A DNA stretch of 64,000 bases from Planctomycetota bacterium (GTDB lineage: Bacteria; Planctomycetota; JAJSAM01; JAJVHW01). Where the stretch lies: positions 119,887-183,886 of the forward strand of contig JAIOPE010000037.1 of assembly GCA_021414065.1 (NCBI GenBank), in the 5' to 3' direction. Shown piece after piece: positions 1 to 64,000 of this stretch. The translations under genes and the position numbers were made by a program. Position 1 is the stretch's first letter, and each line of letters opens with the position of its first letter. The notes under the pieces were generated by a model that saw only the letters and a list, made by a program, of their open reading frames with translations, was not told the DNA's origin and searched no databases.

Positions 1-2827
1 AGTCGGACTGCTCGGGCGGCAGATCCACGAGGAGTTGCTGCGCTCTGTCCGGGCGGCCGGCGGCGAAAGCTGCGGCGACTGCGCTCCAGCGCATGCGGAT
101 CGCCCAGTCGTCGCCAACCGCCGAGTTCGCGAGGAACGCCTCGGCGGCGGACTCCGCTTCATCGAACGCGCCACGCCGGAAGAGCACCACGATCCACGCA
201 TCCGCAGCGCGCGGGTTGGTCCGGTCCAGCTTCATCGCACCGAGCACCGTGCCTTCGCGCTCATCGACGGTGCCCGCGGCAGCGGCGTCCACGAGGCGGT
301 CGGACACGCGACGGCGGATCGGGCTGTCCGGGTCCGTACGGGCCGCCGCAACGCGCATGTCTTCGAGTCCGAGGCGCACGTCGCCCGACCGGAAGAGCGC
401 CTCACCGAGCAGGTAGCGCGCGACCGGCTCGTCGGGGGCAGACGCTGTCGCGCGCCGCAGTGCATCGACCGCCTCGGCCGACCGGCCTTCGGCGAGCAGG
501 ATTCGGCCATCCACGAGGTCGGTCACCCCCGCGACGCGCGACGCGGTCATGGCTGCGCGAATACGGCGCGCGTCGGCGAACCGCTCGGCGTCGGTCTCGC
601 GCCCTTCGAGGATCGCGAAGATCGCGACCAGCGATGCGGCGGGGTCGCCGGGCTTTGACGTCAGGATGGCGCGAGACATCCCAACCGCGCCATCGACATT
701 CCCCGCGTCGAAGAGTTGCCGTGCACGTTCTACGGAAACTGCGTCCGTGGATCGGCCCGGCATGTGCCCAGCCAGGACCGCATCCACTTCGGCCTGGTGC
801 TCCGGCGCGAGACGCCCGCGAAAGCGGTCCGCGACTGCGTCGGCGCCTGCGGCATCGGACGAGAGCAGCAGTGCCTCGATGAGGAACACGAGCGTGGCGG
901 GATCGGGCTTGCGGGCCAGATCCAGCAGGCGGCGCAGGTCCGCCGCCGCCGACCGCCAGTCCCCGGTCATGCGGGCGCACCTGGCGCGAACTGCCAGCAG
1001 TTCCTCGTCGTCCGGCTTCTTCTGAAGTGCGGCACTGGCGAGCGCCGACGCACCGATCGGGTCTCCTGCGGCGAAACGAGCGATCACCTGCGTCCGCGCC
1101 TCGACCTGCAGCCTTGGGCGAAGGGCGTTCGCGATCGAGATCGCGCGCGCCGCGTCGGTCCACGCGGCCGGCGTGCCGACCGCCGCCGACGCCGACGCGA
1201 GCAGGCACTGCAGGTCCGCGCGGCCCGGGGCTCCGCGTACCGCTCGTGCCGCCTGCGCAGCGGCGTCCGTAGTCCGTCCCCGAGCGAGCGAGAGCGACGC
1301 GAGGGCCGCCCAGTCGTCGGGCGACGCGTCGTCCCGCGACTCGACGAGCGGGCGGATCTCCGCAAGCGCGGACTCGATCGCCTTCGTGCGCTCCGCGGCG
1401 GGCACGTCGGGTCGGAACTGCAGGAACGCCAGGCGCACCGCGGCGGCGACTTTGGCCCCCTGTGCGGACGCGTGGCGGAGCAGGACCTCGGCCTCGTCGA
1501 TGCGCCCCTCTGCCCGACGGAGGTCGGCCGCGAGGAGGAGCACCGTCGGATCGTCGGGCCGCATCGCGAGCAGCGGAGCCACGTGCGCCGACGCGACGCT
1601 CCACGTGCCGTCTCGCATCGCGACTCCGGCGAGCGCGAGGCGCAGGTCCCCCTGCGGATCGGACTTGGCCGCCGCAGAGGTGACGCACGACATCGTGAGG
1701 CTGGCGCGGTCGCACCGCTCGCCGACGTCCAGAACCTCGGATGCAGTCGCAAGGTCCGGCCGTTCCGCAAGCGCCGCCGCAAAGTGAGACGACGCGCGAG
1801 TCGGCTCGTTCATGAGCAACGCGGCGCGCCCGGCGAGCAGGTGCGTGATCGCCCGGCGCGCCGGCGTGGCCGTGCCGTCCGCCGCCTGTAGCTCGTCTTC
1901 TGCGAGCGCCAGCGCCGTGGCCGGACGGCCGAGCACGATGTGAAGGCGGGCAACGGCGGGACTGAGCAGCGCCGGAAACGGCGCGGAGCCGACACGGGTG
2001 AGCGCCGCGTCCGCGTCTGCGAGCGCGCGGTCGAGTTCGGCTGACCGCAGGTCCGCCGGGATCTCGCCGTACGCCGCCACCGCGGCGACCGCTTGGAGGA
2101 TCACGAGCGCGGGATCGACGTCGCCCGCCGCCCGCGCCGCCGCCAACGCCCGGGCCGCGTCGAGCGGACGCGGGGGCTGAATCGACAGATACGCTTGGCC
2201 GGCGATTCGGAGCAACGTCGCGTCGCCGCCGCGCACCTCGAGCGCTCGCTCCGCGACCTGAGCCGCTGCGGCGGCGCGACCGGTCGCGAGGAGAGTGCTC
2301 GCATAGGCGCGCGCAACCTCCCGGGACGTCGGCTCGAGTTCGAGCGCGCGCTTCATCGAGCCGAGAGCGAGTTCAGGGTCCAGGCCGAGGTCGTGCTCGC
2401 ACAACCCGCGCACGAGCCACGCGCGCGCGTCGCGCGGCGTCGCCTCGGTGACTTCCGACATCAGCCGAAGAGCCGTCCTACGATCGCCGCTGTCGTAGGC
2501 GGATCCGGCCGTTTCTTTCAACCGCCACGGCTCGATCGGCTGCGGTCGCCAAAGCGACGACGTGGCGAACGCGAGTCCGCCGACGGTGGCCACTCCGAGC
2601 ACCCAGCGCGCGATCTTCTTCCGGCGCGACCTGCTCACGTCGAACCGGCGCGGTGTCACCGTGCTGCCGCACCATCCGCACGCCGATTCGTCGAAGAACG
2701 TGGACGATCCGCACGCGCAGAGTTGGAGGAACCCGGCCCCGCACCCGGCGCAGAGATCGGAGGCGCGGTCTGCGGGCCGCCCGCACGAGTAGCAGCGCGG
2801 GCTTCGCGCCGCGGCGACTTCGCTCAT
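1..2827 (-). CDS. Zinc-ribbon N-terminus, single TM, then long TPR-type repeat protein (3' end beyond left window edge)
   Basis: Absent from the ORF track because it has no stop inside the window. Minus-strand frame from ATG at 2827 reads MSEVAAARSPRCYSCGRPADRASDLCAGCGAGFLQLCACGSSTFFDESACGWCGSTVTPRR...IARWVLGVATVGGLAFATSSLW..., followed by Ala/Leu-rich helical repeats; open to the edge in the stretches I translated. Start overlaps the stop of the upstream gene (ATGA). Confidence 0.8.
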   Translation of the reverse strand, partial: MSEVAAARSPRCYSCGRPADRASDLCAGCGAGFLQLCACGSSTFFDESACGWCGSTVTPRRFDVSRSRRKKIARWVLGVATVGGLAFATSSLWRPQPIEPWRLKETAGSAYDSGDRRTALRLMSEVTEATPRDARAWLVRGLCEHDLGLDPELALGSMKRALELEPTSREVARAYASTLLATGRAAAAAQVAERALEVRGGDATLLRIAGQAYLSIQPPRPLDAARALAAARAAGDVDPALVILQAVAAVAAYGEIPADLRSAELDRALADADAALTRVGSAPFPALLSPAVARLHIVLGRPATALALAEDELQAADGTATPARRAITHLLAGRAALLMNEPTRASSHFAAALAERPDLATASEVLDVGERCDRASLTMSCVTSAAAKSDPQGDLRLALAGVAMRDGTWSVASAHVAPLLAMRPDDPTVLLLAADLRRAEGRIDEAEVLLRHASAQGAKVAAAVRLAFLQFRPDVPAAERTKAIESALAEIRPLVESRDDASPDDWAALASLSLARGRTTDAAAQAARAVRGAPGRADLQCLLASASAAVGTPAAWTDAARAISIANALRPRLQVEARTQVIARFAAGDPIGASALASAALQKKPDDEELLAVRARCARMTGDWRSAAADLRRLLDLARKPDPATLVFLIEALLLSSDAAGADAVADRFRGRLAPEHQAEVDAVLAGHMPGRSTDAVSVERARQLFDAGNVDGAVGMSRAILTSKPGDPAASLVAIFAILEGRETDAERFADARRIRAAMTASRVAGVTDLVDGRILLAEGRSAEAVDALRRATASAPDEPVARYLLGEALFRSGDVRLGLEDMRVAAARTDPDSPIRRRVSDRLVDAAAAGTVDEREGTVLGAMKLDRTNPRAADAWIVVLFRRGAFDEAESAAEAFLANSAVGDDWAIRMRWSAVAAAFAAGRPDRAQQLLVDLPPEQSD

Positions 2828-3630
2828 TCGATGTCCACGATTGCTGCGACGATTGCGTCGATCACAGGCTCGCGCTTCGCCGCGACGAACTTCGCCGCGA
2901 GGTCCTTGCCGAGCGCGGGCTCCAACTTCTCGCGGAGCGCGTCGGTCGCGTGCACCAGCCGACCGAAGTTCGTCAGCGAGTTGTCGGACATGCGCTGTTC
3001 GAGGGCCGACATCTTCGCGGCGTCGGCCTGTCCCTCGACGACCAGCGCACGCAACTGCTCGATCGACCCTTCGCCGAGGACGAGACGCGCAGTCTCTTCT
3101 TCGTGCGCACGGACCAACTTCGCCACCGCCTCGCGTTGCGTGTCGGTGAGCCCGAGGTCGACACTGATCTGCCCGATCGATCGCCGGGGTGCGTCCGGAG
3201 TCGAGACGACCGAAGCGCGCGGCCGCCGAAGCAGTCGATCCACCGCGTCGGCGGAGATGAACACATTGCCAGCGCCGACCGTCGTCGGCCCGCCCACGCC
3301 GGACGAGCCACTAGCAGCGCTGGGCGCCGGGGTCGCAGGACTGACGACGGGCTGACCCGCCCGTCGCGCCGCGAGTTGCCTCTCTGCGGAAACCAGGCGG
3401 CGCTCAAGTTCGGCGATCCGCCGTCCGGTGCCGTCGGCGCGGTCGGCCTGATCGGCTAGGGATCGAGCGACCGACCCGTTCAGCTCCGGCTCGGCGGAGT
3501 CACCCGACACACCGCCAGGCGCATCACGTGCGACCGCCGCCACCACGAACGACGTGGCGGCGGCCACACAGATCGTCAACACCACTGAAGCCAACCGACT
3601 GGACCCCATAGACATCCCTCGATGCGTCAC
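2824..3630 (-). CDS. Membrane-anchored coiled-coil hypothetical protein
   Basis: 268 aa ORF with N-terminal hydrophobic segment (LASVVLTICVAAATSFVVAAVA), ELERRLVSAERQLAARR coiled coil; ATGA overlap with the downstream TPR gene. Start may be an internal ATG. Confidence 0.65.
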   Translation of the reverse strand: MTHRGMSMGSSRLASVVLTICVAAATSFVVAAVARDAPGGVSGDSAEPELNGSVARSLADQADRADGTGRRIAELERRLVSAERQLAARRAGQPVVSPATPAPSAASGSSGVGGPTTVGAGNVFISADAVDRLLRRPRASVVSTPDAPRRSIGQISVDLGLTDTQREAVAKLVRAHEEETARLVLGEGSIEQLRALVVEGQADAAKMSALEQRMSDNSLTNFGRLVHATDALREKLEPALGKDLAAKFVAAKREPVIDAIVAAIVDIE

Positions 3631-3659
3631 GGTGCCGGGTCAGAGCCCCGGGAATGCAG

Positions 3660-4280
3660 CTACGACTGAGCGGACTTGCGAGCAGCGCGCGCCTTACGGC
3701 GACGACGGGACCAGCCGGCAAGCCCCGCAGCGCCGAGGCCGAAGAGTGCCCACGTGCCCGGTTCCGGGTTCGAGAACGCGTCGAGCTGAAGGGAGTCGCC
3801 GACGTTGTCGAAGTTGAAGGTCAGCGAAATGACGTTGTACCCGCTGTAGGTGCCGACCTGCGTCAGGCCGTACGCTCCGGCCCCGTTCAGATCGAAGGTG
3901 AAGACGTTCGTCGTGTTCGATGCGAGCGCGCCGGTGACATTCGTCAGCCCCCCGAGCGTGATCGCCGAGTTCACGCCATCCGTGAACGTCACGGACGCCA
4001 GGTAGGCACCCGTCACGAGACCCGTGACCAGTTCGAATCGCGGCGCGTGGTGCGTTGACGAGAATGTCGCGTCGTACACGAGGTAGTCGCCGCCCGTCGT
4101 CGATGCCGCGGTCAGGAAGAAGCTCCCGTCAACCACTGCGATCGTTCCGCCGACGACTCCTGCGTCGGGCGCGGTGAGGTCGACCGTGATCGATCCTCCG
4201 CTCGCGACGTCGGCCTGGGCGATGCCCGCGGCGGTGGCGAGGACGAGCGCCGCGACGCCCGCTTGGATATTCCGAATCAT
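3660..4280 (-). CDS. PEP-CTERM sorting-domain secreted protein
   Basis: Signal peptide MIRNIQAGVAALVLATAAGIAQA; C-terminus NPEPGTWALFGLGAAGLAGWSRRRRKARAARKS = PEP motif, hydrophobic helix, basic tail. Start set to ATG 4280 rather than ORF-track 4391. Confidence 0.85.
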   Translation of the reverse strand: MIRNIQAGVAALVLATAAGIAQADVASGGSITVDLTAPDAGVVGGTIAVVDGSFFLTAASTTGGDYLVYDATFSSTHHAPRFELVTGLVTGAYLASVTFTDGVNSAITLGGLTNVTGALASNTTNVFTFDLNGAGAYGLTQVGTYSGYNVISLTFNFDNVGDSLQLDAFSNPEPGTWALFGLGAAGLAGWSRRRRKARAARKSAQS

Positions 4281-4376
4281 GACTTGAGATGCTCCCGCTG
4301 GATGAGGTGGATTCTGTGAACTGAAACCCGGGTCGCGAGCGGACGGAGGCCGCCGCTCATCGACACGTGGACAGCA

Positions 4377-4404
4377 CGGCCCGCCCCACATGGGGGCGGG
4401 CCGG
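4377..4404 (-). terminator. GC-rich stem-loop downstream of 4426..5733
   Basis: CGGCCCGCCCC-ACAT-GGGGGCGGGCCGG inverted repeat between two minus-strand genes; no strong U-tract. Confidence 0.4.
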
Positions 4405-4425
4405 CAGGTTCGGTCGGCGTTGCGA

Positions 4426-5733
4426 CTACGGGTACGGCAGGTAGGGAATGAGCCCCTTTGCGAATGCCTGGAGGAGGATCGTGTCCTTGTTATTCACGAT
4501 CCCGTCGCGGTTCACGTCGGCGGTGTCGAACCCGGGGCTCGGAGTCACGCCGGCGACCACCTTGGCGAGCGCCTTCGCGTCGCCGGTGTTCGGGCGACCG
4601 GCGGATCCGTCCAGACTGCCGAGCGGCGGCTGCCCGCCAACGGAAGCAGCGTGGTTCACGGCAAACTCGTAGGCGTCGAGGATGCCGTCGTTGTCGGCGT
4701 CCTTCTTCGTCGTGTCGTTGTCCACCGAGTCGGGGATGCCGTCTGCGTCCGCGTCGGTCGGCGTGCCGTTCGAGACGAGCGGATCCGTGCCGGTGGCGAG
4801 CTCGATGCCGTCCTCGATCGTGTCGCCGTCCGTGTCCTTCAGACTCGGGTTGGTGTGGTACACGTACGTCTCACGCCAGTTGCTGAGACCGTCGCGGTCG
4901 GTGTCCGTGCCGTTGTCGAACGCGCCCGACCCGCCGTAGACGAGGTTGTCCCAGTAGACGTCGTAGTCCTCGTCGCCGAAGTTGGTGGCGTTGATGATGA
5001 TGTTGCCGAGGGAGACCGTGCTGGTGTCGGCGATCGAGCCGACCAGGACGCCGTCCACGAAGTACGAGGTGCCGACGCCCACCGTGAGCACGAACGAGAG
5101 GCGGTGCGTCGTGTCGAAGGTCGTCGCCGCGACGCTGACCGGGTAGCCGCCAAGGTTGTAGTCCCATCCGTAGAACGCGGCGGACACCGTGCTCCCGCCC
5201 CACAGCGAGCTGTTCCCGGAGTGACGGAACGCGATGATCGGGAAGGCGGACACCGCGCCGCCCACGTCGAACCCGGTGGCCCAAAGCCCGGCGCTGCGAT
5301 CCTCGGTGCCCCAGTTGGCGGGGAGGTGCAGGTCGATCTGGACCGCCTGGACGGCGCCCGTGAGGCCCACGTCGAACTTGCGCCCCTGCGTGTTGTAGAA
5401 GCTCGAGCTGAACGAGGAGTTCCGGTTCGCTGCGCCATCCGCGATCCGGAGGCCGTGGCGCAGCACCGTGCCGCCGCCATAGCTGTACGAATCGAACAGC
5501 GCCGGCGGGAAGCGGTCGATGTACCACGAGCCCGCGACAGCGGCCTGGCCACCGCCGACGTCGGCCTTGGTGCCGGACGTCGGGATCGAGGTCATGTCTC
5601 CGTTGAAGACCGCCGCGGTCGCCAGCGCGACGCCACTGAGCGCAGCCACTCCCACCACGAGCGCAGCCCATCCGGCGCGAACGCGCCCGATCCGCCGCTC
5701 CACCTCACACTTCGCACGTCCGTTCATCGTCAC
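4426..5733 (-). CDS. Secreted protein with thrombospondin type 3-like Ca-binding repeats and C-terminal dockerin-type domain
   Basis: 435 aa; N-terminal signal/TM; DTDRDGLSNWRE, DTDGDTIEDGIE, DADADGIPDSVDND, DADNDGILDAYE repeats; dockerin-like GDAKALAKVVAG...FDTADVNRDGIVNNKDTILLQAF at the C-terminus. Confidence 0.8.
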   Translation of the reverse strand: MTMNGRAKCEVERRIGRVRAGWAALVVGVAALSGVALATAAVFNGDMTSIPTSGTKADVGGGQAAVAGSWYIDRFPPALFDSYSYGGGTVLRHGLRIADGAANRNSSFSSSFYNTQGRKFDVGLTGAVQAVQIDLHLPANWGTEDRSAGLWATGFDVGGAVSAFPIIAFRHSGNSSLWGGSTVSAAFYGWDYNLGGYPVSVAATTFDTTHRLSFVLTVGVGTSYFVDGVLVGSIADTSTVSLGNIIINATNFGDEDYDVYWDNLVYGGSGAFDNGTDTDRDGLSNWRETYVYHTNPSLKDTDGDTIEDGIELATGTDPLVSNGTPTDADADGIPDSVDNDTTKKDADNDGILDAYEFAVNHAASVGGQPPLGSLDGSAGRPNTGDAKALAKVVAGVTPSPGFDTADVNRDGIVNNKDTILLQAFAKGLIPYLPYP

Positions 5734-5801
5734 ACCTCCGTTGGTTTCCCGCTCGGCGCAGACGCTGCCGCGCCATCAGGGGCAGATCTTCGGCTGTGAC
5801 A

Positions 5802-5840
5802 TGGCACCTGTCAATGGCAAATTTGTCTGGCAGAAAAATT
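5802..5840 (+). repeat. Three direct TGGCA repeats at 13-bp period
   Basis: TGGCACCTGTCAA / TGGCAAATTTGTC / TGGCAGAAAAATT at 5802, 5815, 5828. Confidence 0.7.
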
Positions 5841-6001
5841 ACATGTTCGCATCGCACATCGGACAGATGGTGTCCGGTCGCGCTCCCGACCATGGGGCAT
5901 GCGTCGGTGGCGCGGTCGCGCGGACCGGCAACCAGGCTTGAGGGAGGGTGCGCACGACAACCAGCACGGGCACGGGCGGGCGAGACAGGAGGGGCTGCGT
6001 T

Positions 6002-6019
6002 TGCCAGATTTTTTTGCCA
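6002..6019 (-). repeat. Two inverted TGCCA repeats at 13-bp period (inverse orientation to 5802 array)
   Basis: TGCCAGATTTTTTTGCCA; TGCCA at 6002 and 6015. Reverse complement TGGCAAAAAAATCTGGCA matches 14 of 18 positions of 5815..5832. Confidence 0.65.
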
Positions 6020-6165
6020 AACTCCGGTTGCGCTGATCGACCCCCTTCGGTAGAGTGTTTTGACGGTCGCAGGAGGCGGAAGTGAGCTAGGGTGGCGCCC
6101 ATTAGGCCCATTGAATGCGCAAGTCCACCCAACCGAAGGCCGTGAACTCTTGAGCGAGCGACAGC

Positions 6166-6411
6166 GTGTGGGACGCGAGTCGCTTTCGGAAGAGAGTCGT
6201 CGAGGCGAAGGTCCGGCCGGAAGGTCTGGCAGTCGCCGCAGGGGTCAGCGCGGCAACGGTGGTCCGATGGATGACGGGACGGACGTGCCCCTCCCTCGTG
6301 GAGGCTCAACTGATGGCCGACGCGCTCGGCGTGACGGTGATCGATCTGCTGCCGCAGCAGTCGGCTACCGATTCCGCGGCCGGTGGCTCCGCCAAGCGCG
6401 CGAAGCACTAG
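6166..6411 (+). CDS. XRE-family HTH DNA-binding protein
   Basis: FRKRVVEAKVRPEGLAVAAGVSAATVVRWMTGRTCPSLVEAQLMADALGVTVIDLL; GTG start. Confidence 0.65.
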   Translation: MWDASRFRKRVVEAKVRPEGLAVAAGVSAATVVRWMTGRTCPSLVEAQLMADALGVTVIDLLPQQSATDSAAGGSAKRAKH

Positions 6412-6620
6412 GCGTCTCTGCCGAGGATGTCGCTGCGTTGCTCGGTGTCGAACTGGCCGTGGTGAATGCGTGGGAAAGTGAGACCTTGGTTCCACTTCTT
6501 GTCCACGTTCCCGCGCTGTGCGAAGCGTATCGCGTCTCGGCACACGAACTCCTGGAGCGCGTGACCACGCCGATCGGGTCACCGCCCGATGGCGACGGTT
6601 CTCTGCCCCCGACTCACTGA
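6267..6620 (+). CDS. Second XRE-type HTH protein in an overlapping frame (start uncertain)
   Basis: GRWLRQAREALGVSAEDVAALLGVELAVVNAWESETLVPLLVHVPALCEAYRVSAHELLERV; overlaps 6166..6411 out of frame. ATG at 6267 is the only ATG before the HTH in this frame apart from 6060. Confidence 0.5.
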   Translation: MDDGTDVPLPRGGSTDGRRARRDGDRSAAAAVGYRFRGRWLRQAREALGVSAEDVAALLGVELAVVNAWESETLVPLLVHVPALCEAYRVSAHELLERVTTPIGSPPDGDGSLPPTH

Positions 6621-6649
6621 CGGGTCGGGGCGGGCGACACCGCCCTGAG

Positions 6650-6898
6650 TCACCGCGTCGCGGTGACGATCTTCGCGGCCTCGGTGGCCATCGCTGTGCC
6701 CGGCACCGCAGCGACCACGGCGGCGGCCACCTCGCGGGCCTCGTCGGGGCGCAGCTTTGCGACTGCGATCGCTTCGGCGGGCCGCCCCGCCTGCGCGAGC
6801 AGCACGGCCGTCTGGCGCGCGAACGCTTCCGACGAGGGGTTGGCGTCGCGAAGGGCGCGCGCGCGACCGCCGAGGCGATCCGCCCACGCCGGACGCAC
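6650..6898 (-). pseudogene. Short C-terminal remnant of a helical-repeat protein abutting a MITE-like element
   Basis: RPAWADRLGGRARALRDANPSSEAFARQTAVLLAQAGRPAEAIAVAKLRPDEAREVAAAVVAAVPG; upstream in-frame sequence runs straight into the element's left end at about 6938. Confidence 0.4.
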
Positions 6899-6935
6899 GC
6901 GCTGGACCGTGGTGTCGCACTCGAAGAGGACGTGC

Positions 6936-7188
6936 CCAGCCCGGACAACTCACGAAGGTTCGCGACTGACTGAGCCCCGTCGCTGCCAACGGACCGTCCG
7001 CTGCGTTGGGACCCTTGCGTGGCTTGACAACAAAGCTGTCGCTGCGGGGTCCCGACCTGCGGACGACTCCGCGGACATCATCCAGGACGGTGTGTCGCGA
7101 CGCGAACGTGCCCGGAATCGACCTGAAGTGATCGAACTTCCTACGGTGCGTGCCGTTCTCAGTCGACCCTCGTGAATCGTCCGGCCGA
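6936..7188. mobile_element. Diverged copy of MITE-like element (relative of 51295..51590)
   Basis: Left end AGCCCGGACAACTCACGAAGGTTCGCG (6938..6964) resembles AGCCCGGATCATTCACGAAGCTCCGCG of the 51-kb copy; 33-bp identical core CCGCTGCGTTGGGACCCTTGCGTGGCTTGACAA (6998..7030); shared TCCAGGACGGTGTGTCG; right end CCTCGTGAATCGTCCGGCC. Confidence 0.65.
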
Positions 7189-7349
7189 GTAGGCCGGGTG
7201 CCCCACCTCCGGTCAGTTCGCCAACAGGCCGATCGGCGTGCGCGGTTTGCGTGCCGGCCGGTCGTCGGAAGCCCGAGGACGGTCGCCCGCAGACCTGCCG
7301 CGCGATCGCCGCACCGGATTCGCGACGATCCCGCACGGGCCCCGGCCGT

Positions 7350-9305
7350 ATGCTGCCGCCCGTGAACGGCGACAAGATCACCATCACCGGCGTCGGGCCC
7401 ATCCCGAAGGTGCTCGCGCTCGACCGCGAGATCATCGTGGGGCGCTCCGTGAAGGCGGACATCCAGATCGACGGCGACCTGGTCTCGCGGCAGCACTGCA
7501 GGATCTGGCAAGAAGACGGGATCTGGCGGTTCCAGGACCTGCAGAGCCGGAACGGAACGCTGCTGAACGGCGACAAAGCCGACACGGGCGAACTGCACAA
7601 CGGCGACGTCCTGATGATCGGCTACGGGAAGATGCTGTTCGAGATCGCGGAGGCGGAGCACGTCCTCTCCGACTCGGACCTCGAGGTCTCGATCGTGGAC
7701 GTGCCGCTGGAACTCGACGCGGCGTCGGCCGTGCTCGCCGACGTAGACGACGACTCGTCGAACAAGACGATGGCGCTCTCGTACCGCGACCTCGTGATGG
7801 TCAACCAAAGGCTCTCGACGATCTCGAAGGTCGGCCAGCAACTCGCCACGATCCTCGACCGCGACGAACTGCTCCGCGCCGTGCTTGACACGCTGTTTGA
7901 GCTCTACCTGCAAGCGGACCGCGGCGCGGTCGTGCTGCGAGACGCTTCGGACATGTTCCGCGTGGCCGCCACGCGGTCCCGCGCGGGGATGGCGGCGACG
8001 ACTTCCGTGATGAACATCTCCTCTGGGCTGATCGGGCTCGTGCGGAAGGAGCGGAAGTCCGTCCTCTCGGCCGACACCGGCAGCGACTCGCGTTTCCAGG
8101 ACCGGCAGAGCATCGTCGGCACGGCGGGACGTTCGGTCATGTGCGCCCCGTTGCTCCGCGAGCAGGAGTTCTTCGGAGTCGTCTACCTCGACACGCAGAG
8201 CCTCGCCCAGCCCTTCACCTCGGTCGACCTGAACCTGCTCCAGGGCGTAGTCGGCCCGGTCGCGGTGGCGCTGAAGAACGCGGAACTCGTCGGGCGCATC
8301 GAAACCGAGACGCGGATGCGCACGAGCCTCGCGCGCTACCTCTCGCCGGACGTCGTCCGCCAGATCGGCGAGGGCGCGATCAAGGCGAGCCTCGGCGGCG
8401 ACCAGGTCGAAGGCACCGTGATGTTCAGCGACATCGTCGGTTTCACCGCGATGTCGGAGCGCCTCCAGCCGACGGAAGTGGTGGCGCGTCTCAACCGCTA
8501 CTTCACGCAGATGCTCGAAGCGATCTTCGGTTGGAACGGCACGGTGGACAAGTTCGGCGGCGACGCCATCATGGCCGTGTGGGGCGCGCCCGTGCCGACC
8601 CCGGAGCATCCGCAACTCGCCGTCGGCGGCGCGCTCGAGATGCACCAGCGGCTCTTCGACCTGAACTGTGCGTTCGAGGACCAGGGCGAGAAGCGGATCG
8701 GGATGGCGCTCGGTCTCAACTCCGGCAAGTTCGTCGCGGGCAACATCGGTGGCGCCGAGCGGATCGAGTGGACGGTGATCGGCGACAACGTGAACCTGGC
8801 GCAGCGCGTCGAGAGCCAGGGCTTCGGCGGGTGCGTGCTCTGCTCCGAGTCCACGTACTCGCAACTCCAGGGCGCCGGCGCGTATCGGTTCCCTCCCGTC
8901 CACGTGAAGAACCGCCAGGAGCCGGTCACCATCTACTCGGTCCGCGCGCTGAAGAGCGGACGCGGCGCCACCTGCTCGATCCCCGGCGAACTGAAGACGA
9001 GAGACGGCGTGCTTCGCGCGCTCGTCGTGAAGTCCCAGCCCCGCACCGGCGGCACGCGCGTGACGATTTACTGCTCCGGTGCGCCGCCGCAGGGCACGAG
9101 CGTCGAGTTCGTGTCGAGTCTCCCCGAGCGTCCCGCCGAGTGTCGTTTCACGGGTCGCGTGGCGGCGCAGAGCCCGCTCATCGAGTCAACGACCGCGCGC
9201 AGCGTGGACGTCGACGTCGAGACAGCGGACGCGGAAATCCAACGCCTTCTCGGCTGCACCGGGGCGGTGGACGCTCCGCTCGCACTGGACCAGATCAAGA
9301 GGTGA
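7350..9305 (+). CDS. FHA - GAF - class III adenylate/guanylate cyclase with extra C-terminal domain
   Basis: FHA: IIVGRSVKADIQIDGDLVSRQHCRIW...LQSRNGTLLNG; GAF-like middle; cyclase: GTVMFSDIVGFTAMSERLQPTEVVARLNRYFTQMLEAIFGWNGTVDKFGGDAIMAVWGAP. Start set to ATG 7350. Confidence 0.9.
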   Translation: MLPPVNGDKITITGVGPIPKVLALDREIIVGRSVKADIQIDGDLVSRQHCRIWQEDGIWRFQDLQSRNGTLLNGDKADTGELHNGDVLMIGYGKMLFEIAEAEHVLSDSDLEVSIVDVPLELDAASAVLADVDDDSSNKTMALSYRDLVMVNQRLSTISKVGQQLATILDRDELLRAVLDTLFELYLQADRGAVVLRDASDMFRVAATRSRAGMAATTSVMNISSGLIGLVRKERKSVLSADTGSDSRFQDRQSIVGTAGRSVMCAPLLREQEFFGVVYLDTQSLAQPFTSVDLNLLQGVVGPVAVALKNAELVGRIETETRMRTSLARYLSPDVVRQIGEGAIKASLGGDQVEGTVMFSDIVGFTAMSERLQPTEVVARLNRYFTQMLEAIFGWNGTVDKFGGDAIMAVWGAPVPTPEHPQLAVGGALEMHQRLFDLNCAFEDQGEKRIGMALGLNSGKFVAGNIGGAERIEWTVIGDNVNLAQRVESQGFGGCVLCSESTYSQLQGAGAYRFPPVHVKNRQEPVTIYSVRALKSGRGATCSIPGELKTRDGVLRALVVKSQPRTGGTRVTIYCSGAPPQGTSVEFVSSLPERPAECRFTGRVAAQSPLIESTTARSVDVDVETADAEIQRLLGCTGAVDAPLALDQIKR

Positions 9306-9354
9306 CCGTCGTGGACCATGAGACGGCTCGACCGACCCCAACCGCGGTGACACT

Positions 9355-10113
9355 GTGAAGGTCCGCGTTCTCGGATGCAGCGGCGGCGCCGCGCCGGGTC
9401 GCAACCCGTCCTGCTACCTGCTGGAAGGCGGCGTGGCGATCGACGCCGGCGCCCTCGCCTCAGCGCTGACGCTGGAAGAGCAACAGCTCATCACGGACAT
9501 CTTCTTGACGCACGCCCACTGGGACCACGTCCGCGACCTCCCGCTCACCGTGATCAACCGCACGATCAAGGCGCCGACGCTGCGCCTGCACGGCCTGCCC
9601 GAAACGGTTCAGTCGATCCGCGCGCACTTGATGAACGGCGAGACCTGGTTCAAGGCGTTCGATCTGCCCAGCGTCGAGAGCCCGTTCATCTCGGCATCGC
9701 CGATGACGGCCGGCGAGACGCGGGAGTGCGGACGCTACCGGATCTCCGCGGTTTCGGTCCCGCACACCGTGCCTGCGATCAGCTACGTGATCGACGACGG
9801 TACCTGCAGCGTGATGATGAACGCCGACACAGTCGGCGGCGGGATCTTCGAACGCATGCCGAAGGATCACAGCCCGCTGAAGGCCGTGTTCCTGGAAGCG
9901 TCGTTCCCGAACCGCATGCGCGACTTCGCCGTGATGACGGGCCACCTCACGCCGCAGATGCTCGGCGAGGAGACGAGACACCTCGCGACCGACGTGGACG
10001 TGATCGTCACGCACCTGAAGCCCGGCTTCGAAACCGAGATGGCCCGCGAGATCGCGGATCTCGGTCGCCCCGGCATCCGCCCCTGCAGAGACGGCGACGT
10101 CTTCGAGTGGTAG
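9355..10113 (+). CDS. MBL-fold hydrolase, class II 3',5'-cyclic-nucleotide phosphodiesterase-like
   Basis: MKVRVLGCSGGAAPGRNPSCYLLEGGVAIDAGAL...DIFLTHAHWDHVRDLPL; GTG start; next to the cyclase. Confidence 0.75.
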   Translation: MKVRVLGCSGGAAPGRNPSCYLLEGGVAIDAGALASALTLEEQQLITDIFLTHAHWDHVRDLPLTVINRTIKAPTLRLHGLPETVQSIRAHLMNGETWFKAFDLPSVESPFISASPMTAGETRECGRYRISAVSVPHTVPAISYVIDDGTCSVMMNADTVGGGIFERMPKDHSPLKAVFLEASFPNRMRDFAVMTGHLTPQMLGEETRHLATDVDVIVTHLKPGFETEMAREIADLGRPGIRPCRDGDVFEW

Positions 10114-10201
10114 CGCGCCGCGCCGCCCCCGCGCGGCGCTCGACCGTCCCCGACCGGCCCGATAGCATCCGCGGCCACCGCAAGAGGAGGAGACCCCACG
10201 C

Positions 10202-11125
10202 ATGTCGCTCACGCCCCGAGTCCGCGAGATCCTGAGCTGGTACCCGTCCGACAACCCGGGCGTGAAGGCGAACCTGGCTCGCATGCTGATGACCGGGCGC
10301 CTCGCCGGGACCGGGAAAATGGTCATCCTTCCCGTGGACCAGGGCTTCGAGCACGGTCCCGACCGAACCTTCGGGCCGAACCCGGCCGGGTACGATCCGT
10401 GCTACCACGCGAACCTCGCGGTGGACGCGGGTTGCAACGCGTACGCCGCCCCCCTCGGTCAGCTCGAAGCGGCCGCGGACCGGTTCCCCGGCGTGCTCCC
10501 GCTCATCCTCAAGCTGAACAACTCGGACTCGCTCGGCGGCCCGACGCAGCCCTGGCCCGCGATCACCGGCTCGGTCGGCGACGCACTCCGGCTCGGATGC
10601 TCGGCAGTCGGCTTCACGATCTACCCGGGCTCGGACCATCGCAACGAGGCGTACGGCGAGATCCGCGAGATCGCGGAAGAGGCCAAGGCGAACGGCATTG
10701 CCGTCGTCATCTGGAGCTACCCGCGCGGCGGCGGGCTCACGAAAGAGGGCGAGACGGCCGTGGACGTCGTCGCGTACGCGGCCCACATCGCGGCGCAGCT
10801 CGGCGCGCACATCGTGAAGGTGAAGCCGCCGACGGCCACCGTTGCGAGAGACGAGAACCGCAAGGTGCTCGACAAGGTCGGCGCGAAGTTCGACACCATG
10901 GCCGACCGCATCCGTCACGTCGTCCAGGCCACGTTTGCGGGGCGGCGGATCGTCGTCTTCTCCGGCGGTGAAGCGAAGGACACGGCCGCGGTGCTCGACG
11001 AGGTCCGAGGCATCCACCAGGGCGGCGGGTTCGGGTCGATCGTCGGCCGGAACTCGTTCCAGCGCAAGCACGCCGACGGCGTCCAGCTCCTGCAGCAGAT
11101 CATGGACGTCTACGCCGGCAAGTAA
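10202..11125 (+). CDS. fbaB: Class I fructose-bisphosphate aldolase (DhnA/FbaB type)
   Basis: KMVILPVDQGFEHGPDRTFGPNPAGYDPCYHANLAVDAGCNAYAAPLGQLE...LILKLNNSD...GFTIYPGSDHRNE...VVIWSYPRGGGLTKEGE. Confidence 0.9.
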   Translation: MSLTPRVREILSWYPSDNPGVKANLARMLMTGRLAGTGKMVILPVDQGFEHGPDRTFGPNPAGYDPCYHANLAVDAGCNAYAAPLGQLEAAADRFPGVLPLILKLNNSDSLGGPTQPWPAITGSVGDALRLGCSAVGFTIYPGSDHRNEAYGEIREIAEEAKANGIAVVIWSYPRGGGLTKEGETAVDVVAYAAHIAAQLGAHIVKVKPPTATVARDENRKVLDKVGAKFDTMADRIRHVVQATFAGRRIVVFSGGEAKDTAAVLDEVRGIHQGGGFGSIVGRNSFQRKHADGVQLLQQIMDVYAGK

Positions 11126-11133
11126 GGCGCTCG

Positions 11134-11163
11134 GCGGCCCGGACGGGACCCCGTCCGGGCCGC
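11134..11163 (+). terminator. Strong GC stem-loop after fbaB
   Basis: GCGGCCCGGACGGG-AC-CCCGTCCGGGCCGC followed by TTTGATT. Confidence 0.7.
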
Positions 11164-11319
11164 TTTGATTCGACGCAGAGAGTTCGACGCGCCGGGTGCC
11201 CGCATCCCGTCGTGTTGTGTACGCTGCAACTGCGGTCCCTGGCCGTTTCGTGGGGACGAGCCCGGGCGCTCTCTAGGATGGTCGGATTGCGCTCCCCCTT
11301 TGGAGCGGAGGACCTCGCG

Positions 11320-13158
11320 ATGACCCCCGACACCGCCGCCGCCAGTGCCGTCACTGCCACCGCCGTGAACGTCAACGACTTCACGATCCTCGTGGCCACG
11401 GTGAACGGCACCGGCTCCCAGACCGCCAACAGCACGCTGATCCGGACGATCATGGGCATGGGCGTTCCGGTGAGCGGGAAGAACATCTTCCCGTCGAACA
11501 TCCAGGGCCTGACGACCTGGTACTCGATCCGCGTCTGCGAGGCCGGGTGGACGTCGTACAAGAGCCGGCCCGACGTGCTGATCGCGATGAACCCGGCGAC
11601 GGCGCTCGAAGACGTCCAGAAGTGCGTGGCGGGCGCGGCCGTCATCTACGACGCCCCGCTCGGGCTCGACAAGCAGCGGAAGGACGTCCGCTACTACCCG
11701 GTTCCGTTCGGCAAACTCGTCAAGGCCGTGTGCGACAAGCCTGCGCTCTGGAAGCTCGTCCAGAACATGATCTACGTCGGCGTCGCGGCGGAACTGCTCT
11801 CGCTCGACATGGCGTGGATCGAGAAGGCCCTCAAGAAGGCGTTCGCCTCGAAGGCCAAGGCGTTTGCGCTGAACTGGAGCGCCGTACAGGCCGGCGCGAC
11901 GTACGCGAAGGAGACGTTCGCCGAGAAGCCGGCGCTGCGCGTCGAGCACCGGAACCTGACCACCGGGAAGATCCTGATCGACGGCAACTCCGCCACGGCG
12001 CTCGGCGCCACGATGGCCGGGCTGACGGTCCTGATCTGGTATCCGATCACGCCGTCGTCGTCGGTCGCGGAAGCCGCAACCGAGTACCTCAACAAGTACC
12101 GGAAGACACCCGAGGGCAAGTCCACCTTCGCCGTCGTTCAGGCCGAGGACGAACTCGCCGCGATCGGCATGTGCATCGGCGCCGGATGGTCCGGCGCGCG
12201 GACGATGACGGCGACATCGGGCCCCGGCATCTCGCTCATGAGCGAGTTCCTCGGACTCGGCTACTACGCCGAGGTGCCCTGCGTGGTCGTGAACGTGCAG
12301 CGCACGGGCCCGTCCACGGGCCTCCCGACGCGCACGATGCAAGGCGACCTGCTCTCGACGGCGTACGTGTCCCACGGCGACACGAAGCATCCGATGCTGC
12401 TCCCGGCAACGCCCGAGGAGGCGTACGAGTTCACGCAGCAGGCGTTCGACCTGGCCGAGTTCGCGCAGACGCCGGTGTTCGTGATGTCGGACCTCGACCT
12501 CGGCATGAACAACTGGATGTGCGACCCGTTCCCGTACCCGGAGACGCCGATCGCGCGCGGCAAGGTGCTCACGAAGGAAGCCTTCGAGAAGCTCGCGCCC
12601 GGCTCGTGGGGCCGTTACGCAGACGTGGACGGCGACGGCGTGGCGTGGCGCACGCTCCCCGGCACGGAGAAGGACGGCATGGCGTACTTCACGCGCGGCA
12701 CGGGCCACGACGAGAAGGCGCGGTACACGGAGGACGGCGACGTCTACGTGAAGAACCTGGACCGCCTCGGCCGGAAGATGGACACCATCCGGGGCCGCCT
12801 CCCCGCACCCGTGACGGTGACGGCGGCGCGTCCCACGAAGGTCGGCATTCTCGCGTTCGGCACCACGCACTACGCCGTGGTCGAGAGCCTGGATCAACTC
12901 GCTCGGGAACGGGGGCTCGCACTCGACTACCTGCGGATCCGCGCCTTCCCGTTCGCCGACGAGGTGAAGGCGTTCTTTGCGTCGCACGACCACGTGTACG
13001 TCCTCGAGCAGAACCGCGACGCCCAGATGGCCGCGCTGCTTCGCGTCGAGCTTCCCGATGTCTCCGCCAAGATCCGGAGCGTGCTGCGCTACGACGGCTT
13101 CCCCGTCTCCGCGCGCGAGCTGACGGACGAGATCGCTTCGAAGGAGTCCGCCCGATGA
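11320..13158 (+). CDS. korA: 2-oxoacid:acceptor (ferredoxin) oxidoreductase alpha subunit, gamma-alpha fusion
   Basis: Gamma-type N-terminus VNGTGSQTANSTLIRTIMGMGVPVSGKNIFPSNIQG; alpha domain ITPSSSVAEAATEYLNKYR...VQAEDELAAIGMCIGAGWSGARTMTATSGPGISLMSEFLGLGYYAEVPCVVVNVQRTGPSTGLPTRTMQGDL. Start ATG 11320. Confidence 0.9.
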   Translation: MTPDTAAASAVTATAVNVNDFTILVATVNGTGSQTANSTLIRTIMGMGVPVSGKNIFPSNIQGLTTWYSIRVCEAGWTSYKSRPDVLIAMNPATALEDVQKCVAGAAVIYDAPLGLDKQRKDVRYYPVPFGKLVKAVCDKPALWKLVQNMIYVGVAAELLSLDMAWIEKALKKAFASKAKAFALNWSAVQAGATYAKETFAEKPALRVEHRNLTTGKILIDGNSATALGATMAGLTVLIWYPITPSSSVAEAATEYLNKYRKTPEGKSTFAVVQAEDELAAIGMCIGAGWSGARTMTATSGPGISLMSEFLGLGYYAEVPCVVVNVQRTGPSTGLPTRTMQGDLLSTAYVSHGDTKHPMLLPATPEEAYEFTQQAFDLAEFAQTPVFVMSDLDLGMNNWMCDPFPYPETPIARGKVLTKEAFEKLAPGSWGRYADVDGDGVAWRTLPGTEKDGMAYFTRGTGHDEKARYTEDGDVYVKNLDRLGRKMDTIRGRLPAPVTVTAARPTKVGILAFGTTHYAVVESLDQLARERGLALDYLRIRAFPFADEVKAFFASHDHVYVLEQNRDAQMAALLRVELPDVSAKIRSVLRYDGFPVSARELTDEIASKESAR

Positions 13159-14225
13159 CCGCGCCCGCACTCCCGAGCCTGCCGAGCGGCAGTTCGCAGC
13201 CCGCGAAACTGGCGACGAACCACCTCGGCCTCACGCTGAAGGACTACGGCGGCGCCCCCTCGACGCTCTGCAACGGCTGCGGCCACGACGCGATCACGGC
13301 CGCGCTCATCCAGGCGGCGTGGGAAGACGGGCTGAACCCCTACAAGCTCGCGAAGATGTCGGGCATCGGCTGCTCGTCGAAGACGACCGCGTACTTCGTG
13401 AGCAAGGCGTGGGGCTTCAACGCCGTGCACGGCCGCATGCCGTCCGTCGCGACGGGCGCGGCGCTCGGCAACCACACGCTGCAGATGGTCGGCGTTTCGG
13501 GCGACGGCGACACGGCGTCGATCGGCATCGGGCAGTTCGTCCACGCGATCCGGCGGAACCTGCCGATGGTGTACGTGGTCGAGAACAACGGCGTCTACGG
13601 CCTCACGAAAGGTCAGTTCTCCGCCACGGCGGAGAAGGGCGCGAAGTCGCGCTGGGGCGACGAGAACTTCGCGGAGGGCATCGACCTCTGCGGCCTGGCG
13701 CTCGAGCTCGGCGCCACGTTCGTCGCGCGCAGCTTCTCGGCCGACAAGAAGCAGCTCGTCCCGCTCATCCGCTCCGCGCTGAACCACCGTGGAATCGCCG
13801 TCCTCGACGTCATCTCGCCGTGCGTGACGTTCAACAACCACGAGGCTTCCACGAAGTCGTACGACTGGGGCCGCGAGCACGAGAAGGCCCTTCACGAGAT
13901 CGGCTTCGTCAACCCGTGGGACGCGCCCGACGTGGCCTACGGCGACGGCGACCGCATCGAAGTTCCGATGCCCGACGGCGGTCGCATCACGCTCCGCAAG
14001 ATGAGCGAGGACCACGACCCGCGCAACAAGGACTCCGCGCTCCGCCTCGTCAACCAGGCCCGCCGCAACCACGAGTTCCTGACGGGACTGTTCTACGTCA
14101 ACGGGGACCAGCCGAACTTCGTCGAGGGCATGAACCTCGTGGACGAGCCCCTCGCGACGCTCCCCGCGTCGGTCACGCGCCCGCCGAAGTCGGTCCTCGA
14201 CGAAGTGATGGAGTCCTTCCGCTGA
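13155..14225 (+). CDS. korB: 2-oxoacid:acceptor (ferredoxin) oxidoreductase beta subunit
   Basis: GGAPSTLCNGCGHDAITAALIQAAWE...KMSGIGCSSKTTAYFVSK...VSGDGDTASIGIGQFVHAIRRNLPMVYVVENNGVYGLTKGQFSAT; ATGA overlap with korA stop. Confidence 0.93.
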   Translation: MTAPALPSLPSGSSQPAKLATNHLGLTLKDYGGAPSTLCNGCGHDAITAALIQAAWEDGLNPYKLAKMSGIGCSSKTTAYFVSKAWGFNAVHGRMPSVATGAALGNHTLQMVGVSGDGDTASIGIGQFVHAIRRNLPMVYVVENNGVYGLTKGQFSATAEKGAKSRWGDENFAEGIDLCGLALELGATFVARSFSADKKQLVPLIRSALNHRGIAVLDVISPCVTFNNHEASTKSYDWGREHEKALHEIGFVNPWDAPDVAYGDGDRIEVPMPDGGRITLRKMSEDHDPRNKDSALRLVNQARRNHEFLTGLFYVNGDQPNFVEGMNLVDEPLATLPASVTRPPKSVLDEVMESFR

Positions 14226-15379
14226 CAAGCCCGCGCTCCCGCGATCGCCGGAGCTGCCTCGCGGCGGCTTTGCTCGCGGGAGCGCTGTCGCTCGTCCCCG
14301 GGAGCGCCTCCCCCGCCCGCGCCGCGGGCACGGTGGTGGTCCGCCGCACGTTCGTCGGTCGCGATGCCATCGGATGGGAGATCCTCGGCGACGCGTCAGC
14401 GAACGTCCTCAGCGTCGCAACGACCGCAGAGTCGGGCGGCGCCGTCACGATCGGGATCACGGCGGGCGTCGCGACCGCGCTCGACGGCCCGTCGTCGATC
14501 GAGCTCGGCGTCCACGAGAGTCTCCGCATCGTTCTCGGCGCCGGCGACGACGTGCTCAGCCTGGGCGACGCCGGAACGTCGGCCACGCTGCACGTTCCCG
14601 GTGCGCTCCGCATCGAGATGGGCGCCGGGAACGACCGCGTGGTCGGAGCGAACGTCACCGCCACCGACGGTCCGCTGCTCGTTGCGGGGGGAATCGGCAA
14701 CGACACGATCGACCTGGCCGTGTGTTCGTCGGGCGGACGCATCCAGGCCCGCGGACTCGCCGGCAACGACACCATCTCGCTCACATCCGCGACGGCCGCG
14801 CGCGGCGTGCTGATCGAGGGCGGCGCGGGCAACGACGCGCTCACCGCGACCGACGTGACGTCTCCGCGCGGCCTCGTCCTGGTCGGCGGCTTCGGGTTCG
14901 ACACCCTTCGCCTCGCGGGAACGCTCGACGCCGGTCCGCGCCCGGTCGTCCTCGACGGGGGCACGGAGAGCGATCAGTTCCCGTCGTCCGGCGCGCAGGT
15001 GCGCGGGCCGCTCGTCGTCCGCTGCGGCGCGGGCGACGACACGGTTTCGTTCACGGGCGTCGTCGTCACGCAGGGAGGCGCGCGTCTGCTCGGCGAAGTC
15101 GGCACGGACCGGATCACACTCGGAATCGACGTCCAGGCGGGGCCGCTCGACGTCGCGGGCGGCATCGGGGACGACACGGTGACGTTCGCGGCGGCGCGCG
15201 CGTCGAAGGCGGTTTTCGTCGATCTGGGCATTGGCAACGACCGCCTCGTCACCGGCACGTCGGTCTGGGGTGCCGACGTGCGATTCGTCGGCGGGCCCGG
15301 CACAGACACGCTGACGCCCGGCGCGGGCGACGTCATCGACGGGAAGCTGCACACGCGAGGGTTCGAGGCGCAGAACTGA
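14222..15379 (+). CDS. Secreted RTX/Ca-binding-like beta-repeat protein; probable non-canonical CTG start overlapping korB stop
   Basis: LTSPRSRDRRSCLAAALLAGALSLVPGSASPARA signal, then repeated GAGNDRV, GGIGNDTIDL, GLAGNDTISL, GGAGNDALTA, GAGDDTVSF, GIGNDRLV. No ATG or GTG found between the korB stop and the signal peptide in this frame. Confidence 0.7.
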   Translation: MTSPRSRDRRSCLAAALLAGALSLVPGSASPARAAGTVVVRRTFVGRDAIGWEILGDASANVLSVATTAESGGAVTIGITAGVATALDGPSSIELGVHESLRIVLGAGDDVLSLGDAGTSATLHVPGALRIEMGAGNDRVVGANVTATDGPLLVAGGIGNDTIDLAVCSSGGRIQARGLAGNDTISLTSATAARGVLIEGGAGNDALTATDVTSPRGLVLVGGFGFDTLRLAGTLDAGPRPVVLDGGTESDQFPSSGAQVRGPLVVRCGAGDDTVSFTGVVVTQGGARLLGEVGTDRITLGIDVQAGPLDVAGGIGDDTVTFAAARASKAVFVDLGIGNDRLVTGTSVWGADVRFVGGPGTDTLTPGAGDVIDGKLHTRGFEAQN

Positions 15380-15405
15380 CGACGTCGCAGACCGACGCGA
15401 TCGGT

Positions 15406-15864
15406 TTACGAATTGCGCGGGACAAAAAACTGTCCCGCCTCGGTACTCAACCTGGCGAGGAAGGCCGCGTCCACCGGATGCGAAAGTCGTTCAACCGCCT
15501 GCTGCGGCGGGAGCCAGATGGCCACGGGGTTGTCCGGGTCCTCGGGAGCGAGCCGGGTCTCGGTCGTGTGGAAGAGGAAGAGCACCATGCGTTTGATCAC
15601 GTGGGGCTTCTGCATCGCGGTCCGCTCGTAATGCGGTAGGTCGGCGACGCGCGTGAGCGCGGTCAGGCCGGTCTCCTCGCGGATCTCGCGGAGCGCGGCG
15701 GCGAACAGATCCTCGCCTTCCTGCACTCCGCCCTTCGGGAGCGACCAGGTCACGCCCTTCTGGCTGACGACGACAACGCACCCATCGGCGCCGACGATCA
15801 CACCGCCGGCGCTGGTCGTGCGTACGATCGAAGGTCCCACGCTATCGCGGGAACGGCCGGGCAC
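15406..15864 (-). CDS. Nudix hydrolase
   Basis: Nudix box GGVQEGEDLFAAALREIREETGL (Gx5Ex7REUxEExGU). Confidence 0.9.
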   Translation of the reverse strand: MPGRSRDSVGPSIVRTTSAGGVIVGADGCVVVVSQKGVTWSLPKGGVQEGEDLFAAALREIREETGLTALTRVADLPHYERTAMQKPHVIKRMVLFLFHTTETRLAPEDPDNPVAIWLPPQQAVERLSHPVDAAFLARLSTEAGQFFVPRNS

Positions 15865-17104
15865 GGTGACCGGTGTAGATCTGGCGCGGCCGCGCGATCT
15901 TCTGCTCCGGATCGCGGATCAGCTCGTCCCACTGCGACAGCCAACCCGGCGCGCGGCCCACGGCGAAGAGCACGGTGAAGTACGAGGGGTCGAAGCCCAT
16001 CGACTGGTAGATGAGGCCGGAGTAGAAATCGACGTTCGGGTACAGGTTGCGCTCGATGAAGTACGGCTCCGAAAGGGCGATCCGCTCGAGCTCGACCGCG
16101 ATTTCGAGGAGCGGGTTCTTCCCCGTGACCTCGAAGACCTCTTTCGCGATGCGGGCGATGATCTTCGCGCGGGGGTCGTAGCTCTTGTAGACGCGGTGGC
16201 CGAAGCCCATGAGCTTCGCCTTCTTGTCCTTCACCTTCGCGAGGAACGAGGGAATGTGCTCCACGCTGCCGATCTCGGCCAGCATCCGGAGGACCTCCTC
16301 GTTCGCGCCGCCGTGGAGCGGGCCGGAGAGAGCTGCGATCGCCGCGCCGGAGCACGAGTACGGGTCGCACTCGGAGCTTCCGACGCCACGCATCGCCGCG
16401 GTCGAGCAGTTCTGCTCGTGGTCGGCGTGGAGAGTGAGGAGCACGTCCATGGCGCGGATGAGCACGGGGTTGACGTCGTCGCGACCGTAGATCATGCGAA
16501 GGAAGTTCTCGACGTAGCCGACGCCCGGCTTCGGCGCGATCTGCGCGTGCCCCCGGCGGTGGCGCCACGCGGCGGCGGCGAGGAGCGGCATCTGCGCGAG
16601 AATGCGGCGGATGTGCTCCGCGCGGACCTTCGCGTCGCGGACATTGCGAGAGTCGGCGCTGTATCCGCCGAGTGCCGCCATCAGCACCATGAGCACCGAC
16701 ATCGGGTGCGCGTCCTTCGGGAGGCCCTGGAGGACGTCGAGCAGGCCGGCCGGGAGGTGCGCGCGCGACGCGAGGTCGGACTTCCACGACGCGAGCTGCG
16801 CCGCGTCGGGCAACTCACCGTTCAGGAGGAGCCACTGCACCTCGAGGAACGACGCCTTCTCGGCGAGGTCGGCGATCGAGTACCCGCGGTACTCGAGGAT
16901 GCCGCGGTCGCCGTCGATGTACGTGATCGCGCTGCGGCAGGAGGTCGTGTTCGTGAACGCGGGGTCGTGGGCGAGGAGGCCGAAGTCCTCCGGATCCGTC
17001 TGCATCTGACGCAGGTCCATCGCCTTGATCGAGCCGTCGGTGATCGGCAGGTCGTAGGTCTTGCCGGTGCGGCCGTCGGTCACGTGCAGCTTCTGGTCGG
17101 ACAT
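15842..17104 (-). CDS. gltA: Citrate synthase
   Basis: LHADHEQNCSTAAMRGVGSSECDPYSCSGAAIAALSGPLHGGANEEVLRML...MGFGHRVYKSYDPRAKII. Last 23 nt overlap the Nudix ORF start. Confidence 0.95.
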   Translation of the reverse strand: MSDQKLHVTDGRTGKTYDLPITDGSIKAMDLRQMQTDPEDFGLLAHDPAFTNTTSCRSAITYIDGDRGILEYRGYSIADLAEKASFLEVQWLLLNGELPDAAQLASWKSDLASRAHLPAGLLDVLQGLPKDAHPMSVLMVLMAALGGYSADSRNVRDAKVRAEHIRRILAQMPLLAAAAWRHRRGHAQIAPKPGVGYVENFLRMIYGRDDVNPVLIRAMDVLLTLHADHEQNCSTAAMRGVGSSECDPYSCSGAAIAALSGPLHGGANEEVLRMLAEIGSVEHIPSFLAKVKDKKAKLMGFGHRVYKSYDPRAKIIARIAKEVFEVTGKNPLLEIAVELERIALSEPYFIERNLYPNVDFYSGLIYQSMGFDPSYFTVLFAVGRAPGWLSQWDELIRDPEQKIARPRQIYTGHRARPFPR

Positions 17105-17457
17105 GGAGCGTTCCCCTTGTGGGTTCTGGCCTGGTGGGGCACGCGGCGACTCGCGTGGAGCGTGCTCACCCTCGTTCCGCGTCTTGTTTCCGGCGGACCG
17201 TAGTCACAAAGTGTACAGCTCGGCGACGCGGCCGAGGAACCTTCGGTGCGCGTAGGGAACATCGACGGCTCCGACACTTCCGCCAGCCGTTTCCGCGTGT
17301 CGCACGCCCCGGCCCACCGATCGAGCTGCCTCCCGCCGTGCGCGCGGAACCGAACGAAAAGTGGGGACGCCCTGCGCGACCGCGGTACCCTTTTCGGCTC
17401 GCGAGGGCGAGGCCCGCGCAGTACCGCAGAACACCCCCCGACGGAGGAGCTCTCCCC

Positions 17458-17781
17458 ATGGCGTACGTGATCATCGGCAAGTGCCTCGGCGAGCGCTACG
17501 GCGCGTGTGTGGACGTCTGCCCGGTCGAAGCGATGCACTTCGGCGACCACGAGGGTCAGCCGATGATGGTCATCAATCCGGACACGTGCATCGACTGCGG
17601 CGCCTGCCTCCCGGAGTGCCCGATCGCCGCGATCGTGGACTCGGTCGACCAGGCTCCCGAGTGGGCCGAGTACAACAAGGCCGCGGCCGCGATGTGGCCG
17701 AACGCCACCCAGCAGAAGGACGGCTGGGAGCACCGCGACGCGTCCGAGCCGCCGCACAACCCCGACAACGCCAAGTCGTAG
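17458..17781 (+). CDS. fdxA: 7Fe/8Fe-type ferredoxin
   Basis: IIGKCLGERYGACVDVCPVEAMHF...NPDTCIDCGACLPECPIAAI (Cx7Cx3CP then CxxCxxCxxxCP). ATG 17458. Confidence 0.9.
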   Translation: MAYVIIGKCLGERYGACVDVCPVEAMHFGDHEGQPMMVINPDTCIDCGACLPECPIAAIVDSVDQAPEWAEYNKAAAAMWPNATQQKDGWEHRDASEPPHNPDNAKS

Positions 17782-17853
17782 CCGCCGCGTCCCCCAGGGG
17801 ACACCGCGAGCCCGCTGCGCACCCGCGCGGCGGGCTCGTTCGATTCCCGTCGC

Positions 17854-17980
17854 GGGAGCGTTCGCGGGTCGTGCCTACGTCGTCGGGAACGTCGCCACGA
17901 GCGCCGTGTCGCGAACTCCTCGGTCCGGCCCGGCCGCTGGGAAGCGTTCGCACCTCGTGCCTACCTCGCCGGGAACGCGC
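17854..17980 (+). repeat. Imperfect direct repeat, two units about 85 bp apart
   Basis: GGGAGCGTTCGCGGGTCGTGCCTACGTCGTCGGGAACG (17854) and GGGAAGCGTTCGCACCTCGTGCCTACCTCGCCGGGAACG (17939). Confidence 0.6.
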
Positions 17981-18017
17981 GACCGAGTTCTGCGTCCAAC
18001 AGTGTGAGGAGACCCCC

Positions 18018-19694
18018 ATGCACCCGACCCACCGCGTTTCTCGAATCCCCTTCGCGCTGACCGCTGCCGCCCTCGCCGGGGCCGTGTTCGCCGCCTCCCC
18101 CGCCCGCGCCGACACCGTCGCCGAGTCCCGGATCACCGGCGTGACGGTGTACGAGGACCGCGCGATCGTCGAGCGCACGGCCACGGTCACCGTCGGCAGC
18201 GGCACGACCCGCATCGTCCTGCCGGGGTTCCCGTCGGGCTTCGATCCCAACTCGCTGCGCGCCCGCTCCGGCCAGGTCCGCGTGATGGGCGTGGACACGG
18301 AACGCGTCCACCTCGCGAAGGAGTCGCTCCCCGACGCAGACGCCGCGCGCAAGGCCTGGGACGCCGCCAAGCGCGCCGTCCTCATCGCCACGATGGACGC
18401 CGACGACGCCAAGGACGCATGGGACCGCCTGAAGTCGATCCGCGCCGCCGCCGCTGCGAAGGGCGCCGAGGCGCTCGCTGGCCACTCGACCGATGTGAAG
18501 GCGATCGACGCCATGCTCGACCTCGTGGACGAGAAGGGCCGCGCCTCCCGGCGCCGGATCGTCGAGACGCAGACCGCCGTCGAGACCGCGACGTCCGCCG
18601 AGGACGCCGCCCGCCGCACGTTCGAGGACTACGCCGCCTCGGCCCAGCGTGAGGAGACCCGCGTCGTCGTCACCGTCACCGCGCAGGAAGCCGGCCAGGC
18701 CACGCTCGCGGTGAAGTACATGGTCGGCAACGCGCGGTGGGAGCCCGTCTACGACGTCCGCGTCTCCGACGACTTCTCCGCAACGTCGCTCGAGATGACC
18801 GCGGTCGTCTCGCAGCAGACCGGCGAGGACTGGAGCGGCGTCCCGCTGGAGGTGACGACTGCCCAGCCCGCCGCCGGCGCGTCGCCGCCCGAGCCGAACC
18901 CGTGGATCGTCGACTTGCAGTCGAACGAACCGCGCGGCGCCGAACGCGAGATGGCCCGCCGCGCCGTGCCGGCCGCGCCTGCGCTGAAGGTCCTCTACGA
19001 CTCGAAGGACAAGGACGACGCGGGCTTCATCGCGCCCGTCCGCCGATCCGGCGTGGTCGTCGCGTTCTCCGCGCCGCTCCCCGCGAACGTGAAGAGCGAC
19101 GGTCAGGCGTCGCGCGTGGCCCTCGGCCGCTTCGACCTCCCGCCGGACGTCCGCTGGACGGCCTTCCCGAAGGCGACCGACAAGGTCTACGTCACAACCA
19201 AGCTGAAGAACACCACGGGCCAGGCGCTCCCCGGAGGCAACGCACGCGTGTTCGTCGGCCCGGACTTCGTCGGTCCCATGTCGGTCGCCGACTGGGGCAT
19301 GGACAAGGAGATCGACGTCGGTCTCGGCGTGGACCGCGAGGTCGAGGTCACGCGCGAGTCGTTGAAGAACGAGCGCTCCACCGAAGGCGTGTTCAGCAAA
19401 GACACTGTGTTCGAGCGCGAGTACCGCATCACCTTCAAGAACCACCGCGATCGCGCGATCGACGTGCGCCTTCTCGATCAGGTCCCCGTCTCTCAGGACG
19501 AGGAGTTGAAGGTCGAGACGACCACCATGTCCACCCCGCCCGCGAAGCTCCCCGACCGCGACGCCGAGACCAACCGCGCCCGCGGCGTGATCGAGTGGCG
19601 CTTCAACGTCGCCGCCAAGCAGGAGTTCGACCTCCGCTTCGGCTTCCGCGTGAACCACCCGAAGGGCCGCGTGATCATCGGCTACGACGAGTGA
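18018..19694 (+). CDS. DUF4139/MuiA-family (mucoidy inhibitor-like) secreted protein
   Basis: Signal peptide; ITGVTVYEDRAIVERTATVTVGSGTTRIVLPGFPSGFDPNSLRARS N-terminal domain; LAVKYMVGNARWEPVYDVRVSD; C-terminal RAIDVRLLDQVPVSQDEELKVE. ATG 18018. Confidence 0.8.
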   Translation: MHPTHRVSRIPFALTAAALAGAVFAASPARADTVAESRITGVTVYEDRAIVERTATVTVGSGTTRIVLPGFPSGFDPNSLRARSGQVRVMGVDTERVHLAKESLPDADAARKAWDAAKRAVLIATMDADDAKDAWDRLKSIRAAAAAKGAEALAGHSTDVKAIDAMLDLVDEKGRASRRRIVETQTAVETATSAEDAARRTFEDYAASAQREETRVVVTVTAQEAGQATLAVKYMVGNARWEPVYDVRVSDDFSATSLEMTAVVSQQTGEDWSGVPLEVTTAQPAAGASPPEPNPWIVDLQSNEPRGAEREMARRAVPAAPALKVLYDSKDKDDAGFIAPVRRSGVVVAFSAPLPANVKSDGQASRVALGRFDLPPDVRWTAFPKATDKVYVTTKLKNTTGQALPGGNARVFVGPDFVGPMSVADWGMDKEIDVGLGVDREVEVTRESLKNERSTEGVFSKDTVFEREYRITFKNHRDRAIDVRLLDQVPVSQDEELKVETTTMSTPPAKLPDRDAETNRARGVIEWRFNVAAKQEFDLRFGFRVNHPKGRVIIGYDE

Positions 19695-19750
19695 GGGGCC
19701 GGGCGCGGCGTCCGCTTGGCGCCGGCAATTGGGCCAATCCAAAGACCCCA

Positions 19751-19842
19751 GGGGACTGGGCTAAGCTGAGCAGTTGAGCTGCGACCACCCCTCGGATTCC
19801 CAGAGAAGTGCTGGCGCAACTGCTCAGGTTTGCCCTGTCCCC
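19751..19842. other. Long intergenic inverted repeat/hairpin (26-nt arms, 40-nt loop)
   Basis: Left arm GGGGACTGGGCTAAGCTGAGCAGTTG (19751..19776); right arm CAACTGCTCAGGTTTGCCCTGTCCCC (19817..19842); 23/26 complementary, including a perfect 11-bp CTGAGCAGTTG/CAACTGCTCAG. Confidence 0.75.
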
Positions 19843-19927
19843 GCGCCCTCGCCCGCGACGTTCGCGGGACCGTGCCCGCGCGACTCCCGGGGCCGGGGCC
19901 GCCGCTGATCCGGGGTACACTCCTGGC

Positions 19928-21352
19928 ATGACGCGCCTACTCGTCGCGTGGGGTCTCCTGCTGCTCGCGGCTGCGACGGCGTTCGCGGACGGCGGCGTCT
20001 TCCCGTCCGCACCGAAGGTGCAGCAGGCAGCACTCGCCGATGTGCGCACGCCGGACCAGCGTGCAGCGCTCGCCTGGGACGCGGCCGCCGGCATTGAGAC
20101 GCTCGTCATCGAGACCACCGTGCGCGGCGAGGGCACCGACTTCGCCTGGATCCTCCCGCTCCCCGCCGCGCCGACGATCGAGACGTCCGCTCGGGACCTG
20201 TTCCCCGTCCTCCGGGACCACTCCCCCATCGACGTGTGGACGGACGTCACGCCCCACTGGCTCGGCCTGCTTGCTCTCGCAGCAGCGGTGCTCCTTGTGC
20301 CCCTCGCGCCGAGCCGTGGTGCCGCTCTCGTCGTCCTCGGTGTCGCCTCGCTCTTGATGCTCACGCTGCTCGCGATTGGGGGATTCGGTCCCGGGAGCGA
20401 CGGACTCTCCATGACATACGGCGACGGGGCAGGCCTATCGCTCTCGCTGCCCGAGCCGAAGCGGACGACGGTCCGCGTCCTCGACCGCCGGACGGTGGGC
20501 GCCTTCGACGCCGCCGTCGTGACGGCGCAGGAGCCCGCGGATCTGCGGCACTGGCTCGACGAGAACGGCTACGTCGCACCGGCGTCGATCGACCCCGTCG
20601 TGGCGGAGTACGTCCGCGAGGGCTGGGTCTTCGTCGCGACGAAGCTCCGCGCCGACGCCACGGCGGAGGACGTCCGCAACGTGGCGCCGCTCTCGTTCCG
20701 CTTCCCGGCGAAGGAGCCCGTCTACCCGATGCGGCTGACCGGCGCGGTGAACCCGTCGCTCGAACTGGAGATGTACGTCTTCGGCGACCGTGGAGTGGAG
20801 GCGGACGGCCTTGAGGTCACGCACAGCACCGAGTTCGACCTGTGGGGGCCCGATGCTCCAGTCGCGCGCTGGACGAGCCACTCGGAGGTCGTCCGGCTCG
20901 CCGGAGAGGCGAAGGGCGTCACGCGACTCGTGGGCTCCTTCGATGCCGGGGCCATGTCGCGAGACATCGCGTTTCGGTGGACCGACTTCACCGACGTCCG
21001 TCCGTTCCGCTTCACGTCGGCGTCCGCGTGGACGCTCGCGCTCGACGCCGCAGCGGCGATCCTGTTCGCTGGAGCGATCGCCGTCGCGCGCCGCACCACG
21101 GTGAGGTGGAGTTCCGGTCGGTTCCGCGCGCCCGTTGTTGGCCTGGAGGTTGGCCGTGAGGTTGGCCGTGACACTGCCACGGCGGCGCAGTTCCGCGTCG
21201 CGATCCGGTTCGTCGCCGCAGCAGCGCTCGCCGGAGGCGCGATTCGCATGTCGCTACCCACCATCGACTACGCGCCGCCCCACACCGACGAGGAGCCGGT
21301 GGATATCCTGCCGTGGCAGCCCGATCCGGACGACGACGCCCGGGATCGCTGA
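19928..21352 (+). CDS. DUF2330-like secreted/membrane protein
   Basis: Signal peptide then DGGVFPSAPKVQQAALADVRTPDQRAALAWDAAAGIETLVIETTVRGEGTDFAWILPLPAAPTIETS; two or three TM segments. ATG 19928. Confidence 0.7.
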   Translation: MTRLLVAWGLLLLAAATAFADGGVFPSAPKVQQAALADVRTPDQRAALAWDAAAGIETLVIETTVRGEGTDFAWILPLPAAPTIETSARDLFPVLRDHSPIDVWTDVTPHWLGLLALAAAVLLVPLAPSRGAALVVLGVASLLMLTLLAIGGFGPGSDGLSMTYGDGAGLSLSLPEPKRTTVRVLDRRTVGAFDAAVVTAQEPADLRHWLDENGYVAPASIDPVVAEYVREGWVFVATKLRADATAEDVRNVAPLSFRFPAKEPVYPMRLTGAVNPSLELEMYVFGDRGVEADGLEVTHSTEFDLWGPDAPVARWTSHSEVVRLAGEAKGVTRLVGSFDAGAMSRDIAFRWTDFTDVRPFRFTSASAWTLALDAAAAILFAGAIAVARRTTVRWSSGRFRAPVVGLEVGREVGRDTATAAQFRVAIRFVAAAALAGGAIRMSLPTIDYAPPHTDEEPVDILPWQPDPDDDARDR

Positions 21353-21438
21353 CCCATGCTCGACGCCGACGCCGGCAGGACGCAGCGCCACGCGGGGGAC
21401 ACGCGCCCGTAGCATCGGCGCTTCCACGGAGGTGACGG

Positions 21439-22914
21439 ATGCGGCGACCTGCGATCTGGACGGCGGCTGTGGTGCTGCTCGCGGCGACGAGCGGCACGGC
21501 GACGGCGATGTTTCTGCGGTACCCGGAAGCGCCCGTGACGCGCCTCATCGCGAACGTCGCGAAAGCCCTGGAGAAGACCCCCGACGACCCGCACCTTCTC
21601 TACCTGAAGGGCCGCACGCACGCGATCGCCTACGCGCAGGGCGAGACAGCCGACGGTCACTATGAGAAGGCCTCCAGTCACGGTCGGACGGCCGAGCCGG
21701 ATCTGCCCGTGTTCGGGACGCGCGACTACGACCTGCTGAAGTTCAACGGCGAGGCCGGCGAGACACGGCTCGGGCACCTGCGTGACGGCATCCGCTGCCT
21801 GCGTCGCGCGTCGGAGCTCTCGAAGGCGCCGGTGAAGGCCACGTCGGACGTCGATGACCGGCCGCTCCTCTTCCTCGGGCTCGCGTGGCTCCTCGACGAT
21901 GGGAGCCGCTTCGCGCCGCGGCTCGGACACCCCGAGGGCACCGAACCGAAGGACGCTCTCCCGGAGGCGGAGCGCGCCGAGATCGACGCGCGCATCGCGA
22001 AGCTCGGTGCGGAGAAGGAGGACGAACGGAGGGCGGCGCACGACGCGCTGCGCCGGTCGCTCCCCCGGTGCTGGTCACGGCTGATCGCGCAGAAGGACGC
22101 GAAAGACGAAAGGGTGCGGCAGGCCGTGGGCGCGCTCCTCGCTCGTTGGTGGCAGGACCAGGCGGTCGCGGCGTACCGCAGGGCGCTGGCCCTGACGCGC
22201 GCGGAGGACGCGATGTTCGCAGACATCTGGGACACGTACACGATCTCGCGCGAGGCCGGGAATGCCATCCTGCGTCTGCTCGATGACAAGGACGACTCCA
22301 AGGCTGCGGCGAAGGAGCGAGCCGACATTGAGGAGCATCTGAAGACCCTCGACAAGCGCGAAATGGCGATCACGCCGGTCATCTTCCCGATCACACACCC
22401 CGCGCCTCTCGCCGACCTGCTCCCGGCGGGCCGCACCACGCGCTTCGACGTTGCGGGCGACGGGATCGACCGCACGTGGCCGTGGCCGTCCGCCGACGCC
22501 GGGTTCCTGGTGTGGGCGCCGGACCTGACGAAGCCGATCACGTCGGGCCGCCAACTGTTCGGCGCGCGCACCTGGTGGATCTTCTGGCGCGACGGCTACG
22601 AGCCGCTGTCGATGCTCGACGACGACGCCGACGGCCGCCTCTCCGGCGCGGAACTCGACGGCATCGGCGTGTGGCGCGACCTGGACGGCAACGGCACGAG
22701 CGACGCTGGAGAGGTCGTGTCCGCCGCGGCGCACGGCATCGCCTGGATCGCCGTCCGCGCCACGCGCACCGAAGACGGCGTCCCCGCCGCCGACCGCGGC
22801 ATCGGCCTCACCGACGGCACGACCCGCCCGACCTACGACTGGACCCCGCACCCGATCGCGCACGCCGACGACGCGACGTCGATGACGTTCCACATGGACG
22901 CCGTCGATCGGTAG
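21439..22914 (+). CDS. Secreted hypothetical protein with EF-hand-like C-terminal motif
   Basis: Signal peptide; DDDADGRLSGAELDGIGVWRDLDGNGTSDAGEVVS near the C-terminus. Confidence 0.65.
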   Translation: MRRPAIWTAAVVLLAATSGTATAMFLRYPEAPVTRLIANVAKALEKTPDDPHLLYLKGRTHAIAYAQGETADGHYEKASSHGRTAEPDLPVFGTRDYDLLKFNGEAGETRLGHLRDGIRCLRRASELSKAPVKATSDVDDRPLLFLGLAWLLDDGSRFAPRLGHPEGTEPKDALPEAERAEIDARIAKLGAEKEDERRAAHDALRRSLPRCWSRLIAQKDAKDERVRQAVGALLARWWQDQAVAAYRRALALTRAEDAMFADIWDTYTISREAGNAILRLLDDKDDSKAAAKERADIEEHLKTLDKREMAITPVIFPITHPAPLADLLPAGRTTRFDVAGDGIDRTWPWPSADAGFLVWAPDLTKPITSGRQLFGARTWWIFWRDGYEPLSMLDDDADGRLSGAELDGIGVWRDLDGNGTSDAGEVVSAAAHGIAWIAVRATRTEDGVPAADRGIGLTDGTTRPTYDWTPHPIAHADDATSMTFHMDAVDR

Positions 22915-23015
22915 CACCATGTGACGTCCATCTCGATGCGCCGCCCTCACCCCACGCGCCGTCGGGGGTTCGTTGCCGCGCGGCTCGCCGCGCGTTGTAG
23001 TTGCCCGGCAACGCC

Positions 23016-23450
23016 ATGACGAACCAGCACCCCGCCGCACCCCCCGCCCCCGACCTCGAGACCTTCGAGAACCCTGCCCCGCACCGCGACTACGAGATCG
23101 AGATCGTCCAGCCCGAGTTCACTTCGGTCTGTCCGAAGACGGGGCAGCCGGACTTCGGGACGATCCGGATCGTGTACGTGCCGGAGCGGACGTGCGTCGA
23201 ATTGAAGAGCCTGAAACTCTGGCTCCAGACGTATCGCAACCGCGGGATCTTCTACGAGTCGGCCACGAACGAGATCCTCGACACGCTCGTCGCCGCGGTG
23301 CTGCCGCGGCGGATGGTCGTCTCGGGTGAGTTCACGGCGCGGGGCGGCGTGCTGACGACCGTGCGCTGCCGCTACGAGGCGGGCGTGGATGCCGCGCCGG
23401 CCGGTGCGCCGAAGCGGTCTCCGAAGAAGCGCGCCCGCAACGCGAAGTGA
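23016..23450 (+). CDS. queF: NADPH-dependent 7-cyano-7-deazaguanine reductase
   Basis: [59 protein letters not shown]. Confidence 0.93.
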
Positions 23451-24385
23451 CGCGGAGCCGCCTCGCTCCGAGCCCCACCGGCGCGCTCCATCTCGGCAAC
23501 GCGCGCACCTTCCTCCTCACCTGGCTGCACGTCCGCGCCGTCAGCGGCACGCTTCTGCTCCGGATCGACGACCTCGACGGTCCGCGCGTGAAAACGGGCG
23601 CCGCGGTGCAGGCGCTGGACGACCTGCGTCGGCTCGGCCTCGACTGGGACGAAGCGCCGGGCGTGCTCGTACAGAGCGAGCGGGCGGCGGTGTACGACGC
23701 CGCGGCGCAGCGACTCGTCGATTCCGGACTGGCGTATCCGTGCGTGTGTACGCGGACCGAAGTCGAGTCGGCCGCGAGCGCGCCGCACGGCGCCGAAGGC
23801 CCGCGGTATCCCGGAACGTGTCGCGGCCGATGGTCGTCGCTCGACGACGCGAAGCGCGACACCGCCCGCCCTGCCGCGCTGCGGTTCGCGACCACGCCCG
23901 GCGCGGTCCCCTTCGACGACGCGCTCTTCGGCGCGCAGGCGTTCGACCCCGCCGCCGAGACGGGCGACTTCGTGATCCGGAAGTCGAACGGGACCGCCGC
24001 GTACCAACTCGCGACGGTCGTGGACGACGCAGCGTCGGGCGTGGACCTCGTCATCCGCGGCGCGGACCTGCTGCCGAGTACGTCGCGGCAGATCCTGCTC
24101 CAGCGCGCGCTCGGGCTCCCGACGCCGGCGCACCTGCACCTTCCGCTCGTCGTCGGACCCGACGGACGCCGCCTCGCCAAGCGTCACGGCGACACGTCGA
24201 TCCGCACGCTCCTCGCCTCGGGATGGACGCCTGACGCACTCGTCGGATGGCTCGCGTGGTCGGCGGGACTCGCGGAGCCGGGGGCGCGCATCCAGCCGCG
24301 TGACCTGATCCCGCGGTACAATCCTGCCAACTTGTCGCGCGACGCCGTCGTCGTGGATGCGTCGGCGCTCGGGCCGCGCGGTTAG
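23447..24385 (+). CDS. gluQ: Glutamyl-Q tRNA(Asp) synthetase
   Basis: [27 protein letters not shown]...[15 protein letters not shown]...[21 protein letters not shown]...[44 protein letters not shown]; short GluRS-like, no anticodon-binding domain; GTGA overlap with queF. Confidence 0.9.
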
Positions 24386-24402
24386 GATCTCTCGCCCCAC
24401 CC

Positions 24403-25785
24403 ATGGACCCCGAATTCGGAAACCCTAGCCTCCCCGGCCTCGTCGCCGGGATTCCCACGCTCCTCGCGGCCCAGGGTCCGCTCGACGGCATCGTGCCGCT
24501 CGTGCTCGGAACGATCGCACTGCTCGTGGTGTCGTTCCTCGCATCGCTCACCGAAGCCGCGTACATGTCGCTCTCCCGGATGCGGGCCGAGACGCTTGCG
24601 GAAGAAGGTGCGACGAATGCGGAACGCCTCGCCGGCCGACTCCGCCTCGACTTCGCCCGGCCGCTCGCGACGCTCGTCATCTTCAACAACATCGCGAACT
24701 CCGGCGGCCCGCTTCTCGCGGGTGCGGCCGCGCAGCACTACGCCGAGGTGCAGGGATGGAACCCGGCCACGGTGGTCGGCGTCTACGGCGCGATCCTCGT
24801 CGTGCTCGTGATCCTGTTCGGCGAGATCCTTCCAAAGACGATCGGCGAGCACCACCCCGAGCCGGTCGCGCGGACTGCCGCGTGGCCGCTTCAGGTGATC
24901 AAGATCGCACTCACGCCGCTCACCGCGATCATCGGCCGGTTGCAGCGTCCGTTCGCGCGAATCGGCGGGCACCAGACCTCGGAGGAGGAGATCGGTCGCC
25001 TCGCGGAACTCGGCCAGGAGCAGGGCGCGATCGAGAAGCACGAGGGCGAGATGATCGGCCGCGTGCTGAAGCTCGACGAGATCACCGCCGGCGACATCAT
25101 GACGCCGCGCGTGGACATGACGATGCTCTCCGCCGACGCAAAACTCGCGGACGTGAAGGAAGAGCTCGGCAACCTGAAACGCTCGCTTGTCCCCCTCTTC
25201 CGCAAAAACCGCGACGACGTGGTCGCCGTGCTCGACCGCATGGACGCGTTGCTGCTGCTTGCGCGCGGCAAGGGCGACATGCTGCTCAACGATCCGCTCA
25301 TCACCGTGAAACCGTACTTCGTGCCGCACACGATGCCGGCGAACCGTCTCCTCGTGCAGCTCCAGCGGCGCACGGATCACCTGGCGGTCGTGGTCGGCGA
25401 GTACGGCGAAACCGTGGGGCTCGTGACCCTCGAAGACGTGATCGAGGAGATCGTCGGCGAGATCTACGACGAGAACGACATCGGCGTCGGCACGGGCGTG
25501 CAGCGTGTTTCGCGCGACGTGGTCGTGGCCCTCGGCGCGTCGGAAGTGAAGGACGTGAACGACTCGCTCGGCACGGAGATCCCGAACCACCGCACGGTGG
25601 CCGGTCTCCTCCTCGACGAGTTGGGCGACATCCCGTCGCAGGGCGCCACGCACGCGGCGTTCGGCGTGACGTTCGAGATCGTGGAGCGCTCGGAGCGCGC
25701 GATCGTGAAGGTCCGCATCCGCCGCGACCGCCCGCCCATCGAAGACGGCGAGTCCCCGTCGGCCAGCGTCAACGAAGACGCATAG
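24403..25785 (+). CDS. CNNM/HlyC-CorC family transporter (DUF21-CBS-CorC)
   Basis: DUF21-like TM N-terminus; EITAGDIMTPRVDMTML CBS region; C-terminal TVAGLLLDELGDIPSQG CorC_HlyC domain. Confidence 0.85.
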   Translation: MDPEFGNPSLPGLVAGIPTLLAAQGPLDGIVPLVLGTIALLVVSFLASLTEAAYMSLSRMRAETLAEEGATNAERLAGRLRLDFARPLATLVIFNNIANSGGPLLAGAAAQHYAEVQGWNPATVVGVYGAILVVLVILFGEILPKTIGEHHPEPVARTAAWPLQVIKIALTPLTAIIGRLQRPFARIGGHQTSEEEIGRLAELGQEQGAIEKHEGEMIGRVLKLDEITAGDIMTPRVDMTMLSADAKLADVKEELGNLKRSLVPLFRKNRDDVVAVLDRMDALLLLARGKGDMLLNDPLITVKPYFVPHTMPANRLLVQLQRRTDHLAVVVGEYGETVGLVTLEDVIEEIVGEIYDENDIGVGTGVQRVSRDVVVALGASEVKDVNDSLGTEIPNHRTVAGLLLDELGDIPSQGATHAAFGVTFEIVERSERAIVKVRIRRDRPPIEDGESPSASVNEDA

Positions 25786-25795
25786 GGTCCGTCAG

Positions 25796-27652
25796 TCACT
25801 CCGTCCTGAACTGCCACGCGAACTCGACCGGGCCTTCCTTGCCCGTCGCCCGAAATCGCACGACGTACGCGGTGTCGGCATCCAGTGGGGACGACGCGCA
25901 GAAGATCGCGCTGTCTTCCGGGAAGCCGGACGCGAAGTCCTCCTTGTACCGGTGCTCCTTGCACCAGAGCGTGCCGGAGATCGGGACGGGGCCGGCGGCG
26001 GTCGGAACCGACTCGCCCTCGTCCGCCGGATCGACCGCCTTCGGCGTCGCCCGGAACAACTCGACGCTCAGGTCCTTCAGGTCGGCGAACCGATCGCCGG
26101 CGCGGGTCCATGTGATGCAGATCGGCGTGCCGCGCGGCGTGTCGTAGTACTTCGGGTCCGGGTCGGGAACGGGGATCTCCGGCTCGCACTTGACGGGCAC
26201 GCCCGTCTGACCCGGGCCCGGGATGAGCAGCGGGAACCCGCGCTGCGACGCGTCGATCGGCGGGCCCCAGAGCAGCGATCCCACGGGCCCCGGGAACGCG
26301 CCGACGCCTCCCTCCGGCGTGCCGAGACAGCTTCCGCGATGCAGGATCGTCCAGAAGATGTCCCGTGCGAACCGAGCGCCGTCCGGTGACGTGCCGACGC
26401 TGCTCCGTTTGCCCGCCTCGGCGCCGCGCGGCGTGATCGCCGGCTTGCCCTTGTACTCGTCGTGGCCGGAGAAGCCGTTCGCGACCCAATACGCGTGATG
26501 GAGTCCGCACGCCTCGCTCCACATGCGGTCGATGCGCTGCGGCGGGAGTCCGGCCGCCTGTCGCCACGTGTTGAGCGACTTCATCTCCGCCGCCTGCTCG
26601 GGCGTCCGCCACGACGGCTCGGGTTCGGTCTCGACCTGGAGCGTCCAGATCACCGTGTCCTTCCCCTCGTCGCGCGTCGTGAAGCGGATCAACTTCCACG
26701 AGACGAGGCCCTGTTCGGTCCAAGCCGTCGGCTCCTCGCCGACATGTCGAAACGCGCCGCCCGCGAACCGAACGAGGTCCTTCTCGCCGTCGAATGCGCC
26801 GTCCTGGTCCGCGTCGAGGAACTCGACAGCGACGCCATCCACCTCGCCCGAGAGCGTGGTCGCAGGTGCCGCGATCCACCGCCCGAGACGCTGGAAGACG
26901 AGCACCTTCCGCGGCGTCTTCTTCGGGCCGACGTCGATCACGCGTCCGAAGTCGATCCCGACCGCCGCGGCGAACTTGCCGTCCTTCCCCGTGTCGATTT
27001 CGAGTTTCATGGCCGACTCGCGCACCGCGATCGACTCGCCGACGAGCGACTCGGGGAGCTTCTTCACCGGAGACGCCAGCAACTGCTCGATCCACGGCGG
27101 AATGAACGACGCGTCCCAGAGCGCACCGGGCTCGAGCGTCACGGTCCGCCGCACGGAGTCGGCTCGGTGCGTCCGCAGTCGATCGAGGACTGCGTCGATC
27201 CAGCGCTGGCCACGCGGCGCGTCGGGCGGCGCGGTGTCGCGCGGGCGGCCGCGGCCTCGGCCCGGCTCGGGGTCCTTCTCCTTCGGCGCGGGCTTCTCCG
27301 TTGCGGCGCGGCGCCAGCCCTTCGCGCGCCACTCGCTGCGGCAGGTTTCGATCGCCGCGACGGCGCCGTCGGCGTCGAGTCCGCCGATGCCGTCCACGAC
27401 CCCCTGGAATCGCTTCGACGAGACGTCGTCCGGGATGCGGTCGATCAGCAGGGGAACGGCGGCCGGCCCGAGTTGCTTCAACGCCTTCGCGCCGCGCGCA
27501 CGGATCGACGCGTCGGGCTCGCCGAGGTCCGCGACGATTGCATCGACTCGCTTCTCCAGATCGGCGTCTGCTGCGCGGACGGACGTCGCCGACGAGCCCG
27601 CGACCGCCAGCGCCAGGATCGCCGCCGCGCCGCGGGCGGCGCGCCGCGTCAC
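25796..27652 (-). CDS. Secreted protein with HEAT-like N-terminus and CAP/SCP-like region
   Basis: Signal peptide; IRARGAKALKQLGPAAVPLLIDRI; EMKSLNTWRQAAGLPPQRIDRMWSEACGLHHAYWVANGFSGHDEYKGKPAITPRGAEAG resembles CAP fold. Confidence 0.6.
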   Translation of the reverse strand: MTRRAARGAAAILALAVAGSSATSVRAADADLEKRVDAIVADLGEPDASIRARGAKALKQLGPAAVPLLIDRIPDDVSSKRFQGVVDGIGGLDADGAVAAIETCRSEWRAKGWRRAATEKPAPKEKDPEPGRGRGRPRDTAPPDAPRGQRWIDAVLDRLRTHRADSVRRTVTLEPGALWDASFIPPWIEQLLASPVKKLPESLVGESIAVRESAMKLEIDTGKDGKFAAAVGIDFGRVIDVGPKKTPRKVLVFQRLGRWIAAPATTLSGEVDGVAVEFLDADQDGAFDGEKDLVRFAGGAFRHVGEEPTAWTEQGLVSWKLIRFTTRDEGKDTVIWTLQVETEPEPSWRTPEQAAEMKSLNTWRQAAGLPPQRIDRMWSEACGLHHAYWVANGFSGHDEYKGKPAITPRGAEAGKRSSVGTSPDGARFARDIFWTILHRGSCLGTPEGGVGAFPGPVGSLLWGPPIDASQRGFPLLIPGPGQTGVPVKCEPEIPVPDPDPKYYDTPRGTPICITWTRAGDRFADLKDLSVELFRATPKAVDPADEGESVPTAAGPVPISGTLWCKEHRYKEDFASGFPEDSAIFCASSPLDADTAYVVRFRATGKEGPVEFAWQFRTE

Positions 27653-28203
27653 CGGCTCTCCTCGACGATCTTCACGTGAAGCCGACGCCGCTCGGCAGCC
27701 ATGAGCGACCGGATCGTCTCGTGGAGCGCACGCACGCCGGGCACGGCCCGTAGCACGACCTCCGGCTCCCCGGCGTCCTGCGACCGGATCACGAGGTGAC
27801 CCGCGCCTCGCAACCGCAGGAAGAACGGCTCCTGGATCTCGAGATCCTGCACGCGGAAGAGGTCCACCGTGCGACTCGTGTGTGTGAATCGGCCGGTGCG
27901 GATCTCAAGGCGCTCGCTCGTGAGCCGGTAACGCGTGTGGGATCGGGACGCCCAGAGACAGACCCAGGCGATCCCTGCCGTCAGCACGCAGACGAGCAGT
28001 TCGCCGACGCTCTGGAGCACGACCGGCCCGAACGCAGCGACTTCGCGCTCGCCGCCGACGCCACCTGCGGTCGCCGCAACCTGCTTGTCGGAAGCCGTTT
28101 CCGACGGGTCAGCCCCGTCGAACGGGCGGCCGCACCCGGCGCAGAACCGCGCATCGGGACCGACCTTCCGGCCGCAGGACTCGCAGAAGGTGACGGGGGA
28201 CAT
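27649..28203 (-). CDS. Zinc-ribbon + PH (bPH2/DUF304-like) membrane protein
   Basis: MSPVTFCESCGRKVGPDARFCAGCGRPF; TM; RYRLTSERLEIRTGRFTHTSRTVDLFRVQDLEIQEPFFLRLRGAGHLVI. ATGA overlap with 25796..27652. ATG 28203. Confidence 0.75.
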   Translation of the reverse strand: MSPVTFCESCGRKVGPDARFCAGCGRPFDGADPSETASDKQVAATAGGVGGEREVAAFGPVVLQSVGELLVCVLTAGIAWVCLWASRSHTRYRLTSERLEIRTGRFTHTSRTVDLFRVQDLEIQEPFFLRLRGAGHLVIRSQDAGEPEVVLRAVPGVRALHETIRSLMAAERRRLHVKIVEESR

Positions 28204-28307
28204 CGGAGCCACGATCTTCGACGCCTGCGGCCCCCCCAGCAAGGGCTTGTCCGGCGGCATCCGACCCCGGTACTCTCCCCCGTTCCCCACCCCTCGGAGC
28301 ATCCGGA

Positions 28308-29477
28308 ATGGACGACACCCCCGCCGCGAGCGTCCCACTCGACTCGTCCACCCTTGATTCGAGCGACCTCGACATCGTGTCGGTGCTGCCGACCTGCGCC
28401 GACGACAAGCGCCCGGTGCTTCACGACATCCCGGAGAACGACCTCCTGCGGATGCACCGCACGATGACGCTGACGCGCGCGCTCGACCAGCGCGGGATGC
28501 TCTACCAGCGGCAGGGCCGCCTCGGCTTCTACCTGCCGTCGACGGGCGAGGAAGCGTTGCAGGCCGGTAGCGCGTGGGCGCTCCGCGCCGACGACTGGAT
28601 CTTCCCGAGCTACCGCGTGGCCGGTATCGCGCTCTGGCGCGGCGCATCCATCGACAAGCTCGTCGCGAACTGCTTCGGCAACGCCGACGACAACTCGCTG
28701 GGCCGCCAGATGCCCGTCCACTACTCGCTCGCCGAGATCAACTGGCTCTCGATCAGCTCCCCGCTCGGCACACAGATCGTCCAGTGCGCCGGCGCCGCGC
28801 GGGCCATGCAGATCAAGGGCGAGAAGAACATCGCCGTCACCTACTTCGGCGACGGTTCGACGTCCACCAACGACTTCCACACGGGCCTCAACTTCGCAGG
28901 CGTGTGGAAGGCACCGGCCATCTTCTTCTGTCAGAACAACCAGTGGGCGATCTCCACGCCGCTCTCGCAGCAGTGCGCGGCCGCGCGCCTCGTGGACAAG
29001 GCGATCGGCTACGGGATGCCCGGCGTGCGCGTGGACGGCAACGACGTCCTCGCCGTCGCGCAGGTCGTCCGCGAGGCGGTCGAGCGCGCGCGGTCCGGCG
29101 GCGGACCGACGTTCATCGAGGCGCTGAGCTATCGCATGGGACCGCACTCGTCGTCCGACGACCCGACGCGCTACCGCCCGTCGGACGAGGTGGACGAGTG
29201 GGCGCGACGCGATCCGATCGCTCGGTTCCGCAACTGGCTGCTCGCCGAAGGGCACCTCCGCGAAGAAGAGATCCCGGCGCTCGAGGAAGAGTGCGCCGCC
29301 GAGATCTCGGCTTCGTTCAAGCGCAACGAACAAGTGCCGAAGCCGGAGCTGGCGTCGCTCTTCGACGACGTCTACGGCGAGATGCCCGAGCATCTGCGCG
29401 AGCAGCGCGACTTCCTGGTCGCCATCGAAGGCGGCAAGGTGCGAGAAGACACGAGCGGCGCGGCGTTCCCGCTGTAG
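28308..29477 (+). CDS. pdhA: 2-oxoacid (pyruvate/branched-chain) dehydrogenase E1 component alpha subunit, paralogue 1
   Basis: YQRQGRLGFYLPSTGEEALQAGSAWAL...VTYFGDGSTSTNDFHTGLNFAGVWKAPAIFFCQNNQWAISTPLSQQ...GPHSSSDDPTRYR (ThDP motif GDG...NN). Confidence 0.92.
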   Translation: MDDTPAASVPLDSSTLDSSDLDIVSVLPTCADDKRPVLHDIPENDLLRMHRTMTLTRALDQRGMLYQRQGRLGFYLPSTGEEALQAGSAWALRADDWIFPSYRVAGIALWRGASIDKLVANCFGNADDNSLGRQMPVHYSLAEINWLSISSPLGTQIVQCAGAARAMQIKGEKNIAVTYFGDGSTSTNDFHTGLNFAGVWKAPAIFFCQNNQWAISTPLSQQCAAARLVDKAIGYGMPGVRVDGNDVLAVAQVVREAVERARSGGGPTFIEALSYRMGPHSSSDDPTRYRPSDEVDEWARRDPIARFRNWLLAEGHLREEEIPALEEECAAEISASFKRNEQVPKPELASLFDDVYGEMPEHLREQRDFLVAIEGGKVREDTSGAAFPL

Positions 29478-29567
29478 CCGTTCGCGACACGAACGACCAG
29501 CACGACAAGACGACTCGACGAAACGACACGTGGGATGCCGCTCTGCGGCGCGAACGAGGTGGTTCAG

Positions 29568-30545
29568 ATGGCGCAGATGACGGTCCTGCAGGCAGTGAAC
29601 TCGGCCTTGCATCTCGAAATGGGCCGAGACGATCGCACTGTCGTCCTCGGAGAGGATATCGCCCGCCTCGGCGGCGTGTTCCGGGCCACGGAGGGCCTGC
29701 TCGACAAGTACGGCGAGATGCGCGTGATGAACACGCCGCTCGCGGAGAGCGGGGTCATCGGCACCGCGATCGGCATGGCCATGTACGGCCTGCGTCCGAT
29801 CGCGGAGATCCAGTTCCTCGACTTCATCTACCCCGCGTTCGACCAGATCGTCTCCGAGGCCGCGAAGATGCGGTACCGCTCGGGCGGTCAGTTCACGGTT
29901 CCGATGGTGATCCGTACCCCCTACGGCGGCGGCATCCGCGGCGGCCACTATCACAGCCAGTCGAGCGAGGCGTACTTCGCGCACACGCCCGGCCTCACGG
30001 TCGTCATGCCCTCGACCCCGGAAGACACGAAGGGCCTGCTCCTCGCGTCGATCCGTCTCGGCGACCCGGTCCTCTTCCTCGAGCCGAAGGCGATCTACCG
30101 CACGGTGAAGGGCGAGGTTCCCGAGGGTGACTACGTCGTCCCGATCGGCAAGGCGAAGGTCGCCCGCGAGGGCGCCGACATCACGCTCGTCGCCTGGGGC
30201 GCGATGACCCACGTGGCCCTCAAAGCTGCGGAGGCCGCCGCCCAGAAGGACATGAGCGTCGAGGTGATCGACCTGCGGACGATCGTCCCGTGGGACCGCG
30301 AGTGCGTGCTCGCGTCGGTGCGGAAGACCGGCCGCGCGGTGATCCTGCACGAAGCCCCGCGCACCGGCGGGTTCGGCGGCGAGATCTCGGCGACGATCGC
30401 CGAGCGCGTGCTCGACTCGCTCCGCGCGCCGATCCTGCGCGTGACCGGCTTCGACACGCCGTTCCCCTACACGCTCGAGCACGTCTACATGCCCGACGTC
30501 AAGCGGGTGATGAGCGCCCTCGAACGCGTCTTCAACTACCGCTAG
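29568..30545 (+). CDS. pdhB: 2-oxoacid dehydrogenase E1 component beta subunit
   Basis: TVLQAVNSALHLEMGRDDRTVVLGEDIARLGGVFRATEGLLDKYG...NTPLAESGVIGTAIGMAMYGLRPIAEIQFLDFIYPAFDQIVSEAAKMRYRSGGQF. Start ATG 29568 likely. Confidence 0.93.
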   Translation: MAQMTVLQAVNSALHLEMGRDDRTVVLGEDIARLGGVFRATEGLLDKYGEMRVMNTPLAESGVIGTAIGMAMYGLRPIAEIQFLDFIYPAFDQIVSEAAKMRYRSGGQFTVPMVIRTPYGGGIRGGHYHSQSSEAYFAHTPGLTVVMPSTPEDTKGLLLASIRLGDPVLFLEPKAIYRTVKGEVPEGDYVVPIGKAKVAREGADITLVAWGAMTHVALKAAEAAAQKDMSVEVIDLRTIVPWDRECVLASVRKTGRAVILHEAPRTGGFGGEISATIAERVLDSLRAPILRVTGFDTPFPYTLEHVYMPDVKRVMSALERVFNYR

Positions 30546-30615
30546 TCGTCCGTCTCCCGCCGCACTGCGGCCCGTCCCCGACACACCCCCAAGCGCGTCC
30601 CCGAAGGAGATCCCC

Positions 30616-32049
30616 GTGCAACTCTTCGAATTCCGTCTGCCCGACATCGGCGAAGGCGTGGCCGAGGGCGAGATCGTCGAGTGGAAGGTCAAGGAGGGCG
30701 ACCAGGTCAGCGAGGACCAGGAGCTCGTCGAGGTGATGACCGACAAGGCGACGGTGCCCATCACCTGCCCCGTCGCGGGGACGATCCGCAAGGTCGTCGC
30801 GGCGGCCGGCACGGTGGTGCCCGTCGGCGCGATCCTCGTCGCGATTGAGCCCGCCGCCGGCGCGCACGTCCCGACGATCGCAGCCCACGGTGAGCACGGC
30901 GCGCACGAGGAGAAGGTCGCGAAGGAGGCTGCCGCAGCCGCGGCCGCAGCGGTGCCGGTCGCAGCGGCCCCCGCCGCCGAGCCCGTGTTCAAGCGCGCCC
31001 CCGGCGAGCGCGCTCTCGCCACGCCGTACACCCGGAAGATGGCCCGCGAACTCGGCCTCGACATCGAGACGATCAAGGGCGCCGGCGAAGTCGGCCGCGT
31101 GACGCCCGAGGACGTCGAGCGCATCGCTGCGGCGAAGAAGGCCCCGGCTGCCCCGGTCGCGGTCGCAAAGCCCGCGGCCGCACCTGTCGCTGCGCCTGCC
31201 GCTGCGCCTGCTGCCACGCCCTCGCTCTCCGAGCAGATCGCCGCCCAGCCCGTCGCGACCCCCGCACCGGTTGCGGTCGCGGCTCCCGCACCGGTCGCCG
31301 CCCCGGCCCCGGCCCCGGCGCCCGCGCCGATCGCGATCCAGCCCGGCGCTCGCGAGACGCGCATCCCGATCCGCGGACTCCGCAAGAAGATCAGCGAGCG
31401 GATGCACCAGTCGAAGTCCACGGCCGCGCACTTCACGTACGTGGACGAAGTGGACGTCACCGACCTCGTCAAGCTCCGCGGCGAGCTGAAGGAGTCGGCC
31501 GCCAAACGTGGCGCGAAGCTCACCTACATGCCCTTCATCATGAAGGCCATCGTGAGCGGCCTGAAGCTGTACCCCAACCTGAACGGCCTCACCGACGACG
31601 CCCGCCAGGAGTACGTAGTCAAGCACTACTACAACTTCGGCGTCGCGGTGGACACCGACGACGGTCTCATCGTTCCCGTCGTGAAGGACGTGGACCGCCG
31701 CTCGATGATCGAGATCGCGCTCGAGATCGACCGTCTCGCGACCGACGCGAGGAACGGCAAGTCGAAGCTCGACGACCTGCGCGACGGCACGTTCACGATC
31801 ACGAATGCCGGCAACATCGGCGGCCTCTTCGCGACGCCCGTCATCAACTACCCCGAGGCGGCGATCGTCGGCGTCCACGCGATCAAGCAGAAGCCGTGGG
31901 TCGTGAACGGCGAGATCAAGATCCGCGACATCATGTACCTCTCCATCTCGATCGATCACCGCATGAACGACGGCGCGACCGGCGCCCGCTTCATGAACCA
32001 GGTCGTCGCGCTCCTCCAGGACCCGCGGCGCCTGCTCCTGGAGATCTGA
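30616..32049 (+). CDS. pdhC: Dihydrolipoamide acyltransferase E2
   Basis: Lipoyl domain EVMTDKATVPI; PSBD ATPYTRKMARELGLDIETIKGAGEVGRVTPEDVERI; Ala/Pro linker; catalytic SISIDHRMNDGATGARFMNQV. Confidence 0.94.
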   Translation: MQLFEFRLPDIGEGVAEGEIVEWKVKEGDQVSEDQELVEVMTDKATVPITCPVAGTIRKVVAAAGTVVPVGAILVAIEPAAGAHVPTIAAHGEHGAHEEKVAKEAAAAAAAAVPVAAAPAAEPVFKRAPGERALATPYTRKMARELGLDIETIKGAGEVGRVTPEDVERIAAAKKAPAAPVAVAKPAAAPVAAPAAAPAATPSLSEQIAAQPVATPAPVAVAAPAPVAAPAPAPAPAPIAIQPGARETRIPIRGLRKKISERMHQSKSTAAHFTYVDEVDVTDLVKLRGELKESAAKRGAKLTYMPFIMKAIVSGLKLYPNLNGLTDDARQEYVVKHYYNFGVAVDTDDGLIVPVVKDVDRRSMIEIALEIDRLATDARNGKSKLDDLRDGTFTITNAGNIGGLFATPVINYPEAAIVGVHAIKQKPWVVNGEIKIRDIMYLSISIDHRMNDGATGARFMNQVVALLQDPRRLLLEI

Positions 32050-33200
32050 TGACCGCCACGACGACCGCAGCCGTGCGTTCGGGCGGCGCCCCGGACCTCG
32101 GCCTGTTCCGCGTCCTCCGGGACGACGGCACGGCCGACCCTGCGACGGACCCGTGTCTCTCCGACGCGGACCTCATTCGTCTCCACACGCAGATGCTCCT
32201 CATCCGCACGCTGGACGAGCGGTGCCTGCGTCTCCAGCGCCAGGGCCGCATCGCGTTCTACGGCACGTCCACCGGCCAGGAGGCGGCGACCGTCGGCAGC
32301 GCCTTCTGCCTCGAGGCCGAGGACTGGTGCTTCCCGGCGCTCCGCGAGGGCGGCGCCGCGCTCATGCGCGGCATGCCCGTTTCCCGCTACATCGCGCAGT
32401 TGATGGGCAACGCGCACGACGAGGAGAAGGGCCACCAGCAGCCGATGCACTTCTCGTGGCGCGGGGCGAACCATGTGTCGCTGTCGTCGCCGATCGGCAC
32501 GCAGATCCCGCAGGCGGTCGGCTGCGCCCGGGCGATGCAGGTCGCCGGCGCGACGGGCCGCGTCGTCCTCGGCTTCATCGGCGACGGCGGCACGAGCGAG
32601 CCCGACTTCCACGTCGGCCTCACCTTCGCCGGCGTGTGGAAGTGCCCGGTGGTCGTCGTCTGCCAGAACAACGGGTGGGCGATCTCCGTGCCGACGTCCG
32701 CGCAGACCGCGTCGCCGACGATCGCCGTGAAGGGCCGCGGCTACGGCATCCCGTCGGTCCGCGTGGACGGGAACGACATCCTCGCCGTCGTGAAGGTCAC
32801 CCGCGACGCGATCTCCCGCGCCCGCCGCGGCGAGGGCCCGACGTTCATCGAGGCCGTCACGTACCGCCGCCACGGCCACAGCTCGTCCGACGACCCGACG
32901 CGCTACCGCGACCCCGCCGAGGTCGAGCGCTGGGAGAAGAACGACCCCGTCGAGCGCTTCCGCGCCCACCTCGTCGCCCGCGGCCTCTGGTCCGCCGAGG
33001 CCGAGACCGCCGAGATCGACCGCCAGAACGAGATGGTCACCCGCGAGATCCAGGAGGCCGAGAAGGCCGCCCCGCCCTCGCTCGACACGATCATCGAGGA
33101 CGTCACCGAGTTCGTCCGCCCGGAACTCCGCGAGCAGCTCGCCGAGGTCCGCCCGTTCTTCGAAGAGGGCAAGACCGCCGAGGGCGCCTTTCCCCTCTGA
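32049..33200 (+). CDS. 2-oxoacid dehydrogenase E1 component alpha subunit, paralogue 2
   Basis: LQRQGRIAFYGTSTGQEAATVGSAFCLEAEDWCFPALREGG...LGFIGDGGTSEPDFHVGLTFAGVWKCPVVVVCQNNGWAISVPTSAQ...GHSSSDDPTRYR; start overlaps E2 stop (TGATG). Confidence 0.9.
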   Translation: MTATTTAAVRSGGAPDLGLFRVLRDDGTADPATDPCLSDADLIRLHTQMLLIRTLDERCLRLQRQGRIAFYGTSTGQEAATVGSAFCLEAEDWCFPALREGGAALMRGMPVSRYIAQLMGNAHDEEKGHQQPMHFSWRGANHVSLSSPIGTQIPQAVGCARAMQVAGATGRVVLGFIGDGGTSEPDFHVGLTFAGVWKCPVVVVCQNNGWAISVPTSAQTASPTIAVKGRGYGIPSVRVDGNDILAVVKVTRDAISRARRGEGPTFIEAVTYRRHGHSSSDDPTRYRDPAEVERWEKNDPVERFRAHLVARGLWSAEAETAEIDRQNEMVTREIQEAEKAAPPSLDTIIEDVTEFVRPELREQLAEVRPFFEEGKTAEGAFPL

Positions 33201-33201
33201 A

Positions 33202-33217
33202 TGTCTCGCGCGAGACA
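33202..33217. repeat. 16-bp perfect palindrome immediately after E1-alpha-2 stop
   Basis: TGTCTCGCGCGAGACA. Confidence 0.7.
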
Positions 33218-33486
33218 CCGCTCGCGCGCGTCGTTCGCACTGCGTCCCAACCGTCCGAACGGAACTTCCGTTGCAAAGCCCTCGCCCCCGTCGCTTGAGC
33301 TCATCATCCACACGCGAAAACCACAACATCTCGTACTCTTTGCTCCTTTACAACCGTACATCTCGTGCCCTACACTCCTCGCCGGACAGGCAGCTGTCCC
33401 CACCCCCGACGAGACTCCAACGACCCCAGCGACCGAACCGCATGGCGCGGCGAGGTCTATCAGGTAGATTTCGACCGAGGGCTGGC

Positions 33487-33957
33487 ATGACAAATCACTC
33501 AACGATCCCCCTTTTGGCCACTCACGCCCGGCGGATGGAGCTCCCCTTCCTGGCGGCGCAAGCGTCCTTGGACCTGGATGCCGCCTCGCGTGGGGTGCTT
33601 CCTGCGCCGGACGCGCTTCAGGCGCTCACCGACTATCTCGGCGCGATTGCGTCGCGCGATTGCGACTCGGTCGCTGCAACTTGGTCCAACGCAGTGTTCG
33701 TCGTGCATCACGCGATCTCGGCCTTGGGGGACCCGGCCCCTTCAATGGCCACGATCCCGGACCTAGTCAGCAGGGCGAACGTCATCCATGAGTCGCTTTC
33801 GAGCATACTAGCCGCGATCCGATCCGCGCAGGCTCCTAGCGCGTCTGACGCGGCTAGCATGCGCGACTTCTGCGTCGCGCTGTCCCAAGCTGCGTTGGAG
33901 CGCGACGATCCTATGGTCGATGACGACTCGGTGCGCGTGCTATGTCTAGCGCACTAG
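33487..33957 (+). CDS. Small helical hypothetical protein, first gene of a three-gene accessory operon
   Basis: 156 aa from ATG 33487 (MTNHSTIPLLATHARRMELPFLAAQASLDLD...); visibly less GC-biased codons; overlaps next gene by 16 nt. Confidence 0.6.
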   Translation: MTNHSTIPLLATHARRMELPFLAAQASLDLDAASRGVLPAPDALQALTDYLGAIASRDCDSVAATWSNAVFVVHHAISALGDPAPSMATIPDLVSRANVIHESLSSILAAIRSAQAPSASDAASMRDFCVALSQAALERDDPMVDDDSVRVLCLAH

Positions 33958-35210
33958 CACCCGCGCTTTCCTACGCGCAGAGTCGCGTACGAGCACTGCT
34001 AGCAGAGATTACTCGCCTGCGTCATTTGGAATTCCCGTACCGGGACTCAGAGTTGGCACTGATTGCCCTCGAGGAACACATCAGAAAACGACAGGCGCTC
34101 CTCAGTCGTGCTGCCGGTGACCCGCAGGCGAATCCCGCATCCGTCCGGCAGATTTGCGCTGTCGCCATTGCGGACGTTGACTCACACCTTCCGATTGCGG
34201 GGTTCATACTCCGGTCCACGAACGTCCGAAACGCATTCGAGGCGTACGCCCCCATCCTGCGGCTTGCATCCGCGATACTCGAACCGCGCACCCCGCGCGC
34301 CAGCTGGCGAACGCGACTGCTCATGTCATCAGAGTGGCAGTTCTCTCCGCACATTCGCATGGCCGTCCCGGCACTTCCAGAGTTTCTTCTCCTTGGACTG
34401 CCCGCATCCGAGTCGGGGAACTCCCTCCTCATCCCGCTCGCAGGACACGAACTTGGACACGCTGTCCTAAACCGGCTTCGGATTGGCGACCAGATCGCGA
34501 ATCAAGTTGCGGCTACTACAAAGGACATCGCGCACAGGCGCTTTGGCACGTATCAAGGTGCCTTTCACCCGTCCGTCCTAGAGACCGACCTAGATCGGAA
34601 TCTACTTGCGCAGCGCGCAATAGCTGTCGTGTTGACGTGGGCGACGGCGCAGTCCGAGGAAGTGTTCTGCGACTTCATCGGATTGCGACTGTTCGGGACA
34701 GCATTTCTCAATGCCTTTGCCTATCTTCTTACCCCCGGCGACACGCACAAAAGGAGCCGTGATTACCCGATCACATCGGCTCGCGTGGCTCATTTGCTCC
34801 GCGCTGCCGCTGCGTACCAGATTCCCGTCCCGAGTGGCTATGCGGCAATGTTCTCTGATCCTGCCGCACCGAACCTGCTGACGGAAGAGAGAGAGCGACT
34901 GCACCTCGCGGATGACGTAACGAACGAGATGGTGCCGAAACTCATCGATCACGCGAACCAAGTGGTCACCGAGTCTGGTGTGGCCCTCGGCTCGGAAGAG
35001 GGTCGAGAGAAAGTACTCGGTGCGTTTCGCCGATCCACACCGGCCGAGGACGTAGACTGCCTCGCTGATATCCTATGCGCGGCGTGGGACGCGCAACCGG
35101 CGGGGTGCACCGACTGCGACTGGCGCCAAACAGCCGTTATCAACGAACTCGCACTCAAGACGATCGAAATATTTGAGATTCAGACGACGCTGCGCGAGGT
35201 CAACACCTAA
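33942..35210 (+). CDS. Zinc metallopeptidase-like protein (gluzincin HExxH...ExxxD)
   Basis: LIPLAGHELGHAVLNRLRIG and downstream AQSEEVFCDFIGLRLFGTAFLNAFAYLL (putative third ligand Glu); 422 aa; overlaps both neighbouring genes. Confidence 0.7.
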   Translation: MSSALAPALSYAQSRVRALLAEITRLRHLEFPYRDSELALIALEEHIRKRQALLSRAAGDPQANPASVRQICAVAIADVDSHLPIAGFILRSTNVRNAFEAYAPILRLASAILEPRTPRASWRTRLLMSSEWQFSPHIRMAVPALPEFLLLGLPASESGNSLLIPLAGHELGHAVLNRLRIGDQIANQVAATTKDIAHRRFGTYQGAFHPSVLETDLDRNLLAQRAIAVVLTWATAQSEEVFCDFIGLRLFGTAFLNAFAYLLTPGDTHKRSRDYPITSARVAHLLRAAAAYQIPVPSGYAAMFSDPAAPNLLTEERERLHLADDVTNEMVPKLIDHANQVVTESGVALGSEEGREKVLGAFRRSTPAEDVDCLADILCAAWDAQPAGCTDCDWRQTAVINELALKTIEIFEIQTTLREVNT

Positions 35211-35833
35211 TGCTGAAAGCGGACTTCATCGCGTCTTTGCTCGTCGCTGGCGATAGCCCCGACGCGTCGGACCCGCTAGTCATTAGTCCGCGCCCGAATC
35301 TGGTAGATCTGGCGGATGGAGGAGCCGCCTCCGTCGACCTGCGACTAGGCTCGTGGTTCGTACTCCACCGTCAGTCCCGCGTGTCCCATGTGGATACACG
35401 CCCAGGATCTGCAGACGTAGGAGCTACCAAGTCCCAGTATGTTCCCATCGGATCCGAAATCAACCTCCACCCCGGCGGATTCATTCTTGGCGCGACCCTG
35501 GAGTGGGTTCGTTTGCCCGGGAATCTCGCGGCCTATGTGATAGGCAAGTCGAGCCTTGGACGTCGCGGCCTGATCATAGCAACGGCAACTGGTGTCCATC
35601 CAGGATTCAATGGTTGCCTCACTTTGGAACTGGCAAATGTCGGCGAGTTGCCCGTACTGATGCGTCCAGGAATGAAGATCTGTCAGATCTGTTTTCACTC
35701 CGTTCAGACTGGCCAGCCAAGCGTGATCGCGAGGAGTTCGTTTGCCGGCTCCAGGAAGCCGAGGCTCGGGACAATTGCGCGAGACTCATTTGCCGAGTCG
35801 CTAGCTGATGCGTGGTCATCGCGCAAGCGATAG
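35210..35833 (+). CDS. dCTP deaminase/dUTPase-fold protein
   Basis: GKSSLGRRGLIIATATGVHPGFNGCLTLELANVGELPVLMRPGMKICQICF matches the Dcd core (S/R of SSLGR and catalytic-type E in LTLE retained). TAATG overlap with metallopeptidase gene. Confidence 0.8.
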   Translation: MLKADFIASLLVAGDSPDASDPLVISPRPNLVDLADGGAASVDLRLGSWFVLHRQSRVSHVDTRPGSADVGATKSQYVPIGSEINLHPGGFILGATLEWVRLPGNLAAYVIGKSSLGRRGLIIATATGVHPGFNGCLTLELANVGELPVLMRPGMKICQICFHSVQTGQPSVIARSSFAGSRKPRLGTIARDSFAESLADAWSSRKR

Positions 35834-38494
35834 CACCTTCATCACCTCGTCGCCGTAGTGGTTGATCACCTTCACCGCGATTCGGCCCGTTGAAGGCGGG
35901 GTGAACGGGCGGCTCTCGGTTGAGTAAAGCGCCTGCCACGCAGACTCATCCACCTCCGCGCGGAGAGCGCGCTGGAGTTTCTCGTAGGGCTCGTCGGCGC
36001 CCGTGAAGTATGCGTGGCGGACGAAGAACGACTCGCCGTCATAGTCGGTGTCGATGAACCAGCACGCGATGTCGTGCTCGCCCGCGCCCGTCGCCGGGTC
36101 GATGCTGCTGCTGCGGACTTGGCCAGTCGTCGGGTCGTAGACGTCGAGGCCGCGGATCCGGACGACGATCTTGCCGTCCTTCGCTCGACGGACCTCGATG
36201 TCGGGCTCGCCGAAGACCATGAACAGGTTCCCGGCCCCGGTCTTCTTCAGGAGTTCCTCGCCCATCGTCAGGTCGGGGTTCATTCGGGCGGTCAGCACAG
36301 TCAGCTTCCCGTATTGCCGGGTCTCCTCGGACACATGCGGGTCGAAGGCAAACCCGCACACGATCAGGAGGTCGAAGCCGACGCCGCGCACAGCCTCCTT
36401 GGCCGCCTCCTTCACCTGTTGCGGTGCAACCGTGCCGTGCTCTGGGCCGATCGACACGGCGACCCTGCGCACCTTCCCGTCCTTGTCCGTGTAATCGCCT
36501 GCGCCCTGGAGCCACGCCCCGGCGAACGGCTCAAGCGAGTCGAAGACGAGGCGCTCCTTCTTCACTGTGTTCTGAACGCCCGCCTTCCGCAGGTTGTCGA
36601 GGATCATCGACTCGAACGGGATGGCGGGCCCCGCGGGTCGTTCCGCCACCGACTCGTCCGTCGCCTGCACCCGGTGCGGCGACAGGCTCTCGACAGTGAA
36701 CGGCCCGGTCACCCGCACGCGCTTCGCGTCCTCGTACGGCTGGTCGTGGAGGATCTCGGTGTCGGCGTGCCGGGCGATCGCCGCGTCGATCTCGGGACGG
36801 GACATACCCTCGCGGATCTCGGGGTTTCGCGCGATGTGTTCGAGTTTGACGTGAGTCACCCGGCGGCACACGAGTCCGCGCCTCACGTCACCCGATGGCT
36901 GGTCCTTCGGGAGTGACTGGCTCGCAACTTCGCGCAACTTCTCACGTCCCTCCACGGAGTCGGCGAGAAGGTAGTACGGGTACCGTGCTGTCATTAGGCG
37001 GGCTCGCGCCAAAGTCAACGCGACTCGGCTCGTGTCGATCGCAATCCAGCGTCGCCCACGCTCTTCCGCGACGAACGCCGTCGTTCCGCTTCCGCACGTC
37101 GGATCCAACACGATGTCTCCCGGGTCCGTCGTCATGCAGATGCACCGATCCACCACCTTCGTGGACGTCTCAACAACGTACTTCTTGTCGGAGGAGAACC
37201 CCGCGACCACGGTGTCGGTCCACTGATCGCCGATTGGCACCGCGCGGAAGTCATCGAAGTACCGGACGTAATAGAGTCCGCCGTCGGTGGCCTCCACTCG
37301 TCCGGCCGCCAGCAACCGAGCCATCCCCTCCTCATTCGTCTTCCAGCGACTGCGAGCGCCGGGTCGCCAATCCCGCCTTCGGAATCGTACCGGAAAGCAG
37401 CATGCGGCGCCCTCGCCCTTCTCACGCCCCATGGCCTGACTCTGCAGGTTGTCGAGCCGGAACACACGCGCCCCTGCGGGAATCTGCGAGACATCACCAC
37501 GCTCCTGAGCGGTCAGGCGTCGGCGCGAACCGTCAGGCAGTTCCAGGAGTGAGTATGGCCCCTCCGTACTCCGGCTCAAGTCCTTCGAAGCGTAGGGACG
37601 CCGGAACTTGAAGCGCGCCTTCGTCTTGGCATAGAGCAACACGAAGTCGCACGTCCCGGCCAGGTACTCGCCGGTCGATCCCGATGTCTTGGCGAACGTG
37701 ATTTGCGAGACAAGATTTGCGCTTCCGAATACTTCATCGAGAACACAGCGCACGAGATGTACGTTGTCAGCCCCGATTTGCACGAATACGGAGCCACTTT
37801 CGCTCAGCAGTTCGCGCGCGACAACCAGCCGATCTCGCAAGTACGAGAGATAGGAGTGGACGCCGAGTTGCCACGTATCTCTGAACGCACGGATCTGCTC
37901 CGGCTGGCGGGTCGCGTCCTCCACTCGCCCATCCATGATATCGCGACGGCGCGTCGTCACCTGCCAGTTGGAACCGAACTTGATTCCGTACGGCGGGTCC
38001 ATGAACACTGTCTGGACCTTCCCCTTGAAACCCTCCTTCTCGGCGAGGGACGTCATCACCAGGAGCGAGTCGCCCAGGATCATCCGGTTCGACCAGTGCT
38101 GGTCGTGGTGGTAGAAGTCCACCTTCTTGTCGAAGTCGGAGAGCCCGTTGAAGTCCCCGAACAGGTCCATCTGGTCGCCGGATGACCGCCGCGCGGCGCT
38201 CCGCCGCACGTCCTCCACGATCGCCTGAGGGTGGATCTTCTCCTGGATGTAGATCGGTACCGCCGGCACCTCCAGCGGGTGCCGGTCCTGCTCGTCCTTG
38301 CCCTTCCAGACGAGTTGCGGGTCGAGCGAGGGGTCGCGGGGATAGAGAACGGTCGCCGGGCTCGCCTCGTCCTCGCGAACGAAGTCGCGAAGTTCGCCCG
38401 TTGGGATGTTCGGACGCCGGTCCTGGTGCTTGATTGCATCCACGGGCGCGGGATTCGCACCCTTCGCCGCGTCCTTCTTGCTTCGGCTAGCCAT
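35816..38494 (-). CDS. Type III-like site-specific DNA methyltransferase (Mod)
   Basis: VFMDPPYGIKFGSNW (motif IV) then DIVLDPTCGSGTTAFVAEERGRRWIAIDTSRVALTLARARLM (motif I); 892 aa; 3' end overlaps dcd-like 3' end by 18 bp, convergent. Confidence 0.9.
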   Translation of the reverse strand: MASRSKKDAAKGANPAPVDAIKHQDRRPNIPTGELRDFVREDEASPATVLYPRDPSLDPQLVWKGKDEQDRHPLEVPAVPIYIQEKIHPQAIVEDVRRSAARRSSGDQMDLFGDFNGLSDFDKKVDFYHHDQHWSNRMILGDSLLVMTSLAEKEGFKGKVQTVFMDPPYGIKFGSNWQVTTRRRDIMDGRVEDATRQPEQIRAFRDTWQLGVHSYLSYLRDRLVVARELLSESGSVFVQIGADNVHLVRCVLDEVFGSANLVSQITFAKTSGSTGEYLAGTCDFVLLYAKTKARFKFRRPYASKDLSRSTEGPYSLLELPDGSRRRLTAQERGDVSQIPAGARVFRLDNLQSQAMGREKGEGAACCFPVRFRRRDWRPGARSRWKTNEEGMARLLAAGRVEATDGGLYYVRYFDDFRAVPIGDQWTDTVVAGFSSDKKYVVETSTKVVDRCICMTTDPGDIVLDPTCGSGTTAFVAEERGRRWIAIDTSRVALTLARARLMTARYPYYLLADSVEGREKLREVASQSLPKDQPSGDVRRGLVCRRVTHVKLEHIARNPEIREGMSRPEIDAAIARHADTEILHDQPYEDAKRVRVTGPFTVESLSPHRVQATDESVAERPAGPAIPFESMILDNLRKAGVQNTVKKERLVFDSLEPFAGAWLQGAGDYTDKDGKVRRVAVSIGPEHGTVAPQQVKEAAKEAVRGVGFDLLIVCGFAFDPHVSEETRQYGKLTVLTARMNPDLTMGEELLKKTGAGNLFMVFGEPDIEVRRAKDGKIVVRIRGLDVYDPTTGQVRSSSIDPATGAGEHDIACWFIDTDYDGESFFVRHAYFTGADEPYEKLQRALRAEVDESAWQALYSTESRPFTPPSTGRIAVKVINHYGDEVMKVLSLAR

Positions 38495-38864
38495 GGTCGT
38501 ACACCTCCGGGCTCGGTCCTTCCATGGTCGATCCGCCCTTCGTCACCCGCACCAGCCGCCCGGCGATCGTGCCCGCGGAAGCGAGCGCTGCGTCGATCCG
38601 CTCCGCCAGCCCGCTCGTGTCGTCGTCGCAGGTACAGACCACGATTCCAGCATGGCGGCCACCCCGTCGGTGCAGCGCGATGAAGTCCCGCCGGTTGAAG
38701 GTGAGGACAGCACGCCCCGCCGCGGTGGCGTCCTTGAGCACCTGATCGTCGGGCACGCGCTGCCGCGACTGGCCGGCCTCGTGCGTCGTCAGGACGTCGT
38801 GACCGAGCGAGCGCAGGCGCTCCACGGCTTCGGCGGCGAAGTTCTCGTTCCCGTAGAGGAGCAT
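38487..38864 (-). CDS. DUF5615 family PIN-like toxin
   Basis: MLLYGNENFAAEAVERLRSLGHDVLTTHEAGQSRQRVPDDQVLKDATAAGRAVLTFNRRDFIALHRRGGRHAGIVVC; ATG 38864, 2 nt after Res-DUF433 stop; overlaps Mod start by 8 nt. Confidence 0.8.
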   Translation of the reverse strand: MLLYGNENFAAEAVERLRSLGHDVLTTHEAGQSRQRVPDDQVLKDATAAGRAVLTFNRRDFIALHRRGGRHAGIVVCTCDDDTSGLAERIDAALASAGTIAGRLVRVTKGGSTMEGPSPEVYDHG

Positions 38865-38866
38865 CG

Positions 38867-41800
38867 TCACGCCTCGTCGTGTTCCCGCGCGGCGCGCGCG
38901 ATCTCGTCGGCATGGGAACCCGCGTACGCCCACGCGGCCTCGAGGTCACCCGCCGTGAGTCCAGGGTAGTTCCGGAGTATCCAGGCGTAGTCCCTGCCGA
39001 GGTCACGCCACGACACGAGCAGCCAGACCGGTATCCGGGTGGACCGGACGCATGCGTCCCCTCCGCACACACCGGGTGTCCGCTGGATCGCGGCAGGAGC
39101 AAGGCCCGACTTTCGGCGCTCCACCAGGAGTCCGCGAATCAGGGACTGCACGTTCCACGGGTCCGCGACTTCGAGGAACGCCCAGCGGCCGAAGTCGCCC
39201 TGGTTGTTGACAGCCGGCACCCACAGATCCCGTGCGGTCGCGACCTTCTCCGCCTTGTCGCGCCGCGCCTCTCCGGAGACCTCGACGAGGAGCCGCAACG
39301 GGTCCTGCGGACCGGCGCCGTCGTCGATGTGGACGACGAAGTCCGGCGTGTACTGCCGCTCTGCGCCGTCGATCGTGTACGGGATCGTGAAGCCGAGATT
39401 GTGGTTCTTCACGTAGCGGACTACCTCTGGCATGTCCTCGATCGACTGGGCCGTCTTCTGCTCCCAGGAATCTGTGTCCGCGACGACATGGCTCACGTGG
39501 CACTTGTCCGCCCGCGTGCGCCAGGTCGGCCGCGTGGTGTCGAAGTCCACGAACTCGGTGGAGCCGACGGTGTCGTATGGCCGGAGGATCGGGCGCAGGC
39601 GCGGCCGCGTGTCGTGGTGGCGGGCGACGGCCAGGTGGATCTTCTTCGCGGCCTCGTCCCGGTGCCGGTGGAGGCGGAGCATCTGCGGATAGGCGTTGTC
39701 GTGGAGGACGAGGCACTCCCGCATCCAGCGACGCGTGATCGCGAGGACCTGCGGGAACAGCCACGGCCGCGGCGCGCCCGCCGGGTCGCTGAAGTACTGC
39801 TCCAGCGTGTGCTTCGCCAGGTCGAACTCGACGCTCGCGGCGCGGGTGTCCCGCCAGTCTGTGTAGTGCTCCGCGGCCTCGCCCACGATGGGCGCGACCT
39901 CCGTCCGCGTCGGGACGTCCCGGGTGGACAGCACGAGCTTCGAGGACGCGTCGAACGTCGCCGCCAGCCGATCCTCGGGAAGTTCGAACCGGTAGCCCGT
40001 CACGCGCGGGAAGGTGATGGCGCACGCCGCGCGGGCGGGAAGCGCCCGGACCCGGGTCGGCGGGTCGCGCGGCTCGGGCTCCTTCTCGGAGCCCGCAGAA
40101 GGGATAAACGAGAACGGCACGCCGTAGACCTCGGCGTACTCGGGCGTGAACATGCCTTCCGCGTCTGGCACGTACGAGCGGCGCCGGAGCGCGCGGCCGA
40201 CGACCTGCTCACAGAGGATCTGGGTGCCGAACGCCCGGACGCCGAGCACGTGCGTCACTGTGTTCGCGTCCCATCCCTCGGTGAGCATCGAGACGGAGAC
40301 CACGCAGCGCACGTGTTCGCCGAGCTTTCCCGGCTTCCCGACGGTGTTCATCACCTCGCGGAGGATCTCCTCGTCGGTGATCTCCGAGACGTCGCGCCCC
40401 GGGAACCGCCGCCGCATCTCGTTCCGGAACTCCTCGATTTCAGCCGCCGCGATCTTCTTGAAGTCGGCGCTCATCCCCTCGCCGGACTCGAGCTGGCCGC
40501 TGTCCACGAGGATGGTGTTCGGCCGCGCGGCCCACTTCCGGTCCCGTTCGTTGCTGAAGAGAGCGAGGCTCCCCGGCACCACCACGGTCGAGCCGTCGTC
40601 GAGCGTCCGCTCCCACCCGGCGACGTGGTCGTACACCAGCTTCGACACGTTCGTGTTGTTGCAGACGATGATGAACACCGGCGGCGTGTGGGCCTTGTCG
40701 GGTTCGCTCGCCGCGCGCTCCTGCCACTTCGCAAAGTACTTCTCGTAGTTGGAGTAGAGGCTCTTCAGCGCCCCCTGGAGTTCCGGGGGAAGGACGGGCT
40801 CGCCGGTCAGCGGACCGGTCTTCCGTCCCTTGCGAGGGAGCGCCTCGCGGATCCGCGGCCAGATGTCCCGGTACGTCGGGGCGTCGCCGGTCATCGAGTC
40901 GTCGGCCACCGGCACGCGAGGCACCTTCACGATCCCGCTCTCGATCGCGTCGATGAGCGAGAAGTCAGACACGACCCAGGGGAACAACTTCGTCTCGCCC
41001 CAGCCCGACCCCCGGAGAAAGAACGGGGTCGCCGACAGGTCGTAGACCGCCCGGATCCCGAGCTTCCGCTGCACCGCCTCGACCCCGCTGATCCAGACAC
41101 GGGCCTCATCATCGCGCTTCTTGGCCTCGCGCCGGTCGTCCGCGGAGAGCTCCGCGTCCTCGCCCCCCGCCCTGCGCCGGTAGCAGTGGTGCGCCTCGTC
41201 GTTGAGGACGACGATCCCCTTCTTCGCGCCGAAGGCCCGGCAGACGCGTCGGACCATCTGGTCGGGCGTCTCCGTGAACGCACCGGTCTGCGCGCCGCCG
41301 AGGATCGACTTCGTCAGCTTCGCCGCGTCGCCGGTCTCGCGTTGGAGGAACGCATGGAAGTTCGTGATCACGAACTTCGCGGAGAGAAGGCGGCGGGCGT
41401 CGTCCTCCCCCACAACGTCCCGTTCCCGGTAGTAGTTGTCCGGCTCGTTCGGAAGCAGCACGCGGAGGCGGTCCCGGATGGTGACCCCGGGCGTGATGAC
41501 GAGGAACGCGTCCGAGAACCGGCGGTCGTGGGGGTTCTCGATGCGGTTGAGCGTCTGCCACGCGATCAGCATGGCCATGACGACAGTCTTCCCCGTCCCG
41601 GTCGCCATCTTGAGGGCGATGCGGAAGAGGCCGGGGTTCGCGTCGTCGTTCAGCCGGCGCAGCTCCGTCTCGATCCACGCCTCGCCGGAGCGCGAGGCCG
41701 CCTCGGCGAGGAACATGACCGTCTCGAGGGCCTCGATCTGGCAGAAGAACAGCGGGCGCCCGCGGTCCGGCCGGGTCCAGTACTCCAGCAGCCGCCGCGA

Positions 41801-42097
41801 CGTCCGCGTCAGGTACGGACGCCCCTTCGCCCGCCAGACATCCACCCGGCTGCGGATCGAGTTGATGAGCTCGTTCGGCTGGATCCGGTCCTCGGTCCAC
41901 TCCGTGAACAGGTCCGCCTGCTTCGTCTTCTTCCGGGCGGCCGGGATCGGGACGAAGTAGCACGAGGTCCGCCGCCCCTCCACCACCTCGTTCGTGATCC
42001 CCGTCTCGTCGAATCGGAAGTGCCTTGACGGCTCGCGGAAGGGCGAGTTGAGGATCGGGTTCTCGATGACAACTTGGGGCATTGGGCCCAACTCCAA
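38867..42097 (-). CDS. Type III restriction endonuclease-like (Res) helicase-nuclease with C-terminal DUF433 antitoxin-like domain
   Basis: Walker A KMATGTGKTVVMAMLIAW, DEAH VVLNDEAHHCY, PD-(D/E)xK-like YTPDFVVHIDDG...LLVEVSGEARRDKAEK; C-terminus IQRTPGVCGGDACVRSTRIPVWLLVSWRDLGRDYAWILRNYPGLTAGDLEAAWAYAGSHADEI = DUF433-like. Single uninterrupted 1076-aa ORF. Confidence 0.9.
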   Translation of the reverse strand: MELGPMPQVVIENPILNSPFREPSRHFRFDETGITNEVVEGRRTSCYFVPIPAARKKTKQADLFTEWTEDRIQPNELINSIRSRVDVWRAKGRPYLTRTSRRLLEYWTRPDRGRPLFFCQIEALETVMFLAEAASRSGEAWIETELRRLNDDANPGLFRIALKMATGTGKTVVMAMLIAWQTLNRIENPHDRRFSDAFLVITPGVTIRDRLRVLLPNEPDNYYRERDVVGEDDARRLLSAKFVITNFHAFLQRETGDAAKLTKSILGGAQTGAFTETPDQMVRRVCRAFGAKKGIVVLNDEAHHCYRRRAGGEDAELSADDRREAKKRDDEARVWISGVEAVQRKLGIRAVYDLSATPFFLRGSGWGETKLFPWVVSDFSLIDAIESGIVKVPRVPVADDSMTGDAPTYRDIWPRIREALPRKGRKTGPLTGEPVLPPELQGALKSLYSNYEKYFAKWQERAASEPDKAHTPPVFIIVCNNTNVSKLVYDHVAGWERTLDDGSTVVVPGSLALFSNERDRKWAARPNTILVDSGQLESGEGMSADFKKIAAAEIEEFRNEMRRRFPGRDVSEITDEEILREVMNTVGKPGKLGEHVRCVVSVSMLTEGWDANTVTHVLGVRAFGTQILCEQVVGRALRRRSYVPDAEGMFTPEYAEVYGVPFSFIPSAGSEKEPEPRDPPTRVRALPARAACAITFPRVTGYRFELPEDRLAATFDASSKLVLSTRDVPTRTEVAPIVGEAAEHYTDWRDTRAASVEFDLAKHTLEQYFSDPAGAPRPWLFPQVLAITRRWMRECLVLHDNAYPQMLRLHRHRDEAAKKIHLAVARHHDTRPRLRPILRPYDTVGSTEFVDFDTTRPTWRTRADKCHVSHVVADTDSWEQKTAQSIEDMPEVVRYVKNHNLGFTIPYTIDGAERQYTPDFVVHIDDGAGPQDPLRLLVEVSGEARRDKAEKVATARDLWVPAVNNQGDFGRWAFLEVADPWNVQSLIRGLLVERRKSGLAPAAIQRTPGVCGGDACVRSTRIPVWLLVSWRDLGRDYAWILRNYPGLTAGDLEAAWAYAGSHADEIARAAREHDEA

Positions 42098-42272
42098 GAT
42101 GCACTACGTCTCTCACCGCGAACTGCCCGTGGTAGCGCGGCTGGTTTCGCCCCCGTGCCACGCCCGGAGCGAACGACGCGGACGCAAGAGTAGCAGGCAA
42201 CCTGCGGAAGTCGCGATCGTTCGCCCGCGCTGTCGGACCCGTCGGATAGGCTGCCCGGTTACCGAGAGGACC

Positions 42273-43289
42273 ATGGTCAACAAGCCCGAACCGCCCCCCG
42301 AATCTGACCCTCGCGCGATCGCGCGCCGCGTGGCGACTGCGACCGACTGCGACGTCATCCTGTACTGCGGCGGGATCAACGGGTCTGGCGAGGAGGCCGT
42401 GCGCACCGCGGTCCCCAAAGACGGGGCCCGCCGCCCGAACGTCCATCTGCTACTGACGACGTACGGGGGCAGCGCTGAGTCGGCGTTCCGAATCGCGCGG
42501 TCGCTGAGGCGGAAGTACGCCAAGGGGAAGCTCACGGTCGTCGTCGACTCGTACTGCAAGAGCGCCGGGACTCTCCTCGCGGTTGGCGCGAACGAGATCG
42601 TAATGTCCGACCTCGCGGAACTCGGCCCGCTTGATGTGCAGCTTCGCAAGCCGGACGAGATCGCTGAGCGACAGTCGGGTCTGACGTCGTTTGAGGCTCT
42701 GCGCACGCTCCAGGACCGCGCATACGCGGACTTCCAGGAGTTCATGCTTCGACTTCGGCTAGGCACGAAGGGGCAGATCAGCACGAAGACTGCGGCCGAC
42801 GTCGCTTCAAAGCTGGTGACAGGTCTCTACCAACCGGTCTACGCGCAGATCGACCCAATTCGCGTAGCGGAGGACGCCCGAGCGATGGCTGTCGCCGAGC
42901 AGTACGGACGCCTGCTACAGACGAGCAACGTGAAGCCAGGTACTTTGGACCGACTCCTTCGCGAGTACCCGGACCATGGGTTCGTGCTGGATCGGGAGCA
43001 GGCGACGAAGCTCTTTGAGTCCGTGCGTGTGCCATCGCCCGACGAAGCCGCACTGCTGGACCACATCCACGAACTCGTAGAGAGCCGGGCCGGCAGCGAG
43101 GAGCCGTTTGTCTCGAACCTGTCGGCCCCGCCAAGCGGTGACGGCAGCACGAAAGTCCACCCCGTTCCTAGCGAATCGACGAACGGCACGTCCCGAGTTG
43201 GGACGCAGCCAAGCCCTGATGCGGCCGCGGACGCACCACCTCGCGGGCACGCCATCGTTCCCGCACCGGAGGCTGCGTGCGGACACTGA
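42273..43289 (+). CDS. SDH/Clp-fold serine protease-like protein
   Basis: VHLLLTTYGGSAESAFRIARSLRRKYAKGKLTVVVDSYCKSAGTLLAVGANEIVMSDLAELGPLDVQL (Clp-fold YGG...KSAGT). ATG 42273. Confidence 0.8.
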   Translation: MVNKPEPPPESDPRAIARRVATATDCDVILYCGGINGSGEEAVRTAVPKDGARRPNVHLLLTTYGGSAESAFRIARSLRRKYAKGKLTVVVDSYCKSAGTLLAVGANEIVMSDLAELGPLDVQLRKPDEIAERQSGLTSFEALRTLQDRAYADFQEFMLRLRLGTKGQISTKTAADVASKLVTGLYQPVYAQIDPIRVAEDARAMAVAEQYGRLLQTSNVKPGTLDRLLREYPDHGFVLDREQATKLFESVRVPSPDEAALLDHIHELVESRAGSEEPFVSNLSAPPSGDGSTKVHPVPSESTNGTSRVGTQPSPDAAADAPPRGHAIVPAPEAACGH

Positions 43290-43609
43290 GGCGGCAGTCA
43301 GCGACGCCTCGGCGCCCCCGCCGCGACCTGCCGCCGACGCACCCGGGCGTCATCCTCCACGAGGAGTTCCTCGTGCCGCTGGCGATCTCGCAGTACGCGC
43401 TCGCGAAGGCGATTCATGTTCCGCCCCGCCGCATCAACGAGATCGTCCACGGGCTCCGCGGCATCTCCGCCGACACCGCCCTTCGCCTCGGCCGCCACTT
43501 CGGGATGGACCCCCGCTTCTGGATGAACCTCCAGTCTCACTTCGAGATGGAGACCGCCCGCGACGCCCTCGGATCTCGCCTGGAGCGCGAAGTCGCCGTC
43601 CGCGCCTGA
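43277..43609 (+). CDS. HigA-type XRE antitoxin/regulator
   Basis: PPTHPGVILHEEFLVPLAISQYALAKAIHVPPRRINEIVHGLRGISADTALRLGRHFGMDPRFWMNLQSHFEMETA; GTG 43277 overlaps the protease 3' end by 13 nt. Confidence 0.88.
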   Translation: MRTLRRQSATPRRPRRDLPPTHPGVILHEEFLVPLAISQYALAKAIHVPPRRINEIVHGLRGISADTALRLGRHFGMDPRFWMNLQSHFEMETARDALGSRLEREVAVRA

Positions 43610-43774
43610 GCACCGAGGCCGGGAAGTCGCTCGCATCGCCCCCGGCATCGCCCCCGCCTCGGTCCTCGCTGGACGCCCGCGCCTTCGTGCCGGAGATTCG
43701 TCCCCCGGACGATCCGTCTGGCCGCGTGACATCGAGTCGCGACGGCCGGGCCCGTCCCCACAGGAGACACTCCC

Positions 43775-45171
<1,397 letters not shown>

Positions 45172-45172
<1 letters not shown>

Positions 45173-45504
45173 TGCGTTCACGTGCCGTCGCCGGGTTCCT
45201 CGCAGCAGGGCTTCTCGCCACGGGGTGCGGCAGTCCGCAGAGAGCGCAGGAGACCACCAGCCTCCGGTTCGTCGGGACCGTGACGTCGATCGGCATGCGG
45301 CGCACGCCCGACCCGTGGTTCCGATGGGTCGTCACGATGCATGTGGACGAAGTCCTGAGCGGGACCTACGACGGCAGCACGTTCGCGTTCGTCGTCCACA
45401 GCCCGTCACAGGAGCACCTCCGCGAGGGCGGGCGCTACGAGATCGACGCCGAACGGACCACCGGGCCGGACTACCGGTTCATCGCGGCCACGGCGCGGAA
45501 GTAG
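45172..45504 (+). CDS. Small lipoprotein
   Basis: MRSRAVAGFLAAGLLATGCGS lipobox; ATG 45172 overlaps lpdA stop. Confidence 0.65.
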
Positions 45505-45568
45505 TCTTCCCGCCTGGGGACCGTCCCCGGAGGGCTGCCGCCGCGCGCATCGGTGGTAGACTCCGGGC

Positions 45569-47359
45569 ATGCGTGGCCGATGGGGACTCGCGTTCGTCCT
45601 GTGGATCGCGAGCGCGGCCCATGCGCAGGACAAGCCGGACGCACCTCCGGGCGGTCCAAGTCGCCCGAGCGCGACCTCGCGTCCGGCACCGACGATCGGC
45701 GCCGACGGGCGGATCGTGCGGGACCCCGCCGAAGAACAGCGGATTGCAGCGGCGGTCGCGCGCGGCGTCGCCCGGCTGAAGCGGGCACTGGCCGCCGACG
45801 CGAGTTCGCCCGAACGGCCGCAGCTCGACGGCAGCACCTCGGCGCTCGCGTACGTCACGCTCCGCGCGTGCGACGTCCCGCGTGGCGACGAGGCGATCTC
45901 CCGCGCTTGGCGCCGGACCGCGGAGCGCTACGACCGCGGCAGACTGACGACCGACGCCGCTTCGCTCCACCTCCTGGCGATCGCCGAGCACGGAGTCGAA
46001 GTCGCAGGGGCATCGAACGGCCGCGACGTTTCGCTCGCCCCGCCGGACCGGGCGCGTGCGGAGGAGATCGCCGGGGACCTCGTCGCCGCGCAGTGCGCCT
46101 GCGGCGGATGGCGCTCCGCCTGGCTGGGAGCGCGCGCGCCGAGCACAGACGCCGCAGACGACGACCACTGCGACCCGAGCAGCACGCACTCCGCGCTGCT
46201 CGGCCTGGCGACGGCCGCCCGCGCGGGAGTCGCCGTGGATCCGCTCGTCTGGAGCCGGGCTCTGCGTCGTCTCCTCACCACGCAGGAGCCGTTCGGGCCG
46301 CTCGTGCGGCGGCATCCGATCGACCTCCCGCGCCGACGTCCGGGAAACGGAGCCGCGAGCGACACGCCGGGCACGCAAGTGGACTCGGCCCGCGGCTGGG
46401 GGCCCGGCGCCGCGCCCGCGACGCCGAACGACTACGCGAACGTCACCATGACCGCCGACGGAGCGAGTTCGGTCCTGATCTGCCGGAGCCAGCTCGCCGG
46501 CTCGACCGCGGTCGGCGCCGTGCTCGTCGCCGAGGCCGAGCCGTCCGCACGCGACGGACTCGCGTGGATCGGGTCGCACTGGGGGCCCGCCGTCGCATCG
46601 CGGTGGACCGTTCTCACGAGAGGCCACGGCGCAGCGGGCCCGGAAGGACCGCGGCAGCTCGCGACACCGACAGCGCCCGATCTGGCGTTCCGCCGATCCG
46701 GAGCCGTGTACACGCCCGCCGAATACCTCGCCGTCGCGCGTGCCGCAGTGCTCGCGGACGTCGAGTGGCTGGCCGAGACCGATTGGTTCGGAGAGGCCGC
46801 CGAACACCTCGTCGAGACGCAGGATGCCGACGGATCCTGGTCCTTGACCGGCTGGACGTGGGTCCTCCCGGCGGAGGGCGCGACGGATCGGTGGACAGCC
46901 CGGAACGTCGCCGAAACCTGCCTCGCGCTGCTGTTCCTGAGGAAGGGCACGACGCCGGTGCGCCGCGGGGCGGTCACCGAATTGGGAGACACATCGGACA
47001 TCCGCTTCGACCAGGCCGCCGCGCTCTCCGACGGTGACTTCGGCGACCTGCTCGACCTGGTCCTGCTGCGCTGGAACCGGACGCCGTCCGAGGACGCGCG
47101 GCGGCGCCTCTTCGACGAGGCCACGTCGCTCGGTCCGCGGATCGTCCCGCCGCTGCTGACACGGATGGACGCGCCGAGCCTCGCGGTCCGAACGGCGGCG
47201 GGCGCACTGCTCGCGCGCGCGACCGGCCTCGAGTTCGGGTACGACCCGCGCGCGGACGCACAGGTGCGGGAGTCCGTGGTCTGGAAGTGGCAGGCGTGGT
47301 GGCTCGAGGCGAAGGCGACGCTGCGGTACGACGCCGAGCGGAAGCGGCTCGTCCGGTAG
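45569..47359 (+). CDS. Secreted prenyltransferase/squalene-cyclase-like alpha/alpha-toroid repeat protein
   Basis: Signal peptide; LVETQDADGSWSLTGWTWVLPAEGATDRWTARNVAETCLALLFLRKG repeat features. Confidence 0.65.
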   Translation: MRGRWGLAFVLWIASAAHAQDKPDAPPGGPSRPSATSRPAPTIGADGRIVRDPAEEQRIAAAVARGVARLKRALAADASSPERPQLDGSTSALAYVTLRACDVPRGDEAISRAWRRTAERYDRGRLTTDAASLHLLAIAEHGVEVAGASNGRDVSLAPPDRARAEEIAGDLVAAQCACGGWRSAWLGARAPSTDAADDDHCDPSSTHSALLGLATAARAGVAVDPLVWSRALRRLLTTQEPFGPLVRRHPIDLPRRRPGNGAASDTPGTQVDSARGWGPGAAPATPNDYANVTMTADGASSVLICRSQLAGSTAVGAVLVAEAEPSARDGLAWIGSHWGPAVASRWTVLTRGHGAAGPEGPRQLATPTAPDLAFRRSGAVYTPAEYLAVARAAVLADVEWLAETDWFGEAAEHLVETQDADGSWSLTGWTWVLPAEGATDRWTARNVAETCLALLFLRKGTTPVRRGAVTELGDTSDIRFDQAAALSDGDFGDLLDLVLLRWNRTPSEDARRRLFDEATSLGPRIVPPLLTRMDAPSLAVRTAAGALLARATGLEFGYDPRADAQVRESVVWKWQAWWLEAKATLRYDAERKRLVR

Positions 47360-47401
47360 CCGCGAGAGCGACCGCCGCCGCGCCGACCATTCGACGGTGC
47401 A

Positions 47402-47429
47402 TCGTAAAATGGTCGCGACCAGTTTACGA
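47402..47429. promoter_or_regulatory. 28-bp near-perfect palindrome, operator-like
   Basis: TCGTAAAATGGTCG|CGACCAGTTTACGA; only one mismatched pair. Confidence 0.6.
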
Positions 47430-47492
47430 CGGCCCGTGAGCTGGTCGGCCCCAGGTCCGTTCCAACGGACCTCACCACAGCAATGGCAAAAC

Positions 47493-47519
47493 CCGTCTGC
47501 CGGGCACCGGCAGACGGGC
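47493..47519 (-). terminator. Rho-independent-type terminator for the M16 gene (minus strand)
   Basis: CCCGTCTGCCGG-GCA-CCGGCAGACGGG perfect 12-bp stem; on the minus strand followed by TTTTGCC. Confidence 0.7.
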
Positions 47520-47642
47520 GCGGCCCACGCGTTCCAGGTCGTCGTGGACGCCCCGTTCGTCGCGGTGGACGCATTCAGCCGCGCCGACCCGTGCATCGTC
47601 CCGGCGCGCACGCTGCTGTCGCAGTTGCCGTAACGAGACGCG

Positions 47643-50387
47643 CTACTCCACCACGCGCCCGTCGGCGTCGATCACCGTCACCTCGCCGACGCCCAGGTCG
47701 CGGACGCCCTTCTCGATCTTCTTCCGGTCGCCGATCACGAGCCACGTGAGCGACTCGGGGCGGACGAGCCGCCCGGCCGCGGCGATCTGCTCCGGCGTGA
47801 CGGCGCGGATGCGCGTCGCGTAGCCGTCGAAGTACGTGTCCGGCAGGCCGAACGAGACCATCTCCAGGACCGACTCCGCAACGGCGCGCGCGGCCTCCCA
47901 GCGGCCCGGAAGCGTGAGCGTCATCCCGGACTTCGCGGCGGCGATCTCCGCGGCGGTCGCGGGCCGCTCACCGGCGATCCCGCGGAACTCCTTCACCATC
48001 TCGGCGAGCGACTCGGCGGTCTTGTCCGTCTGCACGGGCGCGTTCGCGGCGAACACGCGCTGGCCGGCGGCGTCGCGGACGTCGGTGCGGGCGCCGTAGG
48101 ACCAGTGCTTGTCCTCGCGCAGGTTCATGTTGAGCCGCGAGACGAACCCGCCGCCCAGGATCGAGTTCGTGACGGCGAGCGGCAGGTCGTCGTCCGCGCG
48201 GCGCGGCGGCATGAGCTGGGCTGCGACGATCACCGACTGCGGCGCGCCGGGGCGGTCGATGAGGAACACGCGCGGCTTCGGCGGCAGGGCGGCCTCGGGG
48301 AGCGCGACCGCCGCGGCGGCGCCCGGCGCCCACGCGCCGAAACCCCGCTCCAGCAGCGGCCGGAGCGCGTCCGGAGCGACGTCGCCCGTGACGACGAGCG
48401 TCGCGCTGCCGGGGCGGAACGCGGCGGCGTGGAACCGCAGCAGGTCGTCGCGGGTGAGCTTCGCGACGGCGTCGGCGCTCCCCGTGCCCGAGCCGGGCGC
48501 GGCGTGTGGGTGCCCGTCGCCGAAGAGGAGCCGGGGCAGGACGCGCTGGACGATCCCGCGGCCCTCCGCGTGCTCCTGCTCGATCGCGGCGAGCTGCCCG
48601 CGCCGCTGCACCTCGATTTCGTCCGGTGCGAACGCCGGATGGAGTGCGACGTCGGCGAGCAGGTCCACCGCGGCCGCCAGGGCGTCGCGCGGCGCCGAGA
48701 GCGTGATCCGCGCGGCGTCCGTCTGCGTGTCCACCTCGATTTCGGCCCCGAGGCGGTCGATCTCGCGGCGCAGCGCCGACGCGGGACGCGTCTGCGTGCC
48801 CGACGTGAGCAGCGACCCGACGAGCCGGGCGGTGCCGCTCCCGCCGTCGGCAGCGAAGCCGCCGCGCACGAGGAGGTCGAGGCGCACGATCTCGCTCGCG
48901 CGCCGCGCGACGAGCACGCCGAGGCCGTTCGGGAGGGCCGAGCGCTCGAGCGCGGGGAAGCGCGCCTCCGCCGCCTCGGCGACGGCCGGCATCTTCGCCC
49001 GGTCGGCTCCGTCCTTTGCCGCGGCGTACTTCGGGAACGGGCGCGTCGTCACGACGAGCGCTCCGTCGGTGATCCAGCGACTCGCTGCGATGCGAACTGC
49101 CGCGGGAATCGCGCCGGCGATCGTCGTGAGTCGGTCCTTCCAAGCGTCCGGCCGGCCACCGAACAGTTCACTCGACGCGAGCACGCCCGACTTGCCGCCG
49201 AACCCGCCGACGCGCTCGATGCGCCTCAGGAACTGCGCGCGCATCTGCGCCTTCTCCGTCGCGAGTTCGTCCTCGGTCGGCCCCTCGGCGAGGAAGCGCG
49301 CGAGTTCCTCGTTGACGGCGGCCTCGAGCTTCGCGAGGTCCGCGCCGCGCGCGGCCGTGGCGGAGACGTGGAACTGACCGCCGATCTCGGAGTCCTCCTG
49401 AGAGACCCAGACGTCGGTGGCGAGCGCGTCCTTCCGCACGAGACGCTCGTAGAGGCGCGAGCCGTCGCCGCGCCCGAGCACTGCCGCCGCGAGTTCGAGC
49501 AGGTGCGAGTCGGCCGAGCCCCACTGCGGCGAGTTCCACACCTGGTGGACGCGGCCCGCGGGCACGCGCTCGTCGATCGTCACCCGCTTCGTCTCGTTCC
49601 GCTTCGCGATCCACACTTCCGGCCGCGCGACCGGAGGCCCAGCGGGGATGTCGCCGAAGTAGCGCTCGACCTTCTCGACGACCTCCTCGGTCTTGACGTC
49701 GCCGCAGATGACGACGAGCGCGTTCGCCGCGCCGTAGTACGACCGGAACCACTCCTTCACGTCGTCGAGCGACGCCGCGTCGAGGTCCTCCATCGAGCCG
49801 ATCACGGACCACGAGTACGGATGGCCGGCCGGGTAGAGGAGCGACGGCAGCAGGCGCTCGGTCGCGCTGTACGGCTGGTTCTCGCCCTGCCGCTTCTCGT
49901 TCTGGACGACGCCCCGCTGCTCGTCGAGCTTCGCCTGGTCGATCGCGCCGAGCAGGTGGCCCATGCGGTCGGACTCGAGCCAGAGCGTCGCGTCGAGCGC
50001 GCCCGTCGGCACCGTCTCGAAGTAGTTCGTGCGGTCCTCGTTCGTGGTCCCGTTCACCGACGTCGCGCCCATCGCGTTGATCGGACGGAACCAGTCGTCG
50101 TTCGCGTGTTCGCTCCCGTTGAACATCAGGTGCTCGAAGAGGTGCGCGAAGCCGGTACGTCCCGCCCGCTCGTTCTTCGAGCCCACGTGGTACCAGACGT
50201 TCACGGCGACGACCGGGGCGTTGTGATCCTCGTGGACGACGAGGCGGAGCCCGTTCTTCAGCACGCGCTTCGTGCAGGGGATGTCGGGGAGGCCGCCGTC
50301 GTCAGCACGAGCGTGCATCGACGCGCCGAGAACGAGCGTCGCAATCGACAGTGAGACGGCGAGCGCGCGTGAAGTGAGACGATGCAT
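47643..50387 (-). CDS. M16 (insulinase/pitrilysin) family zinc metallopeptidase
   Basis: RTGFAHLFEHLMFNGSEHAND (HxxEH inverted zinc motif), two M16 repeats; signal peptide at MHRLTSRALAVSLSIATLVLGASMHARA, ATG 50387. Confidence 0.92.
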   Translation of the reverse strand: MHRLTSRALAVSLSIATLVLGASMHARADDGGLPDIPCTKRVLKNGLRLVVHEDHNAPVVAVNVWYHVGSKNERAGRTGFAHLFEHLMFNGSEHANDDWFRPINAMGATSVNGTTNEDRTNYFETVPTGALDATLWLESDRMGHLLGAIDQAKLDEQRGVVQNEKRQGENQPYSATERLLPSLLYPAGHPYSWSVIGSMEDLDAASLDDVKEWFRSYYGAANALVVICGDVKTEEVVEKVERYFGDIPAGPPVARPEVWIAKRNETKRVTIDERVPAGRVHQVWNSPQWGSADSHLLELAAAVLGRGDGSRLYERLVRKDALATDVWVSQEDSEIGGQFHVSATAARGADLAKLEAAVNEELARFLAEGPTEDELATEKAQMRAQFLRRIERVGGFGGKSGVLASSELFGGRPDAWKDRLTTIAGAIPAAVRIAASRWITDGALVVTTRPFPKYAAAKDGADRAKMPAVAEAAEARFPALERSALPNGLGVLVARRASEIVRLDLLVRGGFAADGGSGTARLVGSLLTSGTQTRPASALRREIDRLGAEIEVDTQTDAARITLSAPRDALAAAVDLLADVALHPAFAPDEIEVQRRGQLAAIEQEHAEGRGIVQRVLPRLLFGDGHPHAAPGSGTGSADAVAKLTRDDLLRFHAAAFRPGSATLVVTGDVAPDALRPLLERGFGAWAPGAAAAVALPEAALPPKPRVFLIDRPGAPQSVIVAAQLMPPRRADDDLPLAVTNSILGGGFVSRLNMNLREDKHWSYGARTDVRDAAGQRVFAANAPVQTDKTAESLAEMVKEFRGIAGERPATAAEIAAAKSGMTLTLPGRWEAARAVAESVLEMVSFGLPDTYFDGYATRIRAVTPEQIAAAGRLVRPESLTWLVIGDRKKIEKGVRDLGVGEVTVIDADGRVVE

Positions 50388-50584
50388 GACGGCTTCCCTT
50401 CGTGGACTCGCAGGGCGCTGGAACCGCGCCGTGCGGGCGCCAATCGTAGCCGCACTGGGCGACTGAACCGCGAGCCCGTTCCGGGGACGTGCCGGGCAGG
50501 GTCGCTGCCGCACGTCCACCGAAGCCGTCTCCGCGCGGCCTGGATCGCTCACCGAAGAGCAACGCCGACGCGTAGCCTGTCGGT

Positions 50585-51004
50585 GTGCGCAGCGGCGTGC
50601 GACTGGCGATCCTCGTCGCGGCGGGCTCCCTCCTCGTCGCGGGGGCCGTCTTCGTCGCCGCGATGTCGGGCCCGCCGGAGCGCGTGTGGGCGTTCGTGCC
50701 GTCGCCGCCGTGGAGCGAGGACCCGCCGCCGCACGCGGCCGAGACGGAAGGCGGTGCTCCTTTGCCGAGCGCGTCGTGGACGGCGGTCATCGCCACGAGC
50801 GGCGGCGGCGCGTCCCCCGTGTTCGTGGTGCGCGAACCGTCGCGGTTCTTCCGACGGCTCATGGCTGCGTTCGGGCGCACCGCGAACGGAGACCGCTACT
50901 CCGCGATCGACGCCGGTCACCCTGTCGCCGGCGGCCGCTGGCACGAGTGCGTTCTCGTGGACGCTGACGCGCCGGATCGAGCGGCGACGGTCGGCGTCCG
51001 GTGA
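50585..51004 (+). CDS. Hypothetical membrane-anchored protein
   Basis: GTG start; N-terminal TM LAILVAAGSLLVAGAVFVAAM; GTGA overlap with next ORF. Confidence 0.5.
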   Translation: MRSGVRLAILVAAGSLLVAGAVFVAAMSGPPERVWAFVPSPPWSEDPPPHAAETEGGAPLPSASWTAVIATSGGGASPVFVVREPSRFFRRLMAAFGRTANGDRYSAIDAGHPVAGGRWHECVLVDADAPDRAATVGVR

Positions 51005-51297
51005 CCGAACCGATCGAGTCGCCGGGCGTCGTGCCGATCGGTATCCCGCTCATCATGGGTCCGGCCGCGCTCACGACGATCCTGATCACCGTCGAGTCGC
51101 ACGGTCACCTGCTCGCGATCGTCTCGGTCCTGTTGAACCTCGTCGTCATGTGGATGGTCTTCCGCCACGCCGACCTGATCCTGCGTGTGATGGGCCGCGC
51201 CGGTTCACGCGCGGTGGCGAAGGTCGCCGCGCTCTTCATGGCCGCGATCGCGGTGATGATGATCCGCGTGGGGCTCACGGGAATGCTGGCCAGGTAG
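51001..51297 (+). CDS. Half-length MarC-like membrane protein (C-terminal half only)
   Basis: PGVVPIGIPLIMGPAALTTILITVESHGHLLAIVSVLLNLVVMWMVFRHADLILRVMGRAGSRAVAKVAALFMAAIAVMMIRVGLTGML resembles the second half of MarC; ends in TAG that is also the TIR of the MITE-like element. Confidence 0.55.
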   Translation: MTEPIESPGVVPIGIPLIMGPAALTTILITVESHGHLLAIVSVLLNLVVMWMVFRHADLILRVMGRAGSRAVAKVAALFMAAIAVMMIRVGLTGMLAR

Positions 51298-51590
51298 CCC
51301 GGATCATTCACGAAGCTCCGCGCCTGGACGAGCCCGTCTCATCGACGACTGGCCGACCGCTGCGTTGGGACCCTTGCGTGGCTTGACAAAGCCGACGCTG
51401 CGGCGCGTCGGCGAGACCGGCCCCCGGACGGTCTCGTACGGCCCCGACGCGAATGCCTTGCGGTCAGCTCCGCAGATCTCGTCCAGGACGGTGTGTCGTC
51501 GTGCGAACGAGCTTCGGATCGACGTGCATCGCAAGCCGTTCCGACGTTGCACGCCGTTCTCCCGCGGAGCTTCGTGGATGATCCGGGCTA
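51295..51590. mobile_element. MITE-like non-autonomous element with 28-bp terminal inverted repeats and TA ends
   Basis: TAGCCCGGATCATTCACGAAGCTCCGCG (51295..51322) versus reverse complement of 51563..51590 TAGCCCGGATCATCCACGAAGCTCCGCG: 27/28 identical. Shares a 33-bp exact core (51357..51389) with the 7-kb copy. Confidence 0.8.
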
Positions 51591-51604
51591 ACCCTCGGCG
51601 GGGG

Positions 51605-52891
51605 CTACCTCCAGCGCACGTCCACGTCCAGCCCCCGCGCCCAGAACTCAGCGGCAGCATCGCGCACGAACTGGTGATTTGCGCCGGCGTCATACTCGCC
51701 GAGCACTCGCCCGCCCTTGCCGACGACCGCGATCTTCGTCGCGCTCCCAAATCGCCCCAGCCCGCAGAGCTGCAATCGTGCGTCAAGCACCGACACAGCG
51801 GCGTTGTCGCTCCGTCCACCGGCGGCCGTCGCTGCCACGTGGACCACAGCTCCGGTCAGTCGCACGGCAGCGCCTGCAGCAAGTCCTGCGATCGCACCTG
51901 CGGCTCCCGCACCAATCCCCGTCAGCGGCCGCCGCTGGTCGAGGATGCGCACGCGGAGCCCCCGCGCGTCGGACCACTTCACGCTCACGTCGCCACCCGC
52001 CCGCTCGAGCACGATTCCAACGACCTCCACGCGGAAGCCGTGCACGCGACTCCGCCAGCCCATGAAGAGCAGCGTGCCGAGCACGGCCCACAGCGCGCAG
52101 AACCCTGCGACTGCCCAGCGCCCGCCGTCAATGCTCGCCACCCAAGTGACGCCGGCGGCGATGGCCGCAAACCCGACGGTCACCAGCACCCAGAGCCCGA
52201 GTTCGCGCACGGTCGTCGGGGCGACGAGCGGAAGGCGCGGGCGCTTCGTCGCACGCAACTGCGCGACCGTCGGTCCGCGGGCGGCGACGGGAATCGACTC
52301 CTGCGCGGTCGCGAGAATCGCGTCGATGCCTGCGAGATCCAAGTCGAACGGCAACCCGCGATCCGTGAGCGGGAACTCGTCGAACGAGCCCGGCTCGGAC
52401 GCGCCCGGCGCCGCGCGGGGACCGACTACGACCATGAGTCGAGAATCGATGTCGGCGAACAGCGGAAGCCCATCGTGCGCGGCGACGTCAGCCCAACCGC
52501 GCGCGCCACACAGTCCCACACCTCGACAACGGAGCACGCCGCCGAGCATGACTTCGATCCCCGAGACCTCCACGAGGCGCACGCTCGGTGCTACGACGAT
52601 GCGGCGAATCGCGGCGGACGCACGCTGGCGCGTGACGTACTGAACTGCGAAGTACACCGCTGCGCCGGCGGCGGCCAGCGAGAGCATCGTGTCGCGCACG
52701 ACGAGTTTCATGACGACCGCTGCGACCGCGCTGAGTGCAGCTCCCGTCTGCAGCGCCCACAGAGACTGTCCGGAATGCGGATGCAGGGCGAGCGTCGCGA
52801 TGGGGCGCGGGGCCGTCGCGCCGTCGATGGGACGCGCGCCGCCAGATCCAGTCACGTCGTCAGAACCGCCGCCGCCCGGTGCGCTCGTCAT
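51605..52891 (-). CDS. Multi-TM hypothetical protein
   Basis: 428 aa with several hydrophobic spans (LWVLVTVGFAAIAAGVTWVAS, WAVAGFCALWAVLGTLLFMGW); good coding character. Confidence 0.6.
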   Translation of the reverse strand: MTSAPGGGGSDDVTGSGGARPIDGATAPRPIATLALHPHSGQSLWALQTGAALSAVAAVVMKLVVRDTMLSLAAAGAAVYFAVQYVTRQRASAAIRRIVVAPSVRLVEVSGIEVMLGGVLRCRGVGLCGARGWADVAAHDGLPLFADIDSRLMVVVGPRAAPGASEPGSFDEFPLTDRGLPFDLDLAGIDAILATAQESIPVAARGPTVAQLRATKRPRLPLVAPTTVRELGLWVLVTVGFAAIAAGVTWVASIDGGRWAVAGFCALWAVLGTLLFMGWRSRVHGFRVEVVGIVLERAGGDVSVKWSDARGLRVRILDQRRPLTGIGAGAAGAIAGLAAGAAVRLTGAVVHVAATAAGGRSDNAAVSVLDARLQLCGLGRFGSATKIAVVGKGGRVLGEYDAGANHQFVRDAAAEFWARGLDVDVRWR

Positions 52892-53089
52892 GACAGGCCA
52901 CGAACAGCGGCAGAACGCGCCCGATGCCGCCGACGTATCGTCTCCATCGACGCCAACGTAGCGCAGTCAGCTGCACCGGTCAACGCGCAGATTCCCGAGT
53001 ATCGCGGCGACCGGGATCAGCTCGTGCGAGGCCGCTCGGTCCTCCGGAGTCGGCGCGTCCTTGGCGCGACGAGTGCGTGACCGTCGCCG

Positions 53090-54940
53090 TCAGGCCCTGG
53101 CCGGTACCGCCGCGCGAGCCGCCGCGACGGCGCGGGCGGCGAGTTCGAGGGTCGCCACTCGGCCAAGCGTTGCCGCGGGCGCGGCGCGGGTGGCGCGGGT
53201 GGTCTCGATGAGAGTGCGGAGAGCCTCCGGGTCGTAGAAGTCGCGGGTGAGCATCGACTCGGGTTGGAGGAGATCCGACAACTCCGGGAGGCGCCAGACG
53301 TCGCCGGCGCGCCAGACGGCCGGGGCGGCGGGCGCTGCGACGGGGACGCGGAGCGCCCGGCGGGCGACGCGCGCGGCGCGGCCGGCGAGTTCGGCGTAGT
53401 GAGCGCTGTGGCGATACGCATTCCACGGACGGATGGGCGTCGCGGGGGCGCCGTTCGCCAAGGGGAGCGCGGCGAGTTTCGGGTCGAGACGGACGAGAAT
53501 CTCGCGCGGAACACGACCGCCCCACCGGGTGGCGGGAGTCATCGACAGCGCGGCCTCAAGCGGGCCGCAGAGGGCGAACGGCGCGGCGTTGAAACGCATA
53601 CGGGCGATGAGACTCGCGATGCGACCGTGCCAGCGCTGCATGCGAACACGAATGTAGACGGCGTCCACTTTCGCGACGTCGGGGAGCCCCCCGAGATCGG
53701 CGACCGTGCGTTCGACGACGCCCTCGAAGTGGTCAGAAACCGTACCGTCGAAGCGCCCGCGCGAGATCCTGTCAACCCACGTCTCGTTCGCGAAGCGCGC
53801 AATGGCGACCTTCCGCGAGTCGAACCGCGAGCGCGACCACAGATGCGCGCCCAGTACGTCCCACCAGTAGCCGCGGCAAACCTCGCCGTAGGACCCGTTC
53901 ACCGCGAGATCGAAGGTCTTCGAGAGGTTCGTGTGCGCCAGCAACGTCGGCGCGTAGTCGAACACATTCGACTCGCCGTCGCCGAGCGCGCAGACGTCCT
54001 TGAAGTGGTTGAACTCGGGGAACGGGAAGTCGCGGCCGGGGACCTGGTTCCTGTGATCGAGACCGAACGCAGCGGCGATCCGATTCGCCGAGATCACGTT
54101 CGCGTCGTCGGGGACGCCGTTCACGACGGTGGAGAATGGCAACCCGCTGCGAAGCGCAGCGCCGACGAGGATGCGCGAGTCAAACCCGCCGGTCAGATCG
54201 AACACCGCTCGCGGGTGAGACGCGAGCAGCGACTCCACAGAGCCGACGAGCGCGTCACAGAGATCCTGTGGAGTTGCGGAGTGCGGGGCGCGACCCCAGC
54301 AGGCATCGCCGAGGGACCACCACCGACGGCGGGCGACGATCTGGCCGTCGCGCAGGCGGAGGACCGACGCGGCCGGGAGCTTCTCGACGCCCTTCCAAAG
54401 GGATCGCAACTCGAAGACGGAGTGCGCTGCGAGCAACTCGCGGACGGCGACCGGGTCCATCTCGGCGCCGGTGACGGCAGCGAGGACCAGCGCCGACGTC
54501 GAAACGAGGATGCACCCGGACATCGACGAGTGATACGCGTGCAGCGCGCCGGTGCGGTCCGTCAGCAGCGCAACGTCGCCCGTGCGGTCGGAACCCGCAG
54601 CGATCACGAAGTACCCGTCGAGTCCGCGCGCCGCAGCGGCGAGCGGCGCGCCGTCGTCCACCAGTGCCGTGGTCATGCGTCGCAGCACCGCGCCACCGGT
54701 TCCGCCGTCGCTGCAGATCCATGTACCGACGGCCAGACCCCACTCGGGGATACCCTCGTCGCGGACGAGTCCCGTGCCCGGAACGAGCCGCCGCGCGAAC
54801 TTCGCGACGCGGGACCCGGCGGCCTGCCCAGTGGACTCGGGCTTCACGCCGTGGATCGTCGAGAACGCAGCCAGGCCGCGCGCGTAGAGCTCGCGGACGA
54901 CTTCCGGGTCGCGTCCCTGGACGATGAGGAACTGGCCCAC
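53090..54940 (-). CDS. Asparagine-synthase-like protein lacking the N-terminal catalytic Cys
   Basis: SxGxDS-like AVFDLTGGFDSRILVGAAL; N-terminus reads VGQFLIVQGRD rather than MCGI. Start set to GTG 54940. Confidence 0.7.
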   Translation of the reverse strand: MGQFLIVQGRDPEVVRELYARGLAAFSTIHGVKPESTGQAAGSRVAKFARRLVPGTGLVRDEGIPEWGLAVGTWICSDGGTGGAVLRRMTTALVDDGAPLAAAARGLDGYFVIAAGSDRTGDVALLTDRTGALHAYHSSMSGCILVSTSALVLAAVTGAEMDPVAVRELLAAHSVFELRSLWKGVEKLPAASVLRLRDGQIVARRRWWSLGDACWGRAPHSATPQDLCDALVGSVESLLASHPRAVFDLTGGFDSRILVGAALRSGLPFSTVVNGVPDDANVISANRIAAAFGLDHRNQVPGRDFPFPEFNHFKDVCALGDGESNVFDYAPTLLAHTNLSKTFDLAVNGSYGEVCRGYWWDVLGAHLWSRSRFDSRKVAIARFANETWVDRISRGRFDGTVSDHFEGVVERTVADLGGLPDVAKVDAVYIRVRMQRWHGRIASLIARMRFNAAPFALCGPLEAALSMTPATRWGGRVPREILVRLDPKLAALPLANGAPATPIRPWNAYRHSAHYAELAGRAARVARRALRVPVAAPAAPAVWRAGDVWRLPELSDLLQPESMLTRDFYDPEALRTLIETTRATRAAPAATLGRVATLELAARAVAAARAAVPARA

Positions 54941-54942
54941 GG

Positions 54943-56097
54943 TTACCGAGCTCCCACGGCGGTGCGCGTCCGACGCGCGATCGCTTCGGCGTAGGCGCCC
55001 TCGAGCGCCCGGGCCGTGTCGCCCCACGTGCGGGAGAGTCCGCGGCGGGACACGGCGGTCGCATCGAATGGAGCCGCGAGCGCGGCTTCGATCCTCGCCG
55101 TCAACGCCGCTGCGTCGCACGGTGGGACGAGGAACCCGGTGGCTCCGTCGTCAACGATCTCACTCGTACCGCCAACGTCCGTCGCCACGGCCGCGAGGCC
55201 GCAGGCCTGCGCCTCGAGGACTGCGTTCGGACGCCCTTCGGAGTGCGACGGATGGACGAAGAGGTCGGCCGCACGCATGAAGTCGGCGACGCGATCGTGC
55301 GGCTGTATCCCCGGCCAAATCACGCGATCGGCGACGCCGTGGCGCGCCGCAGCAGCGCGCAGCGCGACGTCCTCAGGTCCCGCTCCGACGAGCACCAGCC
55401 GCAGGTCCGCGTGTGCCTTCGCGAGACACGCGAACGCGTCGATCGCCTCCGCGTATCCCTTCGCTGGCAGGAAGTGCCCCACCCCGAGGAGCAAGCGCCC
55501 ATCGGCCGGCAGGCCGAGCGCAGCGCGGGCCGCCGCAGCGTCGCCGGGGTGGAATACCTTCGTGTCGATCCCGTTCTCGACGACGTGGATGCGGTCGGCG
55601 GTCACACCGAGCGAGTGCGCGAGTGCCCCGAGCGTCCGTGACACCGGGAGCACGACGTCGGCCGCCAGGAGCGCCGCGCTCATGCGCGCCCGACGCACCG
55701 GAGACTTCGCGAGGATCTGCTCGGTGCCGCGCAGCACGATCGCCGACGCGCATCCGAGTTCTCGCGCGACGACCACCGCGGCCTCGCCGTCGGGGTACCC
55801 GAATTGCGCCTCGACGATGTCCGGCCGCGCCGACGCCACTTCATCGCGGACACAGCGCGCGAGCAAGCGCCCGTCGAACCGTTTGCCGATCCCGGGAACG
55901 TACAGGAACCTCGCGCGCCGCACCTTCACCGGCTCGTCGGCATCCTCGGGGAGGCCCTGCATCCACGGCACTGCGTGGACAACCGTGACGTCGAGCCGCT
56001 TCGCCAGTGCGTGCGCGCGCTCGACGACGAACGGCGCCTTCCAATCGCCCTCGCGGAGCGGCCAGTGATGCGAGAGCAGGCAGACCCGAAGACTCAC
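54943..56097 (-). CDS. Glycosyltransferase family 4
   Basis: LGVGHFLPAKGYAEAIDAFACL...LVLVGAGPEDVALRA...LFVHPSHSEGRPNAVLEAQACGLAAVATDVGGTSEIVDDGATGFLVPP; GTG 56097 overlaps asnB stop. Confidence 0.9.
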   Translation of the reverse strand: MSLRVCLLSHHWPLREGDWKAPFVVERAHALAKRLDVTVVHAVPWMQGLPEDADEPVKVRRARFLYVPGIGKRFDGRLLARCVRDEVASARPDIVEAQFGYPDGEAAVVVARELGCASAIVLRGTEQILAKSPVRRARMSAALLAADVVLPVSRTLGALAHSLGVTADRIHVVENGIDTKVFHPGDAAAARAALGLPADGRLLLGVGHFLPAKGYAEAIDAFACLAKAHADLRLVLVGAGPEDVALRAAAARHGVADRVIWPGIQPHDRVADFMRAADLFVHPSHSEGRPNAVLEAQACGLAAVATDVGGTSEIVDDGATGFLVPPCDAAALTARIEAALAAPFDATAVSRRGLSRTWGDTARALEGAYAEAIARRTRTAVGAR

Positions 56098-58022
56098 CGC
56101 ACCGGCTCCGGAGTCGGACGCGGCGCCGCGTGCTCCACGAGGTGCTGCTGCGCGAAGCCCTCGAACGACATCAGCAGCCAGAGCAGGTCCGACGCGTCGC
56201 GCGTGCCGGCCTGGTGCTCGTCCCAGAGCGAGCGCACGGTGCGCATCTCGAACCAGTCGCTCAGCCGCGCGTCCTTCGAGAAGAGGAGCGACTCTGCGTA
56301 CTCGCGCAGATCGGCACGCAGCCACTCGCGGACCGGGACGGCGAAGCCCTGCTTCTTCCGCCAGAGGATGTCGTGCGGCAGGCGCGGCTCCATCGCCTTC
56401 TTGAAGATCCACTTGCCCTCGCCCCCGTGGAGTTTCAGGTCCGACGGGATCTTCGCCGCGAGTTCGAGCAGCACGTGATCGAGGAGCGGCACGCGCACCT
56501 CGAGCGAGCACGCCATCGCGGCGCGGTCGGCCTTGACGAGGATGTCCTCGGGGAGATACGTGCGGTAGTCGCAGGACTGCGCGCGGGAGACGGCGTCGGT
56601 GGTGCCCGCCGTGCGAAACGCCTCGGAGATCAGGTCGGCCGGGTCGTGGCCGCCCGCGTCATCGATCGTCTCCTGTCGCAGCAGCGACGCGCGGTCGAAG
56701 CCTGCCATCGAACCGACGGATCGGTACCACGAGCGCGACGGATCGCGCTCCGCCAGGTTGAGGAGCGTCGTCTTCGCGCGGAGCGGGCGCGGCAACCAGT
56801 CGGCCTTCGGATAGATGCGGCCGAGGGCGCCGCACAGCACAGCGCGCAGGCCGGCCGGAAGCATGCGGCGCACGCGATCTTCGGCCGCCTCGAACTTGTA
56901 GCGGCGGTAGCCGGCGAACGTCTCGTCGCCGCCGTCGCCCGAGAGCGCCACGGTGACGTGCTCACGCGCCATTTTCGAAACGTAGTACGTCGGCACCGAC
57001 GACGAGTCGCCGAACGGCTCGTCGTAGTGCCATGCGAGCTTCCTCACGACGTCGAGAGCCTGCGGTTCGACGAGGAACTCGCGGAGGTCCACGCCGACGT
57101 GCTTCGCCACTGTGCGGGCGTACTGCCGCTCGTCGTACGCGCCCTCGCTGAACCCGATCGAGCACGCAACCACGGGATGCGCCGACGCCTCGGCCATGTA
57201 CGAGATCACGGTGGACGAGTCCACGCCGCCCGAGAGGAACCCGCCGACGGGAACGTCCGCCACCATCTGGATCTTCACGGCCTCAGCGATCGCGTCGCGG
57301 AGTCGCTCGCACCAGGTCTCGACCGACACGTCCGGTTCCGGCTCGAACTTCAGGTCCCAGTAGCGGCGTTCCGTCGCGCGCCCGTCGGACTCGACCACGA
57401 GCGTGTGCGCCGGCGGCAGCTTCCGCATCCCCGGGTAAATCGTCCGCGGCGACGGCACGTAGCGGAACGCCAGATAGTCGAGGAGCGCGGAGGAATCCAC
57501 GCGGCGTGGCGTCGAGCCCTCGGCGAGGACGGCCTTCGCCTCGGAACCGAAGACGAGGCGCCGGTGATCGAGCGCGTAGTAGAGCGGCTTCACGCCGAGG
57601 CGGTCGCGTGCGAGCAGCATCCGGCGGCGCTTGTGGTCCGCGATCGCGAACGCGAACTCGCCGCGCAGGTGTTCCGCGACGCGGTCGCCTTCCTCCTCGT
57701 AGAGGTGAACGATCACCTCGGTGTCGGACCGCGTGCGGAAGACGTGGCCCTTCGCGAGAAGGCGTTCGCGGAGGGACTCGAAGTTGTAGATCTCGCCGTT
57801 GAACGTGACCTCGATCGAGCCGTCTTCGTTGCCCATCGGCTGACGGCCGCCCGACAGGTCGATGATCGCAAGACGCCGGTGCGCGAGGCCGATCGGTCCG
57901 CGCACGGAGTAGCCGTCGCCGTCGGGACCGCGGTGGAACAGCGTGTCGGCCATGCGGCGGAGCGTGGGCTCGTCGGGCGGCGGCCCCTCGCCGAAGCGGA
58001 ACAGCCCCGCGATGCCGCACAT
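56094..58022 (-). CDS. asnB: Glutamine-hydrolysing asparagine synthase / exosortase-associated amidotransferase type
   Basis: MCGIAGLFRFG...FNGEIYNFESLRERL...LSGGVDSSTVISYMAEA...LPEDILVKADRAAMACSLEVRVPLLDH. Confidence 0.9.
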   Translation of the reverse strand: MCGIAGLFRFGEGPPPDEPTLRRMADTLFHRGPDGDGYSVRGPIGLAHRRLAIIDLSGGRQPMGNEDGSIEVTFNGEIYNFESLRERLLAKGHVFRTRSDTEVIVHLYEEEGDRVAEHLRGEFAFAIADHKRRRMLLARDRLGVKPLYYALDHRRLVFGSEAKAVLAEGSTPRRVDSSALLDYLAFRYVPSPRTIYPGMRKLPPAHTLVVESDGRATERRYWDLKFEPEPDVSVETWCERLRDAIAEAVKIQMVADVPVGGFLSGGVDSSTVISYMAEASAHPVVACSIGFSEGAYDERQYARTVAKHVGVDLREFLVEPQALDVVRKLAWHYDEPFGDSSSVPTYYVSKMAREHVTVALSGDGGDETFAGYRRYKFEAAEDRVRRMLPAGLRAVLCGALGRIYPKADWLPRPLRAKTTLLNLAERDPSRSWYRSVGSMAGFDRASLLRQETIDDAGGHDPADLISEAFRTAGTTDAVSRAQSCDYRTYLPEDILVKADRAAMACSLEVRVPLLDHVLLELAAKIPSDLKLHGGEGKWIFKKAMEPRLPHDILWRKKQGFAVPVREWLRADLREYAESLLFSKDARLSDWFEMRTVRSLWDEHQAGTRDASDLLWLLMSFEGFAQQHLVEHAAPRPTPEPVR

Positions 58023-58199
58023 CAGCGCACCCCTGCGGAGCGCGCCGTTCGGGCGACGGCGGCGCGGGGCCGCGGGCGCGTCGTGATGGTCGGGTCGGTC
58101 ACGGGAATCCGGTCACCTCTGGCCCCAAGGGTACGGTCCGGGCCACCTCCTGGATCGGCGCGGAGGCGGTTCCGGCTGAACCACCGCCTGCAAACGAGA

Positions 58200-58227
58200 G
58201 AGCCCGGCGGCCGAGGCCACCGGGCTC
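58200..58227 (-). terminator. Stem-loop downstream of the candidate selenoprotein gene
   Basis: Minus strand GAGCCCGG-TGGCCTCGGCCG-CCGGGCTC then TCTCGTTTGC. Confidence 0.45.
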
Positions 58228-58252
58228 CAGGAGTCATGGGGTCGAACCTGTA

Positions 58253-59197
58253 CTACTTCGCCGGCGCCGCGGCGGCCTTGGCCTTCGCGACGAGTTCCTG
58301 TACGCGAGCTTCGAGATCGGTGCCCTTCAGCACCGGCGCGAGCTTGTCGAGGAGCTTCTTCGCCCCGGGAACGTCGGCCGAGTCGAGCTTCGCCGCCGCC
58401 TCGTCGAGATCCTTCGTCGCCGCCTCGATGAGCACGGCCAGGACCTTGTCGGTGCGCGCCTTGATCGACGTGGCGTCCTTGCCCATCGCCTTGACGAGCT
58501 TGTTGAAGTCGGCGAGCGACTTCGCCGCGCCGGCCTTCTCCAGGCCGTCCGTGATCTTCTTCGCCTCGCCGTCGAACTTCTTGATGACGGAGCGCGAGAT
58601 GCTCGGGCCGAACTTCGTGTTCAGCGTGGCCTTATGCACGGTGACGGCCTCGATGAGGCCCTTCGCCGACTGGCCGCCGGAGAACCGCTGCATCTCCGCT
58701 TCGTCGTGCGGATCGACGATGCAGGTGAAGGGGATCTTGCCGGTGTTGTTGTACGAGCCGGCCTTCGACGAGTTGAGCTTGAGCATCTCGTCCTTCGTCA
58801 GGCTCGGGTACTCCAGCATCCGCTTGACGGGCTTGCCGTCCTCGTCCTTGGTGTCGAACTCAGCGGCTTTCGGATCGTTCTTCGAGATGCCTTCGTCGAG
58901 GCGTCCGAGCGCGATCACGTCCACGCCGTTGTCGTTCATGAACTCGATGTACTTGTCGTTTTGCAGCACAGAACTGTGCATGCCCCAGCAAGGCCCTCAA
59001 TAGAAGCCGTGCGAGTGCACCACGATCGGGACGTTGAGATCCTTGGCCTCGGCGACCGCGGCCTCCCACGTCTTGGCGAACACCGCGGTGGGCTTCGGCT
59101 CGGGCTTCCCGCCCGCCGCCGCCGTCGTCTCGACGGCCACCGTCGCGAACGCCGCCACAACTGCGGCAGCCGTCGCGATCAGAAACGAACGCATCAT
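58253..59197 (-). CDS. Candidate selenoprotein: secreted thioredoxin-like protein with UGPC motif (in-frame UGA at 58997..58999)
   Basis: Joins ORF-track pieces 58253..58981 and the C-terminus of 58997..59974 in one frame: MMRSFLIATAAAVVAAFATVAVETTAAAGGKPEPKPTAVFAKTWEAAVAEAKDLNVPIVVHSHGFY-U-GPCWGMHSSVLQNDKYIEFMNDNGVDVIALGRLDE... SD AGGAGG upstream of ATG 59197. Confidence 0.75.
58963..58983 (-). promoter_or_regulatory. Putative bacterial SECIS hairpin
   Basis: RNA GCA-U-GCACA-GUUC-UGUGC-UGC: 8-bp stem with one bulged U, loop GUUC starting with G, loop begins after 22 nt following the UGA. Confidence 0.6.
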
Positions 59198-59380
59198 GAG
59201 CACCTCCTGGGTCAAGTCAGCCGTGGATGATAGCCCGGCACCGCCCCATCGGACGGAGGGAGAACCGCGCGGGTTCCCTTCGGGAGTCGTATCGCGCACG
59301 ATACAGCTCCACACCGACGGCCTCCGCGGACACGGACGATGTTGCGTGCTGTCTCCGCGGCTCCGCCTGACGATGCACGC

Positions 59381-60604
59381 ATGCTTCGGCGCCACGTCCC
59401 GGTCCTCGCGTTGGCGGTGCTCACGGTTGCGGCCCCAGTGATCGCGGTCACCGCGAGGGCGGGCGACGCACCCCGTGTCGTCACGGTGCGGAACATCGCC
59501 GAGCTCCGCGCGGCGGTCGCCGCAGCGAAGCCGGGCACGCGCATCGAGCTCGCGCCGGGGACCTACGAGGGAAGCGTCTACGCGACCGACCTCCATGGGA
59601 CGGCGGCCGCTCCGATCGTGATCGCGGGCGCCGACGCGAAGGACCCGCCTCTGATCCGCGGCGGCGGGAACGGCCTGCAGTTGGTGGACCCGGCGTACGT
59701 GGAGTTGCGCGACCTCGCGTTCGCCGGTCAGACCGGCAACGGGATCGCGATCGACGACGGCGGAACGTTCGACACGCCCGCGCACCACATCACGCTGCTC
59801 CGCGTGTCGGTGAAGGACGTCGGCTCCGTCACCGTGGGCAACGCCATCAAGCTCTCGGGCGTTGACGACTTCGTCGTGTCGGACTGCACCGCCGAGCGCT
59901 GGGGTGTCGGCGGATGCGGCGTGGACATGGTCGGGTGCCGCCGCGGCACGATCGACCGGTGCACGTTCCGTCACAGTCCGGACGCCGCGACGCAGGTCGG
60001 CGTGCAGGCGAAGGGCGGCAGCCGCGACGTCACGATCCGCCGTTGCCGATTCGACGAGGTGGGCGACCGCGGGGTGAACATCGGCGGGAACACGGGTCCG
60101 CCGTACTTCCGTCCGCAGCTCGCGAACTGGGTCGGCCCGAAGTTCGAGGCGAAGGACATTCGCGTCGAGGGCAACACGTTCATCGGTTCGAAGTCCCCGA
60201 TCGTGTTCGCCGGGACCGACGGCGCGATCGTCCGGTGGAACACCTTCTACGTGCCGTCGGTGTGGGTCGTCCGCATCCTCCAGGAGACACGCGAACCCGG
60301 CTTCGTCGCATGCCGCAACGGCGCGTTCACCGACAACATCGTGGCGTTCCGCTCGGACCGCTGGCGCGAGGGCGGCGTGAACGTGGGCCCCGGCACCGAG
60401 CCCGCGTCGTTCGAGTTCGCGCGCAACGTGTGGTTCTGCACCGACGCTCCGTCGCGCACCCGCGAACTCGTGCGGACGCCCGCCCCTGAGTCCGACGGCG
60501 TCTACGGCAAGGACCCGAAGTTCACTGCACCCGAGAAGGGCGACTTCACCCTGCGCTCCAGCAGCCCCGCCGCGAAGGCCGGCGCCGGCGCCTTCCGCGA
60601 GTGA
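59381..60604 (+). CDS. Secreted right-handed parallel beta-helix (pectate lyase-like) protein
   Basis: Signal peptide; IAELRAAVAAAKPGTRIELAPGTYEGSVYATDLHGTAAAPIVIAG...; repeated beta-helix rungs. Start ATG 59381 or 59339. Confidence 0.8.
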   Translation: MLRRHVPVLALAVLTVAAPVIAVTARAGDAPRVVTVRNIAELRAAVAAAKPGTRIELAPGTYEGSVYATDLHGTAAAPIVIAGADAKDPPLIRGGGNGLQLVDPAYVELRDLAFAGQTGNGIAIDDGGTFDTPAHHITLLRVSVKDVGSVTVGNAIKLSGVDDFVVSDCTAERWGVGGCGVDMVGCRRGTIDRCTFRHSPDAATQVGVQAKGGSRDVTIRRCRFDEVGDRGVNIGGNTGPPYFRPQLANWVGPKFEAKDIRVEGNTFIGSKSPIVFAGTDGAIVRWNTFYVPSVWVVRILQETREPGFVACRNGAFTDNIVAFRSDRWREGGVNVGPGTEPASFEFARNVWFCTDAPSRTRELVRTPAPESDGVYGKDPKFTAPEKGDFTLRSSSPAAKAGAGAFRE

Positions 60605-60713
60605 GGCCCGGCCGTCCGACCGGGGCGGTGGACTGCGTCGAGCGCGAGGGCGTCCGTCGTGTCACCGCCCCGGCGCGTTTGTGAGTTCGTGGGGACTGTC
60701 GCCGCTTCAGATG

Positions 60714-61697
60714 TCACGCCTTCGGCATCGACTTGAACAGTCGGAAGAGGAACGCAAGCGACGGCAGGAGGACGACCGCCCCTGCGGCCGTCGCCCAGAG
60801 CAGCGCGCGCAGCACGCGGTCCGGAGCGTGGTCTGCCGTGGACGCGATCGGCGGCAGCAGGTACGGATGCTGCGCGATGCCCCAGGCGGCTGTGATCGAG
60901 CCGACAGCGACGGCGGCGGCGCCGGCCGCGAGGGTGAACCTGCGGCGCCAGAGTGCGACGATGGACGTCGCAGCGCCGGCAGCCGAGACGAGCGCGATCG
61001 GCCACGCCCGATCGCGGAAGCCCGGCCAGATCGGCGACTCGCCGGCGCTCATCGCAACGACGCCGGCCACCGCCAGCACACCCGCAACGATCCCCGCGGC
61101 GAGCGCACGTCGTCGCCACGCGCCGACGAGATCCTCGGAGTGGTGCGTCGCGCCCTCCCGCGTCAGGTAGACCGCGGCGAGATACGCGCACGCGGTCGCG
61201 GCCAGGAGTGCGCCGATCACGGGCAGCGGCTTCGCGAAGTCGAGCGTCGCGCCGGACGCCGCGGAGCGTGCGCCGCCACCGATCGCTCCGGCGGCCGCGC
61301 CGAAGCAGAGCGGCGTCGCAAACGACGCGAGACCGAATGCGGCGCTCCAACGGTGGCCGTCGCGCGTGGCCTCGGGGCCGTACGCGCGGAACACGAACGC
61401 GGCGCCGCGGAAGACGATGCCTGCGAGCGCAATCAGGAGCGGAACCCAGAGCGCCGTCGCAAGCGCCGCGAACCCGGCGGGGAACGCGGAGAACGTCAGC
61501 ACGATCGCGAAGATGAGCCACACGTGGTTGGCTTCCCACACGGGGCCGATCGCACCGTAGAGCGACGCCCGCTCCGACGGTTTCAGCCGCATCCACGTCA
61601 CGGCGTCCCAGATTCCCGCGCCGAAGTCGGCGCCGCCGAGCACCGCGTACAGCGTGATCGCGGCCCAGAGCGCCGCGTAGGCGATGTCAGGCGCCAC
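60714..61697 (-). CDS. cydB: Cytochrome d ubiquinol oxidase subunit II
   Basis: YAVLGGADFGAGIWDAVTW...IGPVWEANHVWLIFAIVLTFSAFPAGFAAL. Confidence 0.93.
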   Translation of the reverse strand: MAPDIAYAALWAAITLYAVLGGADFGAGIWDAVTWMRLKPSERASLYGAIGPVWEANHVWLIFAIVLTFSAFPAGFAALATALWVPLLIALAGIVFRGAAFVFRAYGPEATRDGHRWSAAFGLASFATPLCFGAAAGAIGGGARSAASGATLDFAKPLPVIGALLAATACAYLAAVYLTREGATHHSEDLVGAWRRRALAAGIVAGVLAVAGVVAMSAGESPIWPGFRDRAWPIALVSAAGAATSIVALWRRRFTLAAGAAAVAVGSITAAWGIAQHPYLLPPIASTADHAPDRVLRALLWATAAGAVVLLPSLAFLFRLFKSMPKA

Positions 61698-63006
61698 GCG
61701 CTTCCTCCGGGAGCGGGCTGCGAGCGAGGTGCCGCAGCACGGAGACCGTTGCGACGCCGAGCAGCGTGTAGATCCCGATCGTCGCGACGAGCACCCAGTG
61801 GACTCCGGGCGACGTCGTCGCTGCGTCGCGCGTGAGCATCACTCCCTGCACGATCCACGGTTGGCGGCCCACCTCTGTAACGATCCACCCCGTCTCGAGT
61901 GCGAGGATCGACGCCGGGCCCGCGGCGACCGCCGCGCGGAGGAACCACCGCGAGTCCGCGAGGGGTTGCCGCCGCGCGAGTCGCACCGCCGCCCAAGCGG
62001 CGAGGCCGAGCAAGGCGCTGCCCGCGGCGAGCATCAGTTGGAACGCCACGTGGGTGATCGCGACGGGCGGACGCAGTTCGGGGGGGACGGAGTCGAGCCC
62101 TGCGACGCGCGCGTCCGCGTCGCCGTACGCCAGCCACGACAGCGCGCCGGGAATCTCGATTGCCCACGGCGTCGTCTCGGAGACCTCGTCTGGAAGTCCT
62201 CCGATCCGGAGCGGGGCGCGCGTTTGCGTCCGGAACTGGCCCTCCATGGCCGCGAGCTTCACGGGCTGCGTCGCGGCGACCATCATCGCGGCGCGGTCGC
62301 CCGAGAACGCCTGGAACGGAACGACCGCCGCGCCGAGGACGAGCGCGAGCGTCATCGCCCGTCGCTCGTAGCGACCCCCGCGTCCCCGGAGCAGCTTCGC
62401 GGCGTAGACGGCGGCGACGAGGAAGCCTGTGACGACGTACGCCGCGAGAATCATGTGCGTCGTCTGCACGCCGGTCGCGGGACCGAGCATCGCGCCGATC
62501 GGGTCCACATCGACGACGCGGCCGCCCTCCTCGCGGAAGCCGCCGGGCACGTTCATCCACGCGTTCACGGTGACGACGAACCACGCCGACGCCGCGCCGC
62601 TCACCGCGATCGGCACGCCGGACCACCAGTGCGCCCACGGCGACAGCCGGTCCCAGCCGTACAGGTAGATGCCCACGAAGATCGCCTCGAGGAAGAACGC
62701 GAATCCCTCGAGCGTGAAGGGCAGGCCGATCACCGACCCGTAGCGTCCCATGAACCCCGGCCACAGGAGTCCGAGCTCGAACGAGAGCACGGTTCCCGAG
62801 ACTGCACCGACGGCGAAGAGCACCGCGAACACCTTCGACCAGCGCCGCGCGAGGGCGCGCCACGCCGGGTCGTTGCGCCGGATCGCAAGTCCTTCGGCCA
62901 CGAGCAGCAGGACCGGCATGCCGACGCCGAGGCACGCGAGCACGATGTGGAATCCCAGGGTCACGGCCATCTGCGTGCGAGCGGCAAGGAGGTCCGACAT
63001 CGGCAC
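61687..63006 (-). CDS. cydA: Cytochrome d ubiquinol oxidase subunit I
   Basis: LAARTQMAVTLGFHIVLACLGVGMPVLLLVAEGLAIRR...AVGAVSGTVLSFELGLLWPGFM...GLPFTLEGFAFFLEAIFVGIYLYGWDRLSP; overlaps cydB start by 11 nt. Confidence 0.94.
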   Translation of the reverse strand: MPMSDLLAARTQMAVTLGFHIVLACLGVGMPVLLLVAEGLAIRRNDPAWRALARRWSKVFAVLFAVGAVSGTVLSFELGLLWPGFMGRYGSVIGLPFTLEGFAFFLEAIFVGIYLYGWDRLSPWAHWWSGVPIAVSGAASAWFVVTVNAWMNVPGGFREEGGRVVDVDPIGAMLGPATGVQTTHMILAAYVVTGFLVAAVYAAKLLRGRGGRYERRAMTLALVLGAAVVPFQAFSGDRAAMMVAATQPVKLAAMEGQFRTQTRAPLRIGGLPDEVSETTPWAIEIPGALSWLAYGDADARVAGLDSVPPELRPPVAITHVAFQLMLAAGSALLGLAAWAAVRLARRQPLADSRWFLRAAVAAGPASILALETGWIVTEVGRQPWIVQGVMLTRDAATTSPGVHWVLVATIGIYTLLGVATVSVLRHLARSPLPEEARGA

Positions 63007-63403
63007 CCGGACGCTACGGGACGGCGGGGATGCGGCCTCGCTTCCACGGGTCCCGCGGGGTGCTGCGTCGGCCGGTGGTCGAGGGAGCGGGCCATGGCGA
63101 CGAAGCGCGCAACGTCCTGGCCGCTCGCGCCCAACGGCGCGCCGCGCGTCTACGCGGCAGCGTGGCGGCTACCGGTCGAAGTCCATGAGGTCGTGCGCTC
63201 GACGGCAGGCGGCGCCTCTGGGTCGCCCTCCGCCGTGTCCGCGCCGGGGTCGTTCACGTTGTGGTGGACCTCGGTGAGGAGGTTGCAGGTGGGGAAGTTC
63301 TTCACTTTCAACCTCCCGTCCACCGGCTCTCGCTCAACGCACACTCCGTTGCGGGAAGTTCAAAGTGAAGAGCGTCCCGCTCGGCGGTTTGCGCTTGGAC
63401 CGC

Positions 63404-63820
63404 TCAATGGAAGGGCACGGCAAACCGGAGAAGAAAGATGCCCAGGCAGCCGACGACTCCGATCGCTGTGAACATCATGATCCCGATCGCTTGATCCCTC
63501 CGGCCGACACGCCGGAGCCAGATCCACCCGGCGAACTCGGCGGATAGTGGGAGCGCGACAGCGACTACTTCTTGCGCGAGCGTAGGAGAGTGTCCGTACT
63601 CGAGCGCCTCGGAGAGCAAGACCTGGACACACCCGGCGCTCGCCACGAGTAGCGCGAAGCCGAGCGCGAATCCGCCGAATACGCGCAGCAGGCGCCGCCC
63701 CACGTCGCCCGGCCTCCTCGGGTCGGGAACGGGCGGAGCGTCGCCGCCGCTCTCGGAGTGTACGTGCTTGCCGCACGGCCTCCGCGACGCGACGGCAGAC
63801 GGCCTCGTGGAAGACCTCAC
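63404..63820 (-). CDS. Small multi-TM hypothetical protein (start uncertain)
   Basis: FALGFALLVASAGCVQVLL, FAGWIWLRRVGRRDQAIGIMMFTAIGVVGCLGIFLLRF. Confidence 0.45.
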   Translation of the reverse strand: MRSSTRPSAVASRRPCGKHVHSESGGDAPPVPDPRRPGDVGRRLLRVFGGFALGFALLVASAGCVQVLLSEALEYGHSPTLAQEVVAVALPLSAEFAGWIWLRRVGRRDQAIGIMMFTAIGVVGCLGIFLLRFAVPFH

Positions 63821-63960
63821 GTTGGACCGCAGTGTACCGCGGGCAGGGCAGCGTGGCGGCTAACCCGCTTCTCTCACGAAAGTTGAAACGAAATCGGGCT
63901 GCGGCGCGTCTAAGTGTTTGTACGACCAAGTACTTACACTGACGGAGGCACACAGCCCGA

Positions 63961-64000
63961 TGCGTGCAGAGTGTATCTCGAAGGGGACCCTGTTCACGGA
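63961..64000 (+). CDS. Possible start of a gene continuing past the right edge
   Basis: ATGCGTGCAGAGTGTATCTCGAAGGGGACC preceded by GGAGG; only 13 codons visible. Confidence 0.3.

Follow-up and report, generated by a model that had tools for sequence, protein, structure and literature searches.

The window, that is the whole stretch of 64,000 nucleotides analysed here, carries at 51295-51590 an element of 296 bp which is bounded by long terminal inverted repeats (TIRs). The left end, 51295-51322, reads TAGCCCGGATCATTCACGAAGCTCCGCG and agrees with its inverted counterpart at 51563-51590 in 27 of 28 positions, the outermost dinucleotide of each end being TA. When the inverted-end pattern was searched with up to three mismatches, 51295-51590 was the only place found in the window and 100 shuffles gave 0 matches, which bears out the 28-bp TIRs and TA ends described in an earlier, sequence-only reading of this DNA. 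As that reading had also stated, the open reading frames of the window contain no complete transposase inside the element. Its parts, together with a second copy in the window, are as follows.

51295..51590, minus strand (the presumed folded strand): whole element, 296 bp, TA at both ends, 292-bp (+2x TA) length class
51295..51322, plus strand: left TIR
51563..51590, minus strand: right TIR, 5' end of the folded strand
51455..51459, minus strand: AAGGC (read on this strand), the 5' strand of the invariant internal loop
51361..51366, minus strand: AACGCA (read on this strand), the 3' strand of the invariant internal loop
51357..51389, minus strand: 33-bp exact core, comprising the 3' strand of the loop, one apical-stem strand and the terminal hairpin GGCTT-TGTC-AAGCC
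51402..51453 (boundaries approximate), no strand assigned: subfamily-specific insert of about 52 nt with its own hairpin, in place of one apical-stem strand (GGGACCC), placed by class alignment, fold and low model score
6938..7184, minus strand: second, older window copy with decayed ends, flanked by CA and GA

The left TA and the first G of the element together form the TAG stop codon of a MarC-like ORF (51001-51297). Of the Pfam model, this ORF covers no more than positions 106-203, with the N-terminal half absent or out of frame. Elsewhere in the window, 56094-58022 encodes an amidotransferase that resembles TIGR03108, a family of the XrtA/PEP-CTERM system, at 756 bits (under its cut-off), and a glycosyltransferase adjoins it.

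A 14-mer comparison recovered the exact 33-bp match between 51357-51389 and 6998-7030 that had been noticed before, and the latter proved to be part of the whole diverged copy at 6938-7184. The loop-bearing arm of this older copy still reaches 55.4 bits with R1, a covariance model built from the arm of this family only. The window copy at 51295-51590 keeps both loop strands; the insert interrupts its apical stem, and the copy reaches a model score of just 34.5 bits. The TTGACA-like box of the earlier reading is present (51383-51388); its interpretation as a promoter was rejected, since the box lies in the loop of the other-strand terminal hairpin GGCTT-TGTC-AAGCC and is more likely to be structure.

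Sequence and TIR searches followed by fetching of the loci placed the element at no fewer than about 60 loci in its own genome, a draft of 5.5 Mb in 184 contigs (88% complete) whose contigs are broken by repeats. At least 40 places were scored by similarity and at least 95 TIR sites were counted, the copy number being a lower bound with many further copies at contig ends. Both ends were readable in 36 copies, which fall into core-length classes of 234, 245/246 and 292/293 bp. Half of these copies (18/36) are flanked by TA on both sides and another 15 on one side, with TA accounting for 0.9% of the dinucleotides in the window. TA is also the candidate target-site duplication. When genes were roughly called from the G+C content at the codon positions, 64 of 67 matches fell into intergenic DNA. 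Orientation with respect to the neighbours is unbiased: 18 same-direction neighbour pairs split 11:7, while 11 pairs are convergent and 6 divergent. The non-autonomous, TIR-bounded, TA-targeting dispersed family proposed from the window is thus supported by its copies, and it can descriptively be called a MITE, its many scattered copies having TIRs and no internal transposase gene.

In several places the element directly adjoins a member of a second TA-ended family of about 203 bp (TIR TAGCAGCCTGTCGG), and one TA serves both. This second folding repeat, with the TIR TAGCAGCCTGTCGGAGTAGTCG and the same internal loop, lies for example at L087:2823-3027, L037:3095-3298 and in L076. Tandem pairs of the element itself have TC or GA in common instead of TA (L069:2640-3046, L063:19196-19549, L083:7892-8151). 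A coding function was considered with respect to the long ORFs that cross the element, but the reading frames differ between genera, and it was rejected by inspection of the alignments. No Rfam family matched the element at gathering score, and a relaxed search of related copies returned nothing beyond weak matches of chance level that lay outside the element.

The ends recur in genera of the same taxonomic family, on elements of 233 bp in G001 and of 235-236 bp in G002 and G004 whose interiors have diverged. Folded alone, each consensus adopted the same architecture: the TIRs pair into a long basal stem, and a long 3' arm bears the internal loop common to all of them. When the arm (110 nt) was aligned across four genera, both sides had changed in 20 of its 42 pairs, and the covariation score was 0.351 compared with 0.146 +/- 0.012 for shuffled alignments and at most 0.114 when the pairing was slid. 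In 21 sequences from several families, two-sided change extended to 37 of 42 pairs with a score of 0.649 (0.169 shuffled, at most 0.098 slid), this alignment having been fitted to the covariance model, which favours the score. Covariation of the TIR stem could in part stem from conversion between both ends.

Among pairs that the folds of both strands share, G.T exceeded A.C on the minus strand of the window (36:12, 12:4 and 5:3), which points to this strand as the folded one; the counted cells are not phylogenetically independent, and the comparison fits RNA and single-stranded DNA equally. The internal loop, 5'-AAGG(C/A) facing (A/G)ACGC-3', is the most constant part of the fold: in the 21 sequences the unpaired columns, which read AAGG and, facing it, ACGC, were invariant or nearly so, and a G-C pair inside the loop and the flanking C-G pair were invariant too. 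In G001, the copies L119, L123, L127, L130, L133 and L138 contain a variable number of 12-14-nt GTACGTCGATAC-like units in the 5' part, next to a nearly invariant 3' arm.

Model R1 also matched further families of the phylum, including 164-bp TA-flanked elements, and, with 44.9 bits, recovered the other TA-flanked family in the own genome. Among the matches inspected were inverted-repeat elements of about 155-167 bp with TA at their ends, as well as some matches without clear TA ends. Matches to a second covariance model, R2, at E<=0.001 came from 52 of the 392 genomes searched in the phylum (chance expectation 0.4), the E-values being rough and the sampled members mostly draft genomes. The ends vary among the elements of this wider class (TAGCCCGGATCAT, TAGCAGCCCGTTGA, TAGTGGTGTGATTC, TAAGAGGGCGCGAA). 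As a negative control, the loop pattern without the fold was searched in viral contigs, yielding 13 matches, none of which was a TA/TIR element and nearly all of which were stemless.

The same loop is found in the enterobacterial ERIC repeat. ERIC (also IRU or RU-1), from enterobacteria and Vibrio, resembles the element in being small, non-autonomous, intergenic, flanked by TA on both sides and folded into a long hairpin, with no known transposase (PMC2229807, PMC2759123, PMC10969869). We aligned 11 ERIC copies from E. coli, Salmonella, Klebsiella, Citrobacter, Pantoea, Lelliottia and Rahnella, and AAGGC formed five invariant columns. The folded consensus shows a basal stem, AA, a G-C pair, GC and the apical stem, with AA, C and GCA on the facing side, and hence the loop of the window's family in both topology and sequence (AAGGC/AACGCA). 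ERIC differs in length (127 bp versus 155-296 bp here), in its higher A+T content and in its TIR, which comprises 7 contiguous bp (PMC2229807) compared with 28 here. No match to the 127-bp ERIC consensus, with its conserved central sequence, was seen outside the loop. Against models R1 and R2, ERIC reached at best 24.1 bits in another register, and 15.6 bits (E 0.028) in the expected one; because these scores are weak or out of register, the link to ERIC relies on the sequence and topology of the loop. The chance of the match per position is about 6e-7 for the exact 11 nt and about 5e-6 for the degenerate motif, and we estimate it at 1e-4 to 1e-2 when registers, strands and a few repeat families are allowed for. 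We regard the link as likely, though short of proof, and convergence on one binding motif could be the alternative.

We propose an ERIC-like fold class defined by TA ends, a long basal stem, the asymmetric loop AAGG(C/A)/(A/G)ACGC and an apical stem, features that were all found in the family. The window copy belongs to this class, with its loop strands present and its apical stem interrupted. The latter applies to its whole subfamily, the 292 class, in which the loop-closing stem is broken by the inserted hairpin at about 11 loci; since this subfamily was nevertheless amplified, it argues against a strict need of the intact loop for spread.

With respect to the parental IS that the sequence-only reading expected elsewhere in the genome, the outcome was negative. 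A search of the own genome with the TIR pattern (three mismatches) gave no pair of ends at IS length, all paired ends being at most 293 bp apart and the unpaired ones representing truncated copies or contig breaks, and DDE_3 (PF13358), the domain of IS630 transposases, was absent from the 88% complete assembly. In the complete genome of a relative (G386), we found five near-identical copies of a sister element of 165 bp with the TIR TAGTGGTGTGATTCGC. Its 43 sister-element ends include seven that are apparently single, each with a candidate mate at 136-198 bp (two of them weak); no end has a partner at IS distance, and no element of IS length with these ends was found despite the fresh copies. 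The Y1 transposase (PF01797) was absent from the own genome and from four further carriers (G001, G052, G107 and G151). The REP/REPIN elements mobilized by RAYT, a Y1 transposase, are likewise folding, dispersed and non-autonomous, but the element lacks such a transposase in its genome and differs from them in its TA flanks and in forming a single long hairpin, where they have short palindromes tagged with GTAG. Taken together, neither the DDE_3 and Y1_Tnp profiles nor the search for IS-length end pairs identified a mobilizing enzyme.

The short TIR gave only matches of chance length in plasmids and none in viral contigs, and these TIRs were not found printed in a relevant context in the literature searched. 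Among GTDB species genomes, the exact 25-mer of the TIR occurred at two sites in proteobacterial MAGs, both single-ended and without a partner end (L101:1298-1322 and L102:4379-4403, in MAGs labelled Deltaproteobacteria and Proteobacteria); they might be left over from a transfer or from a related element.

The main rival explanation is a TA-targeting transposase that cuts double-stranded DNA. The element would then be a classical MITE, an internally deleted IS whose TIRs are bound as duplex DNA by a DDE transposase of the IS630/Tc1-mariner group, with the fold being secondary. The TA flanks (TA on both sides is expected from an IS630/mariner-type enzyme as well), the long TIRs, the high copy number and the discrete length classes all agree with this explanation, and RUP of Streptococcus pneumoniae, a MITE related to IS630-Spn1, provides the precedent with a TA target, TIRs and about a hundred intergenic copies (PMC2229807). 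Moreover, an own genome that is 88% complete and broken at repeats might hide the parent. RUP, compared here by its description, has the ends of an IS630, whereas no IS630-type DDE_3 gene and no autonomous element with common ends were found here, the own assembly being incomplete; neither the own genome nor G386 holds an IS-length pair of ends. Furthermore, a deletion product leaves unexplained why 37 of 42 arm pairs covary around an invariant loop across unrelated TIRs. We regard the classical MITE as rather unlikely, and the earlier view of an ordinary MITE with its parent IS elsewhere as half right only. That a repeat is bounded by TIRs need not mean that it is a deleted IS; in the present case the internal fold is conserved while the TIRs change.

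A structured RNA domesticated by the host, acting in mRNA processing, stability or termination at the 3' ends of genes, would account for the conserved strand-specific fold and for the intergenic position, often at a stop codon. RNases indeed process ERIC and Correia RNAs (PMC2229807, PMC10969869), and the Correia/NEMIS element of Neisseria is similar to ours in its TA ends, 24-bp TIRs, length variants of about 107/155 bp due to internal inserts, and folded transcripts (PMC2229807), a likeness drawn from its description. The unbiased orientation (11:7, 11 convergent, 6 divergent) speaks against a host function, and near-identical bursts, tandem copies, TA targeting and the neighbouring second TA element indicate mobility, so that a host RNA appears improbable. 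The sequence-only reading had set a structured element and mobility as alternatives and had missed the fold that is conserved on one strand across genera and families; both the fold and mobility appear to hold. That the pairing arose by mutation instead of selection, through template switching which corrects the arms of imperfect palindromes to each other, is most improbable: paired changes at both TIRs do occur within the own genome, but such correction should remove mismatched loops, and the asymmetric loop is invariant over 21 diverged sequences, and every set shows more G.T than A.C on one and the same strand.

On balance, we consider the element to be, with somewhat better than even confidence, a non-autonomous mobile repeat of the ERIC-like class which is moved in trans by an enzyme recognizing the folded strand. 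It inserts at TA, mostly between genes; in a genome of 69% G+C many TA sites belong to stop codons, and the first base of the element, G or A, restores TAG or TAA. One strand folds, the TIRs forming the basal stem and the arm presenting the invariant internal loop, and the enzyme copying or moving the element would most likely read this single strand, either ssDNA or RNA, via stem and loop. Active copies would be selected to keep the fold, whereas individual insertions would drift. The fold is retained in many insertions without orientation bias, for which a need of active copies for the fold in order to spread is the easiest explanation; from this we infer that the fold serves mobility and that the enzyme recognizes it.

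More tentatively, and with less confidence than for the element itself, the window element, the TA elements of the phylum and ERIC might constitute one ancient, gene-less superfamily with a single-strand fold and an invariant loop, served by a common enzyme that reads the folded strand and not the double-stranded TIRs. ERIC repeats are widely used in strain typing, yet their movement is unexplained. The phylum-wide set, to which the near-identical copies in a complete genome add, provides comparative material for finding the enzyme by co-occurrence, and the invariant loop offers a direct mutational test.

The element is itself a target of other mobile DNA in its own genome. An IS1595-type IS (23-bp ends GAGGCCTCTCCACGTCGCTCAGG, zinc ribbon PF12760) has repeatedly entered the last 8 bp of the TIR, apparently duplicating ATCCGGGY, at L024, L027, L044, L084 and at L092, L093, L096 and L099. 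Furthermore, group II intron sequence splits the TIR at one position, TAGCCCGGATCATTCA^CGAAGC, in three copies (L036:3282-3377, L045 and L081), and L036 contains a match to Rfam RF00029; the intron apparently uses the element for homing.
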